From a virus: 46,333 nt of DNA. The notes beneath the pieces were generated by a model, which worked only from the letters and a program-made list of their open reading frames with translations, had not been told where the DNA came from and ran no database searches. This document shows, in pieces, positions 1 through 46,333 of this stretch (position 1 is the stretch's first letter; each line of letters begins with the position of its first letter). The position numbers were made by a program, and so were the translations under genes. The DNA is taken from the IMG/VR virus record IMGVR_UViG_3300028422_001974, positions 1-46,333 of that record, one strand, 5' to 3'.

Positions 1-1305
1 ATGGGTAGACCGAAAAATAAAATCCTAAATCCCAAACTTATCTATAATCACGATGCACCATACATCGCCTGGAATAAAGACCGCAAAACATACCGCCTGC
101 CCCTGCAGGAATTCTCAGAAGATACTTACGAAGCCAAAGTATCTGATATTAAAATCGCCCTGCTAACCGGTAAATGGCCGAAATGGGCGGAAAAAATGCG
201 CGGCGTCTCCCGCTGGCTGGCTGATAAAAATGTAAAAATCAAAACCGATGACGATCAGGCGATTATTGATTCATGGGCGCAGGAATTTATCGTCAACAGC
301 AGCCAGAATATGCTCGACAACCGCCTTTATCACCTCAACCGGCTAAGTGAGTACCATGACCTGCGCTCACTCTCGGCAAGCAAAGCGGCCGATTTTATGA
401 AAATCCTCACAACCAACGGCATACCCAAATATTTCTCGCATTATGTCGCGGCAATGATGGGAGATCGCGTCATGCGCCGTGAGAAAATTTTAGCAGAACT
501 AACCAGCAAGGAAATATTTCCGCCAAAAGGCAAAGCCAATCTCAAACAATCACTCACAAGCGCTCTGCGTAACCGTGAGGTTTTTCTGTTCTTTCCCGAC
601 AAAGATAAAAAAACCATCGGCAGCTATCAGGCAAACAAACAGCGCCAAGGGGTAACCCCCAGCACCCGAAACGACTACCTCCACACCTTCAAAATGTTTT
701 ACCGCTGGATGAAAAAACATGAGATCTGCATCAATAACCCCTTTGAAGACATCAAGCAGATTAAAATACCCCATAAGGACGGAATTGTACACCTCAGCCG
801 CAAGGAACGCGACAAGATTATCAAAACCGTTAAAGGCCAGGATTATGAGGTCGCTGTCTGGATTGCCATCTATGCCGGTTTAAGGCGCAGCGAGCTGGCC
901 AGACTGCGCAAAAATGATATTGACCTTGAAAATCGCTGGATCACCGTCAAAGCCGGTAAAACCGGCAAAATGCGGATGGTGCCAATATCACCGGCTCTCA
1001 AGAAGAAATTAGCCGCTACCAGCCTTGAACACAGAATTATCCACCACTGGCCAGCCAATAGCTACAGCAATACCGCTGAAAGCGATCTGGATAAACTCGT
1101 CCGGCTGCTACCCAAAGAACTTGAGCCGAAAATCCGCTGGAATGTCTTCCGCCATACCTTCGCCAGTTTGCTGGCGCAGACCGGGCAGATGTCAATCGAC
1201 CAGATTGCCGCTTTAATGGGAAACTCCCCGGAAGTCTGCCGCCGTCATTACGCCCACCTCCTGCCGGAATCTGCCGACCAGACCGGCATCAACCTGATCG
1301 ATTGA
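1..1305 (+). CDS. Tyrosine recombinase (phage integrase family)
   Basis: A site-specific recombinase that would catalyse integration and excision. The C-terminal catalytic domain shows the first arginine in AGLRRSE (about R295), a lysine-bearing KTGKMR hairpin, NVFRHT (R384, H385) and the tyrosine in RRHYAHL (Y417). The usual first histidine of the HxxR box is asparagine (N381), and GNSPE replaces the common GHSS box. Both variants occur in active members, so it is probably functional. The N-terminal half should bind arm and core DNA. The ATG is the first base of the window, so a longer start to the left cannot be excluded. Base composition matches the prophage, and it is the best candidate for the prophage's own integrase. 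Confidence 0.9.
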   Translation: MGRPKNKILNPKLIYNHDAPYIAWNKDRKTYRLPLQEFSEDTYEAKVSDIKIALLTGKWPKWAEKMRGVSRWLADKNVKIKTDDDQAIIDSWAQEFIVNSSQNMLDNRLYHLNRLSEYHDLRSLSASKAADFMKILTTNGIPKYFSHYVAAMMGDRVMRREKILAELTSKEIFPPKGKANLKQSLTSALRNREVFLFFPDKDKKTIGSYQANKQRQGVTPSTRNDYLHTFKMFYRWMKKHEICINNPFEDIKQIKIPHKDGIVHLSRKERDKIIKTVKGQDYEVAVWIAIYAGLRRSELARLRKNDIDLENRWITVKAGKTGKMRMVPISPALKKKLAATSLEHRIIHHWPANSYSNTAESDLDKLVRLLPKELEPKIRWNVFRHTFASLLAQTGQMSIDQIAALMGNSPEVCRRHYAHLLPESADQTGINLID

Positions 1306-1400
1306 CCTCCCCCGCTGCATATTTTTAAAACCCAAACTCAGGGAAAATTATTTACTTAATTTTCTTAAAAAAATCACGATTATTTTTACTTTCTAATTGC

Positions 1401-1580
1401 ATGCAGTTAGAAAATGGACGCGCCGCGCCACGGCCGCACCGGGTAAAGGGTAGAACTGTCTCGATATCCTCACGGATCAAGCCGGAGATTGCTGAGGCTC
1501 TAAAAATGATGAGCAAGAAACAGGGAATCTCCCAGACTGAAGCCCTTGAGACCGCTATTTTCAATTATTGCAAAATGTAA
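1401..1580 (+). CDS. Small ribbon-helix-helix (CopG/Arc-like) DNA-binding protein
   Basis: A 59-residue ORF. After a basic N-terminus, a strand (RTVSISSRI) is followed by a helix (KPEIAEALKMMSKKQG), the turn GIS and a second helix (SQTEALETAIFNY). This is the ribbon-helix-helix pattern of dimeric repressors such as CopG/Arc. It lies 95 bases after the integrase on the same strand, where small excisionase or regulatory proteins often occur, so it may control the integrase or excision. No good Shine-Dalgarno sequence precedes the ATG at 1401, so the exact start is uncertain. Confidence 0.65.
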   Translation: MQLENGRAAPRPHRVKGRTVSISSRIKPEIAEALKMMSKKQGISQTEALETAIFNYCKM

Positions 1581-1602
1581 AAAACCGCCCCGGCTGGAGC
1601 GG
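1579..1602 (-). terminator. Intrinsic terminator of the late operon
   Basis: On the minus strand the arm CCGCTCC pairs with GGGGCGG (one G-T pair) around an AGCC loop, followed directly by six T residues. It lies just past the stop of the last late gene (1609) and overlaps the end of the small plus-strand gene. It would end transcription of the leftward structural operon. Confidence 0.8.
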
Positions 1603-1608
1603 CTTGGG

Positions 1609-3864
1609 TTATAGATTATTCGTGTAATTGTATTTTGCCGGATTTGTCGGATAAAAGAATTTCTCTCCGGGCTGGGGCTGATTGGAAGTAAAGTCTGTAA
1701 AATACCTAGTGACCTCGCCAGTTGCAATATTCAAATAATAATATACCAGTGGATTGACTGGAGGATTGCTTAATCCGGTTGTATCAAGGTATCCATAGGA
1801 AAGCAATGTACCGTCATTTAAAACGCAGTAAGACGGCGATGAATTATAGGCATTTTGCTTTATCTTTGCATTAACAATCGTTCCATTATCATTATAGGGA
1901 ATTGTTATATATTCAAAGGTGGTTTTACCAGTTAATTTGGTAACAAAATATCCGAGAGAATTTCCTTCACTTGTAAGCACCCATGCATTAAAACAGTAAT
2001 TACCAAACATATACGCATACGATGGCAATATTATTCGCTGATAATCCTGATAACTAAGCATCGACCCATCAGTGCCGATCAGATAACCAGTACTTCGATA
2101 TGTGCCATCAATTAGTGCCGTATATGAAAAAAAGACGTAAGCATTATCGTTATATCTATAATATAGATCAATTAAGTGAAAATCTGTATAAACATCACCG
2201 AGATTTGCAGGAAGTGCTGACAGCATATCAATTGTGTTTACAAGACTCCCACTATATGAAATTTTATAGCATTGCAATGCAAATGAAGCCTGAAAGCAAT
2301 ATTTATAATAATCATCACCATAACCATAGGAGTTTTGTATAGATATAATAAATCCACCAGAATATTCAACAATATCTGGGTAAGAACCTGTACTTGGTAT
2401 TTCTTTAGTCACTTGATAACCTGGGTTTTCACCATATATACTATAATAGTTATATGCAATCATGCTGTTATCAAATATTTTAAGAATGCTTGTTGATATA
2501 TCCGCACCATCATAATCGGCACGTTTAAGGATGGTATAATTATTGACATTGCGGTCAAGATAAACAAATGAAGGATAATCTTGTTCGCCATCATAAAAGC
2601 ATGTTAATTTATACGGAAGGTTGTTATATCTGTAAGATGATTCTATCGCAAATGGATTTCCCGGATTAGCGTATTTCCCGTTAACCAATTCAACCCAACA
2701 CACATAACAAATATAGCTTGATTCAATACGATAGCAAAGCTGGAACGTTTTACCGCCAGACCTGATCGGCATTGGACGTTTACCGCCCCACGAGACAGAC
2801 CAGCCGGTGCCGCCATCGTCAATAAGTTGATCGAGTGAATTGCTGATCTGCTTTTTAATGACATTATTTTTCTCGGAAAAATGGTTAGCGTATCCATTAT
2901 TATAATACCAGAATACGCCCCGTGACCTAAAAGGGCAACCCCGGACCCCCGAGCCGGGAAGAGTTGTATCGACTTCAGCGCCATGGACGGTGTAACCTTC
3001 ATTGCCAGTCTTGCCGAGCAAGCTTCCGGCCTGTGTGCCGATGGTGTCAGTACCAGGCACTGGCGCTGTTCCTTCGTACTGAATATAGGTCGGTCTGTGA
3101 CTGCCCCGGCTGACTCTGAAATAATCACCATAGGCGGAGGCCGGGCTTACGGCGATAACTGACCTTGTCGAGTTGTCAACGGTCGGGGTTTGCAGCTGCA
3201 GGATTCCGTCAGTACTGGCAAAGCTTGAGGGGTCAAGAAGATTGCCCTCTTGCACATTAATGGTTTCAGAAAGCTGCGCCCAGAACCAGTCGCGATTATC
3301 GCAGAATTTAATCTCACAGTACTGCTCTCCGGTGTCAGGTACGCCGTCGGTCTCTGGCTGGCTGATAATCAGAAATTCACCAAAGTGTGCTGATTCAAGC
3401 TTGCTGCCGTCGCCGCCGTAGGGAATGCGGGCAAAGCGCTGGGTTTTATCAATGATATTAACCTTCATTTTAACCGCCCCACCGATCAGCGCCGGGATAA
3501 CGACACTGTCAGTCGCCGGGAGGGGCTGAAAGAGAACGACGAAATTATCAAGATGCGTAGCCGGGGCGTAATCCTCAACCTCGAAAATACGCGGCAGGGA
3601 GTACCAGTTTTTCGGGTCGGCACTGGTCGCGCCAATCTCTGAAGGTTTGACCGCCTGCCCCTTGATTCCCATTATCCGCCCCGCATCACGCACAGCGCCG
3701 GCAGTATTGACCACGCCGACAAGATGCGGATTGTGGTAATCAGCGGTAAAATTTTCTTGCTTAGATTCCGGAAGTCGGTTAAGATCAGCAATAAGGGCAT
3801 TGGCCAGACTACCGCTGACCAGGTAATCGGCAGACTGGTCCTGAACGGGATTAAAATTATTCAT
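1609..3864 (-). CDS. Distal tail / tail fibre-like structural protein
   Basis: 751 residues, the last gene of the tail module, where host-recognition proteins usually sit. No named family is recognised with certainty. The N-terminal half (to about residue 400) is of ordinary composition with virion-like beta-rich text. The C-terminal half is very rich in Tyr, Asn, Ser and Gly, contains repeated YNN/YYY patterns, and is encoded by clearly more AT-rich DNA (about 1609-2640) than the first half (about 2640-3864). That suggests a replaced receptor-binding tip on a conserved base. The function as adhesin or fibre rests on position and composition. Confidence 0.6.
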   Translation of the reverse strand: MNNFNPVQDQSADYLVSGSLANALIADLNRLPESKQENFTADYHNPHLVGVVNTAGAVRDAGRIMGIKGQAVKPSEIGATSADPKNWYSLPRIFEVEDYAPATHLDNFVVLFQPLPATDSVVIPALIGGAVKMKVNIIDKTQRFARIPYGGDGSKLESAHFGEFLIISQPETDGVPDTGEQYCEIKFCDNRDWFWAQLSETINVQEGNLLDPSSFASTDGILQLQTPTVDNSTRSVIAVSPASAYGDYFRVSRGSHRPTYIQYEGTAPVPGTDTIGTQAGSLLGKTGNEGYTVHGAEVDTTLPGSGVRGCPFRSRGVFWYYNNGYANHFSEKNNVIKKQISNSLDQLIDDGGTGWSVSWGGKRPMPIRSGGKTFQLCYRIESSYICYVCWVELVNGKYANPGNPFAIESSYRYNNLPYKLTCFYDGEQDYPSFVYLDRNVNNYTILKRADYDGADISTSILKIFDNSMIAYNYYSIYGENPGYQVTKEIPSTGSYPDIVEYSGGFIISIQNSYGYGDDYYKYCFQASFALQCYKISYSGSLVNTIDMLSALPANLGDVYTDFHLIDLYYRYNDNAYVFFSYTALIDGTYRSTGYLIGTDGSMLSYQDYQRIILPSYAYMFGNYCFNAWVLTSEGNSLGYFVTKLTGKTTFEYITIPYNDNGTIVNAKIKQNAYNSSPSYCVLNDGTLLSYGYLDTTGLSNPPVNPLVYYYLNIATGEVTRYFTDFTSNQPQPGEKFFYPTNPAKYNYTNNL

Positions 3865-3878
3865 AAAGGATTACTCCA

Positions 3879-4352
3879 GTGAAGACAATAAAAATATTAA
3901 GCTCATTGATTCTGCTTTTTACCCTGCTGGCAACCGCCGCCGAGCAGGAGGAAATCACGGTCTATCATAACGACCTGCTCAAAATTGATTATGTCAACTG
4001 CGCTGACATTGAAGGCTATACCTTCCCTAAAACACTTAACAAACAAACGATTCATGCTCCAAGTGAATACGAAAAAGAAACCATTAAAAAGAAGCTCAGA
4101 GGCAAGGGAATTTACATATTAACAAGAACTCCACTATATAAAGAGAAAGACCAAAAGAACCGGGATATTTTTTATAGACTAGCCGTTTATAAAATTGACC
4201 GTACCCCGATTAACAACCATGAGGATTTTGACAAGTTCCTCAAAGGCTGCAAACCGGGTCAGGAAATAAAACTTTATTTCAGAGCCACAAGGGCCGGTTC
4301 CGGCCCTAAAGATTACCCAGAATACCAAGCCTATCTGATTATGCCGGAGTAG
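3879..4352 (+). CDS. Exported small protein with PDZ-like C-terminus (moron gene)
   Basis: 157 residues starting at GTG 3879, with AAAGGA eight bases upstream. Residues 1-21 are a signal peptide (basic start, hydrophobic core, cleavage near TAAEQ). Residues about 110-150 (AVYKIDRTPINNHEDFDKFLKGCKPGQEIKLYF) resemble the carboxylate-loop-free half of a PDZ domain; this is a weak resemblance. It stands alone on the plus strand inside the minus-strand tail operon, 14 bases from the divergent fibre gene, and overlaps the next tail gene tail-to-tail by 14 bases. That is the usual situation of a moron expressed from the lysogen. The role is unknown; a periplasmic host-modifying function is possible. 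Confidence 0.65.
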   Translation: MKTIKILSSLILLFTLLATAAEQEEITVYHNDLLKIDYVNCADIEGYTFPKTLNKQTIHAPSEYEKETIKKKLRGKGIYILTRTPLYKEKDQKNRDIFYRLAVYKIDRTPINNHEDFDKFLKGCKPGQEIKLYFRATRAGSGPKDYPEYQAYLIMPE

Positions 4353-5307
4353 GCTCCCCGCTATAGGTCAGCGGGATATTGGCTGTCGCGGGCAGATCGG
4401 CGCCGATACCCAGATACGTCTCAAAATCATTGTCAAAATACACTTTCTCGATATTCAGCTGGATCGGCATTTTATTGGTCATACCGTTCGGGCCAACCAT
4501 ATCAAAATATTTTACCCAGGCATAATGCCAGCCCTTTTTATCAAATTGCTCTGAGTATATCAGAGGAAACCATTGCTTTGTTCCGCCGCTGGAATACTGA
4601 AAATTAAAGGTAATGGCGATATATTCCTTATTGGCTTCCGGGGTGGCATAGGCGCCGGTAAAGAGGACGCTCTCCTGCGGCATGCCGCGAAAGGCTGCGG
4701 TATTGGTTGTGCCGGTGTAATCCCCAAGGCTTTTGAGGAATTCCCACGAAACCGTCTCAGCCAGAAAGTACCATTTTTCATTCCAGGAGAAATTCGGCGC
4801 GACCACGTCAACGCCCTGCGGTCCGCTTGAACCAACATTAATCCCACCCTTGAAATCTTCGGTCTGGGTCAGACCCGAACCATCCGCCAGATACCAGTTA
4901 ACGGTCTCGATCGAGTAAAACTTGCGCTCGGTCTTGCCGGTGGTATTGATTGAGACGTAAGGATTGATGATATTGCCGTTGGCATCTTCGGGTAATTTCC
5001 CGCTAAGTCCTGATGAATCGGCGTTAGAGCTAAAATTCAACTCAAAGACATGATTACAGTCGCTGACAGTTTCAGCGTAGCGAATACGGTTGCGGTTCAG
5101 GCCGATAAAAGTAGCGGGCAGATTTTCCTTCGCCCAGAGGTAGGCGTCTTCAGGCTCGGAACTGACCGTATCTTCCGGATTGCCATTTTCAATACTGGTT
5201 ACGGTGTAAGTCAGCCGGGCCGTTTCGCCGTCGCCGTTATCCTCAATTTCCATGACCGAATCATCACGCTCGGCAATAAAATCCTCTGTTTCAATATACG
5301 CACTCAT
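4339..5307 (-). CDS. Phage structural protein, tail tip region
   Basis: 322 residues, acidic N-terminus, then beta-rich text with many aromatic residues (for example FSWNEKWYFLAETVSWEF). It lies between the tape measure gene and the fibre gene, the position of distal tail or baseplate proteins, but no family is recognised. A GC-rich hairpin at 5338-5359 separates it from the tape measure gene. It could be a minor tail protein, tail tip protein or fibre-assembly partner; structural role is inferred from position. Confidence 0.5.
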   Translation of the reverse strand: MSAYIETEDFIAERDDSVMEIEDNGDGETARLTYTVTSIENGNPEDTVSSEPEDAYLWAKENLPATFIGLNRNRIRYAETVSDCNHVFELNFSSNADSSGLSGKLPEDANGNIINPYVSINTTGKTERKFYSIETVNWYLADGSGLTQTEDFKGGINVGSSGPQGVDVVAPNFSWNEKWYFLAETVSWEFLKSLGDYTGTTNTAAFRGMPQESVLFTGAYATPEANKEYIAITFNFQYSSGGTKQWFPLIYSEQFDKKGWHYAWVKYFDMVGPNGMTNKMPIQLNIEKVYFDNDFETYLGIGADLPATANIPLTYSGEPTPA

Positions 5308-5337
5308 TATTTTAACCTATCTTAAAAGTAAACCGCC

Positions 5338-5359
5338 CCGGGGAGATGCAGCTCCCCGG
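5338..5359 (-). terminator. GC-rich hairpin between tape measure and next tail gene
   Basis: A perfect 8-bp stem, CCGGGGAG and CTCCCCGG, around a 6-base loop. On the minus strand it is followed by GGCGGTTTACTTTT, a broken T tract. It could attenuate transcription or protect the 3' end of the tape measure message. As a full terminator it is weak. Confidence 0.45.
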
Positions 5360-5420
5360 AAACGGCTTACAAATGGTACAAATCTTCTTTCACCCTGTCT
5401 GCATACAGAGATTATTATTT

Positions 5421-8315
5421 TTATCTGCCGGCGACTGCGATAACTGCGCCGGAGTCAAGCTGGCGGCGGGTATTTTCCTCGATGCGCTGCTGCACCCGCA
5501 GGCTGTCGCGGGCGATATTAGTGGTCTCGCCCTGCAGCTGCCCGGAGAATGTTCCCTGCGCGCTGGGGCGAACCGTCTCTTCAATTTGTGGCAGCAGATC
5601 AGAGAACCAGTTTTTAAACTCGTCAAGCATCGGGGCATTTTTACCGCCGCTGTTGATCTGCTCAATCAGGCTTGACATTTCCTTATCAAGCTCCATTCCG
5701 CCGATATTATTGGCCGGGTCTTTGAGGGCTTTAATCTGCTCGCGGATCTCCCCGATCTTTTCCTGCAGGCCGTTTCCGGCCTGATCCATCAGACCAGCGG
5801 CAGCCTGCGAGGCGACCTCGGCAGCTGAAGCGATAGACTCGACCAGCTTTGACTGACCACTAGCCCCCTGCTCCTGCACCCGCTTGATCTCATCGGAAAT
5901 ATCACTGATTGATTTACGGATTTTATCGGTATCAATATCCCCGCCGAGGGCGTCTTTGAGCTTGTCAATCCGCTCCTGCGCCTCTTCATAGTCCTTGTTG
6001 TCCCAGGCGCTTTTACCGTACGCCAGCGCAGCGCCAAACTGACCCGTCTGCAAAGCGGCAAATGTCAGCATCACGTCCTTGCCGCGCTTGAGAGCCGCAA
6101 TGACATTCTCAACCAGCGAGTAGACTTTAATGAAACCGCTGCGCAGAATATCAAAGACCGTCCCCCCGGCCAGACCGACCTGTAAAAGCACCTTCTTGAT
6201 ATTGAGGAAGGTCAGCTCGAGTTTTTTGCCGACGCTTGAGCCGAACAGATCAAACGCCCCCACCGAGCGGATCAGCCCAGGAATCGAGGAAATAAACCCG
6301 GTCAGCCGCTTGAGAATCGCGCCGATAGCGTCAAAAGCCACCTTCTTGGCGGTCAGAAAACCGATACTGAACCAGTTGCCGATTGAGACCCCGGCAATTT
6401 TGGCGGCCATTGCCGTCTCGACCATGCGCCTGATTGCCCCGCCAAAAGCGTTGTTGTATAAATCGGTCAAGGTCTGCAGCAGCTCTGACTGGCGGATTAA
6501 TTCCCGGCTGATCAACCCCAGAGGTGAAAGAATAACCGAGAGAATACTCGACACCGCCAGAAGCGCCCCGGCTGTCAGGCTCGCGCCGATTGCCATCGCC
6601 TTAAACGCCACCGACGCCCCCAGCAGGATCTCCGGCAGGTCGACAAACTTCTGGATAAACTCGCCGCTGCGCTGTATCCACTGCTGCAGGACCCGCAATC
6701 CGCCGATCATCGCCCGGTGGAATTTCGAGTGCGAGATCGTCAGTACCCCGCCAAGCAGCTCGGAGGTTTTGAGGATCTCGGCATTTAAAGTCTGCTGCTG
6801 GTTACCGTATTTCTCAGTGTTATTCTGCAGGTGGTTCCAGGAACCGGCAGCACTCTGAGCGGCGGCGCTTAAAGTAGCCAGAGCAATCTGGGCCTTATTG
6901 GCTGAAGCCGGATTAATGCTCTTGTTTAAAAGTTCCTGCTTGATTGCCGCCTGCTCGACGACCACACCAAGCTCATAAAGCTCATCGAGATTGCCGCCGA
7001 TTGCCGCCTTGAGCGCGGAGAAGACCTTGACGGGGTCTGCTCCGAGTGAACTGCCGATATCATTTCCAAGACGGACAACGGTCTTGGAGAGTTCGGCTGC
7101 CAGAGTTGAGGACAAGGCAAGTTTTTTAAATTCATTATTGAAAGTCAGCAGCTGCTGGGCGGTAGTGGTGAACGCCCGCCCTACCCCGTCGGAATACGCC
7201 TGCGCCCATTTGGTGATCTCGGCGCTGCTGGCGCCAAAAGTCTGGGTCAGACGGAATACCGTATTACCGGCAACCCGGGCATCATCATACATCCGCTGGA
7301 AAAACTCCGAAGTTTTGGTCGAAGCGTTAGCGGCAATGTCAGAGAGTTTATCCAGCGCGGGGATAACCTTGTAAAGAGCATCCGCCATCCGGTCAAGCGA
7401 GCCTAAAATGGCTGTCTTGATACTGGCCGCCAGCGACTGCATACTTGAAACCAGAGATTTACCCGCCGCATTGACCCGCTTGAACCCCTCAACCAGAATC
7501 TTGCCCAGAACCTTGCCGACCTCGTAACCGGCCTTTGAGACCTCCCACAAAACATTGGTCAATAATTTTAACAGGGCACTGCCCGCCCCGATCGTCCCCC
7601 AGAATACTTTCCATGCCGCAACAATAGTCCCAATGGCGAAAGCAATTGCCAGAAGCGGAGCCAGAACCGGAGCGGCGGCAACCGCAAGCCGGATCAACCC
7701 CTTTATACATAAAGATAAAATTGGTGGCAAGGCACTCAAGACAGTTTTAAGAACGGTAAAAGCAATTGACGTAATTGAAACCTGCGCCCCGGCGGCAGCG
7801 ATCACGCCCTTAAGTTTCCCCCAAAGTAACGCCTGAATATCGATAAATTTATTTACGTAACCTATCACTTCATAAACGGTACCGGCGATAGAAATATACT
7901 GGATCAGGCTGATAATCATATCCATAATTGAAGATGACTGTTTTTTTGTCGCAGCATCTGACTCTGCCAGAGCGTTAGCTGCGGTTTTTGCGTTCTCGGA
8001 TAAATTATCCATACCGGAATTACCTGCGGACTGAGCAAGCGCGACAAGTGCAGCCTGCAAAGCCTCAGAAGACTGAGCCGATTCAGAAGCAGCCTTGGTG
8101 TAATTACCGGTTGAATCACGCAGCCCCATCAACTGAGATGAAAGCTCAGATGCAATATTTTTAATGGCTTTTATACCGTCAACACCCTGACCAATTTGAC
8201 TCAACGCCGCCGTCAGGTCTTTGACCTTCTGTTGCAGCTCGTCAAAAGCGGCGCTGGCGGCCATGGCCTCCTGATCGAGATTATTCAGGCCGGATTTTTC
8301 TCCGTCTTCATCCAT
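5421..8315 (-). CDS. Tail tape measure protein
   Basis: 964 residues and the longest tail gene, which sets tail length and helps DNA entry. It is Ala- and Gln-rich and largely alpha-helical, with several long hydrophobic stretches (about residues 130-152, 175-250 and 560-600) that are typical of tape measure proteins and may insert in the membrane during injection. It follows the tail-assembly chaperone genes, the standard order. The ATG at 8315 has GGGAG seven bases upstream and overlaps the end of the preceding 83-residue gene by eight bases. No lytic transglycosylase or peptidase domain is evident. Confidence 0.88.
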   Translation of the reverse strand: MDEDGEKSGLNNLDQEAMAASAAFDELQQKVKDLTAALSQIGQGVDGIKAIKNIASELSSQLMGLRDSTGNYTKAASESAQSSEALQAALVALAQSAGNSGMDNLSENAKTAANALAESDAATKKQSSSIMDMIISLIQYISIAGTVYEVIGYVNKFIDIQALLWGKLKGVIAAAGAQVSITSIAFTVLKTVLSALPPILSLCIKGLIRLAVAAAPVLAPLLAIAFAIGTIVAAWKVFWGTIGAGSALLKLLTNVLWEVSKAGYEVGKVLGKILVEGFKRVNAAGKSLVSSMQSLAASIKTAILGSLDRMADALYKVIPALDKLSDIAANASTKTSEFFQRMYDDARVAGNTVFRLTQTFGASSAEITKWAQAYSDGVGRAFTTTAQQLLTFNNEFKKLALSSTLAAELSKTVVRLGNDIGSSLGADPVKVFSALKAAIGGNLDELYELGVVVEQAAIKQELLNKSINPASANKAQIALATLSAAAQSAAGSWNHLQNNTEKYGNQQQTLNAEILKTSELLGGVLTISHSKFHRAMIGGLRVLQQWIQRSGEFIQKFVDLPEILLGASVAFKAMAIGASLTAGALLAVSSILSVILSPLGLISRELIRQSELLQTLTDLYNNAFGGAIRRMVETAMAAKIAGVSIGNWFSIGFLTAKKVAFDAIGAILKRLTGFISSIPGLIRSVGAFDLFGSSVGKKLELTFLNIKKVLLQVGLAGGTVFDILRSGFIKVYSLVENVIAALKRGKDVMLTFAALQTGQFGAALAYGKSAWDNKDYEEAQERIDKLKDALGGDIDTDKIRKSISDISDEIKRVQEQGASGQSKLVESIASAAEVASQAAAGLMDQAGNGLQEKIGEIREQIKALKDPANNIGGMELDKEMSSLIEQINSGGKNAPMLDEFKNWFSDLLPQIEETVRPSAQGTFSGQLQGETTNIARDSLRVQQRIEENTRRQLDSGAVIAVAGR

Positions 8316-8559
8316 TTAACCACTCCCTGATTGCGTGGTAAAAAGCTTTGACAGCCTGCGGACAGGCGGTAATCAGTACGCTCTGGCGCGGGCTTATGTT
8401 TTTTACGTTAAAATCATCACGCATGGCGATGTAAATAATCCCCGATAGATTGATCTGCGAGAGGTCAGTCCGGGCGTACCAATCCCAGAACGCCAGCGTC
8501 AGCTCGATCGACCACTGGCGTTTCTGATAATCCATGAATGTTTTTTTTGAATCAGGCAT
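8308..8559 (-). CDS. Small protein between tail chaperone and tape measure
   Basis: 83 residues, not recognised. It has an amphipathic middle (ELTLAFWDWYARTD) and no membrane segment. The ATG (8559) overlaps the stop of the -1-frame chaperone product, and its own end overlaps the tape measure start, so it is translationally locked into the tail operon. A role in tail assembly, for instance as a further chaperone piece, is inference. Confidence 0.6.
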   Translation of the reverse strand: MPDSKKTFMDYQKRQWSIELTLAFWDWYARTDLSQINLSGIIYIAMRDDFNVKNISPRQSVLITACPQAVKAFYHAIREWLNG

Positions 8560-8869
8560 AGGGATTGACCACCTTGAATTTCTTGACGCCGGCGACTGCG
8601 GCCTGCAGGGCCATCAGCTGGCGGGTCTGTTCATACTGGTGAAAAAGAACGGCCTTGGAGCGCAGGAACAACTGCCGGAAGGTCAGACGGGAATAATCCT
8701 GAATCCCGGCGACCCCGGCAAACTGCTCGACTAAGACCCAGAGGTCTCTGATCTTTTGCGGAGCTTCTCCATCTCCTCGTTGAAGGTCTGATCCAGAACC
8801 TCGGGCAGCACCTCCTGCACCCTCTGCTCCAGCTGCGAGACGGTTTGCTGCAGAATTTGTTTTCGACAA
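8552..8869 (-). CDS. Tail assembly chaperone, T-like extension in -1 frame
   Basis: The credible protein part begins about 8755 (from IRDLWVLVEQFAG to KVVNPYA, about 66 residues); the upstream Gly/Ala-rich part of this frame looks like a shadow of the overlapping chaperone gene. No good start codon with a ribosome site is present near 8755. The frame is -1 relative to the 154-residue gene that stops at 8731, and the ORF sits just before the tape measure region. This matches lambda G/GT-type chaperones made by -1 frameshifting. No textbook slippery heptamer is visible, so either frameshifting at a non-canonical site or an alternative start is possible. Confidence 0.55.
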   Translation of the reverse strand: MSKTNSAANRLAAGAEGAGGAARGSGSDLQRGDGEAPQKIRDLWVLVEQFAGVAGIQDYSRLTFRQLFLRSKAVLFHQYEQTRQLMALQAAVAGVKKFKVVNPYA

Positions 8870-9195
8870 TCGCCGCTTTTTCTGGCCAGCTCCAGAAGTT
8901 CCGATCTCTGACCTTCCGGGGAAAAATTTATCAGCTCGATCTGCAACTCCGTTCTGATTTTTTCAAGGACGGGCTTGGTGATAAGCTTGAGAAAATCACG
9001 GCGCTCAAGATCAGTCTCAACCATGGCGTAAATCAGATCGCAGCAGGTTCGGGTGTCGTTAAAGATCTCCTGATACTGCTCCGGGTGCAGCGGCAAGTTG
9101 AGCAGGTCGATGCCGAGATCTTCCTTGATCTGGTCAAGCGTACCGAGGTCAAAATCAACCGGCCACTCCTTGCCGTTTTTATCTTTTATCTTCAC
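8731..9195 (-). CDS. Tail assembly chaperone (G-like)
   Basis: 154 residues. The N-terminal part (KIKDKNGKEWPVDFDLGTLDQIKEDLGIDLLN) resembles the short strand-helix start of siphovirus tail assembly chaperones, and the rest is helical and charged. It lies between the tail tube gene and the tape measure gene, the fixed place of lambda G-type proteins, which coat the tape measure during tail assembly. Its 3' end overlaps another frame that carries a plausible T-like extension. Confidence 0.7.
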   Translation of the reverse strand: MKIKDKNGKEWPVDFDLGTLDQIKEDLGIDLLNLPLHPEQYQEIFNDTRTCCDLIYAMVETDLERRDFLKLITKPVLEKIRTELQIELINFSPEGQRSELLELARKSGDCRKQILQQTVSQLEQRVQEVLPEVLDQTFNEEMEKLRKRSETSGS

Positions 9196-9282
9196 AGTAA
9201 ATCCTTTTAATTTGAAATTTCAAGAAATGCGGAGCAAAGCCCCCACCTGCTCCGCGGTAAAATAGTAATGACAGCTTACGCG

Positions 9283-9792
9283 CTATTCGGCAGCGGTGAA
9301 GCTGCCCCCGGAAACAGTACCGGTCTGCGGGGCGTCCTGAAAGTTATTGGGGACGTAATGGAAATTGTAGGTTTCCTGCGTCGGGTCGTCGCCGGTTTCC
9401 GAGCGGTTGACGCCAACGCCGCAGACTGCCACCTTGGCAGGAATTGCAGTGGTGCTGTCAATGCGTCCGCCATTAGTATGCAGGAGTTTAACCGGTTTAC
9501 GGTTAGCCGCTGCGTCGCGAATGGTCTGATAAGCCAGAACCATGTCGCCGGTGGCGGTCGGCTCGGGGACATACATCTTGAGACTGCCGGAAAAATCATT
9601 GAGGCCGATCAGATTGGCCTTGACGCCTTTTCGGGTACTGCGGCGGGGCTTGATTTCCTTCTTGTCGTGATCTTCATTGAAATTGACATCCTCAACGAGG
9701 TCAAGCTCTGACCAGGTGCCGGTGGTACTGGTTTCAACATACAGACCACTCTGGTCGGCGGTCTGGAGTTCCTGTTTGAGTTCTAAAGCCAT
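9283..9792 (-). CDS. Major tail (tube) protein
   Basis: 169 residues, beta-rich, located directly before the tail chaperones. Features such as a conserved start (MALELKQELQTADQSGLYVE), a central DFSGSLKMYVPEP stretch and a terminal Gly/Thr/Ser-rich segment suit a tail tube subunit that polymerises around the tape measure. Assignment rests on size, composition and gene order. Confidence 0.65.
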   Translation of the reverse strand: MALELKQELQTADQSGLYVETSTTGTWSELDLVEDVNFNEDHDKKEIKPRRSTRKGVKANLIGLNDFSGSLKMYVPEPTATGDMVLAYQTIRDAAANRKPVKLLHTNGGRIDSTTAIPAKVAVCGVGVNRSETGDDPTQETYNFHYVPNNFQDAPQTGTVSGGSFTAAE

Positions 9793-9821
9793 TGTTCTTC
9801 TCCCATTATTTTAAGAAAGGT

Positions 9822-10010
9822 TTAAATATATTTGATGGGTCTTCTGACCCTGTTTTCATAACTGTCTGCCAGTCGTTTTGAGCGTTCAACCTGCGCACTG
9901 GTTTTCAGGCTGGCAAAAGCGAGCTTGCCACCGCGGGAATCAATTGGCCCGTTACCGCCAAGGCCGACCTTCCAGTTGGTATGCTCGTAATATAAAAAGC
10001 GTCCACGCAT
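9822..10010 (-). CDS. Small basic phage protein
   Basis: 62 residues starting at ATG 10010, whose A overlaps the TGA of the upstream tail gene (TGATG), a coupling pattern that fixes the start. A longer reading upstream in this frame is only an open shadow. The sequence is basic, with YYEHTNWKVGLGGNGPIDSRGGKLAFASL, and ends RVRRPIKYI. The family is not recognised; it lies between the tail terminator and tail tube genes. Confidence 0.6.
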   Translation of the reverse strand: MRGRFLYYEHTNWKVGLGGNGPIDSRGGKLAFASLKTSAQVERSKRLADSYENRVRRPIKYI

Positions 10011-10450
10011 CAGACCAGAAACTCCCCACTGACCTGCAGGCTGATTATCCCGGTGTAAACCCCGTCCTGAATATGCAGCGGTGAATACACCGGGGCGGGA
10101 CTGGCCTTGCATTTAAGCTTCCCGACCCCGATGCGGTTGTCATCAAGCGCCTGCACCAGCTCGTCAAGCAGCGCCCGCATGACGTTTTTCTCCTCAAGAG
10201 TTTTCACTTTCTGCTGCAGCGCCAAGTCCATCATCACGGTCAGACGTTTAACCCGGCGGCCGAATCTTTTATACCGGAAATCCTGCAGCACCTGCCAGAC
10301 CAGCAGTTTGTCATCTTTTTTAATCCGGAAGATTTTGGCGATGTCCTTGACCGGGTCATAGCTCTGCTCAATTACCGGAGTAAAGCCGAACGCAAACGTA
10401 TCAAGCCAGGCACGAACCTCGTCCATAACATACCCCGTGTAATCCGCCAT
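10010..10450 (-). CDS. Tail completion / terminator-like protein
   Basis: 146 residues, mixed alpha/beta. It starts with MDEVRAWLDTFAFGF and ends with a beta-rich segment (GVYTGIISLQVSGEF), which resembles minor tail or tail terminator proteins that cap the tube. It precedes the tail tube gene across a coupled 62-residue gene. It overlaps that gene by one base. Family assignment is by position and general fold pattern. Confidence 0.5.
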   Translation of the reverse strand: MADYTGYVMDEVRAWLDTFAFGFTPVIEQSYDPVKDIAKIFRIKKDDKLLVWQVLQDFRYKRFGRRVKRLTVMMDLALQQKVKTLEEKNVMRALLDELVQALDDNRIGVGKLKCKASPAPVYSPLHIQDGVYTGIISLQVSGEFLV

Positions 10451-10467
10451 GATTTTTGCTGCTTTCC

Positions 10468-11109
10468 TTAATTCAAGTTGATTGTTTTGCTTGTGCTACT
10501 CTGGTTATCTTCACCCCGGTAAACAAAAACAACAATGATGATTACGACCAGAATAATGGCTGCAAAAATCCAGATTGCTAAATCAGGGTTATAATGAAAA
10601 GCAAGTATTACCCCGATAAGTGCCGCCCCGCATCCGGCAACAATCACGCCAAGCTTACGACCGACTCCAGGTGAATAAACTGCCCAGCCAATGCCAGAAA
10701 CCACCGCCAGAAACCCCATTACCAGAATCGGGATTGGAATTTTCTTTGCCGCTTTCCAGATCTGCTGTTCGGTTGTCTGGCTCTCGCTGCTTGATTCCTG
10801 ACTCTGGCTGTTGCTTGTTCTCAAGGTCATTGTCGGATACATCAGCGGATACTGGTACGGGAACTGGAACATCGCATTTCCCGCCTGTGCATACGGCGGC
10901 CGGAATTGCTGCATCAGCTGCATCCAGCTTATTATTATTTCCAGTGACTGGTTTTTGTTCAGGCTTCCCCGTTCCGTCAGGTGACTTTGCTTCTGGCTGT
11001 TTCCGTCCGTGTCCTTCTGGAAGAGGTTGCACCCCGGGATCAACATGAGCAGGCAGAGGCTGAACAGCCACAAGAGGATTCGACTTGACTGGTTTCTTTT
11101 TGTGTTCAT
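10468..11109 (-). CDS. Lipoprotein-like protein with three C-terminal membrane segments, embedded out of frame
   Basis: 213 residues. The N-terminus has a signal peptide ending in LMLIPGC, close to a lipobox but with an unusual proline before the glycine. A Gln/Ser/Pro-rich region follows, then three hydrophobic segments near residues 123-146, 150-171 and 176-197. Its first 455 bases overlap, in the +1 frame, the gene at 10655-11299, which also encodes a lipoprotein. The last 187 bases are not overlapped and encode the membrane segments, so the frame is very likely real. The overlap recalls Rz/Rz1 spanin genes, but the membrane tail is unusual; it could combine outer-membrane and holin-like roles. 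Confidence 0.65.
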   Translation of the reverse strand: MNTKRNQSSRILLWLFSLCLLMLIPGCNLFQKDTDGNSQKQSHLTERGSLNKNQSLEIIISWMQLMQQFRPPYAQAGNAMFQFPYQYPLMYPTMTLRTSNSQSQESSSESQTTEQQIWKAAKKIPIPILVMGFLAVVSGIGWAVYSPGVGRKLGVIVAGCGAALIGVILAFHYNPDLAIWIFAAIILVVIIIVVFVYRGEDNQSSTSKTINLN

Positions 11110-11299
11110 CTTTTACGACCCTGTAGACCTTTCTGTCTGATTTCATTTTGACCGGCTCAACATGATAGCCTGCGGGCATGGTGATTCTGGTTTCAACTTC
11201 CGGGCTGCTCTTGGCCTCTTCCTTGAGATTGCAACCCGTAACAGATAACCCCAAAAGAAGGGCATTCATGACAAACAGCAATAGATAAATCTTTTTCAT
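10655..11299 (-). CDS. Proline-rich lipoprotein, o-spanin candidate
   Basis: 214 residues. The signal peptide ends in the good lipobox SVTGC (Cys at about 23), so the mature protein should be lipid-anchored. The mature part is Pro/Lys/Glu-rich with PVPVPV-type runs, as in Rz1-like outer-membrane spanins, though longer than usual. It overlaps the upstream inner-membrane coiled-coil gene by four bases and contains the start of another lipoprotein gene in the +1 frame. The set resembles a spanin pair for disrupting the outer membrane at lysis. No endolysin is adjacent. Confidence 0.65.
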   Translation of the reverse strand: MKKIYLLLFVMNALLLGLSVTGCNLKEEAKSSPEVETRITMPAGYHVEPVKMKSDRKVYRVVKDEHKKKPVKSNPLVAVQPLPAHVDPGVQPLPEGHGRKQPEAKSPDGTGKPEQKPVTGNNNKLDAADAAIPAAVCTGGKCDVPVPVPVSADVSDNDLENKQQPESGIKQREPDNRTADLESGKENSNPDSGNGVSGGGFWHWLGSLFTWSRS

Positions 11300-11661
11300 T
11301 CTCGTTTAACTCCTTTAAAGTTAGTAAAAGTGTTTCGTGCATCATCATATTCCGGCAGCGGTGGTTCTGGTTGCATAGCATATCCGTCCCCCTTAAAAAA
11401 TTTCTTCATCTCACGCAGTTCATACTTAAGATCAGAAAAATTTTCATCATTGGCTTTTTGCTGCTTCTCAATACTCTTTTCAATACTTGCAATCTTCGCC
11501 TCAAAAAGAGACGGTGAAACCGAAGTCTTGTACTGAAAAATTGCACCGCCACCAGCAAGCGTTATCGCAATACCGGTAAAAAACATCATCACATTCCAGA
11601 TACGGTTAAAGACATCTGCACGGTACTTATCGCAAAGATCTTTTGAAAATTCATCCCCCAT
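11296..11661 (-). CDS. Membrane-anchored coiled-coil protein, i-spanin candidate
   Basis: 121 residues. A charged start is followed by one membrane segment (about 24-44, VMMFFTGIAITLAGGGAIF), a heptad-rich coiled coil (about 52-92) and a Pro-rich acidic tail. This topology matches inner-membrane spanins (Rz-like). The stop overlaps the start of a lipoprotein gene (ATGA), the coupling expected for an i-spanin/o-spanin pair. A holin or other membrane protein is the alternative. Confidence 0.6.
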   Translation of the reverse strand: MGDEFSKDLCDKYRADVFNRIWNVMMFFTGIAITLAGGGAIFQYKTSVSPSLFEAKIASIEKSIEKQQKANDENFSDLKYELREMKKFFKGDGYAMQPEPPLPEYDDARNTFTNFKGVKRE

Positions 11662-11928
11662 TTATTCCCCTTCCAGAGTGTTTAGTGCTGGCGGTTTGCA
11701 CCATGAACACGGCACTGCGCCACCGCCTGAAATTTCGTTGATTTCCCGTAATGTATTGCCGGTTACTTCTGCCCCCGTGTAGCGGCATTTAGGATTCAAA
11801 CAGTGATACTTGCCAGTGCTGACGTTGTAATCGTAAAGTTCCGGTTCGGCGGTCACGCTTGCGGCATTTGACTTTAAAAAATCACTGCGAGAAACAGATT
11901 TGCCAGACTGCATAAATGAAACGCCCAT
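11662..11928 (-). CDS. Small zinc-ribbon-like protein
   Basis: 88 residues with two cysteine pairs, CLNPKC and CSWC, spaced about 30 residues apart, suggesting one bound zinc. The ATG overlaps the stop of the preceding gene (TGATG), and GGGGAGG lies eight bases upstream, so the start is well supported. It is the junction between the head and lysis-like genes. Function unknown. Confidence 0.6.
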   Translation of the reverse strand: MGVSFMQSGKSVSRSDFLKSNAASVTAEPELYDYNVSTGKYHCLNPKCRYTGAEVTGNTLREINEISGGGAVPCSWCKPPALNTLEGE

Positions 11929-13133
11929 CAGCTAGTCCTCCCCATGTAAATTGCTCCGGTGATCTCTCCATCAATGTATGTGCCGCCTGTGCTCTGGTTG
12001 CTGGAAATACTCAGGCCGATTGATGTACCGGTAGTCATTTCAAATTCGGCTACGCTGATACCGAAATAATTATTGCCGAGGTCAATGACTGAATCCTGAG
12101 GCAGCGCATTGCTGTAATTTGTTGAGCCGTCACTTGAAACGCGGATAGTTAAATCGCTGTCAGAATCGCCGATAGTGAGCGCCCCGGTTGCATCGTTACG
12201 TTTTGCGACGATTGACAGAGTTCCGGCAACATGAGTGGTCGGGAGTTCAACCGGGTCAATAATTGCGTCAAGTTGGTTGACCGTGGCTGCTGCGCCGACC
12301 TCAACAAGCTGAAAACCTGAAACATAACAGTACCCTGCGGTAGTATCGACCTTCGTAATATCAAGGCGGAAACGCTTGCCTGATGCTTGTGAAACATCTA
12401 GAGGATAGGTAATCCACGTATTGGCAGTATCCGCCCAGTCCGCTCCCGTGACCGTTAATATAGGTTCCCAGTTGACATCATCTGAGGTGCATTGAACAGT
12501 GAAATCTGTTGCGGCAAGTATGGTGTGCCCCATGGCAATCTTTACCGCTGCAATAGTCTGTTCTTCGGTGTTTACAATATCAACATAAGCGTTGCCGTCA
12601 CCATTGGAGTCAAAACTCGTGCTGGCTGGAGACCAAGAGTTATCTAGTCCCACGGCATTCCCATTGCAAACGTTCCAAGCCGGATAAGATGATGGACTAT
12701 TCTCGGATGATGCGATGATTGTCCAGCTACCGTTGGTATAGTCTGACATTGTTGGCACAAGATCTCCACCGGCAGTGGCGGCAGTCGTGGTATTCTTCAA
12801 AACCCCGCCGGTGATCTCGCCATTATTAATGGTCACACCGTCGGTATCGCTGAATGTCCAGATTATGCCATCGTCAGTTGATATATCCTGCCCCAAACCA
12901 GCCGCCGCCGCACAGAGCAACAACTTTGTTTGCTGGTCATACTGGTCAAGACTGACTGTGCCTTCAGTTGAGCCGCCTTCATAATTGCTTATATCTACGG
13001 CATTGACCACAAGCACCTTGCGGGTGTATCCTCCGGCGGTGCTGTCAGGATCAACGGCCAGAACGCTGCCGGAATTCGGCGTCGCTCCGTCCTGACCCGG
13101 AATATAGGCTTTTACTTTTTCTACATATGACAT
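11928..13133 (-). CDS. Virion decoration protein with F5/8 type C-like domain
   Basis: 401 residues, Gly/Thr/Ser/Asp-rich, beta. Residues about 135-260 (SWTIIASSENSPSSYPAWNVCNG ... VDIVNTEEQTIAAVKIAMGHT ... FRLDITKV) have the layout of a discoidin (F5/8 type C) galactose-binding-like fold. This suggests glycan or surface binding by the capsid or neck. It sits between head-tail joining and lysis-like genes. The surrounding parts look like structural or adhesin repeats. The domain call is by eye. Confidence 0.55.
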   Translation of the reverse strand: MSYVEKVKAYIPGQDGATPNSGSVLAVDPDSTAGGYTRKVLVVNAVDISNYEGGSTEGTVSLDQYDQQTKLLLCAAAAGLGQDISTDDGIIWTFSDTDGVTINNGEITGGVLKNTTTAATAGGDLVPTMSDYTNGSWTIIASSENSPSSYPAWNVCNGNAVGLDNSWSPASTSFDSNGDGNAYVDIVNTEEQTIAAVKIAMGHTILAATDFTVQCTSDDVNWEPILTVTGADWADTANTWITYPLDVSQASGKRFRLDITKVDTTAGYCYVSGFQLVEVGAAATVNQLDAIIDPVELPTTHVAGTLSIVAKRNDATGALTIGDSDSDLTIRVSSDGSTNYSNALPQDSVIDLGNNYFGISVAEFEMTTGTSIGLSISSNQSTGGTYIDGEITGAIYMGRTS

Positions 13134-13135
13134 TT

Positions 13136-13489
13136 TTAGTTTTCCGATTCTTCAACCAGATTTACCGGGATATCCCAGTCTGTGCCGGAGTGGGCTACGG
13201 CTTGCCGACCTGAGACTTCATAAAGTACGCCATCAAGACTGATCGTGTCGCCCTTTTCGGGGATGATCTTCTCACCATTCAGGACAAGGACGCTGCGATC
13301 AATTCTGATAAAACAGGTAATACCGGTGAGTGAGACGCTGCCGGCGGCCTGAGCAAAGACCGTGGGACGGATCTTTTTAGCCGTCACCTCAACAGTCAGA
13401 TCATCACGGCTGTAAATTGCCGCCTGCCCGAAATAATGCAGACTGGCGGGGTAAAAATATTCCGAGAACTGGCTGTCAAATGCGCTCAT
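13136..13489 (-). CDS. Head-tail joining protein (FII-like)
   Basis: 117 residues with a beta-rich second half (GEKIIPEKGDTISLDGVLYEVSGRQAV) that resembles lambda FII-type head-tail attachment proteins, which often share this EKGDTI...G..YEV pattern. It lies directly after the capsid and decoration genes, where connector proteins are encoded. Confidence 0.5.
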   Translation of the reverse strand: MSAFDSQFSEYFYPASLHYFGQAAIYSRDDLTVEVTAKKIRPTVFAQAAGSVSLTGITCFIRIDRSVLVLNGEKIIPEKGDTISLDGVLYEVSGRQAVAHSGTDWDIPVNLVEESEN

Positions 13490-13567
13490 GGTTTTTACCT
13501 GTCAGAGATCCGGGAGGTCAGCAAGGGAAAAAACTGACCACCCGGAAGTTGAGGATTAGATTCAGTT

Positions 13568-13894
13568 TCAGATCCGTTCAAGCGAGACCAGACAGGTGCT
13601 GTCTCCCTCGGTTTTTGGTTCAGCGAGCAGACCAAGACCTGCTCCGGCAATCTCGGTAGTCTGAGCGGTACCGGCGGTTGAGTCGAAATAAACCTTGTCC
13701 ATGGTGTCCCATGAACCGGTGGTGATACAGTCGACCTCGATCACGCCGCGGTCGATTGCGACGCCGTTTGCGCCAGCTGCGATGTCATGACTGGCCATAA
13801 CAAAGCCCTCGCCCTTTGAAACCAGATCACCAGCCTTGATGTCTTCTGCAGCCGCGATTGTTACCGTGCCGGCTTCTTTACGGAATTTTGCCAT
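13568..13894 (-). CDS. DUF2190-family capsid decoration protein
   Basis: 108 residues. Features of the family are visible: an early AGDLVSKGEGFVMA strand pair, then IAAGANGVAIDRGVIEVDC and a C-terminal GLLAEPKTEGDSTCLVSL. Members are small beta proteins next to the major capsid gene and stabilise or decorate heads. AGGAG lies seven bases before the ATG. Confidence 0.75.
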   Translation of the reverse strand: MAKFRKEAGTVTIAAAEDIKAGDLVSKGEGFVMASHDIAAGANGVAIDRGVIEVDCITTGSWDTMDKVYFDSTAGTAQTTEIAGAGLGLLAEPKTEGDSTCLVSLERI

Positions 13895-13951
13895 TTCTAT
13901 ACTCCTGATAATAATTGGTTAATTTAAAGAGACTCAGAGGTCAGGTGAAAA

Positions 13952-15982
13952 TCACTGCCCGGCTGACTTCACACCTGCGCGGTATTCCTGTTTCTTGACG
14001 CCCCAGTCATGGTAACCGCGTAGCTGAATACCGAGAGTGTCAAAATCAGCATCAGCAGTTTCTATAGTTGGTTCTTCCTTGCCGTTAAGGAAACCGACTT
14101 CGATAACCGGAAGTTCTTCAGGGTCAGCAAGGTTATACCAGGCAGTCGCTGAACCGTTTGCGACCAGCTTGTTATTGAGATATGCTGAACGGACAACGGA
14201 ATACTTTCCGGCATGCGGGTTCTTGGTACCGACCTTTTTAGCCGAGGTATTGCCGTCAATCTGAAGCTCGGTTGACTGCATCAACTGACTTGCCAGTACA
14301 TTAAGCGCATTTGGCACAAGCAGGATTGATGGAGCAATACCAAGAGGATTACCGTCAGGATCAGTCTGATCAAAGAACATTTCCTCGGCCTTGGAAAGGC
14401 TGTCAACAGAAAGTGCGCTGGTTGCTCCAGAAAACAGGTTGTTATTATCTGCCGTGAAGAATGCGGCGTTATCCAGAAACTCAGTCCAGAATTCTTCATT
14501 GAATGACAAGGCACAACCGCGCCCAAGAAGCCTTGGTGATCTGGTGAGTGCGCCAAGGTCGTCATTGATAATGTCCTGACGGGTGATTGAAAGCATCCGG
14601 CCGGAAGTATCGATTTTATTGGTGTACTTTATATCGCTTAGTTCACCATGCTCGATTTTACCTCCGTTGAGGAGTTTCTTATACTTGACGTCACCGCCAA
14701 GCGAGAAGGTTGTATATTCCTTGAAATCTTTAGGGCTGCTGATAAAGGCGATAGCCCGCCATGCCGATTCAACGTGGTTGAAGCCCATGCCCAGAAACTT
14801 ATTGGCAATATTTGATAGCAGACCATTGATATCATTGGTTGAATAAGCCGCCTGCAAAACTGAGCGAAGATTACCGTCGGTAATTCTTGCCCGGCCTGAG
14901 TAACCGCCATTAAAGGCAGCCGCGAGGATAACTTCCTGCAGACTGATTGAGCGTCCGTAATTCTTGTCAGCCGCTTCAAGTACCTTGACCTCGTACTGCT
15001 TTTCAAGTTCGGGGCGGGTCATACCGCCAGCCATCACAACCGCCGCCTCAAGCACACAATCAGCCCCCGCTTCAAGTGAACCGGCGCCTGTGTTGATCAT
15101 TGTGCCGCGGTTTGCGCGCAGGTCATTGAGCTCAATTTCCTGCTTTTGGGCTTTGACTTCGGCCTTGACCTGACCGATCGGCCATTTTTCCTGAATGGCT
15201 TTTGCGGCAAGTTTGGTGTTGGTGCCGCAAAGCTCCTGCACGGTTGCGCTGTAGATCAGCGCCTCTGACTGAGCACGCAGAATCTTGTCGCCTGCCGCCT
15301 GGACGCTGTCATTCTTTTCGTCGTCCTCAGCTTCAGCCTTTTTCCGCTCTTCCTCCTCCGCTTCCGCCTTTTTCTTTTCCGCTTCTTCAGCTTCGGCCTT
15401 CTTTTTTTCTTCTTCTTCTGGGTCCATCACATTCTCCTTTGAAAGTTTTGCCTGTATTTTGGTGGCTGTATTACTGTCTGCGCCATTAACAACTATTGAA
15501 ATTTCCTTGAGGTCGGTCTGGCGGAAAATATAGCAAGGGCCTTTCAGCTTCTGCCCGTTAAGCTCAAACTCTTCCCCGTCATCCGCTTTATCAATATGTC
15601 CGGGGTTTGCGCCAATTGACGCCTGCCACGGAAAATTCTTCTTGCCCCCTTCAACTACCTTGCGGGCGTTCTCCGAGGTCTCCATAAAATCAATCACGCC
15701 GTTAGCCCGAAGCTGCTTGCCGTTATTATTGACCGTGCCATGCCCGAGCGGGTCGCAATCATTGTGCGAGAAGAGAATCGGCGTCGGTGCGGGGATATTA
15801 ATGTCACTCAGGTCAACGGCAACCATGCCAAACCACTGGCCGAGCTTGCCGCCGTTATAGGCAAGCATTGAAAATGAGGGCTGCTTACTCTTGGGGTCTT
15901 CGGCTGTCACCGTAAATTCAGGCGTCACACAAAGCCCCTGACAGGAAATGGCGGCGGCTTCTTTAGCGGTCAGTCTCTTCAT
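13952..15982 (-). CDS. Fused prohead protease-major capsid protein
   Basis: 676 residues combining two functions. Residues about 1-180 form a prohead serine protease domain of the HK97/Mu type, with a catalytic histidine in FSHND (H73) and serine in WQASIGAN (S122). Residues about 185-225 are an acidic/basic Glu-Lys-Ala repeat linker that should act as the scaffold (delta) region. Residues about 270-676 are the major capsid protein (HK97 fold; for example FNEEFWTEFLDNAAFF and SILLVPNALNVLA). The protease would release the mature capsid by cleaving itself. It overlaps the portal gene by 20 bases. Confidence 0.88.
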   Translation of the reverse strand: MKRLTAKEAAAISCQGLCVTPEFTVTAEDPKSKQPSFSMLAYNGGKLGQWFGMVAVDLSDINIPAPTPILFSHNDCDPLGHGTVNNNGKQLRANGVIDFMETSENARKVVEGGKKNFPWQASIGANPGHIDKADDGEEFELNGQKLKGPCYIFRQTDLKEISIVVNGADSNTATKIQAKLSKENVMDPEEEEKKKAEAEEAEKKKAEAEEEERKKAEAEDDEKNDSVQAAGDKILRAQSEALIYSATVQELCGTNTKLAAKAIQEKWPIGQVKAEVKAQKQEIELNDLRANRGTMINTGAGSLEAGADCVLEAAVVMAGGMTRPELEKQYEVKVLEAADKNYGRSISLQEVILAAAFNGGYSGRARITDGNLRSVLQAAYSTNDINGLLSNIANKFLGMGFNHVESAWRAIAFISSPKDFKEYTTFSLGGDVKYKKLLNGGKIEHGELSDIKYTNKIDTSGRMLSITRQDIINDDLGALTRSPRLLGRGCALSFNEEFWTEFLDNAAFFTADNNNLFSGATSALSVDSLSKAEEMFFDQTDPDGNPLGIAPSILLVPNALNVLASQLMQSTELQIDGNTSAKKVGTKNPHAGKYSVVRSAYLNNKLVANGSATAWYNLADPEELPVIEVGFLNGKEEPTIETADADFDTLGIQLRGYHDWGVKKQEYRAGVKSAGQ

Positions 15983-17435
15983 CTTCTTTTACTTCCTGTA
16001 TAATCAGTGGATTCTCAAAAATTCCATTACGGACTAATCTCTGGTACTCTTCAAAGGTCACCCCGAGAGCCTCGGCGTTCTTGGTAAATTCTTCCCGCCA
16101 GTCCAGACCGCGCTTGGCGTATTCACGCGGGATGCTGGTTGTGCCGTTAGCCAGGCGTACCTTGGTGGCGTTGGCTTCCTTCTGCGGGTCAACGTGCTCA
16201 GCGCCGTCATAAAACCATGTATGCTTGCGGCTCTTGACGCTCAGCCCGGTAACATACTGCCATTCATCCAGCCAGTTATGCAGCGTCGGGTCGGCGACGG
16301 TCGTATTAACAACCGAACGCTCAACCTCCAGAAACTTGAAATAGGTCTGAAAGTCCAGCCGACCTGAAGCGTAGTTATATTTTGAGCTGTTACCGGCGGC
16401 CTTGTTATAAGCCATGTTCAGGCAACGGGCGATCTCGTTAATCAGTTCCTGTTTGAACTCGGCGTAGGTACTTGTCGGCTGCTCGGCCTTTGGCTGCTCG
16501 ATGCCCCAGTTCTCCGGCAGAACCGTAAACATGCCCCGTTCAAGTTCTATCGTGTCCATCGCCTCAGGCGACTCCAACTCGTAATCGCCGTCGTAATTAG
16601 GCATCGTCTTTGACAAAATCACGCCGGTAATGTTGGCGATATTCTCAGCCGCCGTCAGCGTCGCGAGTGTCCAGCGGCGAAGCTGGGCGCATAAATTCAG
16701 CGCTGGCGTCGTCTCAGGGATACCTCTGGTCTGACCGGGGCGGTCTGGCGAGAAGTAATGCAGCATCGCACCAGCGGGCACCTTGATATACTTGGCAATG
16801 CTCTTGGTCCAGCCCATACTTCCGGGATGCTCCGGCAGAACCAGATAAGTTACCGGATTAAAATATTCATCAAGGATAATGCCGTCGGTTTCCATCACCC
16901 CCGGTACGCCGTCTCTGGTCTTCTCGATTGCGAACATGCTGGCGGAGATCATCTCCGTCTCAAGCAGTTGCAGGTCAAGCTCTATGCCGCCGGCCTTGAC
17001 GCCGATACGGGGGTTATTGCAGAACATCGCAAAAACCTCGCCGTCGCGGGCTTTGGACTGGCGCATGGTTCGGAGCTTGGCGGCAAAGCCGATCGCGTCT
17101 GACCATGTGTTAAAATCTTCTTCTATTCTCTGGTCAAGCTCCTCGTCACCCGTCTGCATCTGCAGGCGCGGGCCGGTGCCGATACAGTCAAAGGCCAGAG
17201 TCTTAATCATGCCGTTAAGGTATGAATTATTGTCATACTCATAACGGGAGCGGTTACGCAGCAGCCGCCGTACTCCGGGGCTGGCGGCGGAAGTTGCCGA
17301 CAAGCCGTCGGCGTTTGCCCAGTGTTTATAATTGTTGTGCGTGGTCTGCGCTGCGTCCCAGCGGGCATTGACCCGGCGCGTAGGCGCAAGATCAGAGGGA
17401 ACAAAAATGCCGCTGCGGGTCTTGACCATCGCCAT
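15963..17435 (-). CDS. Portal protein, lambda B family
   Basis: 490 residues, matching the usual size. The N-terminal NNYKHWANADGLSATSA and RSRYEYDNNSYLNGMIKTLAFDCIGTGPRLQ stretch is characteristic, as is EFKQELINEIARCLNMAYNKAAGNSSKYNYASGR in the second half. The protein forms the dodecameric DNA channel at one vertex. It follows the terminase block and precedes the fused protease-capsid gene, with which it overlaps. Confidence 0.95.
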   Translation of the reverse strand: MAMVKTRSGIFVPSDLAPTRRVNARWDAAQTTHNNYKHWANADGLSATSAASPGVRRLLRNRSRYEYDNNSYLNGMIKTLAFDCIGTGPRLQMQTGDEELDQRIEEDFNTWSDAIGFAAKLRTMRQSKARDGEVFAMFCNNPRIGVKAGGIELDLQLLETEMISASMFAIEKTRDGVPGVMETDGIILDEYFNPVTYLVLPEHPGSMGWTKSIAKYIKVPAGAMLHYFSPDRPGQTRGIPETTPALNLCAQLRRWTLATLTAAENIANITGVILSKTMPNYDGDYELESPEAMDTIELERGMFTVLPENWGIEQPKAEQPTSTYAEFKQELINEIARCLNMAYNKAAGNSSKYNYASGRLDFQTYFKFLEVERSVVNTTVADPTLHNWLDEWQYVTGLSVKSRKHTWFYDGAEHVDPQKEANATKVRLANGTTSIPREYAKRGLDWREEFTKNAEALGVTFEEYQRLVRNGIFENPLIIQEVKEDEETDR

Positions 17436-17437
17436 AA

Positions 17438-17608
17438 TCAGATCGCTCCCGGTGGAATCGTCCGGACAAAGCTCACGCCGCGCAAAGGCTTGCGCCCGGC
17501 TTTCTTGGCGTTCTCAAACTTCTCAGCCTCAATCTGATCGGCAAGGCTGTGCTGCTCCACAGACTTGTCCCCCTCAGTCAATTTTTTAGGTTGATTAGAA
17601 TATGCCAT
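17438..17608 (-). CDS. Small head protein before portal
   Basis: 56 residues, charged and helical (QHSLADQIEAEKFENAKKAGRKP). The ATG at 17608 has AGGA about ten bases upstream. An upstream extension is possible but lacks support. Gene W-like connectors sit between terminase and portal in lambda, but similarity is not recognised. It ends two bases before the portal start. Confidence 0.55.
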   Translation of the reverse strand: MAYSNQPKKLTEGDKSVEQHSLADQIEAEKFENAKKAGRKPLRGVSFVRTIPPGAI

Positions 17609-17625
17609 TCTTTTAATCCTGACAA

Positions 17626-17642
17626 GCACGTCAGAGACGTGC
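17626..17642 (-). other. Hairpin in leader before small head gene
   Basis: Perfect inverted repeat GCACGTC and GACGTGC around a three-base loop. It lies in the transcribed leader just before the ribosome site of the small head gene. It could affect its translation or message stability. Confidence 0.4.
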
Positions 17643-17760
17643 ATTCCTCGTTCGTTGACTCAAAGACTTCGGATAACAGAACCGGTCGAAAATTTTTACT
17701 TTTGACAGGCATGGTCGAAATTTTTTATGTCGTGAGTTTTCTGCCTGCTGATAGTTTCTT

Positions 17761-17789
17761 TTTATACGATGAAAGTTGTTTGTAAATAT
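17761..17789 (-). promoter_or_regulatory. Second copy of late-promoter-like element
   Basis: Positions 17761-17778 match 20693-20710 in 17 of 18 bases. On the minus strand it reads CAACTTTCATCGTATAAA. The TATAAA would be a -10 box. The -35 region is less well spaced here than in the other copy. Downstream lies a 150-base leader for the small head gene and portal. Confidence 0.45.
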
Positions 17790-17823
17790 CAAATCTGCCC
17801 GTAATCGTCACTCGGGAAAATAG

Positions 17824-17850
17824 TGTCACGTATACGTGACTTTTTTTATT
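17824..17850 (+). terminator. Perfect palindrome with T7 tract on plus strand
   Basis: A perfect 16-base palindrome, GTCACGTATACGTGAC, followed on the plus strand by seven T residues. This is an intrinsic terminator for plus-strand transcription inside a minus-strand operon. A perfect -35 box (TTGACA, 17702-17707) lies 120 bases upstream on the plus strand with only a weak -10. On the minus strand, A residues precede it, so it may act in both directions. Confidence 0.5.
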
Positions 17851-17864
17851 TTGAGGGATATATT

Positions 17865-18083
17865 TCAACTCTTTTTCTTTAACCAGTTCGGGTCTATTTT
17901 TTCTATCATCGGCACACTCAAGCCGCAATTTCTACAGACCGCGTACCTTCTTTGACCGCCGGGAATATTTTTCGGGCCTGCCGGTTTTCGAAAATCACAA
18001 CAGCCGCAGTCGGGGCAGCTGTGCCCAAAGCCGTTAAGCTCGGCCTGTTTTTTCTCAAGGCTGATTTTCTTTTGTGTTGGCAT
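17865..18083 (-). CDS. Small zinc-ribbon protein after terminase
   Basis: 72 residues with CPDCGCC and VCRNCG pairs, a zinc ribbon, plus a basic start and end. The ATG lies four bases after the terminase stop, and a GGGGAG ribosome site lies inside the terminase end. Similar small zinc-binding proteins accompany terminases in many phages; the role is unknown. A longer ORF in another frame over its 3' half looks like a shadow. Confidence 0.65.
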   Translation of the reverse strand: MPTQKKISLEKKQAELNGFGHSCPDCGCCDFRKPAGPKNIPGGQRRYAVCRNCGLSVPMIEKIDPNWLKKKS

Positions 18084-18087
18084 CTTT

Positions 18088-20436
18088 CTAAACTCCCCCT
18101 CTCTTCATTTTCTGTTTTTCCTTCAGGCTGACTTTCTTGACCTTCCTCTTCTGAGGCTTGGCCGTCTCCTCGCCCTTGCGGCACTCAAGAAGCGAGCCGA
18201 TCACGCAGCAGTATGCACCCACGTCCAGCCAGTGGTTGTCGCCCCCTTTCTTGACCGGTTTCCAGACCCAGCCCTCTCTGCCCTTACTTGAAGTGATGTA
18301 CGTCGCCTGCTCTCCCAGAAGATGAGTAATCAGCAGGTTATGCTCGGAGCGGTCGCCCTTAAAAATAGTAAACGCCCCCTTGTCACCTTTGGCGGTGAGG
18401 AGGCGTTCCCGAAAGAAGGTCTTGGCGTAATTGGCTTCGTAGGTTACAAGCCGGAGCTTGGGGTAGTCCTCAATCGGCTTTGACTTATATCCGGTACCGT
18501 TAAGCCGTTTTTGTATCCGGCTGGTTCTGGCTTCTTTCTTCTCAAAGAATCCGACTGCGCCCTGATAAGTGTCATACGCTCCGGCAAGCGGCACACGCAC
18601 CCGTGGGTCGTCGGCGCAGAATTCATAGATAAGGCGGGTCTGGTAGTTTGAGTCGTAGCCGATTCGCTCGATCTGTTTCTGCGAGCCGTCTTCAACTTCA
18701 AAGAGCCGCTCAGTCAGATATTCAGTCAGCTCCTGCAGACCCTTGCGGAGTGCTCCCTCTTTACCCATGCCACGGTATTTCATTTTCAGGGTTATCCGCC
18801 CCTGCCCGCGCCCCTGCGTGAAGTTTAGGCGGTTCTGTTTTGGCCACGCGCCGTAATCAAGGAGATGTCCGCGGAAATCTTCACGGCGCAGGGCGTAGAC
18901 CTGCCAGAATAACATATCGTCGTGGATGTCGATACCGGCAACAATCAGGTCTGCCCACGGCGGAACCTTGCCCCGCGGCAGTCGCTCCTCGACCTGATCC
19001 ATTATTTTCTGAGCGGTCAAGGCTTCGTCGCTGGTCTCCCCGGAATCCGGCGTATTCTGGCACTCGGTCATAAAGACCTTTTCGCCGTAGCGGGTATAGA
19101 AATTCATGGCGTGTTGAATTGCCGATAACTCGCAGTATTTATCGGAGCGTTTATAGCACTCCGTCCACGCAGGCTCGGCGCCTCTGTCCATCTCGTCACG
19201 GTTTTCCAGATAAAACTCGGCGGCTTCACGTTTGGCGCGTTGCTGATCCTGGCGGCTACTCTCGCGGTAATTTCTCTGGATTCGGCCGTACTCCTCCCAC
19301 AAGTCCATCCTCTCGGGCATGGCCTTGAGCATTTTAACCTTGCGCCCGACCCATTCGGGGTGTTCGTTATGGTCAAAGAGCTGGTCGATCAGGTCGTCGC
19401 TTTCGATGATGGTGGCGGGAACAATCAGCGAGAGTTCGTCGTTGTGGCCACCGGACATCAGAATGTCACGCATGATAATATCAAGACGCTTGGCGACCTG
19501 ATCGGGATTCTGGGCGCTCTCCTTGGTTTGTGGATCGTCGACTATTCCGACTCTGGGGCGCAATGACCGGCCGTCGGCGGTGACAAAGTTCAGGCCGCGG
19601 ATTTCTCCTTCCAGTGAGAGGGCGACCACAACCGAGCCGGAAGCGGCGTATCCCTCGATACAGGCAAGCTGGATAACGTCTTTTTCAAAATTGACGTGGG
19701 TGTGCTCGTGCCGTCCGTCGGGGGTCTCGTAGAGCTGTCCCTGCGAGCGGCGGTTTGACCCTTCAAGCGAGACGATCGGGTAGCAGGCTTCGGGGAAGTC
19801 TTCAAGCAGGAGGGCGTTTTTCCAGAGCGCAATACGGACAAACTGCAGAGAGCGTTCTGCGGAATCCTTGGTTGAGCAGATAATTGGTACGACCTCGGCG
19901 TGGCCATACAAGAGCATCCAGACCGCGGCGCCGCGGGCGATTGCTGTCTTGCCAAAGCCGCGGTAAACTGCGTAAACAAATAGCCCGCCCTCAAAGACGG
20001 TTAGTTCGATCTGACGGATTAGGTCAAGATGGTCCTGTGAGAACTCCCAGGCAAAGACGTCGGGAAAATAGGTAATCAGAAAGAGCGCCAGGTTATTGCG
20101 GCAGTCTTCGCGGCGTTTGGGGTCGACGACTGCCGGGATCTGGCCGATGGAGCGGCCGTCTTTGGATTTTTCGCGGCTGCGGGCGTTGGCCTGTTCGCGT
20201 TTGGTTTTGTATTCCTTGACGGGGGTTACTGGTTTTGGCTGTGGGACTTTTTGCGCGGCGGCCTGCGGGATCAGCTTGGCGACTAATTTATCAAGCGGGA
20301 ATTTTTCCTGCGGGGTAAAGCCGTGGGAGATCAAGAGGTCACGCAGTTGTGCCGGTGTGCAGACCTCACCGAAGCCCTGTTTATTGAAGGCCGCGGCAAT
20401 CTGCGTGATAAATGGTTGTTTGTTCTGTGCAGCCAT
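18088..20436 (-). CDS. Terminase large subunit
   Basis: 782 residues. The packaging ATPase shows Walker A VYRGFGKTA (about 158-166) and Walker B VGIVDDPQ (about 296-303). The nuclease domain has GIDIHDD (D503) and later acidic residues around YDSNYQ and NHWLDVGAY, as in large terminases. The first 110 residues are an extra helical basic region absent from minimal terminases. The enzyme cuts concatemers and drives DNA into the head through the portal encoded downstream. Confidence 0.9.
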   Translation of the reverse strand: MAAQNKQPFITQIAAAFNKQGFGEVCTPAQLRDLLISHGFTPQEKFPLDKLVAKLIPQAAAQKVPQPKPVTPVKEYKTKREQANARSREKSKDGRSIGQIPAVVDPKRREDCRNNLALFLITYFPDVFAWEFSQDHLDLIRQIELTVFEGGLFVYAVYRGFGKTAIARGAAVWMLLYGHAEVVPIICSTKDSAERSLQFVRIALWKNALLLEDFPEACYPIVSLEGSNRRSQGQLYETPDGRHEHTHVNFEKDVIQLACIEGYAASGSVVVALSLEGEIRGLNFVTADGRSLRPRVGIVDDPQTKESAQNPDQVAKRLDIIMRDILMSGGHNDELSLIVPATIIESDDLIDQLFDHNEHPEWVGRKVKMLKAMPERMDLWEEYGRIQRNYRESSRQDQQRAKREAAEFYLENRDEMDRGAEPAWTECYKRSDKYCELSAIQHAMNFYTRYGEKVFMTECQNTPDSGETSDEALTAQKIMDQVEERLPRGKVPPWADLIVAGIDIHDDMLFWQVYALRREDFRGHLLDYGAWPKQNRLNFTQGRGQGRITLKMKYRGMGKEGALRKGLQELTEYLTERLFEVEDGSQKQIERIGYDSNYQTRLIYEFCADDPRVRVPLAGAYDTYQGAVGFFEKKEARTSRIQKRLNGTGYKSKPIEDYPKLRLVTYEANYAKTFFRERLLTAKGDKGAFTIFKGDRSEHNLLITHLLGEQATYITSSKGREGWVWKPVKKGGDNHWLDVGAYCCVIGSLLECRKGEETAKPQKRKVKKVSLKEKQKMKRGGV

Positions 20437-20468
20437 GGCGCAGTAAGGGCGGCTGCTTCAGGTGACGG

Positions 20469-20660
20469 TCAGTGTTTTTTGAGTATGCGCCCCACCAGCC
20501 ACGCGGCAAGTTCGCCGAGGTCAAATTCGCCGGATGGTGTTAGCGGTGCGCCCGATTCATGTAGACGTGAAAAATCGCCCGCGCTGAGGACAATGCTGAA
20601 CTCCTCGCGGACGGAAATGATGAACTCATCAACTGATCTTGTCAGATTGCCTGAAGACAA
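20469..20660 (-). CDS. Small protein before large terminase, terminase small subunit candidate
   Basis: 63 residues starting at TTG 20660 with GGAG seven bases upstream; a nearby ATG is in another frame that stops at once. The text is acidic and helical, ending LGELAAWLVGRILKKH. It is the first gene of the packaging operon and follows the putative late promoter by about 35 bases. It is shorter than typical small terminase subunits and shows no clear helix-turn-helix, so the role rests on position. Confidence 0.5.
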   Translation of the reverse strand: MSSGNLTRSVDEFIISVREEFSIVLSAGDFSRLHESGAPLTPSGEFDLGELAAWLVGRILKKH

Positions 20661-20692
20661 CCCCGTACTCCATTTTTACTGCGGCATGGTTA

Positions 20693-20721
20693 TTTATACG
20701 AGGAAAGTTGAGTAGTGTAAA
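20693..20721 (-). promoter_or_regulatory. Putative late operon promoter
   Basis: On the minus strand TTTACA (20716-20721) and TATAAA (20693-20698) are 17 bases apart, a near-consensus sigma70-type promoter. It would start about 25-30 bases before the first packaging gene. The element CAACTTTC-TCGTATAAA recurs at 17761-17778, suggesting a shared regulatory site. Confidence 0.6.
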
Positions 20722-20727
20722 GTGTAA

Positions 20728-20746
20728 TCTTATTATTATTATTATT
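20728..20746. repeat. TTA microsatellite
   Basis: About six tandem TTA units directly after the stop of the AT-rich gene ending at 20746. Length could vary by slippage. It lies just upstream of the late promoter. Confidence 0.7.
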
Positions 20747-21240
20747 CATGTAAGATCATCTATGATATCTTGAAGATTTAGGTTTATCTGCTCAATCTGG
20801 CAATTTTCATAACCAATCAGCCTGATTTCTTCTGCTTCCCAAAGGCAGTGTGTTTGAAATTCTGATCCGGCAACCACCTTATACTCTTCGGCAGCAATTT
20901 TTATAACAATACTTGAATCTTGTTCAAGACTGATAGACTCAATTACCCTGTTAATTATAACCGAAGAAAAATTAAAGGAAAAATTATTAGTTTCAGCACC
21001 AGCTATTCTGCACTTATCAAAGTTGGTAATAATATATTTTCTGCTTTGATCAACGGTTAAAGTTTCTGTCTTTCCACTTATTAAACGATTACCATCAATA
21101 GCAATGGCAGGCTGATCTACAGTAATCTCTGCTGTAGTAATCACAAGCTCAGGGCCATTACATGAACAGCCTAGCACTTTTCTGCCGAGGAGAAATAACC
21201 CGAGCATGGAAAAAAAACTGTCTTCTTGATTATCAGGCAT
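20746..21240 (-). CDS. AT-rich unknown protein
   Basis: 164 residues from ATG 21240, which has AAGGTGA six bases upstream; a GTG start nine bases earlier is less likely. After a short hydrophobic start with cysteines (MLGLFLLGRKVLGCSC), the protein looks beta-rich and acidic. The DNA is markedly more AT-rich than the neighbouring terminase and methylase genes. No family recognised. Together with the next gene it looks like an inserted accessory pair. Confidence 0.55.
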   Translation of the reverse strand: MPDNQEDSFFSMLGLFLLGRKVLGCSCNGPELVITTAEITVDQPAIAIDGNRLISGKTETLTVDQSRKYIITNFDKCRIAGAETNNFSFNFSSVIINRVIESISLEQDSSIVIKIAAEEYKVVAGSEFQTHCLWEAEEIRLIGYENCQIEQINLNLQDIIDDLT

Positions 21241-21299
21241 GATTATCACCTTTTTTAAACATTATATTTTATCTCCATCAGAGAATATTTCTATTTATA

Positions 21300-21659
21300 T
21301 TATTTATTATGATCAGGAATAATCAATTTTTTCAAGTGTTCAATATCACCTTCGATATTACCTAAAGGACTGGTTGAAACACGATTGTTCTGAAATTGCA
21401 ACTCAAAACTTCTATGCCCTTTAAGCTCTTGAACAGTATAATTAATAACGGAGTTATTAATTAATACAATACTCAGGCAAACTTCTTTAATATTACCTAT
21501 TTTATTAAAATTGGAAATTGTATACCCACGAACAATATCGTATTCGTCAAGCCAATTAAAAAAATCCGTTGTCAGGTCACAACATGATAATTGCTTAATT
21601 ATATCCGCATACTCCTGTTCATCAATATCACAGGATAAAGAAAACACACTGTCAGCCAT
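21300..21659 (-). CDS. AT-rich unknown acidic protein
   Basis: 119 residues, acidic, with AGGAG six bases before the ATG. It lies 59 bases before the other AT-rich gene and may be co-transcribed with it. It has several cysteines (SCDIDEQEYADIIKQLSCC) and an alternation typical of alpha/beta immunity-like proteins, but no family is recognised. A counter-defence or immunity role is possible but unsupported. Confidence 0.55.
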   Translation of the reverse strand: MADSVFSLSCDIDEQEYADIIKQLSCCDLTTDFFNWLDEYDIVRGYTISNFNKIGNIKEVCLSIVLINNSVINYTVQELKGHRSFELQFQNNRVSTSPLGNIEGDIEHLKKLIIPDHNK

Positions 21660-21734
21660 AAAAAACTCCTGATTTTAAATAATAATCAATATACAATTTA
21701 CACTAACCACATGTAATATCAAAGAAAATAATTC

Positions 21735-23069
21735 TCATTGTTTCATTTCCTGCCAGTCGCAGCCATTGCCGTAGGTGTATTCAGCGTAGCGTTTTCGGAT
21801 TACGTCGCAGTATTTGGGGTCGAGCTCGCAGAGGTAGGCTTTGCGGCCGGTTCGTTCTGCGGCAATTAGCGTGCTGCCTGAGCCGCCGAATATATCAAGG
21901 ACAATGTCGCCGTCGTTGCTGCTGAGCTTGAGCGCTTTTTCAATTAGGCTTACCGGTTTCTGGGTCGGGTGGACGTAATTGTTTGACGCCTCTCTTGAGT
22001 AGTGCCAGAGGTCGTCGCTGGCGCCGCTCTGCTCAATCACGGTGCCGGCGGATTTCTTCTCGAGGAATATCTGTCTTGAGCCCTGCTCGTGTTCGATCTC
22101 GATTACCATGCCGCCGTCTTCTGTCTCGCGTGTCCAGAGTCCGCGGGTGAAGTCGGTATTCTCCCAGAGGTCGCTTTCCTTTCTCTCTCCGTTGAAGACC
22201 AGGCCTTTCTTGCCCTTGCTGCCGTAGAGTATCAGCTCGAATTTCGGGCGGTATTCCTGCGCGCCGAGGCCGAGGGATTCCTTGCACCAGACGATCAGCC
22301 GGTGGTCGAGTCCGATGCGCCGCATCTGCAGGGCGACCAGGGCGTAGGCCGCCTGCCCCATGCAGACATAGTACGCGCCGCCGTCGGTGAGATTTTCGCG
22401 CATGTTGCCGAGGCTGGCCAGAACCAGTCGGGTGAAGTCGGCGTCAGCGAGGGCGTCGTTTTTGATTCCGCCGTGGATCTTTGATTTATAGGCCATGTTA
22501 TATGGCGGGTCGGTGAAACAGACGCGGGCTTTCTCGCCGCCGAGGAGTCTCTTTATGATAGCGGGGTCGGTTGAATCGCCGCAGGTCAGGCGGTGGTTGC
22601 CGAGTTGATAGGTCTCGCCGGGTTTGCTTTGCGGGGCGTCTGGCAGCTCTGGCGCAGCGTCTGGGTCGCGTTTATCTTTCTTCTGGCTGGATTGGTTGAG
22701 ATCGTCGAACCAGTCTGACAAATTTGCCGAATTATCTTTGACCGCCAAGAGCTCCTCTAAGAGAAGATCGGTGTCCCATTCGGCGACCTCGGCGGACTTG
22801 TTATCGATCAGGCGGTAGGCGCGGATCTGCTCGGGCGTCAGGTCGGTCGCCACATGGCAGGGAACTTTTTCTAGCTTGAGCTTGTGCGCGGCTTTCCATC
22901 TGGTATGACCGCAGATTATTTCGTATTCGGGGGTAATAACCAGCGGAACTCTGAAACCGTACTCACGGATGGAATCGGCAACGCCATGCACGGCCGCGTC
23001 ATTCAGGCGGGGATTGTTCGCATACGGGCGCAGGTCGGATATTGGAACGTCGATAGTGGTAAAACTCAT
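21735..23069 (-). CDS. ParB-domain DNA methyltransferase (N4/N6 type)
   Basis: 444 residues. Residues 1-95 are a ParB/Srx-type domain (DLRPYANNPRLN, GFRVPLVI, ICGHTRWKAA). The rest is an amino-methyltransferase with DPPY (187-190) and the AdoMet-binding FGGSGSTLIAAE motif near the C-terminus, with HPTQKP between, which places it in the beta-type order. It would methylate adenine or cytosine amino groups on phage DNA, protecting it or altering expression. The ATG is preceded by AAGGAG at a long spacing. Confidence 0.92.
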   Translation of the reverse strand: MSFTTIDVPISDLRPYANNPRLNDAAVHGVADSIREYGFRVPLVITPEYEIICGHTRWKAAHKLKLEKVPCHVATDLTPEQIRAYRLIDNKSAEVAEWDTDLLLEELLAVKDNSANLSDWFDDLNQSSQKKDKRDPDAAPELPDAPQSKPGETYQLGNHRLTCGDSTDPAIIKRLLGGEKARVCFTDPPYNMAYKSKIHGGIKNDALADADFTRLVLASLGNMRENLTDGGAYYVCMGQAAYALVALQMRRIGLDHRLIVWCKESLGLGAQEYRPKFELILYGSKGKKGLVFNGERKESDLWENTDFTRGLWTRETEDGGMVIEIEHEQGSRQIFLEKKSAGTVIEQSGASDDLWHYSREASNNYVHPTQKPVSLIEKALKLSSNDGDIVLDIFGGSGSTLIAAERTGRKAYLCELDPKYCDVIRKRYAEYTYGNGCDWQEMKQ

Positions 23070-23124
23070 AATACATTAAACTTTCTCCTTTGGCTTGTCG
23101 AAATAAGTAAAAGTAAAAATTTGA

Positions 23125-23198
23125 GATCGTTGCCGTGCGTACCGGTTTTAACCTTTGGCTTGCCGGGGAGTGCGCGAACACTCCGCACGGGAACGATC
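23125..23198. ncRNA. Structured inverted-repeat element
   Basis: Two 15-base arms (23125-23139 and 23184-23198) pair in 14 of 15 positions and enclose a perfect inner hairpin (GGAGTG 23167-23172 with CACTCC 23179-23184) and a second region that can form a small GGTT/AACC stem. The shape suggests a multi-branched RNA or a protein-binding DNA cruciform. It lies in the untranslated region between the internal integrase and the methylase. No known RNA family is recognised. Confidence 0.4.
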
Positions 23199-23399
23199 AT
23201 TTAACACAGAAAAAAAGGCAGGAAAGAAACATAAATAAAACCATCTAGAGTTCTGCGTAGCCCTAGCGCTGGAATTGACCAGCCGGAGAACCTATTTTTA
23301 TCACATATTAAATCCTTATATATCAACAGCTTAACCCTCAAAAACACCCTATCACCTTAAAGTCTATTAGGGAAAGTAACGCCCCACCCCATAACCCTC
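23199..23399. other. Intergenic region downstream of internal integrase
   Basis: No gene is supported on either strand. A GTTCTGCG...CCGGAGAAC imperfect inverted repeat lies near 23249-23291, with an inner CTGG/CCAG pair. As it directly follows a recombinase gene, it could be an attachment or binding site, but no matching partner was found. Confidence 0.3.
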
Positions 23400-24662
23400 T
23401 TACAAATCAAAGAGTTCCGATATATCACTATCCCCCTCAATACCCTCATCTTCCGGATTATCCTCAACACTCCCCTCACCCACTATATCTTGTGTCGATA
23501 CAGAATCCGCATAATCATCATTTTCCATATTCTCAGGAACTTCCACAGGCTCAAGCACCGGCATCAGTTTTTCAAGCTGCTCCCGTCCAGCCAACGCGTC
23601 CGAGCTGAAGCGATGCGAATAATTCTCCTGCGTGGTCACCCGCGAGTGCTGCAAGGTAGCCTGAATGCTACCAAGCCCAATCCCACCCACCTGCTGGAGC
23701 AAGGTCGCCGAAGTATGCCGCGATTTATACACGACAAAATCCTTGACCTGCACCTTCCTACAACAAGCCCGCAAACGCCCGGCAAAGGACTGCGAAGTCC
23801 AGCCCCCCGAAGTCGACCGCCCATTCTGCGACACAAAAACCTTATCCGCCCGCTTGGCCCTGCGCCCACGAAAGCTTTTAAATAACGCCTTGCAGTCAAG
23901 CAAAAGCTGATGCTTCTTTGAGCCATACTCCACAACCACCGACGACTCCACCCCACCCTTGCAGGCCTGCAGATCCACCTTGCCAAAATCCTTCTTAGAT
24001 GGCAACGCCACATCATCCCAAGACAAAGCAAAGAGCTGCGCCGGACGCGCCCCAAAGAGAAAGACCCCACGTACCACCGCCGCTACATGCGGATAACGGC
24101 CATGCAGGCGACGCACAATACGCGAGAACTCAGTCAGAGTCAGAGCCTGCGGCGTATACTGATTGCCCCGAGTCTTACCCTTTGCTTTAAGTTTGAACAG
24201 CTCACAAGGCAGATCAGGCAAAGCCGCCTTCTCCACCAACCGCGCCCAACGCACAAACTGCCGCAGATCCGCCAGATACTTGCGCACCGTATCCACAGAT
24301 AAGGTTGAGTATGAAGTCTCATAACGACGCTTCTTGCCGGACTTGCCAGAAACATGCCGACACCAGTTAGCCATATCATCAGCGAAGATCAACGAAAGCG
24401 GACGCGAACCAAAGTAATTGAGAAACGATTCAAGATTACGCCGCTTGGATTTTTCCGTATCAGCAGTCCAGCCAGAAAGCGAGGACTGATAATTGACAAA
24501 GCGCTCAATATTCTCCTGATTAAGCGATAGCGTCGCCTGCTTGCCATTCTCAAACGCCGCAAGAGCCAGAGCGCCATACTCATTAAAAATATCAAGAAAC
24601 CGCCTGGCCTCAGAATCAGAATTAACAACCTTCGAGAATTCACGACGCACCGTTTTTTTCAT
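23400..24662 (-). CDS. Internal tyrosine recombinase with acidic tail
   Basis: 420 residues. A SAM-like N-terminal domain (about 50-150) is followed by a catalytic domain with R206 (FLFGARPAQL), SRHT (R315, H316), LQHSRVTTQENY (H339, Y348). The lysine hairpin may be in GSKKHQL. The final 45 residues are strongly acidic (EDNPEDEGIEGDSDISELFDL), unusual for this family. It lies in the middle of the prophage between a methylase and the early operon, not at an end. It could be a dimer resolution, inversion or excision enzyme, or the true integrase of a circularly permuted map. Confidence 0.88.
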   Translation of the reverse strand: MKKTVRREFSKVVNSDSEARRFLDIFNEYGALALAAFENGKQATLSLNQENIERFVNYQSSLSGWTADTEKSKRRNLESFLNYFGSRPLSLIFADDMANWCRHVSGKSGKKRRYETSYSTLSVDTVRKYLADLRQFVRWARLVEKAALPDLPCELFKLKAKGKTRGNQYTPQALTLTEFSRIVRRLHGRYPHVAAVVRGVFLFGARPAQLFALSWDDVALPSKKDFGKVDLQACKGGVESSVVVEYGSKKHQLLLDCKALFKSFRGRRAKRADKVFVSQNGRSTSGGWTSQSFAGRLRACCRKVQVKDFVVYKSRHTSATLLQQVGGIGLGSIQATLQHSRVTTQENYSHRFSSDALAGREQLEKLMPVLEPVEVPENMENDDYADSVSTQDIVGEGSVEDNPEDEGIEGDSDISELFDL

Positions 24663-24669
24663 AAATATC

Positions 24670-24876
24670 TCACTTTCTTGGAGGTTTGGGGAGAAATGCC
24701 CAGTGAGTTACTTTTTCAGTCAAATATCTATAGCGTTTAAACTTTAACTCATCACCAAACCATGGCCTGACAGTAATGATTTTTTCACTATAATCGTTTA
24801 TCAAATACACAATATATAACGCTTTATTTTCCGGTAGCCGATCTTTCACGCTATGCCACTCGATTACTGTTTTCAC
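24670..24876 (-). CDS. DUF551-like small protein
   Basis: 68 residues with the family pattern W-SVKDRLPE near the start and VTHWAFLPKPP at the end. These are common in phage early regions; the function is unknown. The GTG start overlaps the stop of the preceding gene (GTGA), so translation is coupled. Confidence 0.75.
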   Translation of the reverse strand: MKTVIEWHSVKDRLPENKALYIVYLINDYSEKIITVRPWFGDELKFKRYRYLTEKVTHWAFLPKPPRK

Positions 24877-25523
24877 GGCTCCATCCTCCTGAACTCATAG
24901 ACCCATACATACGGATTATTCTCTAAGGCGTATTCTGTCTTGCCGTAGATGGAATCCCAAAGGTTTAAAAACTCAACAGTAGCAGGCAATTCAGGGCAGA
25001 CCTCACCATCATATTCAGCATACAGAGCTGGTGTCGCCTGACATCCCTCCTTCAACGCATCATTAGCCGAAATATCTTTAACCCGCTCAACCCGAACGTC
25101 AGTTATTTCAAGCGTGATCCGGCTTGCCCAGCGCGGCATGTGGATTGATGGAGTCCATTTCATTTTTTTAAATGCACCATTTTTTCCATGTATCGGGCGA
25201 TAATCATACTCCATTACATCTGGATTATCTGCGCGATAGACAGTAAAATATCCACTACCTCCCATACAGTCGTTCCGCAACTTACTCCCGAATGTCTCCT
25301 TAACCCAAAGACGATCACCTTTGACTCCATACGGAGACTTAATCTTTCTATTCACATGCCAACAACCAGCGACTTGACTACTCTCTTTCAATACACCGCC
25401 CTCAAAATCATAACGGTAATGTCTCGGATCAATCCCTTTAATCGGTCGGCGGCTATTGGTTTTACGATCATCCAAAAGCCCGAGAACCATTTCACCATTA
25501 AACAGTATTGGTCTTTCTTTCAT
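24873..25523 (-). CDS. ASCH-like phage protein
   Basis: 216 residues. The pattern PILFNGEMVLGLLDDRKTNSRRPI, GDRLWVKETF, TPSIHMPRWASRITLEITDVRVERVKDISANDALKEG and the closing YVWVYEFRR is that of phage/prophage proteins related to ASCH/YqfB RNA-binding-like domains. It probably binds nucleic acid or modifies a nucleotide, but no reaction is known. It overlaps both neighbours by four bases. Confidence 0.7.
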   Translation of the reverse strand: MKERPILFNGEMVLGLLDDRKTNSRRPIKGIDPRHYRYDFEGGVLKESSQVAGCWHVNRKIKSPYGVKGDRLWVKETFGSKLRNDCMGGSGYFTVYRADNPDVMEYDYRPIHGKNGAFKKMKWTPSIHMPRWASRITLEITDVRVERVKDISANDALKEGCQATPALYAEYDGEVCPELPATVEFLNLWDSIYGKTEYALENNPYVWVYEFRRMEP

Positions 25524-26047
25524 TTTTTGTACTCCATCTCAAGCATCCGTAAATATTCCTCTTGATTCTGAAGATCATTCTCAAGATCAGAAACCTGCTC
25601 TTGCAAATAATTTATTCTTTCATTTTGAAATTCGATACAATACTTACAGTTTTCAACTCCACGATCTATAGCTTCCTGCCGTGTCGAGAACCACCCATTA
25701 TCATAAATCATCTCTCCTTCGAGTGTATTGTTAGGCCACTTAACTTCATCAGCCATACTCTCTTTAATTCCACCCTTACCGTCATAAGCATAACATGGTA
25801 TAGGATTTTCTAATTCATTCTCACCATCAACAATCTCGCGCAATTCTCCCCGTTCTTTCAGGTCACGAAGCACATTAAACACGCGATCCCACCCATGTTT
25901 TCCGCTTCCTTCTTTCATGTGAATCTCAAGCGACTTTTTACATATCTTCATAATATCATGAATATATGGGCTTCCAATCGTTACATATTTCTCATCATGA
26001 CTGACATAATTACAATCTGTAAGTTGCTTTAATTTATTAGCATTCAC
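25520..26047 (-). CDS. Unknown early protein with C-terminal coiled coil
   Basis: 175 residues. The first 135 residues carry no recognised domain; two cysteines are close (CKYC). The last 35 residues form a coiled coil (NYLQEQVSDLENDLQNQEEYLRMLEME). Overlaps neighbours at both ends (ATGA patterns), supporting reality in a compact operon. Confidence 0.6.
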   Translation of the reverse strand: MNANKLKQLTDCNYVSHDEKYVTIGSPYIHDIMKICKKSLEIHMKEGSGKHGWDRVFNVLRDLKERGELREIVDGENELENPIPCYAYDGKGGIKESMADEVKWPNNTLEGEMIYDNGWFSTRQEAIDRGVENCKYCIEFQNERINYLQEQVSDLENDLQNQEEYLRMLEMEYKK

Positions 26048-26226
26048 CCTTCCACCCTTTCAAACTTCCGCTCAAACTCCGAGCGTTCACGTACATAAAA
26101 ATTATTATCCTGGTCACAGTAAAGAATCATCTCGCGGCCTTCCGTGGCGTTGGTTGCGTCTGTGATCTTAACATCAGGATTAAGCACACGGTAATCCCGG
26201 CCGTTCTTCTTGTTGCGGTAGGTCAT
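26044..26226 (-). CDS. Small phage protein, early operon
   Basis: 60 residues: YRNKKNGRDYRVLNPDVKITDATN ... MILYCDQDNNFYVRERSEFERKFERV. This resembles a widespread family of short phage proteins with the ending F-VRE-EF-KF; function unknown. The ATG follows the stop of an upstream 34-residue frame without a gap. Confidence 0.65.
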   Translation of the reverse strand: MTYRNKKNGRDYRVLNPDVKITDATNATEGREMILYCDQDNNFYVRERSEFERKFERVEG

Positions 26227-26331
26227 TTATCTATCCCATAAATACAATGCAAGCACCCCAAGGCAAAAGCTGACTTCGTCAATTTGGAGATGCAGGACAT
26301 AAGCAAGCATTAATAAAATCAAGCAGCCCAT
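26227..26331 (-). CDS. 34-residue hydrophobic microprotein
   Basis: A short frame from ATG 26331 with GAGGG six bases upstream. The text (LILLMLAYVLHL ... FCLGVLALYLW) is hydrophobic enough for one or two membrane segments. It fills exactly the gap between two small genes, its TAA touching the next ATG. Reality is supported by spacing and ribosome site, not by family. Confidence 0.45.
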   Translation of the reverse strand: MGCLILLMLAYVLHLQIDEVSFCLGVLALYLWDR

Positions 26332-26343
26332 CACTCACCCTCA

Positions 26344-26496
26344 CTATTCATCTTCCCCATAATAAATATGAACACAGCCTTTATGAACCTCTACTTTTTG
26401 AATCAGATCATAATCAAGCTCACCATACAAACATGATACCTCAGCATCTTTATTAGGTGCTGTCTGTAAAACATCAATCAACTCTTGCACTGTCAT
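26344..26496 (-). CDS. 50-residue acidic microprotein
   Basis: ORF from ATG 26496 to TAG 26344, overlapping the end of the upstream gene by 23 bases. Its MTVQELIDVLQTAPNKDAEVSCLYG start is typical of small phage proteins with a helix then a strand. It is acidic. Function unknown. Confidence 0.55.
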   Translation of the reverse strand: MTVQELIDVLQTAPNKDAEVSCLYGELDYDLIQKVEVHKGCVHIYYGEDE

Positions 26497-27151
26497 CACT
26501 CACCGCCTTTTCTCGTTCAACCCAATAAGGACAACCCGGCTGATTGTCCGCAACGCGTGACATATATTTACCCATCAAATCATCATGGCCTTTCGAACAC
26601 AATCTATCACCACAAATACAATTTGCGCATGTATAGCATCCACGAAAAGCAGGATTAAACGCAGCATCTACTTCCACTTCATCGCACAATTCCTGCATTT
26701 CCTCAGACAGTTCCTGGCTGAAAGCATTGCCAGCGAATGCGATTTGCTTGGATATGTTTTCGTCGTTATCGCCGAGGGCTTGCTCATTGCTTCCATATAG
26801 CACATCACAGGCTTTTTCTGTAGCTGCCTTTATCTGATCTTCACCTACATGTTTACTAGGAAAATCCGTCACAGTAGCCAAATACAACCAACGCAACGTA
26901 TCTCTCAACCGCTCGATCTCAGCATCCTTCTCGGCAAGCTGCTGCTCAAGCCTGTCCTCGATGAAGCGGTGATTCCAGTTTTTTATTGCCTCTTCACGTG
27001 TTGACCCAAAACTCATACTCGGACAAAACCCACAAGAAACCCTCCAAGTAATATATCCTTGCAAGTCTGGTTCTGATTGCTGTACTGCTGGCCGTTGCAC
27101 TCCATTTGTGGGATAATCACAATGCGGACACGGCCTTATTTCTTCTGGCAT
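26474..27151 (-). CDS. Lar-like zinc protein with coiled coil
   Basis: 225 residues. Residues 5-62 follow the restriction-alleviation (Lar)-type pattern PCPHCDYP ... RVSCGFCPSMSFGSTREEAIKNWNHR with four zinc-binding cysteines. A coiled coil follows (about 65-90), and a second Cys-rich part (CYTCANCICGDRLCSKG) lies near 170-190. Lar proteins modulate host type I restriction, so counter-defence is possible, but the assignment is by the zinc motif only. AAAGGAG precedes the ATG. Confidence 0.6.
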   Translation of the reverse strand: MPEEIRPCPHCDYPTNGVQRPAVQQSEPDLQGYITWRVSCGFCPSMSFGSTREEAIKNWNHRFIEDRLEQQLAEKDAEIERLRDTLRWLYLATVTDFPSKHVGEDQIKAATEKACDVLYGSNEQALGDNDENISKQIAFAGNAFSQELSEEMQELCDEVEVDAAFNPAFRGCYTCANCICGDRLCSKGHDDLMGKYMSRVADNQPGCPYWVEREKAVSDDSARVD

Positions 27152-27163
27152 GACTGCTCCTTT

Positions 27164-27400
27164 CTATAAATCAGGCAAAGCTTCAACTTCAGCATCAGTC
27201 ATCATGTCCGTTGAAATAACAATACTTGAGTATAATTCACCGTCATCCTCAGCAGAGTTATCAAGAGCAATAGCCATTTGTTCTAAAACCGACTCTTTGG
27301 TATCTCCCAAATAAACCTTGCAAACACAGCCATCGCCAAAATTATCACCATCGCCAAAATATCGCAGTTTTTTTTCTTCACTCATTTTCTCAATCTCCAT
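27164..27400 (-). CDS. Small acidic early protein
   Basis: 78 residues, acidic, ending TDMMTDAEVEALPDL. Not recognised. A second ATG at 27385 with GGAG nine bases upstream may be the true start; a CCGGCAATGCCGG hairpin lies upstream between it and the MazG-like gene. Confidence 0.55.
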   Translation of the reverse strand: MEIEKMSEEKKLRYFGDGDNFGDGCVCKVYLGDTKESVLEQMAIALDNSAEDDGELYSSIVISTDMMTDAEVEALPDL

Positions 27401-27435
27401 AAATCCGGCATTGCCGGGAGGGGGTTAAATTAATA

Positions 27436-27768
27436 CTAAAATTTCTTGCCGCCATGCATCCTAGAACGTGACTTATTCATATCAGCCTTTGCAACAACAG
27501 CTTCAGCGACTTTATACCTACGAACCGCAGAATAATCCATAATGCGGATAATAACATCAGCAAGCTCCGCTTCTACTCCACTAAATTCTGGAATTTTATC
27601 ATCGGCTGGATTACCATGACGCAAAGCTTCCAAAGCCTCAGACAGTTCCGAATGGATTAATGCAATAATCTCACCATCGTTTCTATCTGAATCCCACCAA
27701 CCTTTTTCAATGGCTGTGTTATGCACTGATTCTGCTAAACCGTTAAATTCTTCAATAAAATTACTCAT
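27436..27768 (-). CDS. MazG-like nucleotide pyrophosphohydrolase
   Basis: 110 residues with the fold's key acidic motif: IALIHSELSEALEALR (E-x-x-E) and later EAELADVIIRIMDY (ExxxD). Such enzymes hydrolyse nucleoside triphosphates to monophosphates and pyrophosphate, cleaning or tuning the pool, and phage copies may lower ppGpp. Shine-Dalgarno AAAGGAA precedes the ATG. Confidence 0.88.
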   Translation of the reverse strand: MSNFIEEFNGLAESVHNTAIEKGWWDSDRNDGEIIALIHSELSEALEALRHGNPADDKIPEFSGVEAELADVIIRIMDYSAVRRYKVAEAVVAKADMNKSRSRMHGGKKF

Positions 27769-27795
27769 CCCTCTTTCCTTTCACTTGTTAAGAAC

Positions 27796-28818
27796 TTAAA
27801 ATAATGTTGCAGGATTATCCTGCGGTAAACAATGTGGACTAAACCAAATCCGTTCCTTTGCCCGGTTATCATTTCCGCAGCGATTGCCATAGCCGCCGTG
27901 TGCTTTCCACTCAATCTTTACCCAGCCCCGACTCTCGAGCTGGTTGTGTTCTCCCTCATAGCCACACAAGGCAATTCGCATCTTCGGGTTATCATCTACA
28001 GTCATGCACCATTCCCGCACATCATGAGCAACATCGAAACTGTCATGGTTATAAACTTCATCACGGTCAGACGCATATGGAGGGTCAAGAAATACACCCG
28101 TCAAGCCGCAATGAAAGGTCGGAGTAGGGCCGCAAACTCTTGGCCAGTCACCACTACAAACCCGCACCCGGCGCAATCTCTCAGACAATCGTCGTATGTA
28201 ATCATAAATACCTGATTTGTGGCAATGGATTCCTTTGTCTGTGACTTGCGGGCGCTTACTTGAATAGGCTGTGCTATGAATAGTTTGACTATTAACTCCC
28301 CGGCTGCTGCCACTGACTGACGGCATTTGCTTGCTCAATGATTCACGATGAATACCTTGGCCGCCTCCCATGTGTGGTAGTGAGAATTGAGGATTTACCC
28401 TACACCAGTTATCACCAATCCATGCGGATATTCCCCACACCCACCATCCGGCAATCTTGCTGTCAAAGTAATCTGGTTCAGAATCCATGCGTTCAATAAA
28501 CTCGAGCTGGGAATGTAGCCACTGGTGTCTGGCGTGGAGATCAGCTTCATTGACTGGCCAGTCCGCATGAAAGGCAACCGCTTCAGGTTCAGCCGCCACC
28601 GCGCGCCAGAAATTACAGATAAAGCAATCCTTGTCATTGACCGTTTCAATTCTCGCGTCAGTCGGTCGACCAAGCAGTACTGCCAGAGATCCGGCAAATG
28701 GCTCAACATAATTCTGGACATCGCCAAAGTATCGCCGGACAAGATCCGATACCCGGCGTTTTCCACCGAACCACGGAAACGGCGCCGTAAGTTTTTTATT
28801 GGTTGCTGTCAAAATCAT
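27796..28818 (-). CDS. D12-class adenine-N6 DNA methyltransferase
   Basis: 340 residues. Motifs of the Dam/D12 family are clear: PFPWFGGK (13-20), YVEPFAGS (37-44) and FLDPPYA (near 245). It methylates adenine in a short site. An unusual insert (about residues 150-200, Ser/Gly/His-rich) separates the AdoMet and catalytic parts. It overlaps the upstream gene by four bases. Confidence 0.93.
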   Translation of the reverse strand: MILTATNKKLTAPFPWFGGKRRVSDLVRRYFGDVQNYVEPFAGSLAVLLGRPTDARIETVNDKDCFICNFWRAVAAEPEAVAFHADWPVNEADLHARHQWLHSQLEFIERMDSEPDYFDSKIAGWWVWGISAWIGDNWCRVNPQFSLPHMGGGQGIHRESLSKQMPSVSGSSRGVNSQTIHSTAYSSKRPQVTDKGIHCHKSGIYDYIRRLSERLRRVRVCSGDWPRVCGPTPTFHCGLTGVFLDPPYASDRDEVYNHDSFDVAHDVREWCMTVDDNPKMRIALCGYEGEHNQLESRGWVKIEWKAHGGYGNRCGNDNRAKERIWFSPHCLPQDNPATLF

Positions 28819-29144
28819 ACCTCCCGTATCATCAGAACCGGCTTGTTAAGCTCAGTCGCTATTTTAATTTCAGCCTGAACGCCTTTGGACTCACGCCACC
28901 CGTCAGCCATAAAAACATGAAGTTCATCGCACCACTCAAGAAATGATTTGTCATAGCCATGCCAGTAATCCCAATCTCCCGGTAAGTCAGCCAACTTTAT
29001 CAACGGGTGACAATGCGTAATCGGACTGTAAACATAATGACCCTGCGCTATCAAATCAGCCGCCACCTGATTAACCGCCTTATACCGAGCATGACATACT
29101 TCCGGGTTCTCATGCGTGTATGGTGTCGCTAAATATATTCTCAC
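28815..29144 (-). CDS. DUF1937 / nucleoside 2-deoxyribosyltransferase-like protein
   Basis: 109 residues: MRIYLATPYTHENPEV, A-DLIAQGHYVYSPITHCHP and WRESKGVQAEIKIATELNKPV. This matches the small nucleoside-deoxyribosyltransferase fold, in which the W-S-G-E stretch binds the nucleoside. A role in nucleotide salvage or modification is likely. It starts at GTG with GGAGG eight bases upstream and ends overlapping the adenine methylase start. Confidence 0.8.
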   Translation of the reverse strand: MRIYLATPYTHENPEVCHARYKAVNQVAADLIAQGHYVYSPITHCHPLIKLADLPGDWDYWHGYDKSFLEWCDELHVFMADGWRESKGVQAEIKIATELNKPVLMIREV

Positions 29145-29194
29145 CCTTATTCCCTCCTAATCCACCAGCGGATTAAACAACCCGCCGTCTGTGG

Positions 29195-30004
29195 CTAAAC
29201 CTTAATCATTGCCGGACGCGCCCACGCTCTGGCAAATTTTCTCCATTCATAATCCCGATCGCCTTTTTCATTTCTCCATAGCATCGCCATAGGAGTAATC
29301 CCAAGACTCACACAGTCACGCAACCTCTTATCAGCTTTTTCCATTGTGTCTGCCGGATACCCAACAAGGCAGTAAGCGCGAACTGATTTACTGGCAACCG
29401 TAAATCCGGCATCAAATATTTTCTTTGCCGCTGCCTGTAATGGTTCATAATCGTCTGGCGTGTCGTAGGCAAAAAACAATTGCTTTGGTTTGAGATCGGC
29501 AAGAAGATTTACATGCCAGTCATTTAGCCTTGCCGCTTCAAGGCCGCCCGTAAACTCAACCCTGTGTTTTTGATTTTTAAGCATCGAGAAAACGCTACGG
29601 ATATGATTTTCAGAGCAAGCCAGCAAATTATCATCAAGGACATTCCAGCCATCAGTAACAGGCAATTCCCTGATCTCTCGCCCCTCACGCTTTGGAACGC
29701 TGCAAAACCAACAATCATTCGGGCAACCTCTGGACGTTATGACATATCCGTTTTTTAAATACATACCCGGAACAAAGTCACCTCCCGGATTGTTATAAGC
29801 AGGGCCGCCAAGACTAACAGGCGCAATCCGTTCCCAAGCCGCTGCCAATCTTTCAGCGCGCGGAATATCATACGTAAATGCAACCGAAACATGAACCTCA
29901 TCGACATCGATAGGAAACAACCCCGGCTCATCAAAGAACGCTAATTCATCATCAGGACTTGCTTTCGTCCGCCTTGGAAATACACGGGCTATCTTTTCAC
30001 TCAC
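29195..30004 (-). CDS. Radical SAM family protein
   Basis: 269 residues from GTG 30004 (GGGAGG six bases upstream; a TTG at 30010 is less well placed). The CxxxCxxC iron-sulfur motif is in SRGCPNDCWFCSVPK (about C94, C98, C101), followed by the usual strand-helix repeat (NVLDDNLLACSENHI, VEFTGGLEAARL, LFFAYDTPDDYE). It would bind a 4Fe-4S cluster and generate a radical from AdoMet. The substrate is unknown; a base or RNA modification is possible given the methylases around. Confidence 0.85.
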   Translation of the reverse strand: MSEKIARVFPRRTKASPDDELAFFDEPGLFPIDVDEVHVSVAFTYDIPRAERLAAAWERIAPVSLGGPAYNNPGGDFVPGMYLKNGYVITSRGCPNDCWFCSVPKREGREIRELPVTDGWNVLDDNLLACSENHIRSVFSMLKNQKHRVEFTGGLEAARLNDWHVNLLADLKPKQLFFAYDTPDDYEPLQAAAKKIFDAGFTVASKSVRAYCLVGYPADTMEKADKRLRDCVSLGITPMAMLWRNEKGDRDYEWRKFARAWARPAMIKV

Positions 30005-30016
30005 CCTCAACCCTCC

Positions 30017-30150
30017 CTATGCTGCAAAGCCAGCGTTGGCTTTAAAAACTGCATTCGCAAAACCCATCGGCGTTTCACTTCGCTTGTCTGCCCGGTCAGC
30101 ACTCGGCGGCATCGTCCAGATACGCTGATCACAGTCCACAGGTTTTTCAG
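30017..30150 (-). other. Out-of-frame 3' continuation of C5 methyltransferase
   Basis: In the frame one base away from the upstream ORF, translation reads GGFIMPEPLVAEKPVDCDQR then IWTMPPSADRADKRSE and TPMGFANAVF to a TAG at 30017. This is the expected C-terminus of phage C5 methyltransferases. Adding one G to the G7 tract at 30177-30183 joins it to the upstream ORF as a 642-base gene. Confidence 0.7.
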
Positions 30151-30657
30151 CTACCAATGGCTCAGGCATGATAAAGCCCCCCCAGTCCACAAGCAGGTTT
30201 TCTTTTGATACCCGTCACCATATTCCCAAGGGTCAAAGGTGTATTGCGGCTTGTGATGTATTCCGGAAATTCTACCGACCGGGTTTTCAATTCCGTATGG
30301 ACACCCCGCCCACTTTGCCGCATGAAGGCAGGCATAAAATAAATCCATACCATCCCGGAGCATATACCAGTCTTTTTTTGCGAAGTCTCTTGCACCTGAA
30401 ACAGCAAGATGAGTACAGGGAGGAAAGGCAAATAATATCGATGGCCTTACCGGTGGAGTCCATGAGCGAACATCACCCCATACATAATGAATCCCGTCAA
30501 TGAATTTATCAGCCCTGATTGAATGCTGAATATCAACAGCATAACAGGTATAGCCAGCTTTCGCCCACGGCTTAAGCATGTTCCCGGATTTATCACAGAG
30601 AGAAATTGCTACCTTATTTGCCGCCTCGATGCCTGAGCAGATTGACAGATATTTCAT
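30151..30657 (-). CDS. C5 cytosine DNA methyltransferase-like protein, frameshifted at G7 tract
   Basis: 168 residues as it stands. MKYLSICSGIEAA is the AdoMet motif (with A-KAGYTCYAVDIQ), and FPPCTHLAVSGARDF contains the Pro-Cys catalytic motif region. GIENPVGRI is a further family motif. The frame ends TGGALSCLSHW just after a run of seven G (minus strand), whereas the -1/+1 frame continues into the normal end of the family. So the gene is either truncated, phase-variable or affected by a sequence error. Its ATG overlaps the upstream stop (ATGA). Confidence 0.8.
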   Translation of the reverse strand: MKYLSICSGIEAANKVAISLCDKSGNMLKPWAKAGYTCYAVDIQHSIRADKFIDGIHYVWGDVRSWTPPVRPSILFAFPPCTHLAVSGARDFAKKDWYMLRDGMDLFYACLHAAKWAGCPYGIENPVGRISGIHHKPQYTFDPWEYGDGYQKKTCLWTGGALSCLSHW

Positions 30658-30893
30658 TGCGCCGCCTTTCCTGCCCGTCTCTGGTACATCAACCCCAAGT
30701 TCTCAAAATAAAGCCCATGCGCCATGTTGCTGGCCTTCCTGATGGCTTCGCTGCTGTCATTGTCAGGTATAACCTCAATGGGCTGCCCCCATGTTTTACT
30801 GCGAACCTCAAAGCCTCTTTTGGTTTTCCAGAGGGAAATAATCTCGCCCTCTACAGGCCAGTTCATTGCTTGAATTTTCTGCTCCTTATTCAT
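30654..30893 (-). CDS. Small early protein
   Basis: 79 residues, mixed charge. MNWPVEGEIISLWKTKRGFEVRSKTWGQPIEVI suggests a beta-rich small domain. Not recognised. It is coupled to both neighbours by four-base overlaps. Confidence 0.6.
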   Translation of the reverse strand: MNKEQKIQAMNWPVEGEIISLWKTKRGFEVRSKTWGQPIEVIPDNDSSEAIRKASNMAHGLYFENLGLMYQRRAGKAAQ

Positions 30894-31300
30894 GCCGCCA
30901 CCGCCTCTCTGATTACCTTGCGCAGCAAGTCATAACTAACCCCAAATTCATTAGCGATTGCATTAATCTTCATGCCGCGCTCATACATCCCTATTATCTC
31001 AAGCCAGTTGGTTTTAATAATTTCCATATCATCTTCATGCCGCTCACGCCGTCTGCGACTGTAACCCTCACGAATTTTGGCAGTCTTTGACGGACGATTG
31101 ACCATGTGTGCATAAGGCTCAGTATCAAGCCCCTCATCGATATTCAATTTCTCAAGCCGCCTCATGTGCATCTGAATGATTTCTTCATCCTGGGCAGCTT
31201 CACGCTTCACGGCTTGCCGCTCTTCATCAACCGCATCAACTTCATTCCAGAAGTCCTCAAGCATCGACTCTTGATCCCAATTAATCCAACGATCACTCAT
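30890..31300 (-). CDS. Protein with C-terminal helix-turn-helix
   Basis: 136 residues. Long charged helices fill residues 1-90; residues about 97-134 (WLEIIGMYERGMKINAIANEFGVSYDLLRKVIREA) form a clear helix-turn-helix of the resolvase/terminase small-subunit kind. It probably binds DNA in the early region. Four-base overlaps on both sides. Confidence 0.65.
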   Translation of the reverse strand: MSDRWINWDQESMLEDFWNEVDAVDEERQAVKREAAQDEEIIQMHMRRLEKLNIDEGLDTEPYAHMVNRPSKTAKIREGYSRRRRERHEDDMEIIKTNWLEIIGMYERGMKINAIANEFGVSYDLLRKVIREAVAA

Positions 31301-31812
31301 ACAATTATCCCCTGTGTTTTAAGCTCATCACGAATACGCCCCATGTGCCTGCTCGCGCACTCGCCGCAAAGCACCCCATCCTGTTTAACCTTCTCAACAT
31401 CTTTCTCATACGCCCCCACCACCCGCTCACTCTGACATTCAGAACATTTCAGAACCAATTCGACCATCCGGTTAATGCCCTCTTTCTCAAGCTCCTCGGG
31501 TGCCAGAACAGACATCACCCTCCGGCGAATCTCAGGGTCCTGCGGCTGGTCGGCCTGACAACGGTAGGCAGCCATTTTAACGGCATTGGTCGGCTTCTCA
31601 GCGACAACGGCAACGTAATGGGCGGTAACACTCACCGCCAGCTTGCGCCCTGCTGCCTGCGCCGTTTTGGTGACCTCGTCATAAACATCAAGAATCCGCC
31701 CGCCACTGACACCGACTGCAGCAAACTCCCGCCTGAACTCTTTAGCGATGGCGTCAAGCTTGCCAAAGAGAAACGAACGAACCTTTTTTTTATCAACTGT
31801 TGAGTAATCCAT
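31297..31812 (-). CDS. Early protein with C-terminal zinc ribbon
   Basis: 171 residues from ATG 31812, preceded by AGGTGA. A helical part is followed by CSEC (about 126) and CGEC (about 154), a zinc ribbon. No known family. The upstream GGGGG-rich start of the longer frame is not needed. Confidence 0.6.
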   Translation of the reverse strand: MDYSTVDKKKVRSFLFGKLDAIAKEFRREFAAVGVSGGRILDVYDEVTKTAQAAGRKLAVSVTAHYVAVVAEKPTNAVKMAAYRCQADQPQDPEIRRRVMSVLAPEELEKEGINRMVELVLKCSECQSERVVGAYEKDVEKVKQDGVLCGECASRHMGRIRDELKTQGIIV

Positions 31813-31982
31813 CTTCTCACCTAAATTCAAATTTCCACCACCTCCCCCCAAGAGCCAACAGGTCAGTATTAACCATTAATCTCTGGAAGTGGTGGGGGTA
31901 GTATTTATCTCTAACTCTCCTACTCTCTACCTCTCTGGACGTTTTTGTCTTTTTTCTGTCCCCATTTTTGCAGCAAAAGGGG
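31813..31982. other. Gap between early genes with purine-rich repeats
   Basis: No supported gene. On the minus strand, imperfect AGAGAG-type repeats (about 31900-31930) and an AT tract follow the replication-like gene. An iteron-like binding site is possible but the repeats are poor. Confidence 0.3.
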
Positions 31983-32339
31983 TTACATTTGCGGGACGTT
32001 TTCGTCCTCATTCAAGAATCTGACATTTGAGTGTAAGCCCTTGAATCCTTTGAGGTAAAACTGATTTTCAGGAGAAACGAAACCGAGTTTTTTGTTTAAG
32101 ATTTCATTCAGAAAATTATTAAATTTGGTCTGACTTAATAATAAATTTGATGCAATTTTGTTTTTATTCTGTTCTGAAAATGAAATAAAACTGATTCGTT
32201 TTTGGATACAGTAAGCCCAGAACCGGAGATAATAAAGCTGATGTTTTTCAGACAATTCAAGAAAACGCTGACCGGCTTTTGTGTCACCAAGAATGAAATC
32301 CGGCTCAACTTTTGCAAACAACTTCCGCTGCCTGACCAT
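31983..32339 (-). CDS. Putative replication-type protein (N-terminal replisome-organiser-like)
   Basis: 118 residues with GGGAGG seven bases before the ATG. Basic start, then LAYYLRFWAYCIQ-like helices with an AT-rich coding region (SQTKFNNFLNEILNKKLGF, a possible winged-helix). The size and neighbours (ParB-like downstream gene order) hint at a phage replication organiser N-domain. No catalytic motif is seen; call is tentative. Confidence 0.4.
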   Translation of the reverse strand: MVRQRKLFAKVEPDFILGDTKAGQRFLELSEKHQLYYLRFWAYCIQKRISFISFSEQNKNKIASNLLLSQTKFNNFLNEILNKKLGFVSPENQFYLKGFKGLHSNVRFLNEDENVPQM

Positions 32340-32388
32340 GAAAAAAACCTCCCGAACAACAACAAATTAACCAAGAACAGAACCAGCC

Positions 32389-33936
32389 TTAAACCTCCTC
32401 AGAACGACTGGTAAGCTCAACCAACGCCATCACCGCCCCCAACTGATCAGAATTCAATTCAAGCAACTCACAGAGCGTTTTAAGTTCTTCTGCCGTATCA
32501 GGGCGGCAAGTGCTATAGTCATACGCCAGATTATCATAAATACTCCAGCAGATCCCGCGCCAGAGCTGCTCACAGGCAGTCTCCAAACTCCACCGGTAAT
32601 TTTCTGGTAAATTCCCATGATCAAACCCGTCAGACAAATCCTGATGAGGAGTAAACATTGCCGATAAGATTAAAAGATGCTCATGGGAGACAACCGGCAA
32701 TAATGCCTTATCCTCATCATCCTCACTTGACCAGAGCAGCTTGACCAGATACTCAATTGACGGACGCAGCGGGTGCGTTTTATCATGATTAACGCGACGG
32801 GGAGTACTTGCTTCTGAAGTCGAGACATACTCACCCCGTACCCAGAAGTTAGAAATTGCACTAAAGACATTATCTTCGTCAGAGCCACTCTCCCGTAAAT
32901 CAAGCAGACACATCTGCCGCAGATCATAATACCCAAAGTCATTGCGACCCTCAGCATCGTCACGGTCTTTATAACAATTGACATTATCAACTTTCTCAAG
33001 GTCTTTAATAAGCTGCTGAAATTCAGCTGAATACTTTTTATGGTCAAACCAATAACCGGCAACATACCCCACTGGCAGGCTTTTATCTTTACTCAATTTC
33101 TGAACCTGAAACATAAGCCATTTATTAAGCTTGCGCTGCCAGCAATCAGGCATGCAGCAACGCGCTGAATCATCACTCTCAAATTCGGGAAATAATCCGG
33201 AAGTATCAGTCCTAAACTCACAACCATCACACTCAACAATGCTTTTGCCGACAAAGCCCTTCGCCGCATCGTCCCACGGCGCATCAGCGATCACCATCAG
33301 CGCATCCTGAATCAGAGACTTTACCCGTTCACGGTTATTGGCGTAACGCAGCTCACCATTCTCAAGCAGCCAGTCCTGACTCTCCGGCGCAAGGCTCGCC
33401 ACCTCCTCAAGCCAGGTAAGATGCTCGGCAAATTGTTTATAGGCAGTGTCCTCTTTCTCAAGTTCTTTTTTCCAGCGCGGGGTAAGCCTGGCCAACTTGC
33501 GGCGGCTGTAGACGAAACTTGTCGATACCCCAACACGGCGGGCAATATCCTCAGCACTAAAGCCGCGCTCAAATAAAATCGCCACACCTGCAGCCTCCTC
33601 AAGCGGCGGCAGATTCTCACGGTGCAGGTTTTCAATCACCCGGTCAACGTGCGCGGCAGCGTCGTCTTCATAATCGCCGATAATCGCGTCAATGGTTTCC
33701 CAGCCAAGCAGCTTCGCCGCACGGTAACGCCGCTCACCGGCAACAATCTCAAACCCCTCATCAGCCACGCGCAGGACAATCGGCTGAATAAGCCCCTGCT
33801 CCTGCAGAGTCCCCGCCAGGCGTTCAATACTTTCCGGGGATAACGCCGCCATCCTGTTTTTATTAAGAGCGCTCGGCCTGATATTTTTCAGCATGACCTT
33901 GCGCAATACCCGTTCTTTTTCCTCAACTGCACTCAT
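32389..33936 (-). CDS. ParB-like (RepB/Spo0J-type) protein
   Basis: 515 residues. Residues about 13-100 form a ParB nuclease-like domain (IRPSALNKNRM, LQEQGLIQPIVLR, EIVAGERRYRAAKLLG, ENLHRENL), followed by a helix-turn-helix (GFSAEDIARRVGVSTSFVYSR, about 128-150). The remainder has a Cys cluster (CDGCEF ... CCMPDC) that may bind zinc, and a long helical C-terminus. It could be a replication/partition or gene-expression factor. AAAGGA precedes the ATG. Confidence 0.85.
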   Translation of the reverse strand: MSAVEEKERVLRKVMLKNIRPSALNKNRMAALSPESIERLAGTLQEQGLIQPIVLRVADEGFEIVAGERRYRAAKLLGWETIDAIIGDYEDDAAAHVDRVIENLHRENLPPLEEAAGVAILFERGFSAEDIARRVGVSTSFVYSRRKLARLTPRWKKELEKEDTAYKQFAEHLTWLEEVASLAPESQDWLLENGELRYANNRERVKSLIQDALMVIADAPWDDAAKGFVGKSIVECDGCEFRTDTSGLFPEFESDDSARCCMPDCWQRKLNKWLMFQVQKLSKDKSLPVGYVAGYWFDHKKYSAEFQQLIKDLEKVDNVNCYKDRDDAEGRNDFGYYDLRQMCLLDLRESGSDEDNVFSAISNFWVRGEYVSTSEASTPRRVNHDKTHPLRPSIEYLVKLLWSSEDDEDKALLPVVSHEHLLILSAMFTPHQDLSDGFDHGNLPENYRWSLETACEQLWRGICWSIYDNLAYDYSTCRPDTAEELKTLCELLELNSDQLGAVMALVELTSRSEEV

Positions 33937-33959
33937 AAAACGTCCTTTCGCAAATTTAT

Positions 33960-34004
33960 AAAAAACGGCAGTGCCTGATCACAACCCAGAAACCAGACAC
34001 TGCC
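33960..34004 (-). terminator. Intrinsic terminator between DUF2303 and ParB-like genes
   Basis: Arms 33994-34004 and 33967-33977 pair over 11 bases with one G-U, loop 16 bases, followed by GTTTTTT on the minus strand. The leftward operon must either read through this site by antitermination or restart at the ParB-like gene. Confidence 0.75.
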
Positions 34005-34046
34005 AAGGCCCCGGCTTATAACCAGCCGGCAAAGCCACTGAGGGGA

Positions 34047-34901
34047 TTAAACAAAAACATAAAGCCCGGTCTTCTTAGCAATCTCGGCACGGATCTTGCT
34101 GAACTCATCACAGAATATTTTCTCAAGACGCGGGAAGGTCAAACCAAAGAGCAGCTTGTTATCAGAGAGCTTCCAGTCAATAAGCGCCCGCAGCTCAACC
34201 ATCTGCTCCTCACTGTCACGGTATTTGAAAAATGGCAGGATCAGAACCAACTCAGTCGGTACCTCAACACTGCTCTGGTTGGTGTTGCCGTTGACCTCCT
34301 CAGTCAGGGTAATCTGATAATTACCGCCGGAAATCGGAATCTTGCTCTGAACGGAAGAACGCTTGCTCGCTGAGAAGTCGGCAAAGATCTGGTCAATATC
34401 AGACGCATCCGGCTCAGCCACACAATGAATACGGCTACGCAACGTGCGGACAAAATTAATCTGGCTTACATACTCAGTCAACGCAATAAAAGCCAGATAG
34501 TCATCAGAAAGCGGCATATTTAGTACAACACCAAAATCCTCCCACCCCGGAGTACCCTTGCTGTGACTGTTAATAACACCTTTAAAGACCAGACCAGAAT
34601 CAGGCTCAACCTTGCAACTGGCAAAAACAATCGTTCCTTCCTTCTTAAACTCATTGATAAAAGTACAGAATGAATCAAGGTCATTAAAATCATAAACACC
34701 TGTAGCGCGGAGCGGATTAGGCAGCAGTTCCTCACACTTCTCAACCGTTACATTTTTACTGCGCACCATAAACGGGTAATCTTTAACCTCAACAATCTTC
34801 AGCCCCGATTCAAGCTCACCGACCTTTTTACCCGCCTCAAAAGCCACCGCAGACTCCGGCACAGCCCCGTAATCCTTCATTGTCAGAACATCATCCATCA
34901 T
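34047..34901 (-). CDS. DUF2303 family protein
   Basis: 284 residues from ATG 34901 with AGGAAAGG five bases upstream; a longer reading from 34964 is not supported. The pattern FCTFINEFKKEGTIVFASCKV, WEDFGVVLNMPLSDDYLAF and C-terminal RLEKIFCDEFSKIRAEI matches this phage family of unknown function, which usually lies in recombination/replication blocks. Confidence 0.8.
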   Translation of the reverse strand: MMDDVLTMKDYGAVPESAVAFEAGKKVGELESGLKIVEVKDYPFMVRSKNVTVEKCEELLPNPLRATGVYDFNDLDSFCTFINEFKKEGTIVFASCKVEPDSGLVFKGVINSHSKGTPGWEDFGVVLNMPLSDDYLAFIALTEYVSQINFVRTLRSRIHCVAEPDASDIDQIFADFSASKRSSVQSKIPISGGNYQITLTEEVNGNTNQSSVEVPTELVLILPFFKYRDSEEQMVELRALIDWKLSDNKLLFGLTFPRLEKIFCDEFSKIRAEIAKKTGLYVFV

Positions 34902-35016
34902 TAAAACCTTTCCTGAAAAACTTAAAAAAATTATGCAAAACCCCACCCGACAAATGCCGGTCAAATAAAACTGAAATATTCCGCTTAATTACCTGCTGAA
35001 ATGCAGCCCGTTAAAA

Positions 35017-35334
35017 TCAGGCCAGTTCATCCGCATTATCGGGAACAGTCTGACGCTGCGGCTGTTTGGGATGCCGCAAAGATGCCTCTCCTTCATAGAT
35101 ATACAAATCAATTCCACCACGCGGCGGCATGGGAATACTACCCTTGACATCGGCATGGAAATGACAACGGGTTGCAGACTGCTCCAAATTTCCCGGCTCC
35201 ACTGTAATCTTCAAAGTAACCGAACCCTTGAGGTTGGTCTCGCAGACAGCCATCTGTAACTCGGATAATTTACGGTGCAGGTCTTCAGCAATCCTGCCGC
35301 CGTCAATATGCCTGATCAAATCAATCGCGTTCAA
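35017..35334 (-). CDS. Small early protein after DUF2303 gene
   Basis: 105 residues from TTG 35334 with AAGGAG seven bases upstream. Helical N-terminus, beta middle (SVTLKITVEPGNLEQSATRCHFHADVKGSIP). Commonly found next to DUF2303 genes; function unknown. Confidence 0.65.
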   Translation of the reverse strand: MNAIDLIRHIDGGRIAEDLHRKLSELQMAVCETNLKGSVTLKITVEPGNLEQSATRCHFHADVKGSIPMPPRGGIDLYIYEGEASLRHPKQPQRQTVPDNADELA

Positions 35335-35361
35335 ATTCTTTCTCCTTTTTAATAATTCTAT

Positions 35362-35523
35362 TTAGATTTTACGTTTAGGTTTGCCGTTTTCTGCCTGGTC
35401 CTGCAGCACTTCAATAATCGCCTCGCCAGCCAGACGCTCCAGAGTCTCAGTGCTGAGCTTGCAGCTTGGATTCTGCCGCCAGCGCGATATAATCCTCTGC
35501 CGCAGACGATTTCCGTTGCTCAT
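35362..35523 (-). CDS. 53-residue basic microprotein
   Basis: ORF from ATG 35523 to TAA 35362 with AGGGGGG six bases upstream, a strong ribosome site. It is basic and helical (RLRQRIISRWRQ ... LSTETLERLAGEAIIEVLQDQ). It overlaps the end of the kinase gene by 77 bases in another frame. Not recognised. Confidence 0.6.
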   Translation of the reverse strand: MSNGNRLRQRIISRWRQNPSCKLSTETLERLAGEAIIEVLQDQAENGKPKRKI

Positions 35524-36064
35524 AATTCCCCCCTCTCAATTCAAACGCCCTGCCCTTGGCAATAGCCTCAGCCCGCACCAGAAGATCATCAAGACCGCCA
35601 GTATTATCAACAGCAATATCACAATTCTCATCAACCCAATCCATACTCTCGGTGATGTGATCTGCCGCTTCAGGGCTGAGTTTTTCAAAGCGGCCGATCA
35701 TGTACAAGATTTTCCCGCCCTTGCTGCGGATATAATCAGCTTCCTCCTTGCGGCGGACATCAGAAATAATCAGAAATTCATCCCGGCGGCTATTAGCCAG
35801 TACTGGCAGGTTGCGAAGTTTTAACTCACGAATCCAGAACTCCGGATCATCCTCAACCATCGTCTGACCGATCTCCTGCAGCAGACGACGGCCATTCTCA
35901 TCCTTTACCCCGTCCCACCCTTCACGCCGCGCCAGACGTTTGATATCAACGCCAAAAGCGTCGACTCTGGCCGGATACCCGCACCCGGCAAGCTGCGCCG
36001 CCAGAAGTCCCGCAAACACACTTTTACCGCTGCCAGCCTTACCACCAATTCCAAGCAAATTCAT
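35447..36064 (-). CDS. Deoxynucleoside monophosphate kinase-like P-loop protein
   Basis: 205 residues from ATG 36064 (GAGGAA upstream). P-loop GIGGKAGSGKS lies at residues 4-14, and IISDVRRKEEADYI is the Walker B-like region with RF-K downstream. It would phosphorylate dNMPs for phage DNA synthesis, like phage T4/T5-type kinases. The 3' end overlaps a basic microprotein frame. Confidence 0.85.
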   Translation of the reverse strand: MNLLGIGGKAGSGKSVFAGLLAAQLAGCGYPARVDAFGVDIKRLARREGWDGVKDENGRRLLQEIGQTMVEDDPEFWIRELKLRNLPVLANSRRDEFLIISDVRRKEEADYIRSKGGKILYMIGRFEKLSPEAADHITESMDWVDENCDIAVDNTGGLDDLLVRAEAIAKGRAFELRGGNYEQRKSSAAEDYIALAAESKLQAQH

Positions 36065-36074
36065 AAAATATTCC

Positions 36075-36308
36075 TCAACTGTTAAGTAACTCAATCCTGC
36101 GACTAATTTCTTTTCCCCAACATTTTGGCGGGGGCAAACCGGCCTCAACATAACGGATAATCGCCTCCGCCAGATCCTTTACCCGCTCCTCCTCAAATAA
36201 AAACTCAGGCCGGACACCCAAAGGCGGCTTTACAACATCCCCATCTTTGAGCGGTATCTTTGTTTTGCAAGGCGGAACAGCCCCACCTAAAAAATCATTT
36301 CCAGACAT
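36075..36308 (-). CDS. Small early protein
   Basis: 77 residues. Central charged helix (FEEERVKDLAEAIIRYVEAGLPPPKCWGKEISRRI). AAAGG lies seven bases before the ATG. Not recognised. Confidence 0.6.
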   Translation of the reverse strand: MSGNDFLGGAVPPCKTKIPLKDGDVVKPPLGVRPEFLFEEERVKDLAEAIIRYVEAGLPPPKCWGKEISRRIELLNS

Positions 36309-36407
36309 AAACTAACCTTTTGAAGGGTACGGATGCGGCGGTCAAAAACACCCGTAGCCCCCCTTCATAAAAACGCCGCAGATCAACCAGACCGCCACCC
36401 AGTAAAT

Positions 36408-36677
36408 TTATTTAACAGGACAACATTCATTCTGCTTGCTATAGCCAAGAAGCATCCAGACCTTGTCTTCGATCTTTTTCAAGCATACTTTTTCACCGAT
36501 TGCCTGAAGATAATTTGCCGGATCAACACAGGTAGCCGTCTCGACAAGAACAAATCCATTTGACATAGAAAGCGCAACAACCGTCACCGGTTTACCGCAA
36601 AGGTTTATTGTCTGTGTCTGATAATTTTTCATCTGCTCTGCGACATCTTCTGGTGTAACTGTGTTATCTGGTTCCAT
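36408..36677 (-). CDS. N4 gp49/Sf6 gp66-like protein
   Basis: 89 residues with the family pattern INLCGKPVTVVALSMSNGFVLVETATCVDPANYLQAIGEKVCLKKIEDKVWMLLGY. It is a small phage early protein of unknown biochemical role. GAGGA lies six bases before the ATG. Confidence 0.75.
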   Translation of the reverse strand: MEPDNTVTPEDVAEQMKNYQTQTINLCGKPVTVVALSMSNGFVLVETATCVDPANYLQAIGEKVCLKKIEDKVWMLLGYSKQNECCPVK

Positions 36678-36713
36678 AATTTTTCCTCATCATAAAATGC
36701 ACGAAATTGTGCT

Positions 36714-36968
36714 CTAATCAATTTTCATAGCTTTCTGCCGGTCGCGGTCTGCGCGGATTGCCTGCTGATATTTTTCACGCCGCTGGTCGATACCCTTGAT
36801 TGATTGCTTGATAGTGTAAATCTCCTGCTCAAGGCTAAAGAGCCGTATTTTCAGCTTGCAACGCTTGCAGATGGGGGCGACATATTTTGAACCGTTGCGC
36901 CCCTCGGCCTGCCCGAATTCACCATAAGGCAGCAAGGCATTACATTCATTGCAACGGTAAACGTTCAT
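36714..36968 (-). CDS. Zinc-finger and coiled-coil early protein
   Basis: 84 residues from ATG 36968 (GAGGG upstream). CNEC and CKRC (residues about 5-8 and 35-38) bind zinc; the rest is a charged helix. Not recognised. Confidence 0.6.
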   Translation of the reverse strand: MNVYRCNECNALLPYGEFGQAEGRNGSKYVAPICKRCKLKIRLFSLEQEIYTIKQSIKGIDQRREKYQQAIRADRDRQKAMKID

Positions 36969-36987
36969 CAGAAAGCCCTCACAAAAT

Positions 36988-37512
36988 TTACGCCAGAGAA
37001 TACACCGCGCTGCGGCGCTCACCCTTCTTTCTAACCAGACCGCGACGTATCAAACCCCGAAGCGCACTCGCAACCTGCTTGCCGGTGATTTTCCTGATAT
37101 ACAATTCCTTAATACGCTTAACCAGATATTCCGCACTGCGGTAATGCCTGTTCCTATCAAACGCCCACAAAACCGCATCCGTAATCGTCTCAGGCTTCTG
37201 TTTGTTAAGATGCTTATCAAATTCACCCGCAATATTTTCCGATTCAGGATCTTGAGAAATAACGCCCTCATCACCCTCAGGCAGTTTCTCACCATCCGCC
37301 AGCCCCAGGCTCTCCTCAAGAATCTTCTTGTGACTGCGCTGACCTTCAAGTTCGAGCTCAATCAGTTCAATCTGCTGATTTGATTCCTCAAGATCAGCCT
37401 TCTTGCGGTTGTTACAAGCCAGCTCGATCGTGAAGACGTCACCAATCGGACACTCCCCGCTCTCGATAAATTCCAGAATCGTCTCCAGTGATATTACCCT
37501 TGTTTCTGCCAT
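36988..37512 (-). CDS. Winged-helix-like early protein
   Basis: 174 residues: N-terminal short domain, central coiled coil (about 35-70), C-terminal KQVASALRGLIRRGLVRKKGERRSAVYSL winged helix. Probably DNA binding. It ends close before the next zinc gene. The 37494 gene overlaps its 5' end by 19 bases. Confidence 0.6.
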   Translation of the reverse strand: MAETRVISLETILEFIESGECPIGDVFTIELACNNRKKADLEESNQQIELIELELEGQRSHKKILEESLGLADGEKLPEGDEGVISQDPESENIAGEFDKHLNKQKPETITDAVLWAFDRNRHYRSAEYLVKRIKELYIRKITGKQVASALRGLIRRGLVRKKGERRSAVYSLA

Positions 37513-37745
37513 AGCCCTTCTCCTCTCCTCATTTCTTCCAAATATTTTCTGTCCTGGTCATAATTGACCGAAATCGTATTATCAAAGTACCACTGGGTCT
37601 CGCTCAGCCAGCGCTCATAATCATCATCCTGAATCAGATCCTCCCGGAACGCCTTGAACTTCTCAATTGCGGCGCTGAGTTTCATGGTAGAGGCAAAATG
37701 AAAAATCAGTACCTTCTCAATATGGTTGAATTCTTTTAAAGCCAT
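37494..37745 (-). CDS. Small helical early protein
   Basis: 83 residues with AAAGGA seven bases before the ATG. Helical, acidic (AIEKFKAFREDLIQDDDYERWLSETQWYF). Not recognised. Confidence 0.6.
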   Translation of the reverse strand: MALKEFNHIEKVLIFHFASTMKLSAAIEKFKAFREDLIQDDDYERWLSETQWYFDNTISVNYDQDRKYLEEMRRGEGLWQKQG

Positions 37746-37821
37746 GATCCAATCCTTTATAAAAAAATCCTGCCGTCGCTTCAGGGGGGAAATCGGGGGC
37801 GATGAAGAGACGGTAGGAAAA

Positions 37822-37947
37822 CTAATAAAGCCAGTTCAAAATAAACCGGCAAAGTTCAATCGTGATTACCCCGCAACCGAGAGCAAACAGACAGGCAAAC
37901 GCCAGATAGAAAAAAAAAGTCAAAGCCCGGTGAATTAATTCAAGCAT
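37822..37947 (-). CDS. 41-residue membrane microprotein
   Basis: ORF from ATG 37947 to TAG 37822, preceded by GAGGAGG (six bases spacing), the strongest ribosome site in the region. One hydrophobic segment (FFFYLAFACLFALGCGVITIEL) spans the membrane. It overlaps the upstream gene by eight bases. A holin-like or signalling role cannot be decided. Confidence 0.65.
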   Translation of the reverse strand: MLELIHRALTFFFYLAFACLFALGCGVITIELCRFILNWLY

Positions 37948-38281
37948 GACAAGCCTCCTCAAGCTCGGCAGTGGCATTTACTGGTGAGAGCCGCGCGAGC
38001 ATATTCGCAGGTTTGAGCATCTCCTCGCGGTAAGCCCTGCACGCCGCCAGGTCCATCACGCCCGCCTGATAGTTTTCATATAAAACCACCTGCCAGTAAT
38101 ACCAGCGCAGAGACGCCCCACCACTGACTTGGCGGGTTTTCTTGCCGTAACGCTCGGCAAACGCCGCCTGATAAATAAACTGCTCCGGGCTTTCCTGATC
38201 ACGCCGCCAGTGCAACGCCTGCTCGGAAATACTCAGAGCCGCCGCAAACGAACCTTTATCAAGGATGGAATAAAGATGCAT
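37940..38281 (-). CDS. First gene of leftward early operon
   Basis: 113 residues, helical. GAGGG lies seven bases before the ATG. It is not recognised; ISEQALHWRRDQESPEQFIY suggests an amphipathic helix near residue 20. It follows directly after a large terminator-like hairpin. Confidence 0.6.
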   Translation of the reverse strand: MHLYSILDKGSFAAALSISEQALHWRRDQESPEQFIYQAAFAERYGKKTRQVSGGASLRWYYWQVVLYENYQAGVMDLAACRAYREEMLKPANMLARLSPVNATAELEEACHA

Positions 38282-38283
38282 GA

Positions 38284-38346
38284 CAAAACCCTCAAAAAGA
38301 ACAGCCCCGAGCGGAATCCGATCGTGGCAGATTCAGCCGGGGCTGT
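38284..38346 (-). promoter_or_regulatory. Terminator-like leader hairpin of early operon
   Basis: Arms ACAGCCCCG and CGGGGCTGT (9 bp, 38301-38309 and 38338-38346) enclose 28 bases, followed on the minus strand by TCTTTTTG and then the GAGGG ribosome site. The position between promoter side and first gene suggests attenuation or antitermination control. Confidence 0.5.
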
Positions 38347-38410
38347 ATACGGATAAGCGAGCTTCCGCAAAATTCATCCTGCGCTCCACGATAGCGCCCC
38401 GCTGTGCGGG

Positions 38411-38431
38411 AAAAACCGCCAAAGCGGCTTT
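38411..38431 (-). terminator. Upstream early-leader terminator
   Basis: On the minus strand AAAGCCGC pairs with GCGGTTTT around TTTG, followed by a T tract. It lies before the larger leader hairpin and would stop leftward transcription unless antitermination occurs. Confidence 0.5.
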
Positions 38432-38474
38432 CTGGTTATGATTGATTTTTTTTATTTGTTTATCTGAAATTCAA

Positions 38475-38501
38475 TGTTACATTTTGTGGTGTTATATTTT
38501 G
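38475..38501. repeat. Tandem operator-like direct repeat
   Basis: TGTTACATTTTG (38475-38486) and TGTTATATTTTG (38490-38501) differ at one of 12 bases and are spaced 15 bases. They lie upstream of the promoter of the small plus-strand gene, so they could be repressor or activator sites. Confidence 0.4.
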
Positions 38502-38510
38502 GTCTTTACC

Positions 38511-38539
38511 TTGAGTGCGTAAATGTGATAAAATAAAAT
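38511..38539 (+). promoter_or_regulatory. Putative promoter of small plus-strand gene
   Basis: TTGAGT (38511-38516) and TAAAAT (38534-38539) are 17 bases apart. The 58-residue ORF starts 31 bases later with AAGGAG at 38558-38563. Confidence 0.5.
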
Positions 38540-38569
38540 TATTCAGGAGATAAAATTAAGGAGTTATAA

Positions 38570-38746
38570 ATGCACGCATATGTTTCAAAACTGGCAAAAC
38601 TTACAGAGCAGCTCAAAGAAACAAAACAACTCTGTGATAAATCAGGACGACAGCCTACCAATGAAGAAATTCTTGACGGGCTTATCGGGTTATCTGAAGG
38701 ACTGACCGAAAGTCTTCACTTTGTCCTGATTAATATGAGCAGATAA
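38570..38746 (+). CDS. 58-residue helical protein, lysogeny region
   Basis: ORF from ATG 38570, with AAGGAG six bases upstream. Helical, charged (KLTEQLKETKQLCDKSG ... EGLTESLHFVLINMSR). It overlaps the opposite-strand gene at 38690 by 57 bases, so the two messages are antisense to each other at their ends. Function unknown; a small regulator is possible. Confidence 0.55.
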   Translation: MHAYVSKLAKLTEQLKETKQLCDKSGRQPTNEEILDGLIGLSEGLTESLHFVLINMSR

Positions 38747-38956
38747 ATCAGCAGATAATGAAAATAGCTCTGGAGCGCAATTACATAAAAACAGATTAAG
38801 TTTTTTTAGCGTTACTATCAGGTAATCAATTTCACACAAATTTGCGCTGTCCATATCATGTGTGATCTCGCTCAAAGACTTCTTGATTTCAGCAATCGCT
38901 GTTTTTATTGCCTCAACGCAAGTATCAGAAATTATTTGTTTTTTGCTCTCTGACAT
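38690..38956 (-). CDS. 88-residue helical protein, lysogeny region
   Basis: Acid-rich helical protein; two close cysteines (FLCNCAP). AAGG lies about nine bases before the ATG. Convergent overlap with the 58-residue plus-strand gene. Its start lies 115 bases from the divergent repressor gene, so it is probably the first leftward immunity-region gene (Cro-like position), though no helix-turn-helix is visible. Confidence 0.55.
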   Translation of the reverse strand: MSESKKQIISDTCVEAIKTAIAEIKKSLSEITHDMDSANLCEIDYLIVTLKKLNLFLCNCAPELFSLSADLSAHINQDKVKTFGQSFR

Positions 38957-39071
38957 CTTTCTGCCTTAAGTTGAAATTTTGATTATCCAAATGACCTTAT
39001 CCGGTCGATATGAGTAGCAGTATAAACTGAGATATCGCAAATAGCAAGTTCTATTTTTGAGATTTTAAATT
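38957..39071. promoter_or_regulatory. Divergent intergenic control region of repressor
   Basis: Contains the divergent starts of the repressor (+) and the 88-residue gene (-). A TATAAA box near 39020 and short A/T-rich similar words are present, but no convincing symmetric operator could be assigned by eye. Confidence 0.4.
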
Positions 39072-39542
39072 ATGAGCCCAAGAGCAAGAACAAATATTTC
39101 AAGTAAGTTCCCTTTTGCCAAGAGATTAAATGAAATCCTTGGTGATGAAATAAATTTAAATATTTCAAAAATAACTGGCATCAACAGCGGAACAGTCGCA
39201 GGTTATATGAAGGGTACGCAGCAACCTTCAGCTGAATTTTTAGCGGCTTTAGCGGCTGAAGGATACGACGTTCATTATATTTTAACTGGACAAAAAGAGA
39301 AAAAAGCGGAAAATACCTGCAACAATACTCAGCAACCGGCGGTTGTCGGCTCGGCTGAAATGCAGTTTCGCATGATTGAATTATTGATTAAAGCCGCCAG
39401 AATTCACGGCGGCAAGAAAACTTTTGATGACTGGTGCGAGAAGACCGCCAAGGGCCTGCAGATAATGGTCGACAAACCGGAGCTGCTCGATAAAGCCAGC
39501 GAGATTATCGGGGATTCTGATGAAAAAAAGAAGATTGTTTAA
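39072..39542 (+). CDS. CI-type phage repressor
   Basis: 156 residues. Residues about 12-72 (FAKRLNEIL ... ISKITGINSGTVAGYMKGTQQPSAEFLAALAAEGYDVHYILTG) match the CI-type HTH fold in which D-V-HYILTG is distinctive. The C-terminal part lacks a peptidase S24 domain, so it is not self-cleaving by that route. It probably represses the early leftward promoter. It overlaps the downstream membrane protein start. Confidence 0.8.
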   Translation: MSPRARTNISSKFPFAKRLNEILGDEINLNISKITGINSGTVAGYMKGTQQPSAEFLAALAAEGYDVHYILTGQKEKKAENTCNNTQQPAVVGSAEMQFRMIELLIKAARIHGGKKTFDDWCEKTAKGLQIMVDKPELLDKASEIIGDSDEKKKIV

Positions 39543-40701
39543 GCTACTTCTGGCGAGCTTCCTCCTGCTGATTTTCTCTAGCCCACTTCAAGCCGATGAA
39601 TTTTCCGACTTCAAGAAATACTCAAAAAACAGCCAGACCTTCACACGCTCACTGATCAAGACTACCGGCGTCTCCATGAGCCCGATTCTGGGTGTCACTA
39701 TTTACGGCGCGTGGACGTATTTCAAGACCGCCCCCGAAAACCGCGCAAAACTTCCGCTCTACAACCAGCCGGTCTGCTGGGTTCCGCTCTTTATAATTCT
39801 CGCCTGCCTTTTTATGAAATCGACTATCGGCGAGGCGTTACCGCTAGTTAAAAAGCCGCTTGACGTGGCGGGGGAATTTGTCAAGACCGGCGGCGCGCTG
39901 GCTGCCCTGCCGGTTGTCGCAGGGATTTTTGCCAACACCGCCCTACCCGAAACTACCGCCGCAGTTGAAAGCGTCCAGCATTTCATTTTCCCGACCGCCT
40001 GCGCCGCGGAAGCCGTAACCGCCAATCCCGGAATACTCACCACAATTTCATGGGGGCTGGGTTTTATTGCCGGAGCGATAATTTTTGCCCTTGTTTTCTG
40101 CGGCTGGCACATTATCGACATCCTGATTCTGATCTGTCCGTTTCCGGCGGTGGACGCGCTGCTGAGCGGTTTTCGCCTGAGCGTGGTCGGAGCGCTGGCG
40201 GCGGTCTCGGCGATTAATATTTATCTGGGACTGGCGATGGCACTGGCAATTCTGATTGTCTCGATTCTGGTTTGCCGCTGGAGCTTCCGTTTCACACTCT
40301 TCGGCTGGATTTTTGCATGGGACACGCTGGCAGGAATCATAAATAAGTCAGACCGGCCAGCCCTGCCAATCCGGGCGTTTGCCACCAAGAAACTGAAAAA
40401 ACACTGCCCAGCCAGAAGCTACGGCACAATCGCCAGAACGCAGAACGGCGAGTATGTTTTCAGCTGGAAAAAATGGTTTATCATCAGAAAAGCGATCAAA
40501 CTGCCGGCTGACTGCCAGTTAAAGGCAGGAATGCTTTACCCATCGGTAATCTCGGGAGAAAACTCATTGCTGATTCTGCGCCCTAAATACAAAAAACTGC
40601 ACCCTGAAACCGCCCGGGCGCTGCTGATGCCCAGACACAACGGTGAAAATATAGACCAGACCCCGCGCGGCGTCTTTGCCAAAATCAAAGCCAGTGTTTA
40701 A
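39520..40701 (+). CDS. Polytopic membrane protein coupled to the repressor
   Basis: 393 residues. A signal peptide or anchor (about 1-24) ends in QADEF. About five membrane segments follow (near 88-104, 130-150, 175-200, 220-245, 250-270). A soluble basic C-terminal domain (about 290-393) lies after them. It overlaps the repressor gene by 23 bases, so it is translated with it in the lysogen. DUF4126-like membrane proteins resemble it weakly. Superinfection exclusion or host change in the lysogen is a reasonable, untested role. Confidence 0.6.
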   Translation: MKKRRLFKLLLASFLLLIFSSPLQADEFSDFKKYSKNSQTFTRSLIKTTGVSMSPILGVTIYGAWTYFKTAPENRAKLPLYNQPVCWVPLFIILACLFMKSTIGEALPLVKKPLDVAGEFVKTGGALAALPVVAGIFANTALPETTAAVESVQHFIFPTACAAEAVTANPGILTTISWGLGFIAGAIIFALVFCGWHIIDILILICPFPAVDALLSGFRLSVVGALAAVSAINIYLGLAMALAILIVSILVCRWSFRFTLFGWIFAWDTLAGIINKSDRPALPIRAFATKKLKKHCPARSYGTIARTQNGEYVFSWKKWFIIRKAIKLPADCQLKAGMLYPSVISGENSLLILRPKYKKLHPETARALLMPRHNGENIDQTPRGVFAKIKASV

Positions 40702-41042
40702 TTTATTAAGCCATGGCCAGGGTAACCCCAGGCGCGGCGGACTTCATCCGGAATATCGTCAATAATAGAATCCGGCGCAGCATTAGAATCAAGATCCAGA
40801 AGCAGTTCAATCAGATCATATTTTTTACTGGCCCTTGCTTCATGGGCAGAACCATAATGTTTTCTGACCGGTTTCTCGGAAATTGCCGAAGCTTTGCCCG
40901 AATCATAATCCACTCTGCGCTGCTGGCATTCAGGAGACCGGCAAAACTCGCACTGTGCTTCTGAATTACTGCAACCGTAAGGAGCCTGATTTTCGTTTAT
41001 ATATTCAAATTGCGCATAATCTGTATGGATTTGTGTAGACAT
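40698..41042 (-). CDS. Cys-rich small protein, unknown
   Basis: 114 residues. CSNSEAQCEFCRSPECQQRR contains four Cys; the rest is mixed. It overlaps the membrane protein end by four bases on the opposite strand. No good ribosome site precedes the start. Reality is moderate. Confidence 0.45.
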   Translation of the reverse strand: MSTQIHTDYAQFEYINENQAPYGCSNSEAQCEFCRSPECQQRRVDYDSGKASAISEKPVRKHYGSAHEARASKKYDLIELLLDLDSNAAPDSIIDDIPDEVRRAWGYPGHGLIN

Positions 41043-41066
41043 AGTTCTATTTTTCTAAAAGCCCGT

Positions 41067-41096
41067 TTGACACATTATCTACTTACGCAATATGTA
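41067..41096 (+). promoter_or_regulatory. Putative promoter of nuclease gene
   Basis: A perfect -35 TTGACA (41067-41072), 18-base spacer, and TATGTA as -10. It points to the thermonuclease gene starting at 41145. Confidence 0.45.
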
Positions 41097-41144
41097 TATT
41101 TAATTTCAGAATATTTTGTATTAAATGTAAATTTATGATAAAAT

Positions 41145-41546
41145 ATGAGTAAACAAAAAAAGCTGATAATTTTATTTGTGATTGCCGGGCTTGCTTTCTG
41201 CCTCGGCAGGTACTCCGCTCCTAAAGCGCCCCAAAGGCCGGTAATCACAAAAGTCATTGACGGGGATACCGTCATAATTGATGGTCTGGGCATCTGTCGA
41301 CTGGTGGGTATTGACACGCCAGAGCTGCGGAAGAAAATTAACGGTGAGTGGGTCAAGATCAGGAAGCCTGACTACGGAGCAGAAGAGAGCCGGGACTGGC
41401 TGCGGCAGTTTGTCGGCAAGGAAGTCCGGGCCGTGACCAGAGGCTTCGATAAATACAACCGCCGCCTGATTGAGTTATACCTACCCGATGGCAGCAACGC
41501 CGCAACAGAGATGAAAGCCCGGGGCTGGCAGAAAAAGCGACCGTGA
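41145..41546 (+). CDS. Thermonuclease (SNase) family protein
   Basis: 133 residues. A hydrophobic N-terminus (about 6-22) should act as signal or membrane anchor. The OB-fold nuclease motifs are present: VIDGDT (D41), RLVGIDTPE (R52, E60) and RGFDKYNRRL (R106 region), the calcium-binding and catalytic residues of staphylococcal nuclease. It should cut DNA or RNA outside or at the envelope. It is the last gene before attR and could be a moron. Confidence 0.88.
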   Translation: MSKQKKLIILFVIAGLAFCLGRYSAPKAPQRPVITKVIDGDTVIIDGLGICRLVGIDTPELRKKINGEWVKIRKPDYGAEESRDWLRQFVGKEVRAVTRGFDKYNRRLIELYLPDGSNAATEMKARGWQKKRP

Positions 41547-41574
41547 CATTCAAAAAAATTGTATCAAATAAAAT

Positions 41575-41723
41575 CGGGGAAACTTACTACTAAACAAACC
41601 CCCTATTTCGCAACAATCACCAACATTCAGCAATTTATTTGTTTAGAAGAAACCTATTAAACAAAAAGAACTTACAACACAATTCACGCAACAACAACAA
41701 CTTACAACCATTTCTGCGTTATT
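41575..41723. promoter_or_regulatory. AttP-arm-like region with repeats
   Basis: A/C-rich region on the plus strand. It has an inverted repeat CTAAACAAA (41590-41598) and TTTGTTTAG (41638-41646), and AACTTACAAC repeated exactly 30 bases apart (41669-41678, 41699-41708). Such spaced arm repeats next to a tRNA attachment site are typical integrase-binding arms. Confidence 0.5.
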
Positions 41724-41768
41724 TTCATAACCCATAGGTCGGCGGTTCAAGTCCGCCCCTCGGTACCA
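41724..41768 (+). tRNA. 3' half of tRNA with CAU anticodon (attachment-site scar)
   Basis: Anticodon loop TTCATAA (41724-41730), CCCAT 3' stem strand, variable loop AGGTC, TPsiC arm GGCGG-TTCAAGT-CCGCC (41741-41757), acceptor strand CCTCGGT, discriminator A and CCA (41766-41768). The bases before the loop cannot pair with CCCAT and no D arm exists, so only the 3' part remains. This marks the recombination core. Methionine or lysidine-type isoleucine tRNA is likely. Confidence 0.8.
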
Positions 41769-41777
41769 CAGAAAATT

Positions 41778-41806
41778 AAAGGACACCTTTGGGTGTCCTT
41801 TTTTTG
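41778..41806 (+). terminator. Intrinsic terminator after tRNA fragment
   Basis: AAAGGACACC pairs perfectly with GGTGTCCTTT around TTTG, followed by a T tract. It is the native tRNA terminator, which shows that DNA to the right of the fragment is the original host downstream side or an element inserted at it. Confidence 0.85.
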
Positions 41807-41942
41807 TTATAATCCATGCAAATTAAGCACTTATATGACATAATCAATCCTATAACACTGATTCATTTTATGTATTTTTAATCATTTTTAAGGATTTGGG
41901 GTAATAAATTTGCCCAAAATCAGCCCAAAAGAAGGATCCACT

Positions 41943-43328
41943 ATGGCTGTAAAGGATGAACGTCCAGAAGGCGCACCAGAAGGATTAGTCCTAAGAGGAG
42001 CATGGTATCACTATATTAGAACCTTCAAAGGTAATACTATAAAGAAAGCTCTCAAAACCAAGAATTATAACCAAGCTGTGCGTATGGTTATGGAATTAAA
42101 TGAACGTATTGAAGATAAGAAGGTCTCCCCTGCCCTAGCTGTTAATAAGGATAACTATAGCTTTGCCCATACAGCAGAGAAATACACAGAATCCAGAACG
42201 ATTAGACCAAAAACAATTGAAAGATATAATGAAATAGCTGCCAACATCAACAAAGGCTTTGAGTATATCACAGGCAAACCAGAAACTCCATTACAAGAAA
42301 TAAGCCGTCAATTGGTTCAAGATTATATCAAATACAGGCAAACAACCAAGATAAATCCGAATGGTCATGAAAACACCCCTCAACAAGAAGGTATTGCCCC
42401 AAAAACAATACAGGATGAATTTGACCATATCAAGCGGGTACTTAGGTTTGCTGAAAGGCGTGAGTGGCTAATCAAGATGCCAGACTTACTAGATGTGTTT
42501 AAAACCAAGAGAAAAAAAGGTGTGATGTCTGAAGTTGCCCGTCCACTGGAAGCAGAAGAAGTAACAGCAATTCTAAAAGAAGCAAGATTACATGATTCAC
42601 AAAATATTGGGAAGTATGTTTATCCCAACTATATTGAGTCATTAATAAGACTGTATATTTTCTCTGGATTACGTAAAAATGAAGGAAGGTTCTTAGAATG
42701 GTCAGATATTGATTTTAAGAATCATATAATCAAGGTTCGTCCAAAGAAAATAACCTGTAATCGAGCCATCAAATTCACAACTGAAACATGGGATAAAATC
42801 AAGGATTACATATGTCTTGAAAAGGATAAGCAAGCAATCTCTAATAATCCAACAGCATTAAAGATGGTAGGATATGCTTTACAATTCAAAATTGAGGAGA
42901 AACTATTATCAATAAGAGGTCAAGATTTCGACCTTAAAAAGCAATGTATCAACTTCAGTGAAACCTTTAGTTGGAACCCGAAAGGAAGTTCCGGCGAAAT
43001 CCCAATACACAACCAGCTCTATGGTACTTTGACAGAGCTTTTCAAGATTAAAACCAGTAATTTCGTATTCCCTTCACTAGATGGTGGCTATTATAACTTC
43101 AAACTTGAGTATACGTTTAACAAGCTGACATTAGCCGCAGGAATTTCTGACCACATCAGAATACATGATATGCGTCATACACTAGGATATCTACTTCGAA
43201 GGCAAGGAATTGGGTTGGAGGTTATTAAGGAGATCCTTCGCCACGCAAGTATAGAACAAACCCTTGTATATGCCAAGTACAATAAAGAGGAAGGCCAAAC
43301 CGCAATAAGCAAATTACCGGATTTTTAG
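41943..43328 (+). CDS. Tyrosine recombinase, AT-rich (tandem element integrase)
   Basis: 461 residues from ATG 41943 with GAAGGA six bases upstream. Catalytic residues: R244 (FSGLRKNEG), H408-R411-H412 (IHDMRH), and Y443 (TLVYAKY) after LRHASIEQ. The N-terminal region has a basic arm-type domain. Codon use is far more AT-rich than the prophage genes, so it belongs to another element. Its position directly after the tRNA fragment and terminator is standard for a tRNA-integrated island. Confidence 0.92.
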   Translation: MAVKDERPEGAPEGLVLRGAWYHYIRTFKGNTIKKALKTKNYNQAVRMVMELNERIEDKKVSPALAVNKDNYSFAHTAEKYTESRTIRPKTIERYNEIAANINKGFEYITGKPETPLQEISRQLVQDYIKYRQTTKINPNGHENTPQQEGIAPKTIQDEFDHIKRVLRFAERREWLIKMPDLLDVFKTKRKKGVMSEVARPLEAEEVTAILKEARLHDSQNIGKYVYPNYIESLIRLYIFSGLRKNEGRFLEWSDIDFKNHIIKVRPKKITCNRAIKFTTETWDKIKDYICLEKDKQAISNNPTALKMVGYALQFKIEEKLLSIRGQDFDLKKQCINFSETFSWNPKGSSGEIPIHNQLYGTLTELFKIKTSNFVFPSLDGGYYNFKLEYTFNKLTLAAGISDHIRIHDMRHTLGYLLRRQGIGLEVIKEILRHASIEQTLVYAKYNKEEGQTAISKLPDF

Positions 43329-43380
43329 GGTTTGGTGCCCCTCCCTTTCCACCACCATCCGGCCAACAAATATGACCACA

Positions 43381-45345
43381 TTATTGTATTAGATCCTTCC
43401 AGCCTTCATAAATCATAACCATTGCCATTGTGTCGAGTTCACAATAATTAAGTAAAGCTTGGTTTAGTTCTCTTCTCTCATAGTCTGACATCTCTGTAAA
43501 TTGCAATTTTGCATAAGCCGTTAAAGCACCTCCACCATCTTTAAGGACATTATCATTGCTTAATAGCATCGATTCATTATTTTGTGTATTTTGGAACATT
43601 TTTGGCAATAATAAATATGGATCGACAACGGTTCCATTTTTAATCTTAATCCATGACCAATTCTTAAAGTTTAAGCTTTTTACACCACTTTCAGTTCCAT
43701 AAATAGGTCTTGAATACTTCTCCCGTAAACACCGTGAATTATTTAAAATAGAAGGAAGAATTTTCTTGATTGATGTAGAGCCACCAGCAGCAGGATCATA
43801 ATAGTATTTTTTAACTAAATCCCATAAATCAACCATGTCTCTATCGCCACACCAAAACTCTGTGCTGTCACCCGTCGAATGACTGATTAATTTGATAAAA
43901 TCACATAATTCTTCAGAGTCATCAACTTCATTTTTGTTGTGTTGTAATTGATGATAGATTAAATTCAGAAAGGTATTTTCATGATTTGAATATCTGAATA
44001 TGGATCCATTATCATTTGATAATTGGTTCATTAAATTGCGAACAAACTCAAAATTAGGGAAAACTCCAGGTTGAGTGTTAATGTATTCTCCATAATGCGC
44101 CACCGTGCCGCCTTCATCAACTATGTGATGAGAAAACTGAAACGCAATACCTTCGTATGGGTGTAGGCCTTTATTAAAAGGAATGGCAACCATAGTTGTT
44201 TCAAAATCAATAAAATGTAAAGGAAATCGCCATGACCACATTTCTTCACGAAGCCCTTGTTTATCAATCCATAAAGCATCATCATTATTCTGTATTTTCT
44301 CAACTTGCATCCATTGCCTCTGACTCAAGGTAAGCCCTGGCAGGTTGTCTGATTTTGGTGATATATCCTCCTCTTCAATATCATTTATCATGATTTTCCC
44401 AGAATTGATAAGATTGGATTTTTTGCGAAAATTCCAAATATCAAACACGGTTGGACTATCTATCATGCCACAAGACCACCCTAAATTTTCAGTCCAGCAT
44501 TCAGCTTTTCCGCTTTTCAAACCAGATGAGATATCTTCAGCAGAAGCATAGAATTCACAAGAACCACAAGCTGTGGATACTGGCGTAGCTATCTTCTTAT
44601 CGGCAGCATAGCTTTCTGAAAACAAACGAACCATATCCAAGAATGGTAATTCTTCATCTTGACAATCTGAATATATATGTTCACAAATATCATCTATATC
44701 TACTGTGCATAAAATCTTTGGCGATAAATCGTCTTCACACAAATCTTCAGATACCTCAACATGAGTCATACTACTTATATCTTTTAATAACTTGAATTTT
44801 TGATTTAGACCATTTGTCGGGCAAATAGCTGTTTTATCTGCAAGCATTAGATATGTAGTATTTGTAAATTGCGGATAAGCTGTAGTAATGACGTGTTTCT
44901 GAAAAGCGACATCGTATAGGTATGATTTCCAGCCAGATGATATTTTACCTGTTTTACCGAGAAAAGGACTTTCTTCTGAAGGCTCAAAAGACTTTGCCTT
45001 AACTTCAATCAAATCAAGATGATTTTTGGATTTGACCAGTATATCAACTCTAACAAATAGGTTATTGATGCATACTGCTGCTTCATAAATGATAACATTT
45101 TCAAGCTTAAGAAGATTATTGGTTTGACTTAATGCTTCGTCATAATCCAACGTTTTAATATCGTGGCCACCGGGAACGTAACATTTGGCAAGTTCACCTA
45201 CCTGAAAACCACCTTCAGCCAATGCCTCAAGAAAACTATCATTGAGGGTTTGATTAGCATACTCTTTCTTCCCTGTATAATATAATTTCGCAGGGCATTC
45301 TAAACCTAACTTGAATCTTGATTTTGTTAAATATCTATTTTTCAT
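43381..45345 (-). CDS. DUF2779 protein with Cas4-like and DEDD-like domains
   Basis: 654 residues from ATG 45345 (AAGG upstream). The N-terminal part has ECPAKL, a PD-(D/E)xK-type core (RVDILVK ... LDLIEVKAKS) and a later Cys cluster (CGSCEF ... ECW ... GWSC), which together resemble an iron-sulfur Cas4/RecB-like nuclease. The C-terminal part has HFIDFETTMVAIPFNKGLHPYEGIAFQFS, the DEDD-exonuclease-like DUF2779 signature. It may be a defence or repair nuclease. It lies convergent with the island integrase and 9 bases after a sigma-like fragment. Confidence 0.8.
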   Translation of the reverse strand: MKNRYLTKSRFKLGLECPAKLYYTGKKEYANQTLNDSFLEALAEGGFQVGELAKCYVPGGHDIKTLDYDEALSQTNNLLKLENVIIYEAAVCINNLFVRVDILVKSKNHLDLIEVKAKSFEPSEESPFLGKTGKISSGWKSYLYDVAFQKHVITTAYPQFTNTTYLMLADKTAICPTNGLNQKFKLLKDISSMTHVEVSEDLCEDDLSPKILCTVDIDDICEHIYSDCQDEELPFLDMVRLFSESYAADKKIATPVSTACGSCEFYASAEDISSGLKSGKAECWTENLGWSCGMIDSPTVFDIWNFRKKSNLINSGKIMINDIEEEDISPKSDNLPGLTLSQRQWMQVEKIQNNDDALWIDKQGLREEMWSWRFPLHFIDFETTMVAIPFNKGLHPYEGIAFQFSHHIVDEGGTVAHYGEYINTQPGVFPNFEFVRNLMNQLSNDNGSIFRYSNHENTFLNLIYHQLQHNKNEVDDSEELCDFIKLISHSTGDSTEFWCGDRDMVDLWDLVKKYYYDPAAGGSTSIKKILPSILNNSRCLREKYSRPIYGTESGVKSLNFKNWSWIKIKNGTVVDPYLLLPKMFQNTQNNESMLLSNDNVLKDGGGALTAYAKLQFTEMSDYERRELNQALLNYCELDTMAMVMIYEGWKDLIQ

Positions 45346-45353
45346 TTTATGCC

Positions 45354-45695
45354 TTACAAGAAGTGACACCAATTTACGTTATTACTGCCGGGGCATTTAC
45401 AATTCCAAAACGATCTCATCTCATCAAGTAATGAGCCCGTTATTCGGGAACAAATATATGGTGCAACGTCAACTTCAGATGACTCCTTAAGCCTATATAG
45501 AGCATCTATTAATCCTTTATTACCGAATTCTTTTAAAAGATAACTATTTTTAAAAGGTACACGCTTAAGCATTCTATCAACACATGAGTCCACATAAAAA
45601 CCACAGTGAATAAAAGCAGCCTCAAAACTTTTATTACTGCCAGTAGTTCTATAGTCAACAATCAAATCTTCTGTTGTTTTGTCAAAATTATCCAT
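45354..45695 (-). CDS. Sigma-factor-like fragment (region 2 only)
   Basis: 113 residues. Residues about 45-95 (LLKEFGNKGLIDALYRLKESSEVDVAPYICSRITGSLLDEMRSFW) match region 2 of FliA/WhiG-type sigma-70 factors, including the -10-binding part. Regions 3 and 4 are absent; the ending CKCPGSNNVNWCHFL is unrelated. It is either a truncated gene or a stand-alone region-2 regulator. The stop lies eight bases before the DUF2779 start, so the two may be one operon. Confidence 0.6.
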   Translation of the reverse strand: MDNFDKTTEDLIVDYRTTGSNKSFEAAFIHCGFYVDSCVDRMLKRVPFKNSYLLKEFGNKGLIDALYRLKESSEVDVAPYICSRITGSLLDEMRSFWNCKCPGSNNVNWCHFL

Positions 45696-45751
45696 GTTCC
45701 TATCCGCTATACCATCTATGGTTTATATGAAAGTAATTGTAGATATTTAAT

Positions 45752-46054
45752 TCATGCTAATGACAGGTAATGCTCTTTAATCTCAAGATATAGTTTTATC
45801 GGTATTGTTGAACCAACATCAATTTTGTATAGTGCCCTTGCAATTGCCGGGTTTTGTCAAAATTTAACGATACGGCTATTTTCTTTGTATATCTCAATAA
45901 TCCTGATTACCTGTGCATCCTTACCTTTAACAGTTAAATAGGCTCCCGGAGGTTTCTCCGTAAATTTCAGGGCTACTGCAAAATGTGTAGGATTTCTAAT
46001 AATCATGGAAGAACATGGGATAAATTTCTGTGCAAACGCTTCAAAGTCTTCACT
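45752..46054 (-). pseudogene. FlhB/SctU (type III export switch) C-terminal domain with in-frame TGA
   Basis: Translation on the minus strand from directly after the stop of the coiled-coil gene gives SEDFEAFAQKF then SMIIRNPTHFAVALKF, KGKDAQVIRIIEI, IVKF, TGA, QNPAIARALYKIDVGSTIP and YLEIKEHYLSLA. NPTH is the autocleavage site of FlhB/SctU, and NPAIARALY is its next conserved box. The TGA (45857-45859) is in frame. A 46006 ATG could start a 49-residue piece. Full FlhB is about 350 residues, so this is the C-terminal part only. Confidence 0.7.
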
Positions 46055-46333
46055 TTAGTTCTGCAAATCCATTCGAGCAGAATCAATATTGTTTTGAAGC
46101 AATTCGATTGTTTTTCTTGCTTGTTCACACATCTTGTCAATTTGTTCAATTTCATTATATATTTTAGCAATCCCTTCACTTTTATAATTACCCGATGTGG
46201 CGTTTAACATATCAGCTTTTTGTTTTAATTTACTTCTATTATAAAGAAGCTTCATTATTGATGCATAGTATTTATCAATACTAAACGCCCATTCTTCCAT
46301 TTGTTTATATATTTCACAATTATATAGAATCAT
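46055..46333 (-). CDS. Coiled-coil protein, partial at window edge
   Basis: 92 residues visible, helical coiled coil (YNRSKLKQKADML ... AKIYNEIEQIDKMCEQARKTIELLQNNIDSA). The first visible ATG is the last codon of the window, so an upstream start is possible. It lies directly before the FlhB-like fragment on the same strand; a type III stalk or chaperone role (FliJ/YscO-like) is possible only by context. Confidence 0.55.
   Translation of the reverse strand: MILYNCEIYKQMEEWAFSIDKYYASIMKLLYNRSKLKQKADMLNATSGNYKSEGIAKIYNEIEQIDKMCEQARKTIELLQNNIDSARMDLQN

Follow-up and report, generated by a model that had tools for sequence, protein, structure and literature searches.

A candidate spanin-like cassette with two very probably overprinted lipoprotein genes in a prophage most likely from Planctomycetota

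The closest described counterparts of the locus presented here are the spanins, which occur as two-component pairs, with embedded, overlapped or separated genes, or as unimolecular proteins (Kongari et al., 2018; PMC6139136). According to that survey, the unimolecular u-spanins, exemplified by T1 gp11 and counting 58 examples, combine an N-terminal lipoylation signal with a C-terminal transmembrane domain (TMD). Periplasmic cysteines occur in none of these 58 and are usual in two-component spanins (PMC6139136). The same survey describes spanins as extremely diverse, with many families being singletons, reports lipoproteins to be rare in phage genomes, and offers the speculation that u-spanins could derive from o-spanins that gained a C-terminal TMD (PMC6139136).

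The window, i.e., the whole stretch of 46,333 nucleotides analysed here, comes from a bacterial genome bin and represents a minus-strand prophage region, the host being most likely a member of the Planctomycetota. Family models recognise portal, capsid-protease, head decoration, neck, tail, terminase and integrase genes, and the tape measure gene could be assigned to 5421-8315 by its place, its length and a match to its counterpart in a related prophage. Three tyrosine-recombinase-like genes are distributed over both strands (1-1305, 23400-24662 and 41910-43328), and a protein with an F5/8 type C (discoidin) domain, with no homologue in the related loci, is encoded between the neck and zinc-ribbon-like genes (11928-13133). 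Given how complete the head and tail genes are, an endolysin or holin would be expected in the window; none was recognised by Pfam or PHROG among the window proteins scanned, cassette neighbours included. A cassette of three genes, in the order I, A and B, is situated between the neck and the tail genes and shares its strand with the head and tail genes; promoter signal at this place shows no excess over shuffles. The features of the cassette are:

11296..11661, minus strand: gene I, 121 aa, one membrane segment (residues ∼24-44), then a charged helical region, an i-spanin-like candidate
10655..11299, minus strand: gene A, predicted lipoprotein of 214 aa, o-spanin-like
10468..11109, minus strand: gene B, predicted lipoprotein of 213 aa with three C-terminal membrane helices, u-spanin-like
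10655..11109, minus strand: overlap of A and B, very likely dual-coding, 455 bp, B in the +1 frame of A
10675..10734, minus strand: predicted membrane helix 1 of B, within the overlap, where frame A encodes an aromatic tail
10483..10665, minus strand: predicted membrane helices 2 and 3 of B, almost wholly outside the overlap

The 3' end of I and the start of A share four bases (ATGA). Lipoprotein signals were called by a regular expression combined with a hydrophobicity rule: the signal peptide of A ends in LGLSVTG before Cys23, giving a consensus lipobox (VTGC) with Asn at +2, and that of B ends in LLMLIPG before Cys27, giving a lipobox (IPGC) whose Pro at -2 departs from the consensus [LVI][ASTVI][GAS]C. 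An earlier note on this DNA had claimed a signal peptide and a lipobox-type cysteine in both frames over 10655-11109, and this was confirmed. It had also placed three membrane segments of B beyond the overlap; three helices are indeed predicted, but as helix 1 falls inside the overlap, only two lie beyond it. The Shine-Dalgarno sequence is strong for A (aaaggag) and weak for B (caggg), that of I reading ggaagggg. A TAA stands two codons upstream of the ATG of B, so that 11109 is the first ATG, GTG or TTG start in this frame, in which further ATGs are found at 10923, 10914, 10872, 10842, 10830 and 10719. Translation of B from 11109, as well as lipidation and localisation of the products, are predictions from these signals. 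Throughout 2.4 Mb scanned (the coding strand of the window plus the fetched related loci), A and B form the only staggered pair of lipoprotein reading frames that overlap by more than 30 bp.

Codon usage is coding-like in both frames of the overlap. With 16 phage genes as training set, the codon log-odds amount to ∼0.10 in both frames and to -0.24 in the third, compared with a median of 0.31 for the phage genes when read in frame and about -0.2 when read out of frame. Both overlap frames are found near the 5th percentile of true genes but exceed more than 99% of the off-frame windows, which is what a compromise between two proteins should look like. Similar values (0.095 and 0.107) were obtained with 189 host genes, taken from 368 kb of the host genome, as training set. 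Among the stop-free off-frame stretches of 110 codons or more in phage and host genes, a log-odds of 0.09 was reached by none of the 58 in +1 and by one of the seven in +2, which makes the coding case stronger for B given A. Gene A needs less support, as it has 190 bases of its own outside the overlap, a strong Shine-Dalgarno sequence and a frame that stays open. When synonymous codons were resampled or permuted with the protein of A fixed, frame B was open through the overlap in 4-11% of the trials, carried a lipoprotein signal in 0.04-0.06%, and combined both in ∼0.02% (about 2 in 10,000); with the protein of B fixed, frame A was open in 0.2-0.7%. Together with the poor fit of a single frameshift (see below), these results support the proposal of the earlier note that two lipoproteins are dual-coded here, and we consider the overlap to be real and very likely to code for both.

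Genes I and A are reminiscent of Rz/Rz1 of lambda (embedded) and LysB/LysC of P2 (overlapped), with which they share a membrane-plus-coil gene (I) followed in an overlapping frame by the gene of a Pro-rich lipoprotein (A), in agreement with the Rz/Rz1-like flavour noticed earlier. Yet, the long overlap lies here between two lipoproteins and not between i- and o-spanin, A is as long as 214 aa, and the overlap of I and A is just 4 bp. A resembles o-spanins in its VTGC lipobox, its Asn at +2 and its ATGA coupling to I, and two-component spanins in its presumably periplasmic cysteines: the mature part carries two, in the CTGGKC of its long disordered, Pro-rich stretch. In a single-sequence model, the signal helix is followed by a short beta hairpin ahead of the overlap, by disorder through most of the overlap, and by a short helix at the C-terminus, an aromatic tail that reads GGGFWHWLGSLFTWSRS over helix 1 of B. 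Rz1-type o-spanins are reported to be disordered and Pro-rich, as is the overlapped part of A. The i-spanin-like character ascribed to the upstream gene is hinted at by a small membrane-plus-coil gene at the exact place of I in three related loci (L047, L111 and L132), with the neck gene on one side and the counterpart of 10010-10450 on the other, and by a weak, non-significant match to the Rz-like spanin family PHROG_739 (E = 0.056). The presumed periplasmic part of I is without Cys, and the net charge at its N-terminus gives no clear orientation of its single membrane segment and charged helical region. No significant Pfam or PHROG match assigns I or A to a known spanin family.

B has the architecture of a known form of spanin, and the unusual part is the 455-bp overlap of two lipoproteins. 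The earlier note had held that a combined lipoprotein and membrane protein is not among the known forms of spanins, which has to be corrected: it is that of the u-spanins such as T1 gp11, as described in the survey (PMC6139136), and it is also found in 34 related loci. Like T1 gp11, B has an N-terminal lipoprotein signal, though off consensus, a periplasmic stretch (∼95 aa), a C-terminal membrane anchor, and no periplasmic Cys between Cys27 and helix 1. It differs in having three helices instead of one, an IPGC lipobox and an overlap with a second lipoprotein gene; no sequence similarity was shown, and the periplasmic part is predicted to be helical or disordered. Single-sequence AlphaFold modelling places the helices, with pLDDT ∼80 for most of their length, at residues 126-145, 149-173 and 175-209 (∼10734-10675, 10665-10591 and 10587-10483), and the loop charges, RK in the first loop and none in the second, fit an N-out, C-in topology. 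The same model gives the periplasmic part as a helix and low-confidence coil and not as the beta-rich domain of the gp11 family; as this domain is stated for that family and not for all u-spanins, we do not file B in the gp11 family. Matches of B at E<0.1 to TauE, ABC membrane and DUF4131 families were rejected as noise from hydrophobic segments, and Foldseek against viral models gave no match at E<=0.001.

Neither the genome itself nor 60 relatives, the family or the class yielded a homologue of A, B or I, and for B none was detected in 392 genomes of the phylum either. Searches by IMG/VR peptide patterns, by tblastn against INPHARED and in about 160 related loci, the portals of which are about 46-53% identical, gave none for any of the three. 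Of these loci, 34 encode a lipoprotein with a hydrophobic segment at its C-terminus, in no case with a periplasmic Cys, and where inspected its gene precedes the tape measure within the tail region (an earlier count anchored on the tape measure, 25 loci with a loose pattern, was set aside in favour of this one). This u-spanin-like family from the tail region of Phycisphaerae-type prophages comprises L151:16366-16836 and 33 further loci and has the pattern CAGFDLGD...LNEAE...LPALTGIVGLFIG..RLRKEKEASFNKG; the one member tested had no Pfam or PHROG match. Such Planctomycetota prophage genes (e.g., L151:16366-16836 and L059:18425-18892) share with B the SPII signal and the C-terminal hydrophobic segment, but they have no detectable similarity to B, show a 4-bp overlap, and are located elsewhere in the late operon. 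A lipoprotein gene lies directly upstream of a different lipoprotein-plus-membrane-segment gene in L047 and L059, as A does before B, with an overlap of 4 bp; the succession of a lipoprotein and a lipoprotein with a membrane tail thus occurs elsewhere in this group without a long overlap. The second protein of L047 has one periplasmic Cys, and the no-cysteine rule is therefore not absolute in this phage group. In most related prophages, the lipoprotein gene is located farther downstream by ∼2 kb, right in front of the tape measure gene. In yet another related locus (L034, reverse complement 5649-8043), a membrane-plus-coil gene precedes, as judged by eye, a YiiX/NlpC-P60-like protein and then a 482-aa protein with trypsin-like and thioredoxin-like parts, which has no Pfam match.

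We propose that an o-spanin-like A, coupled to I, and a u-spanin-like B are overprinted in a lysis cassette that bridges the envelope, a reading to which we give a probability of roughly 0.55. A spanin role appears to be the most likely function of A and B from their sequence features, and the rarity of lipoproteins in phage genomes reported in the survey makes this reading a natural one (PMC6139136). I and A would form a two-component spanin, made of an inner-membrane protein with a periplasmic coil and a Pro-rich, Cys-bearing outer-membrane lipoprotein. B would act as a u-spanin, with its lipid anchor in the outer membrane, ∼95 residues crossing the periplasm, and three helices that hold it in the inner membrane and leave its C-terminus on the cytoplasmic side. 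At the end of infection, the breakdown of peptidoglycan would free these links, and their collapse would fuse or disrupt the outer membrane. By analogy with the surveyed spanins, the distribution of cysteines, absent from the periplasmic part of B as in u-spanins and present twice in A as in two-component spanins, would fit these roles (PMC6139136). Against this reading stand the Pro at -2 and the weak Shine-Dalgarno sequence of B, its three helices versus the one TMD described for u-spanins, the lack of A, B or I homologues in the searched sets, the non-significant spanin match of I, the downstream location of the lipoprotein gene in most relatives, and the fact that no endolysin or holin was recognised beside the cassette. 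That this one region of 455 bp gives rise to two different outer-membrane disruptors in one phage, one o-spanin-like and the other u-spanin-like, is a more tentative idea, which we put at slightly worse than even odds.

Doubts may be raised about the coding of B in the overlap. If A alone were translated there, the membrane tail of B could be a short three-helix, holin-like protein from an internal start (e.g., 10872 or 10719), and chance would account for the lipoprotein-like start of B. The weak Shine-Dalgarno sequence, the Pro at -2 and the several internal ATGs would agree with this, and a protein with two or three membrane segments near spanin-like genes would suit a holin; but the rarity of a lipoprotein signal in frame B in the trials with A fixed, a codon score in this frame above that of all 58 stop-free +1 off-frame stretches, and the rejection of A-only coding across the overlap (p = 5e-5) make such a scenario unlikely. 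Even less credible, and in our view very improbable, is that A and B are two pieces of a single lipoprotein with a C-terminal membrane tail, split by an assembly or sequencing error or by a programmed frameshift. The frames were read from assembled sequence alone and 34 related loci do carry a single gene of this kind, but one switch from A to B would leave 150 codons of stop-free, coding-like sequence off frame and would not create the signal peptide and lipobox that B has of its own. The single-switch model was rejected, with p <= 0.0015 at every switch point tried.

Both lipoproteins could also be real and serve superinfection exclusion or another function in the lysogen instead of lysis. 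Phage lipoproteins can act in exclusion, such as Llp of T5, and the failure to find an endolysin beside the cassette would be in line with such a role. Yet, the genes are tightly ordered among head and tail genes of the same strand, with a promoter signal not above that of shuffles, and the lipoprotein-plus-membrane-segment genes of the relatives lie in the late tail region. We thus regard this alternative as rather unlikely, and retain the spanin-like cassette as the best explanation.

Spanins are a textbook case of overprinting, and overlapping genes with export and lipidation signals on both products are rare. If the proposal is true, a pair of lipoproteins encoded over the same 455 bp, one of them anchored in the inner membrane, would represent a further route for the origin of spanins. 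The overprinting of an o-spanin-like and a u-spanin-like gene is an arrangement without description in the sections of the spanin survey drawn on here, and it bears on the origin of u-spanins speculated there, from o-spanins by gain of a C-terminal TMD (PMC6139136). The cassette would also give a hint at how phages of Planctomycetota, whose lysis genes seem to have been little studied, may break the outer membrane of their hosts.
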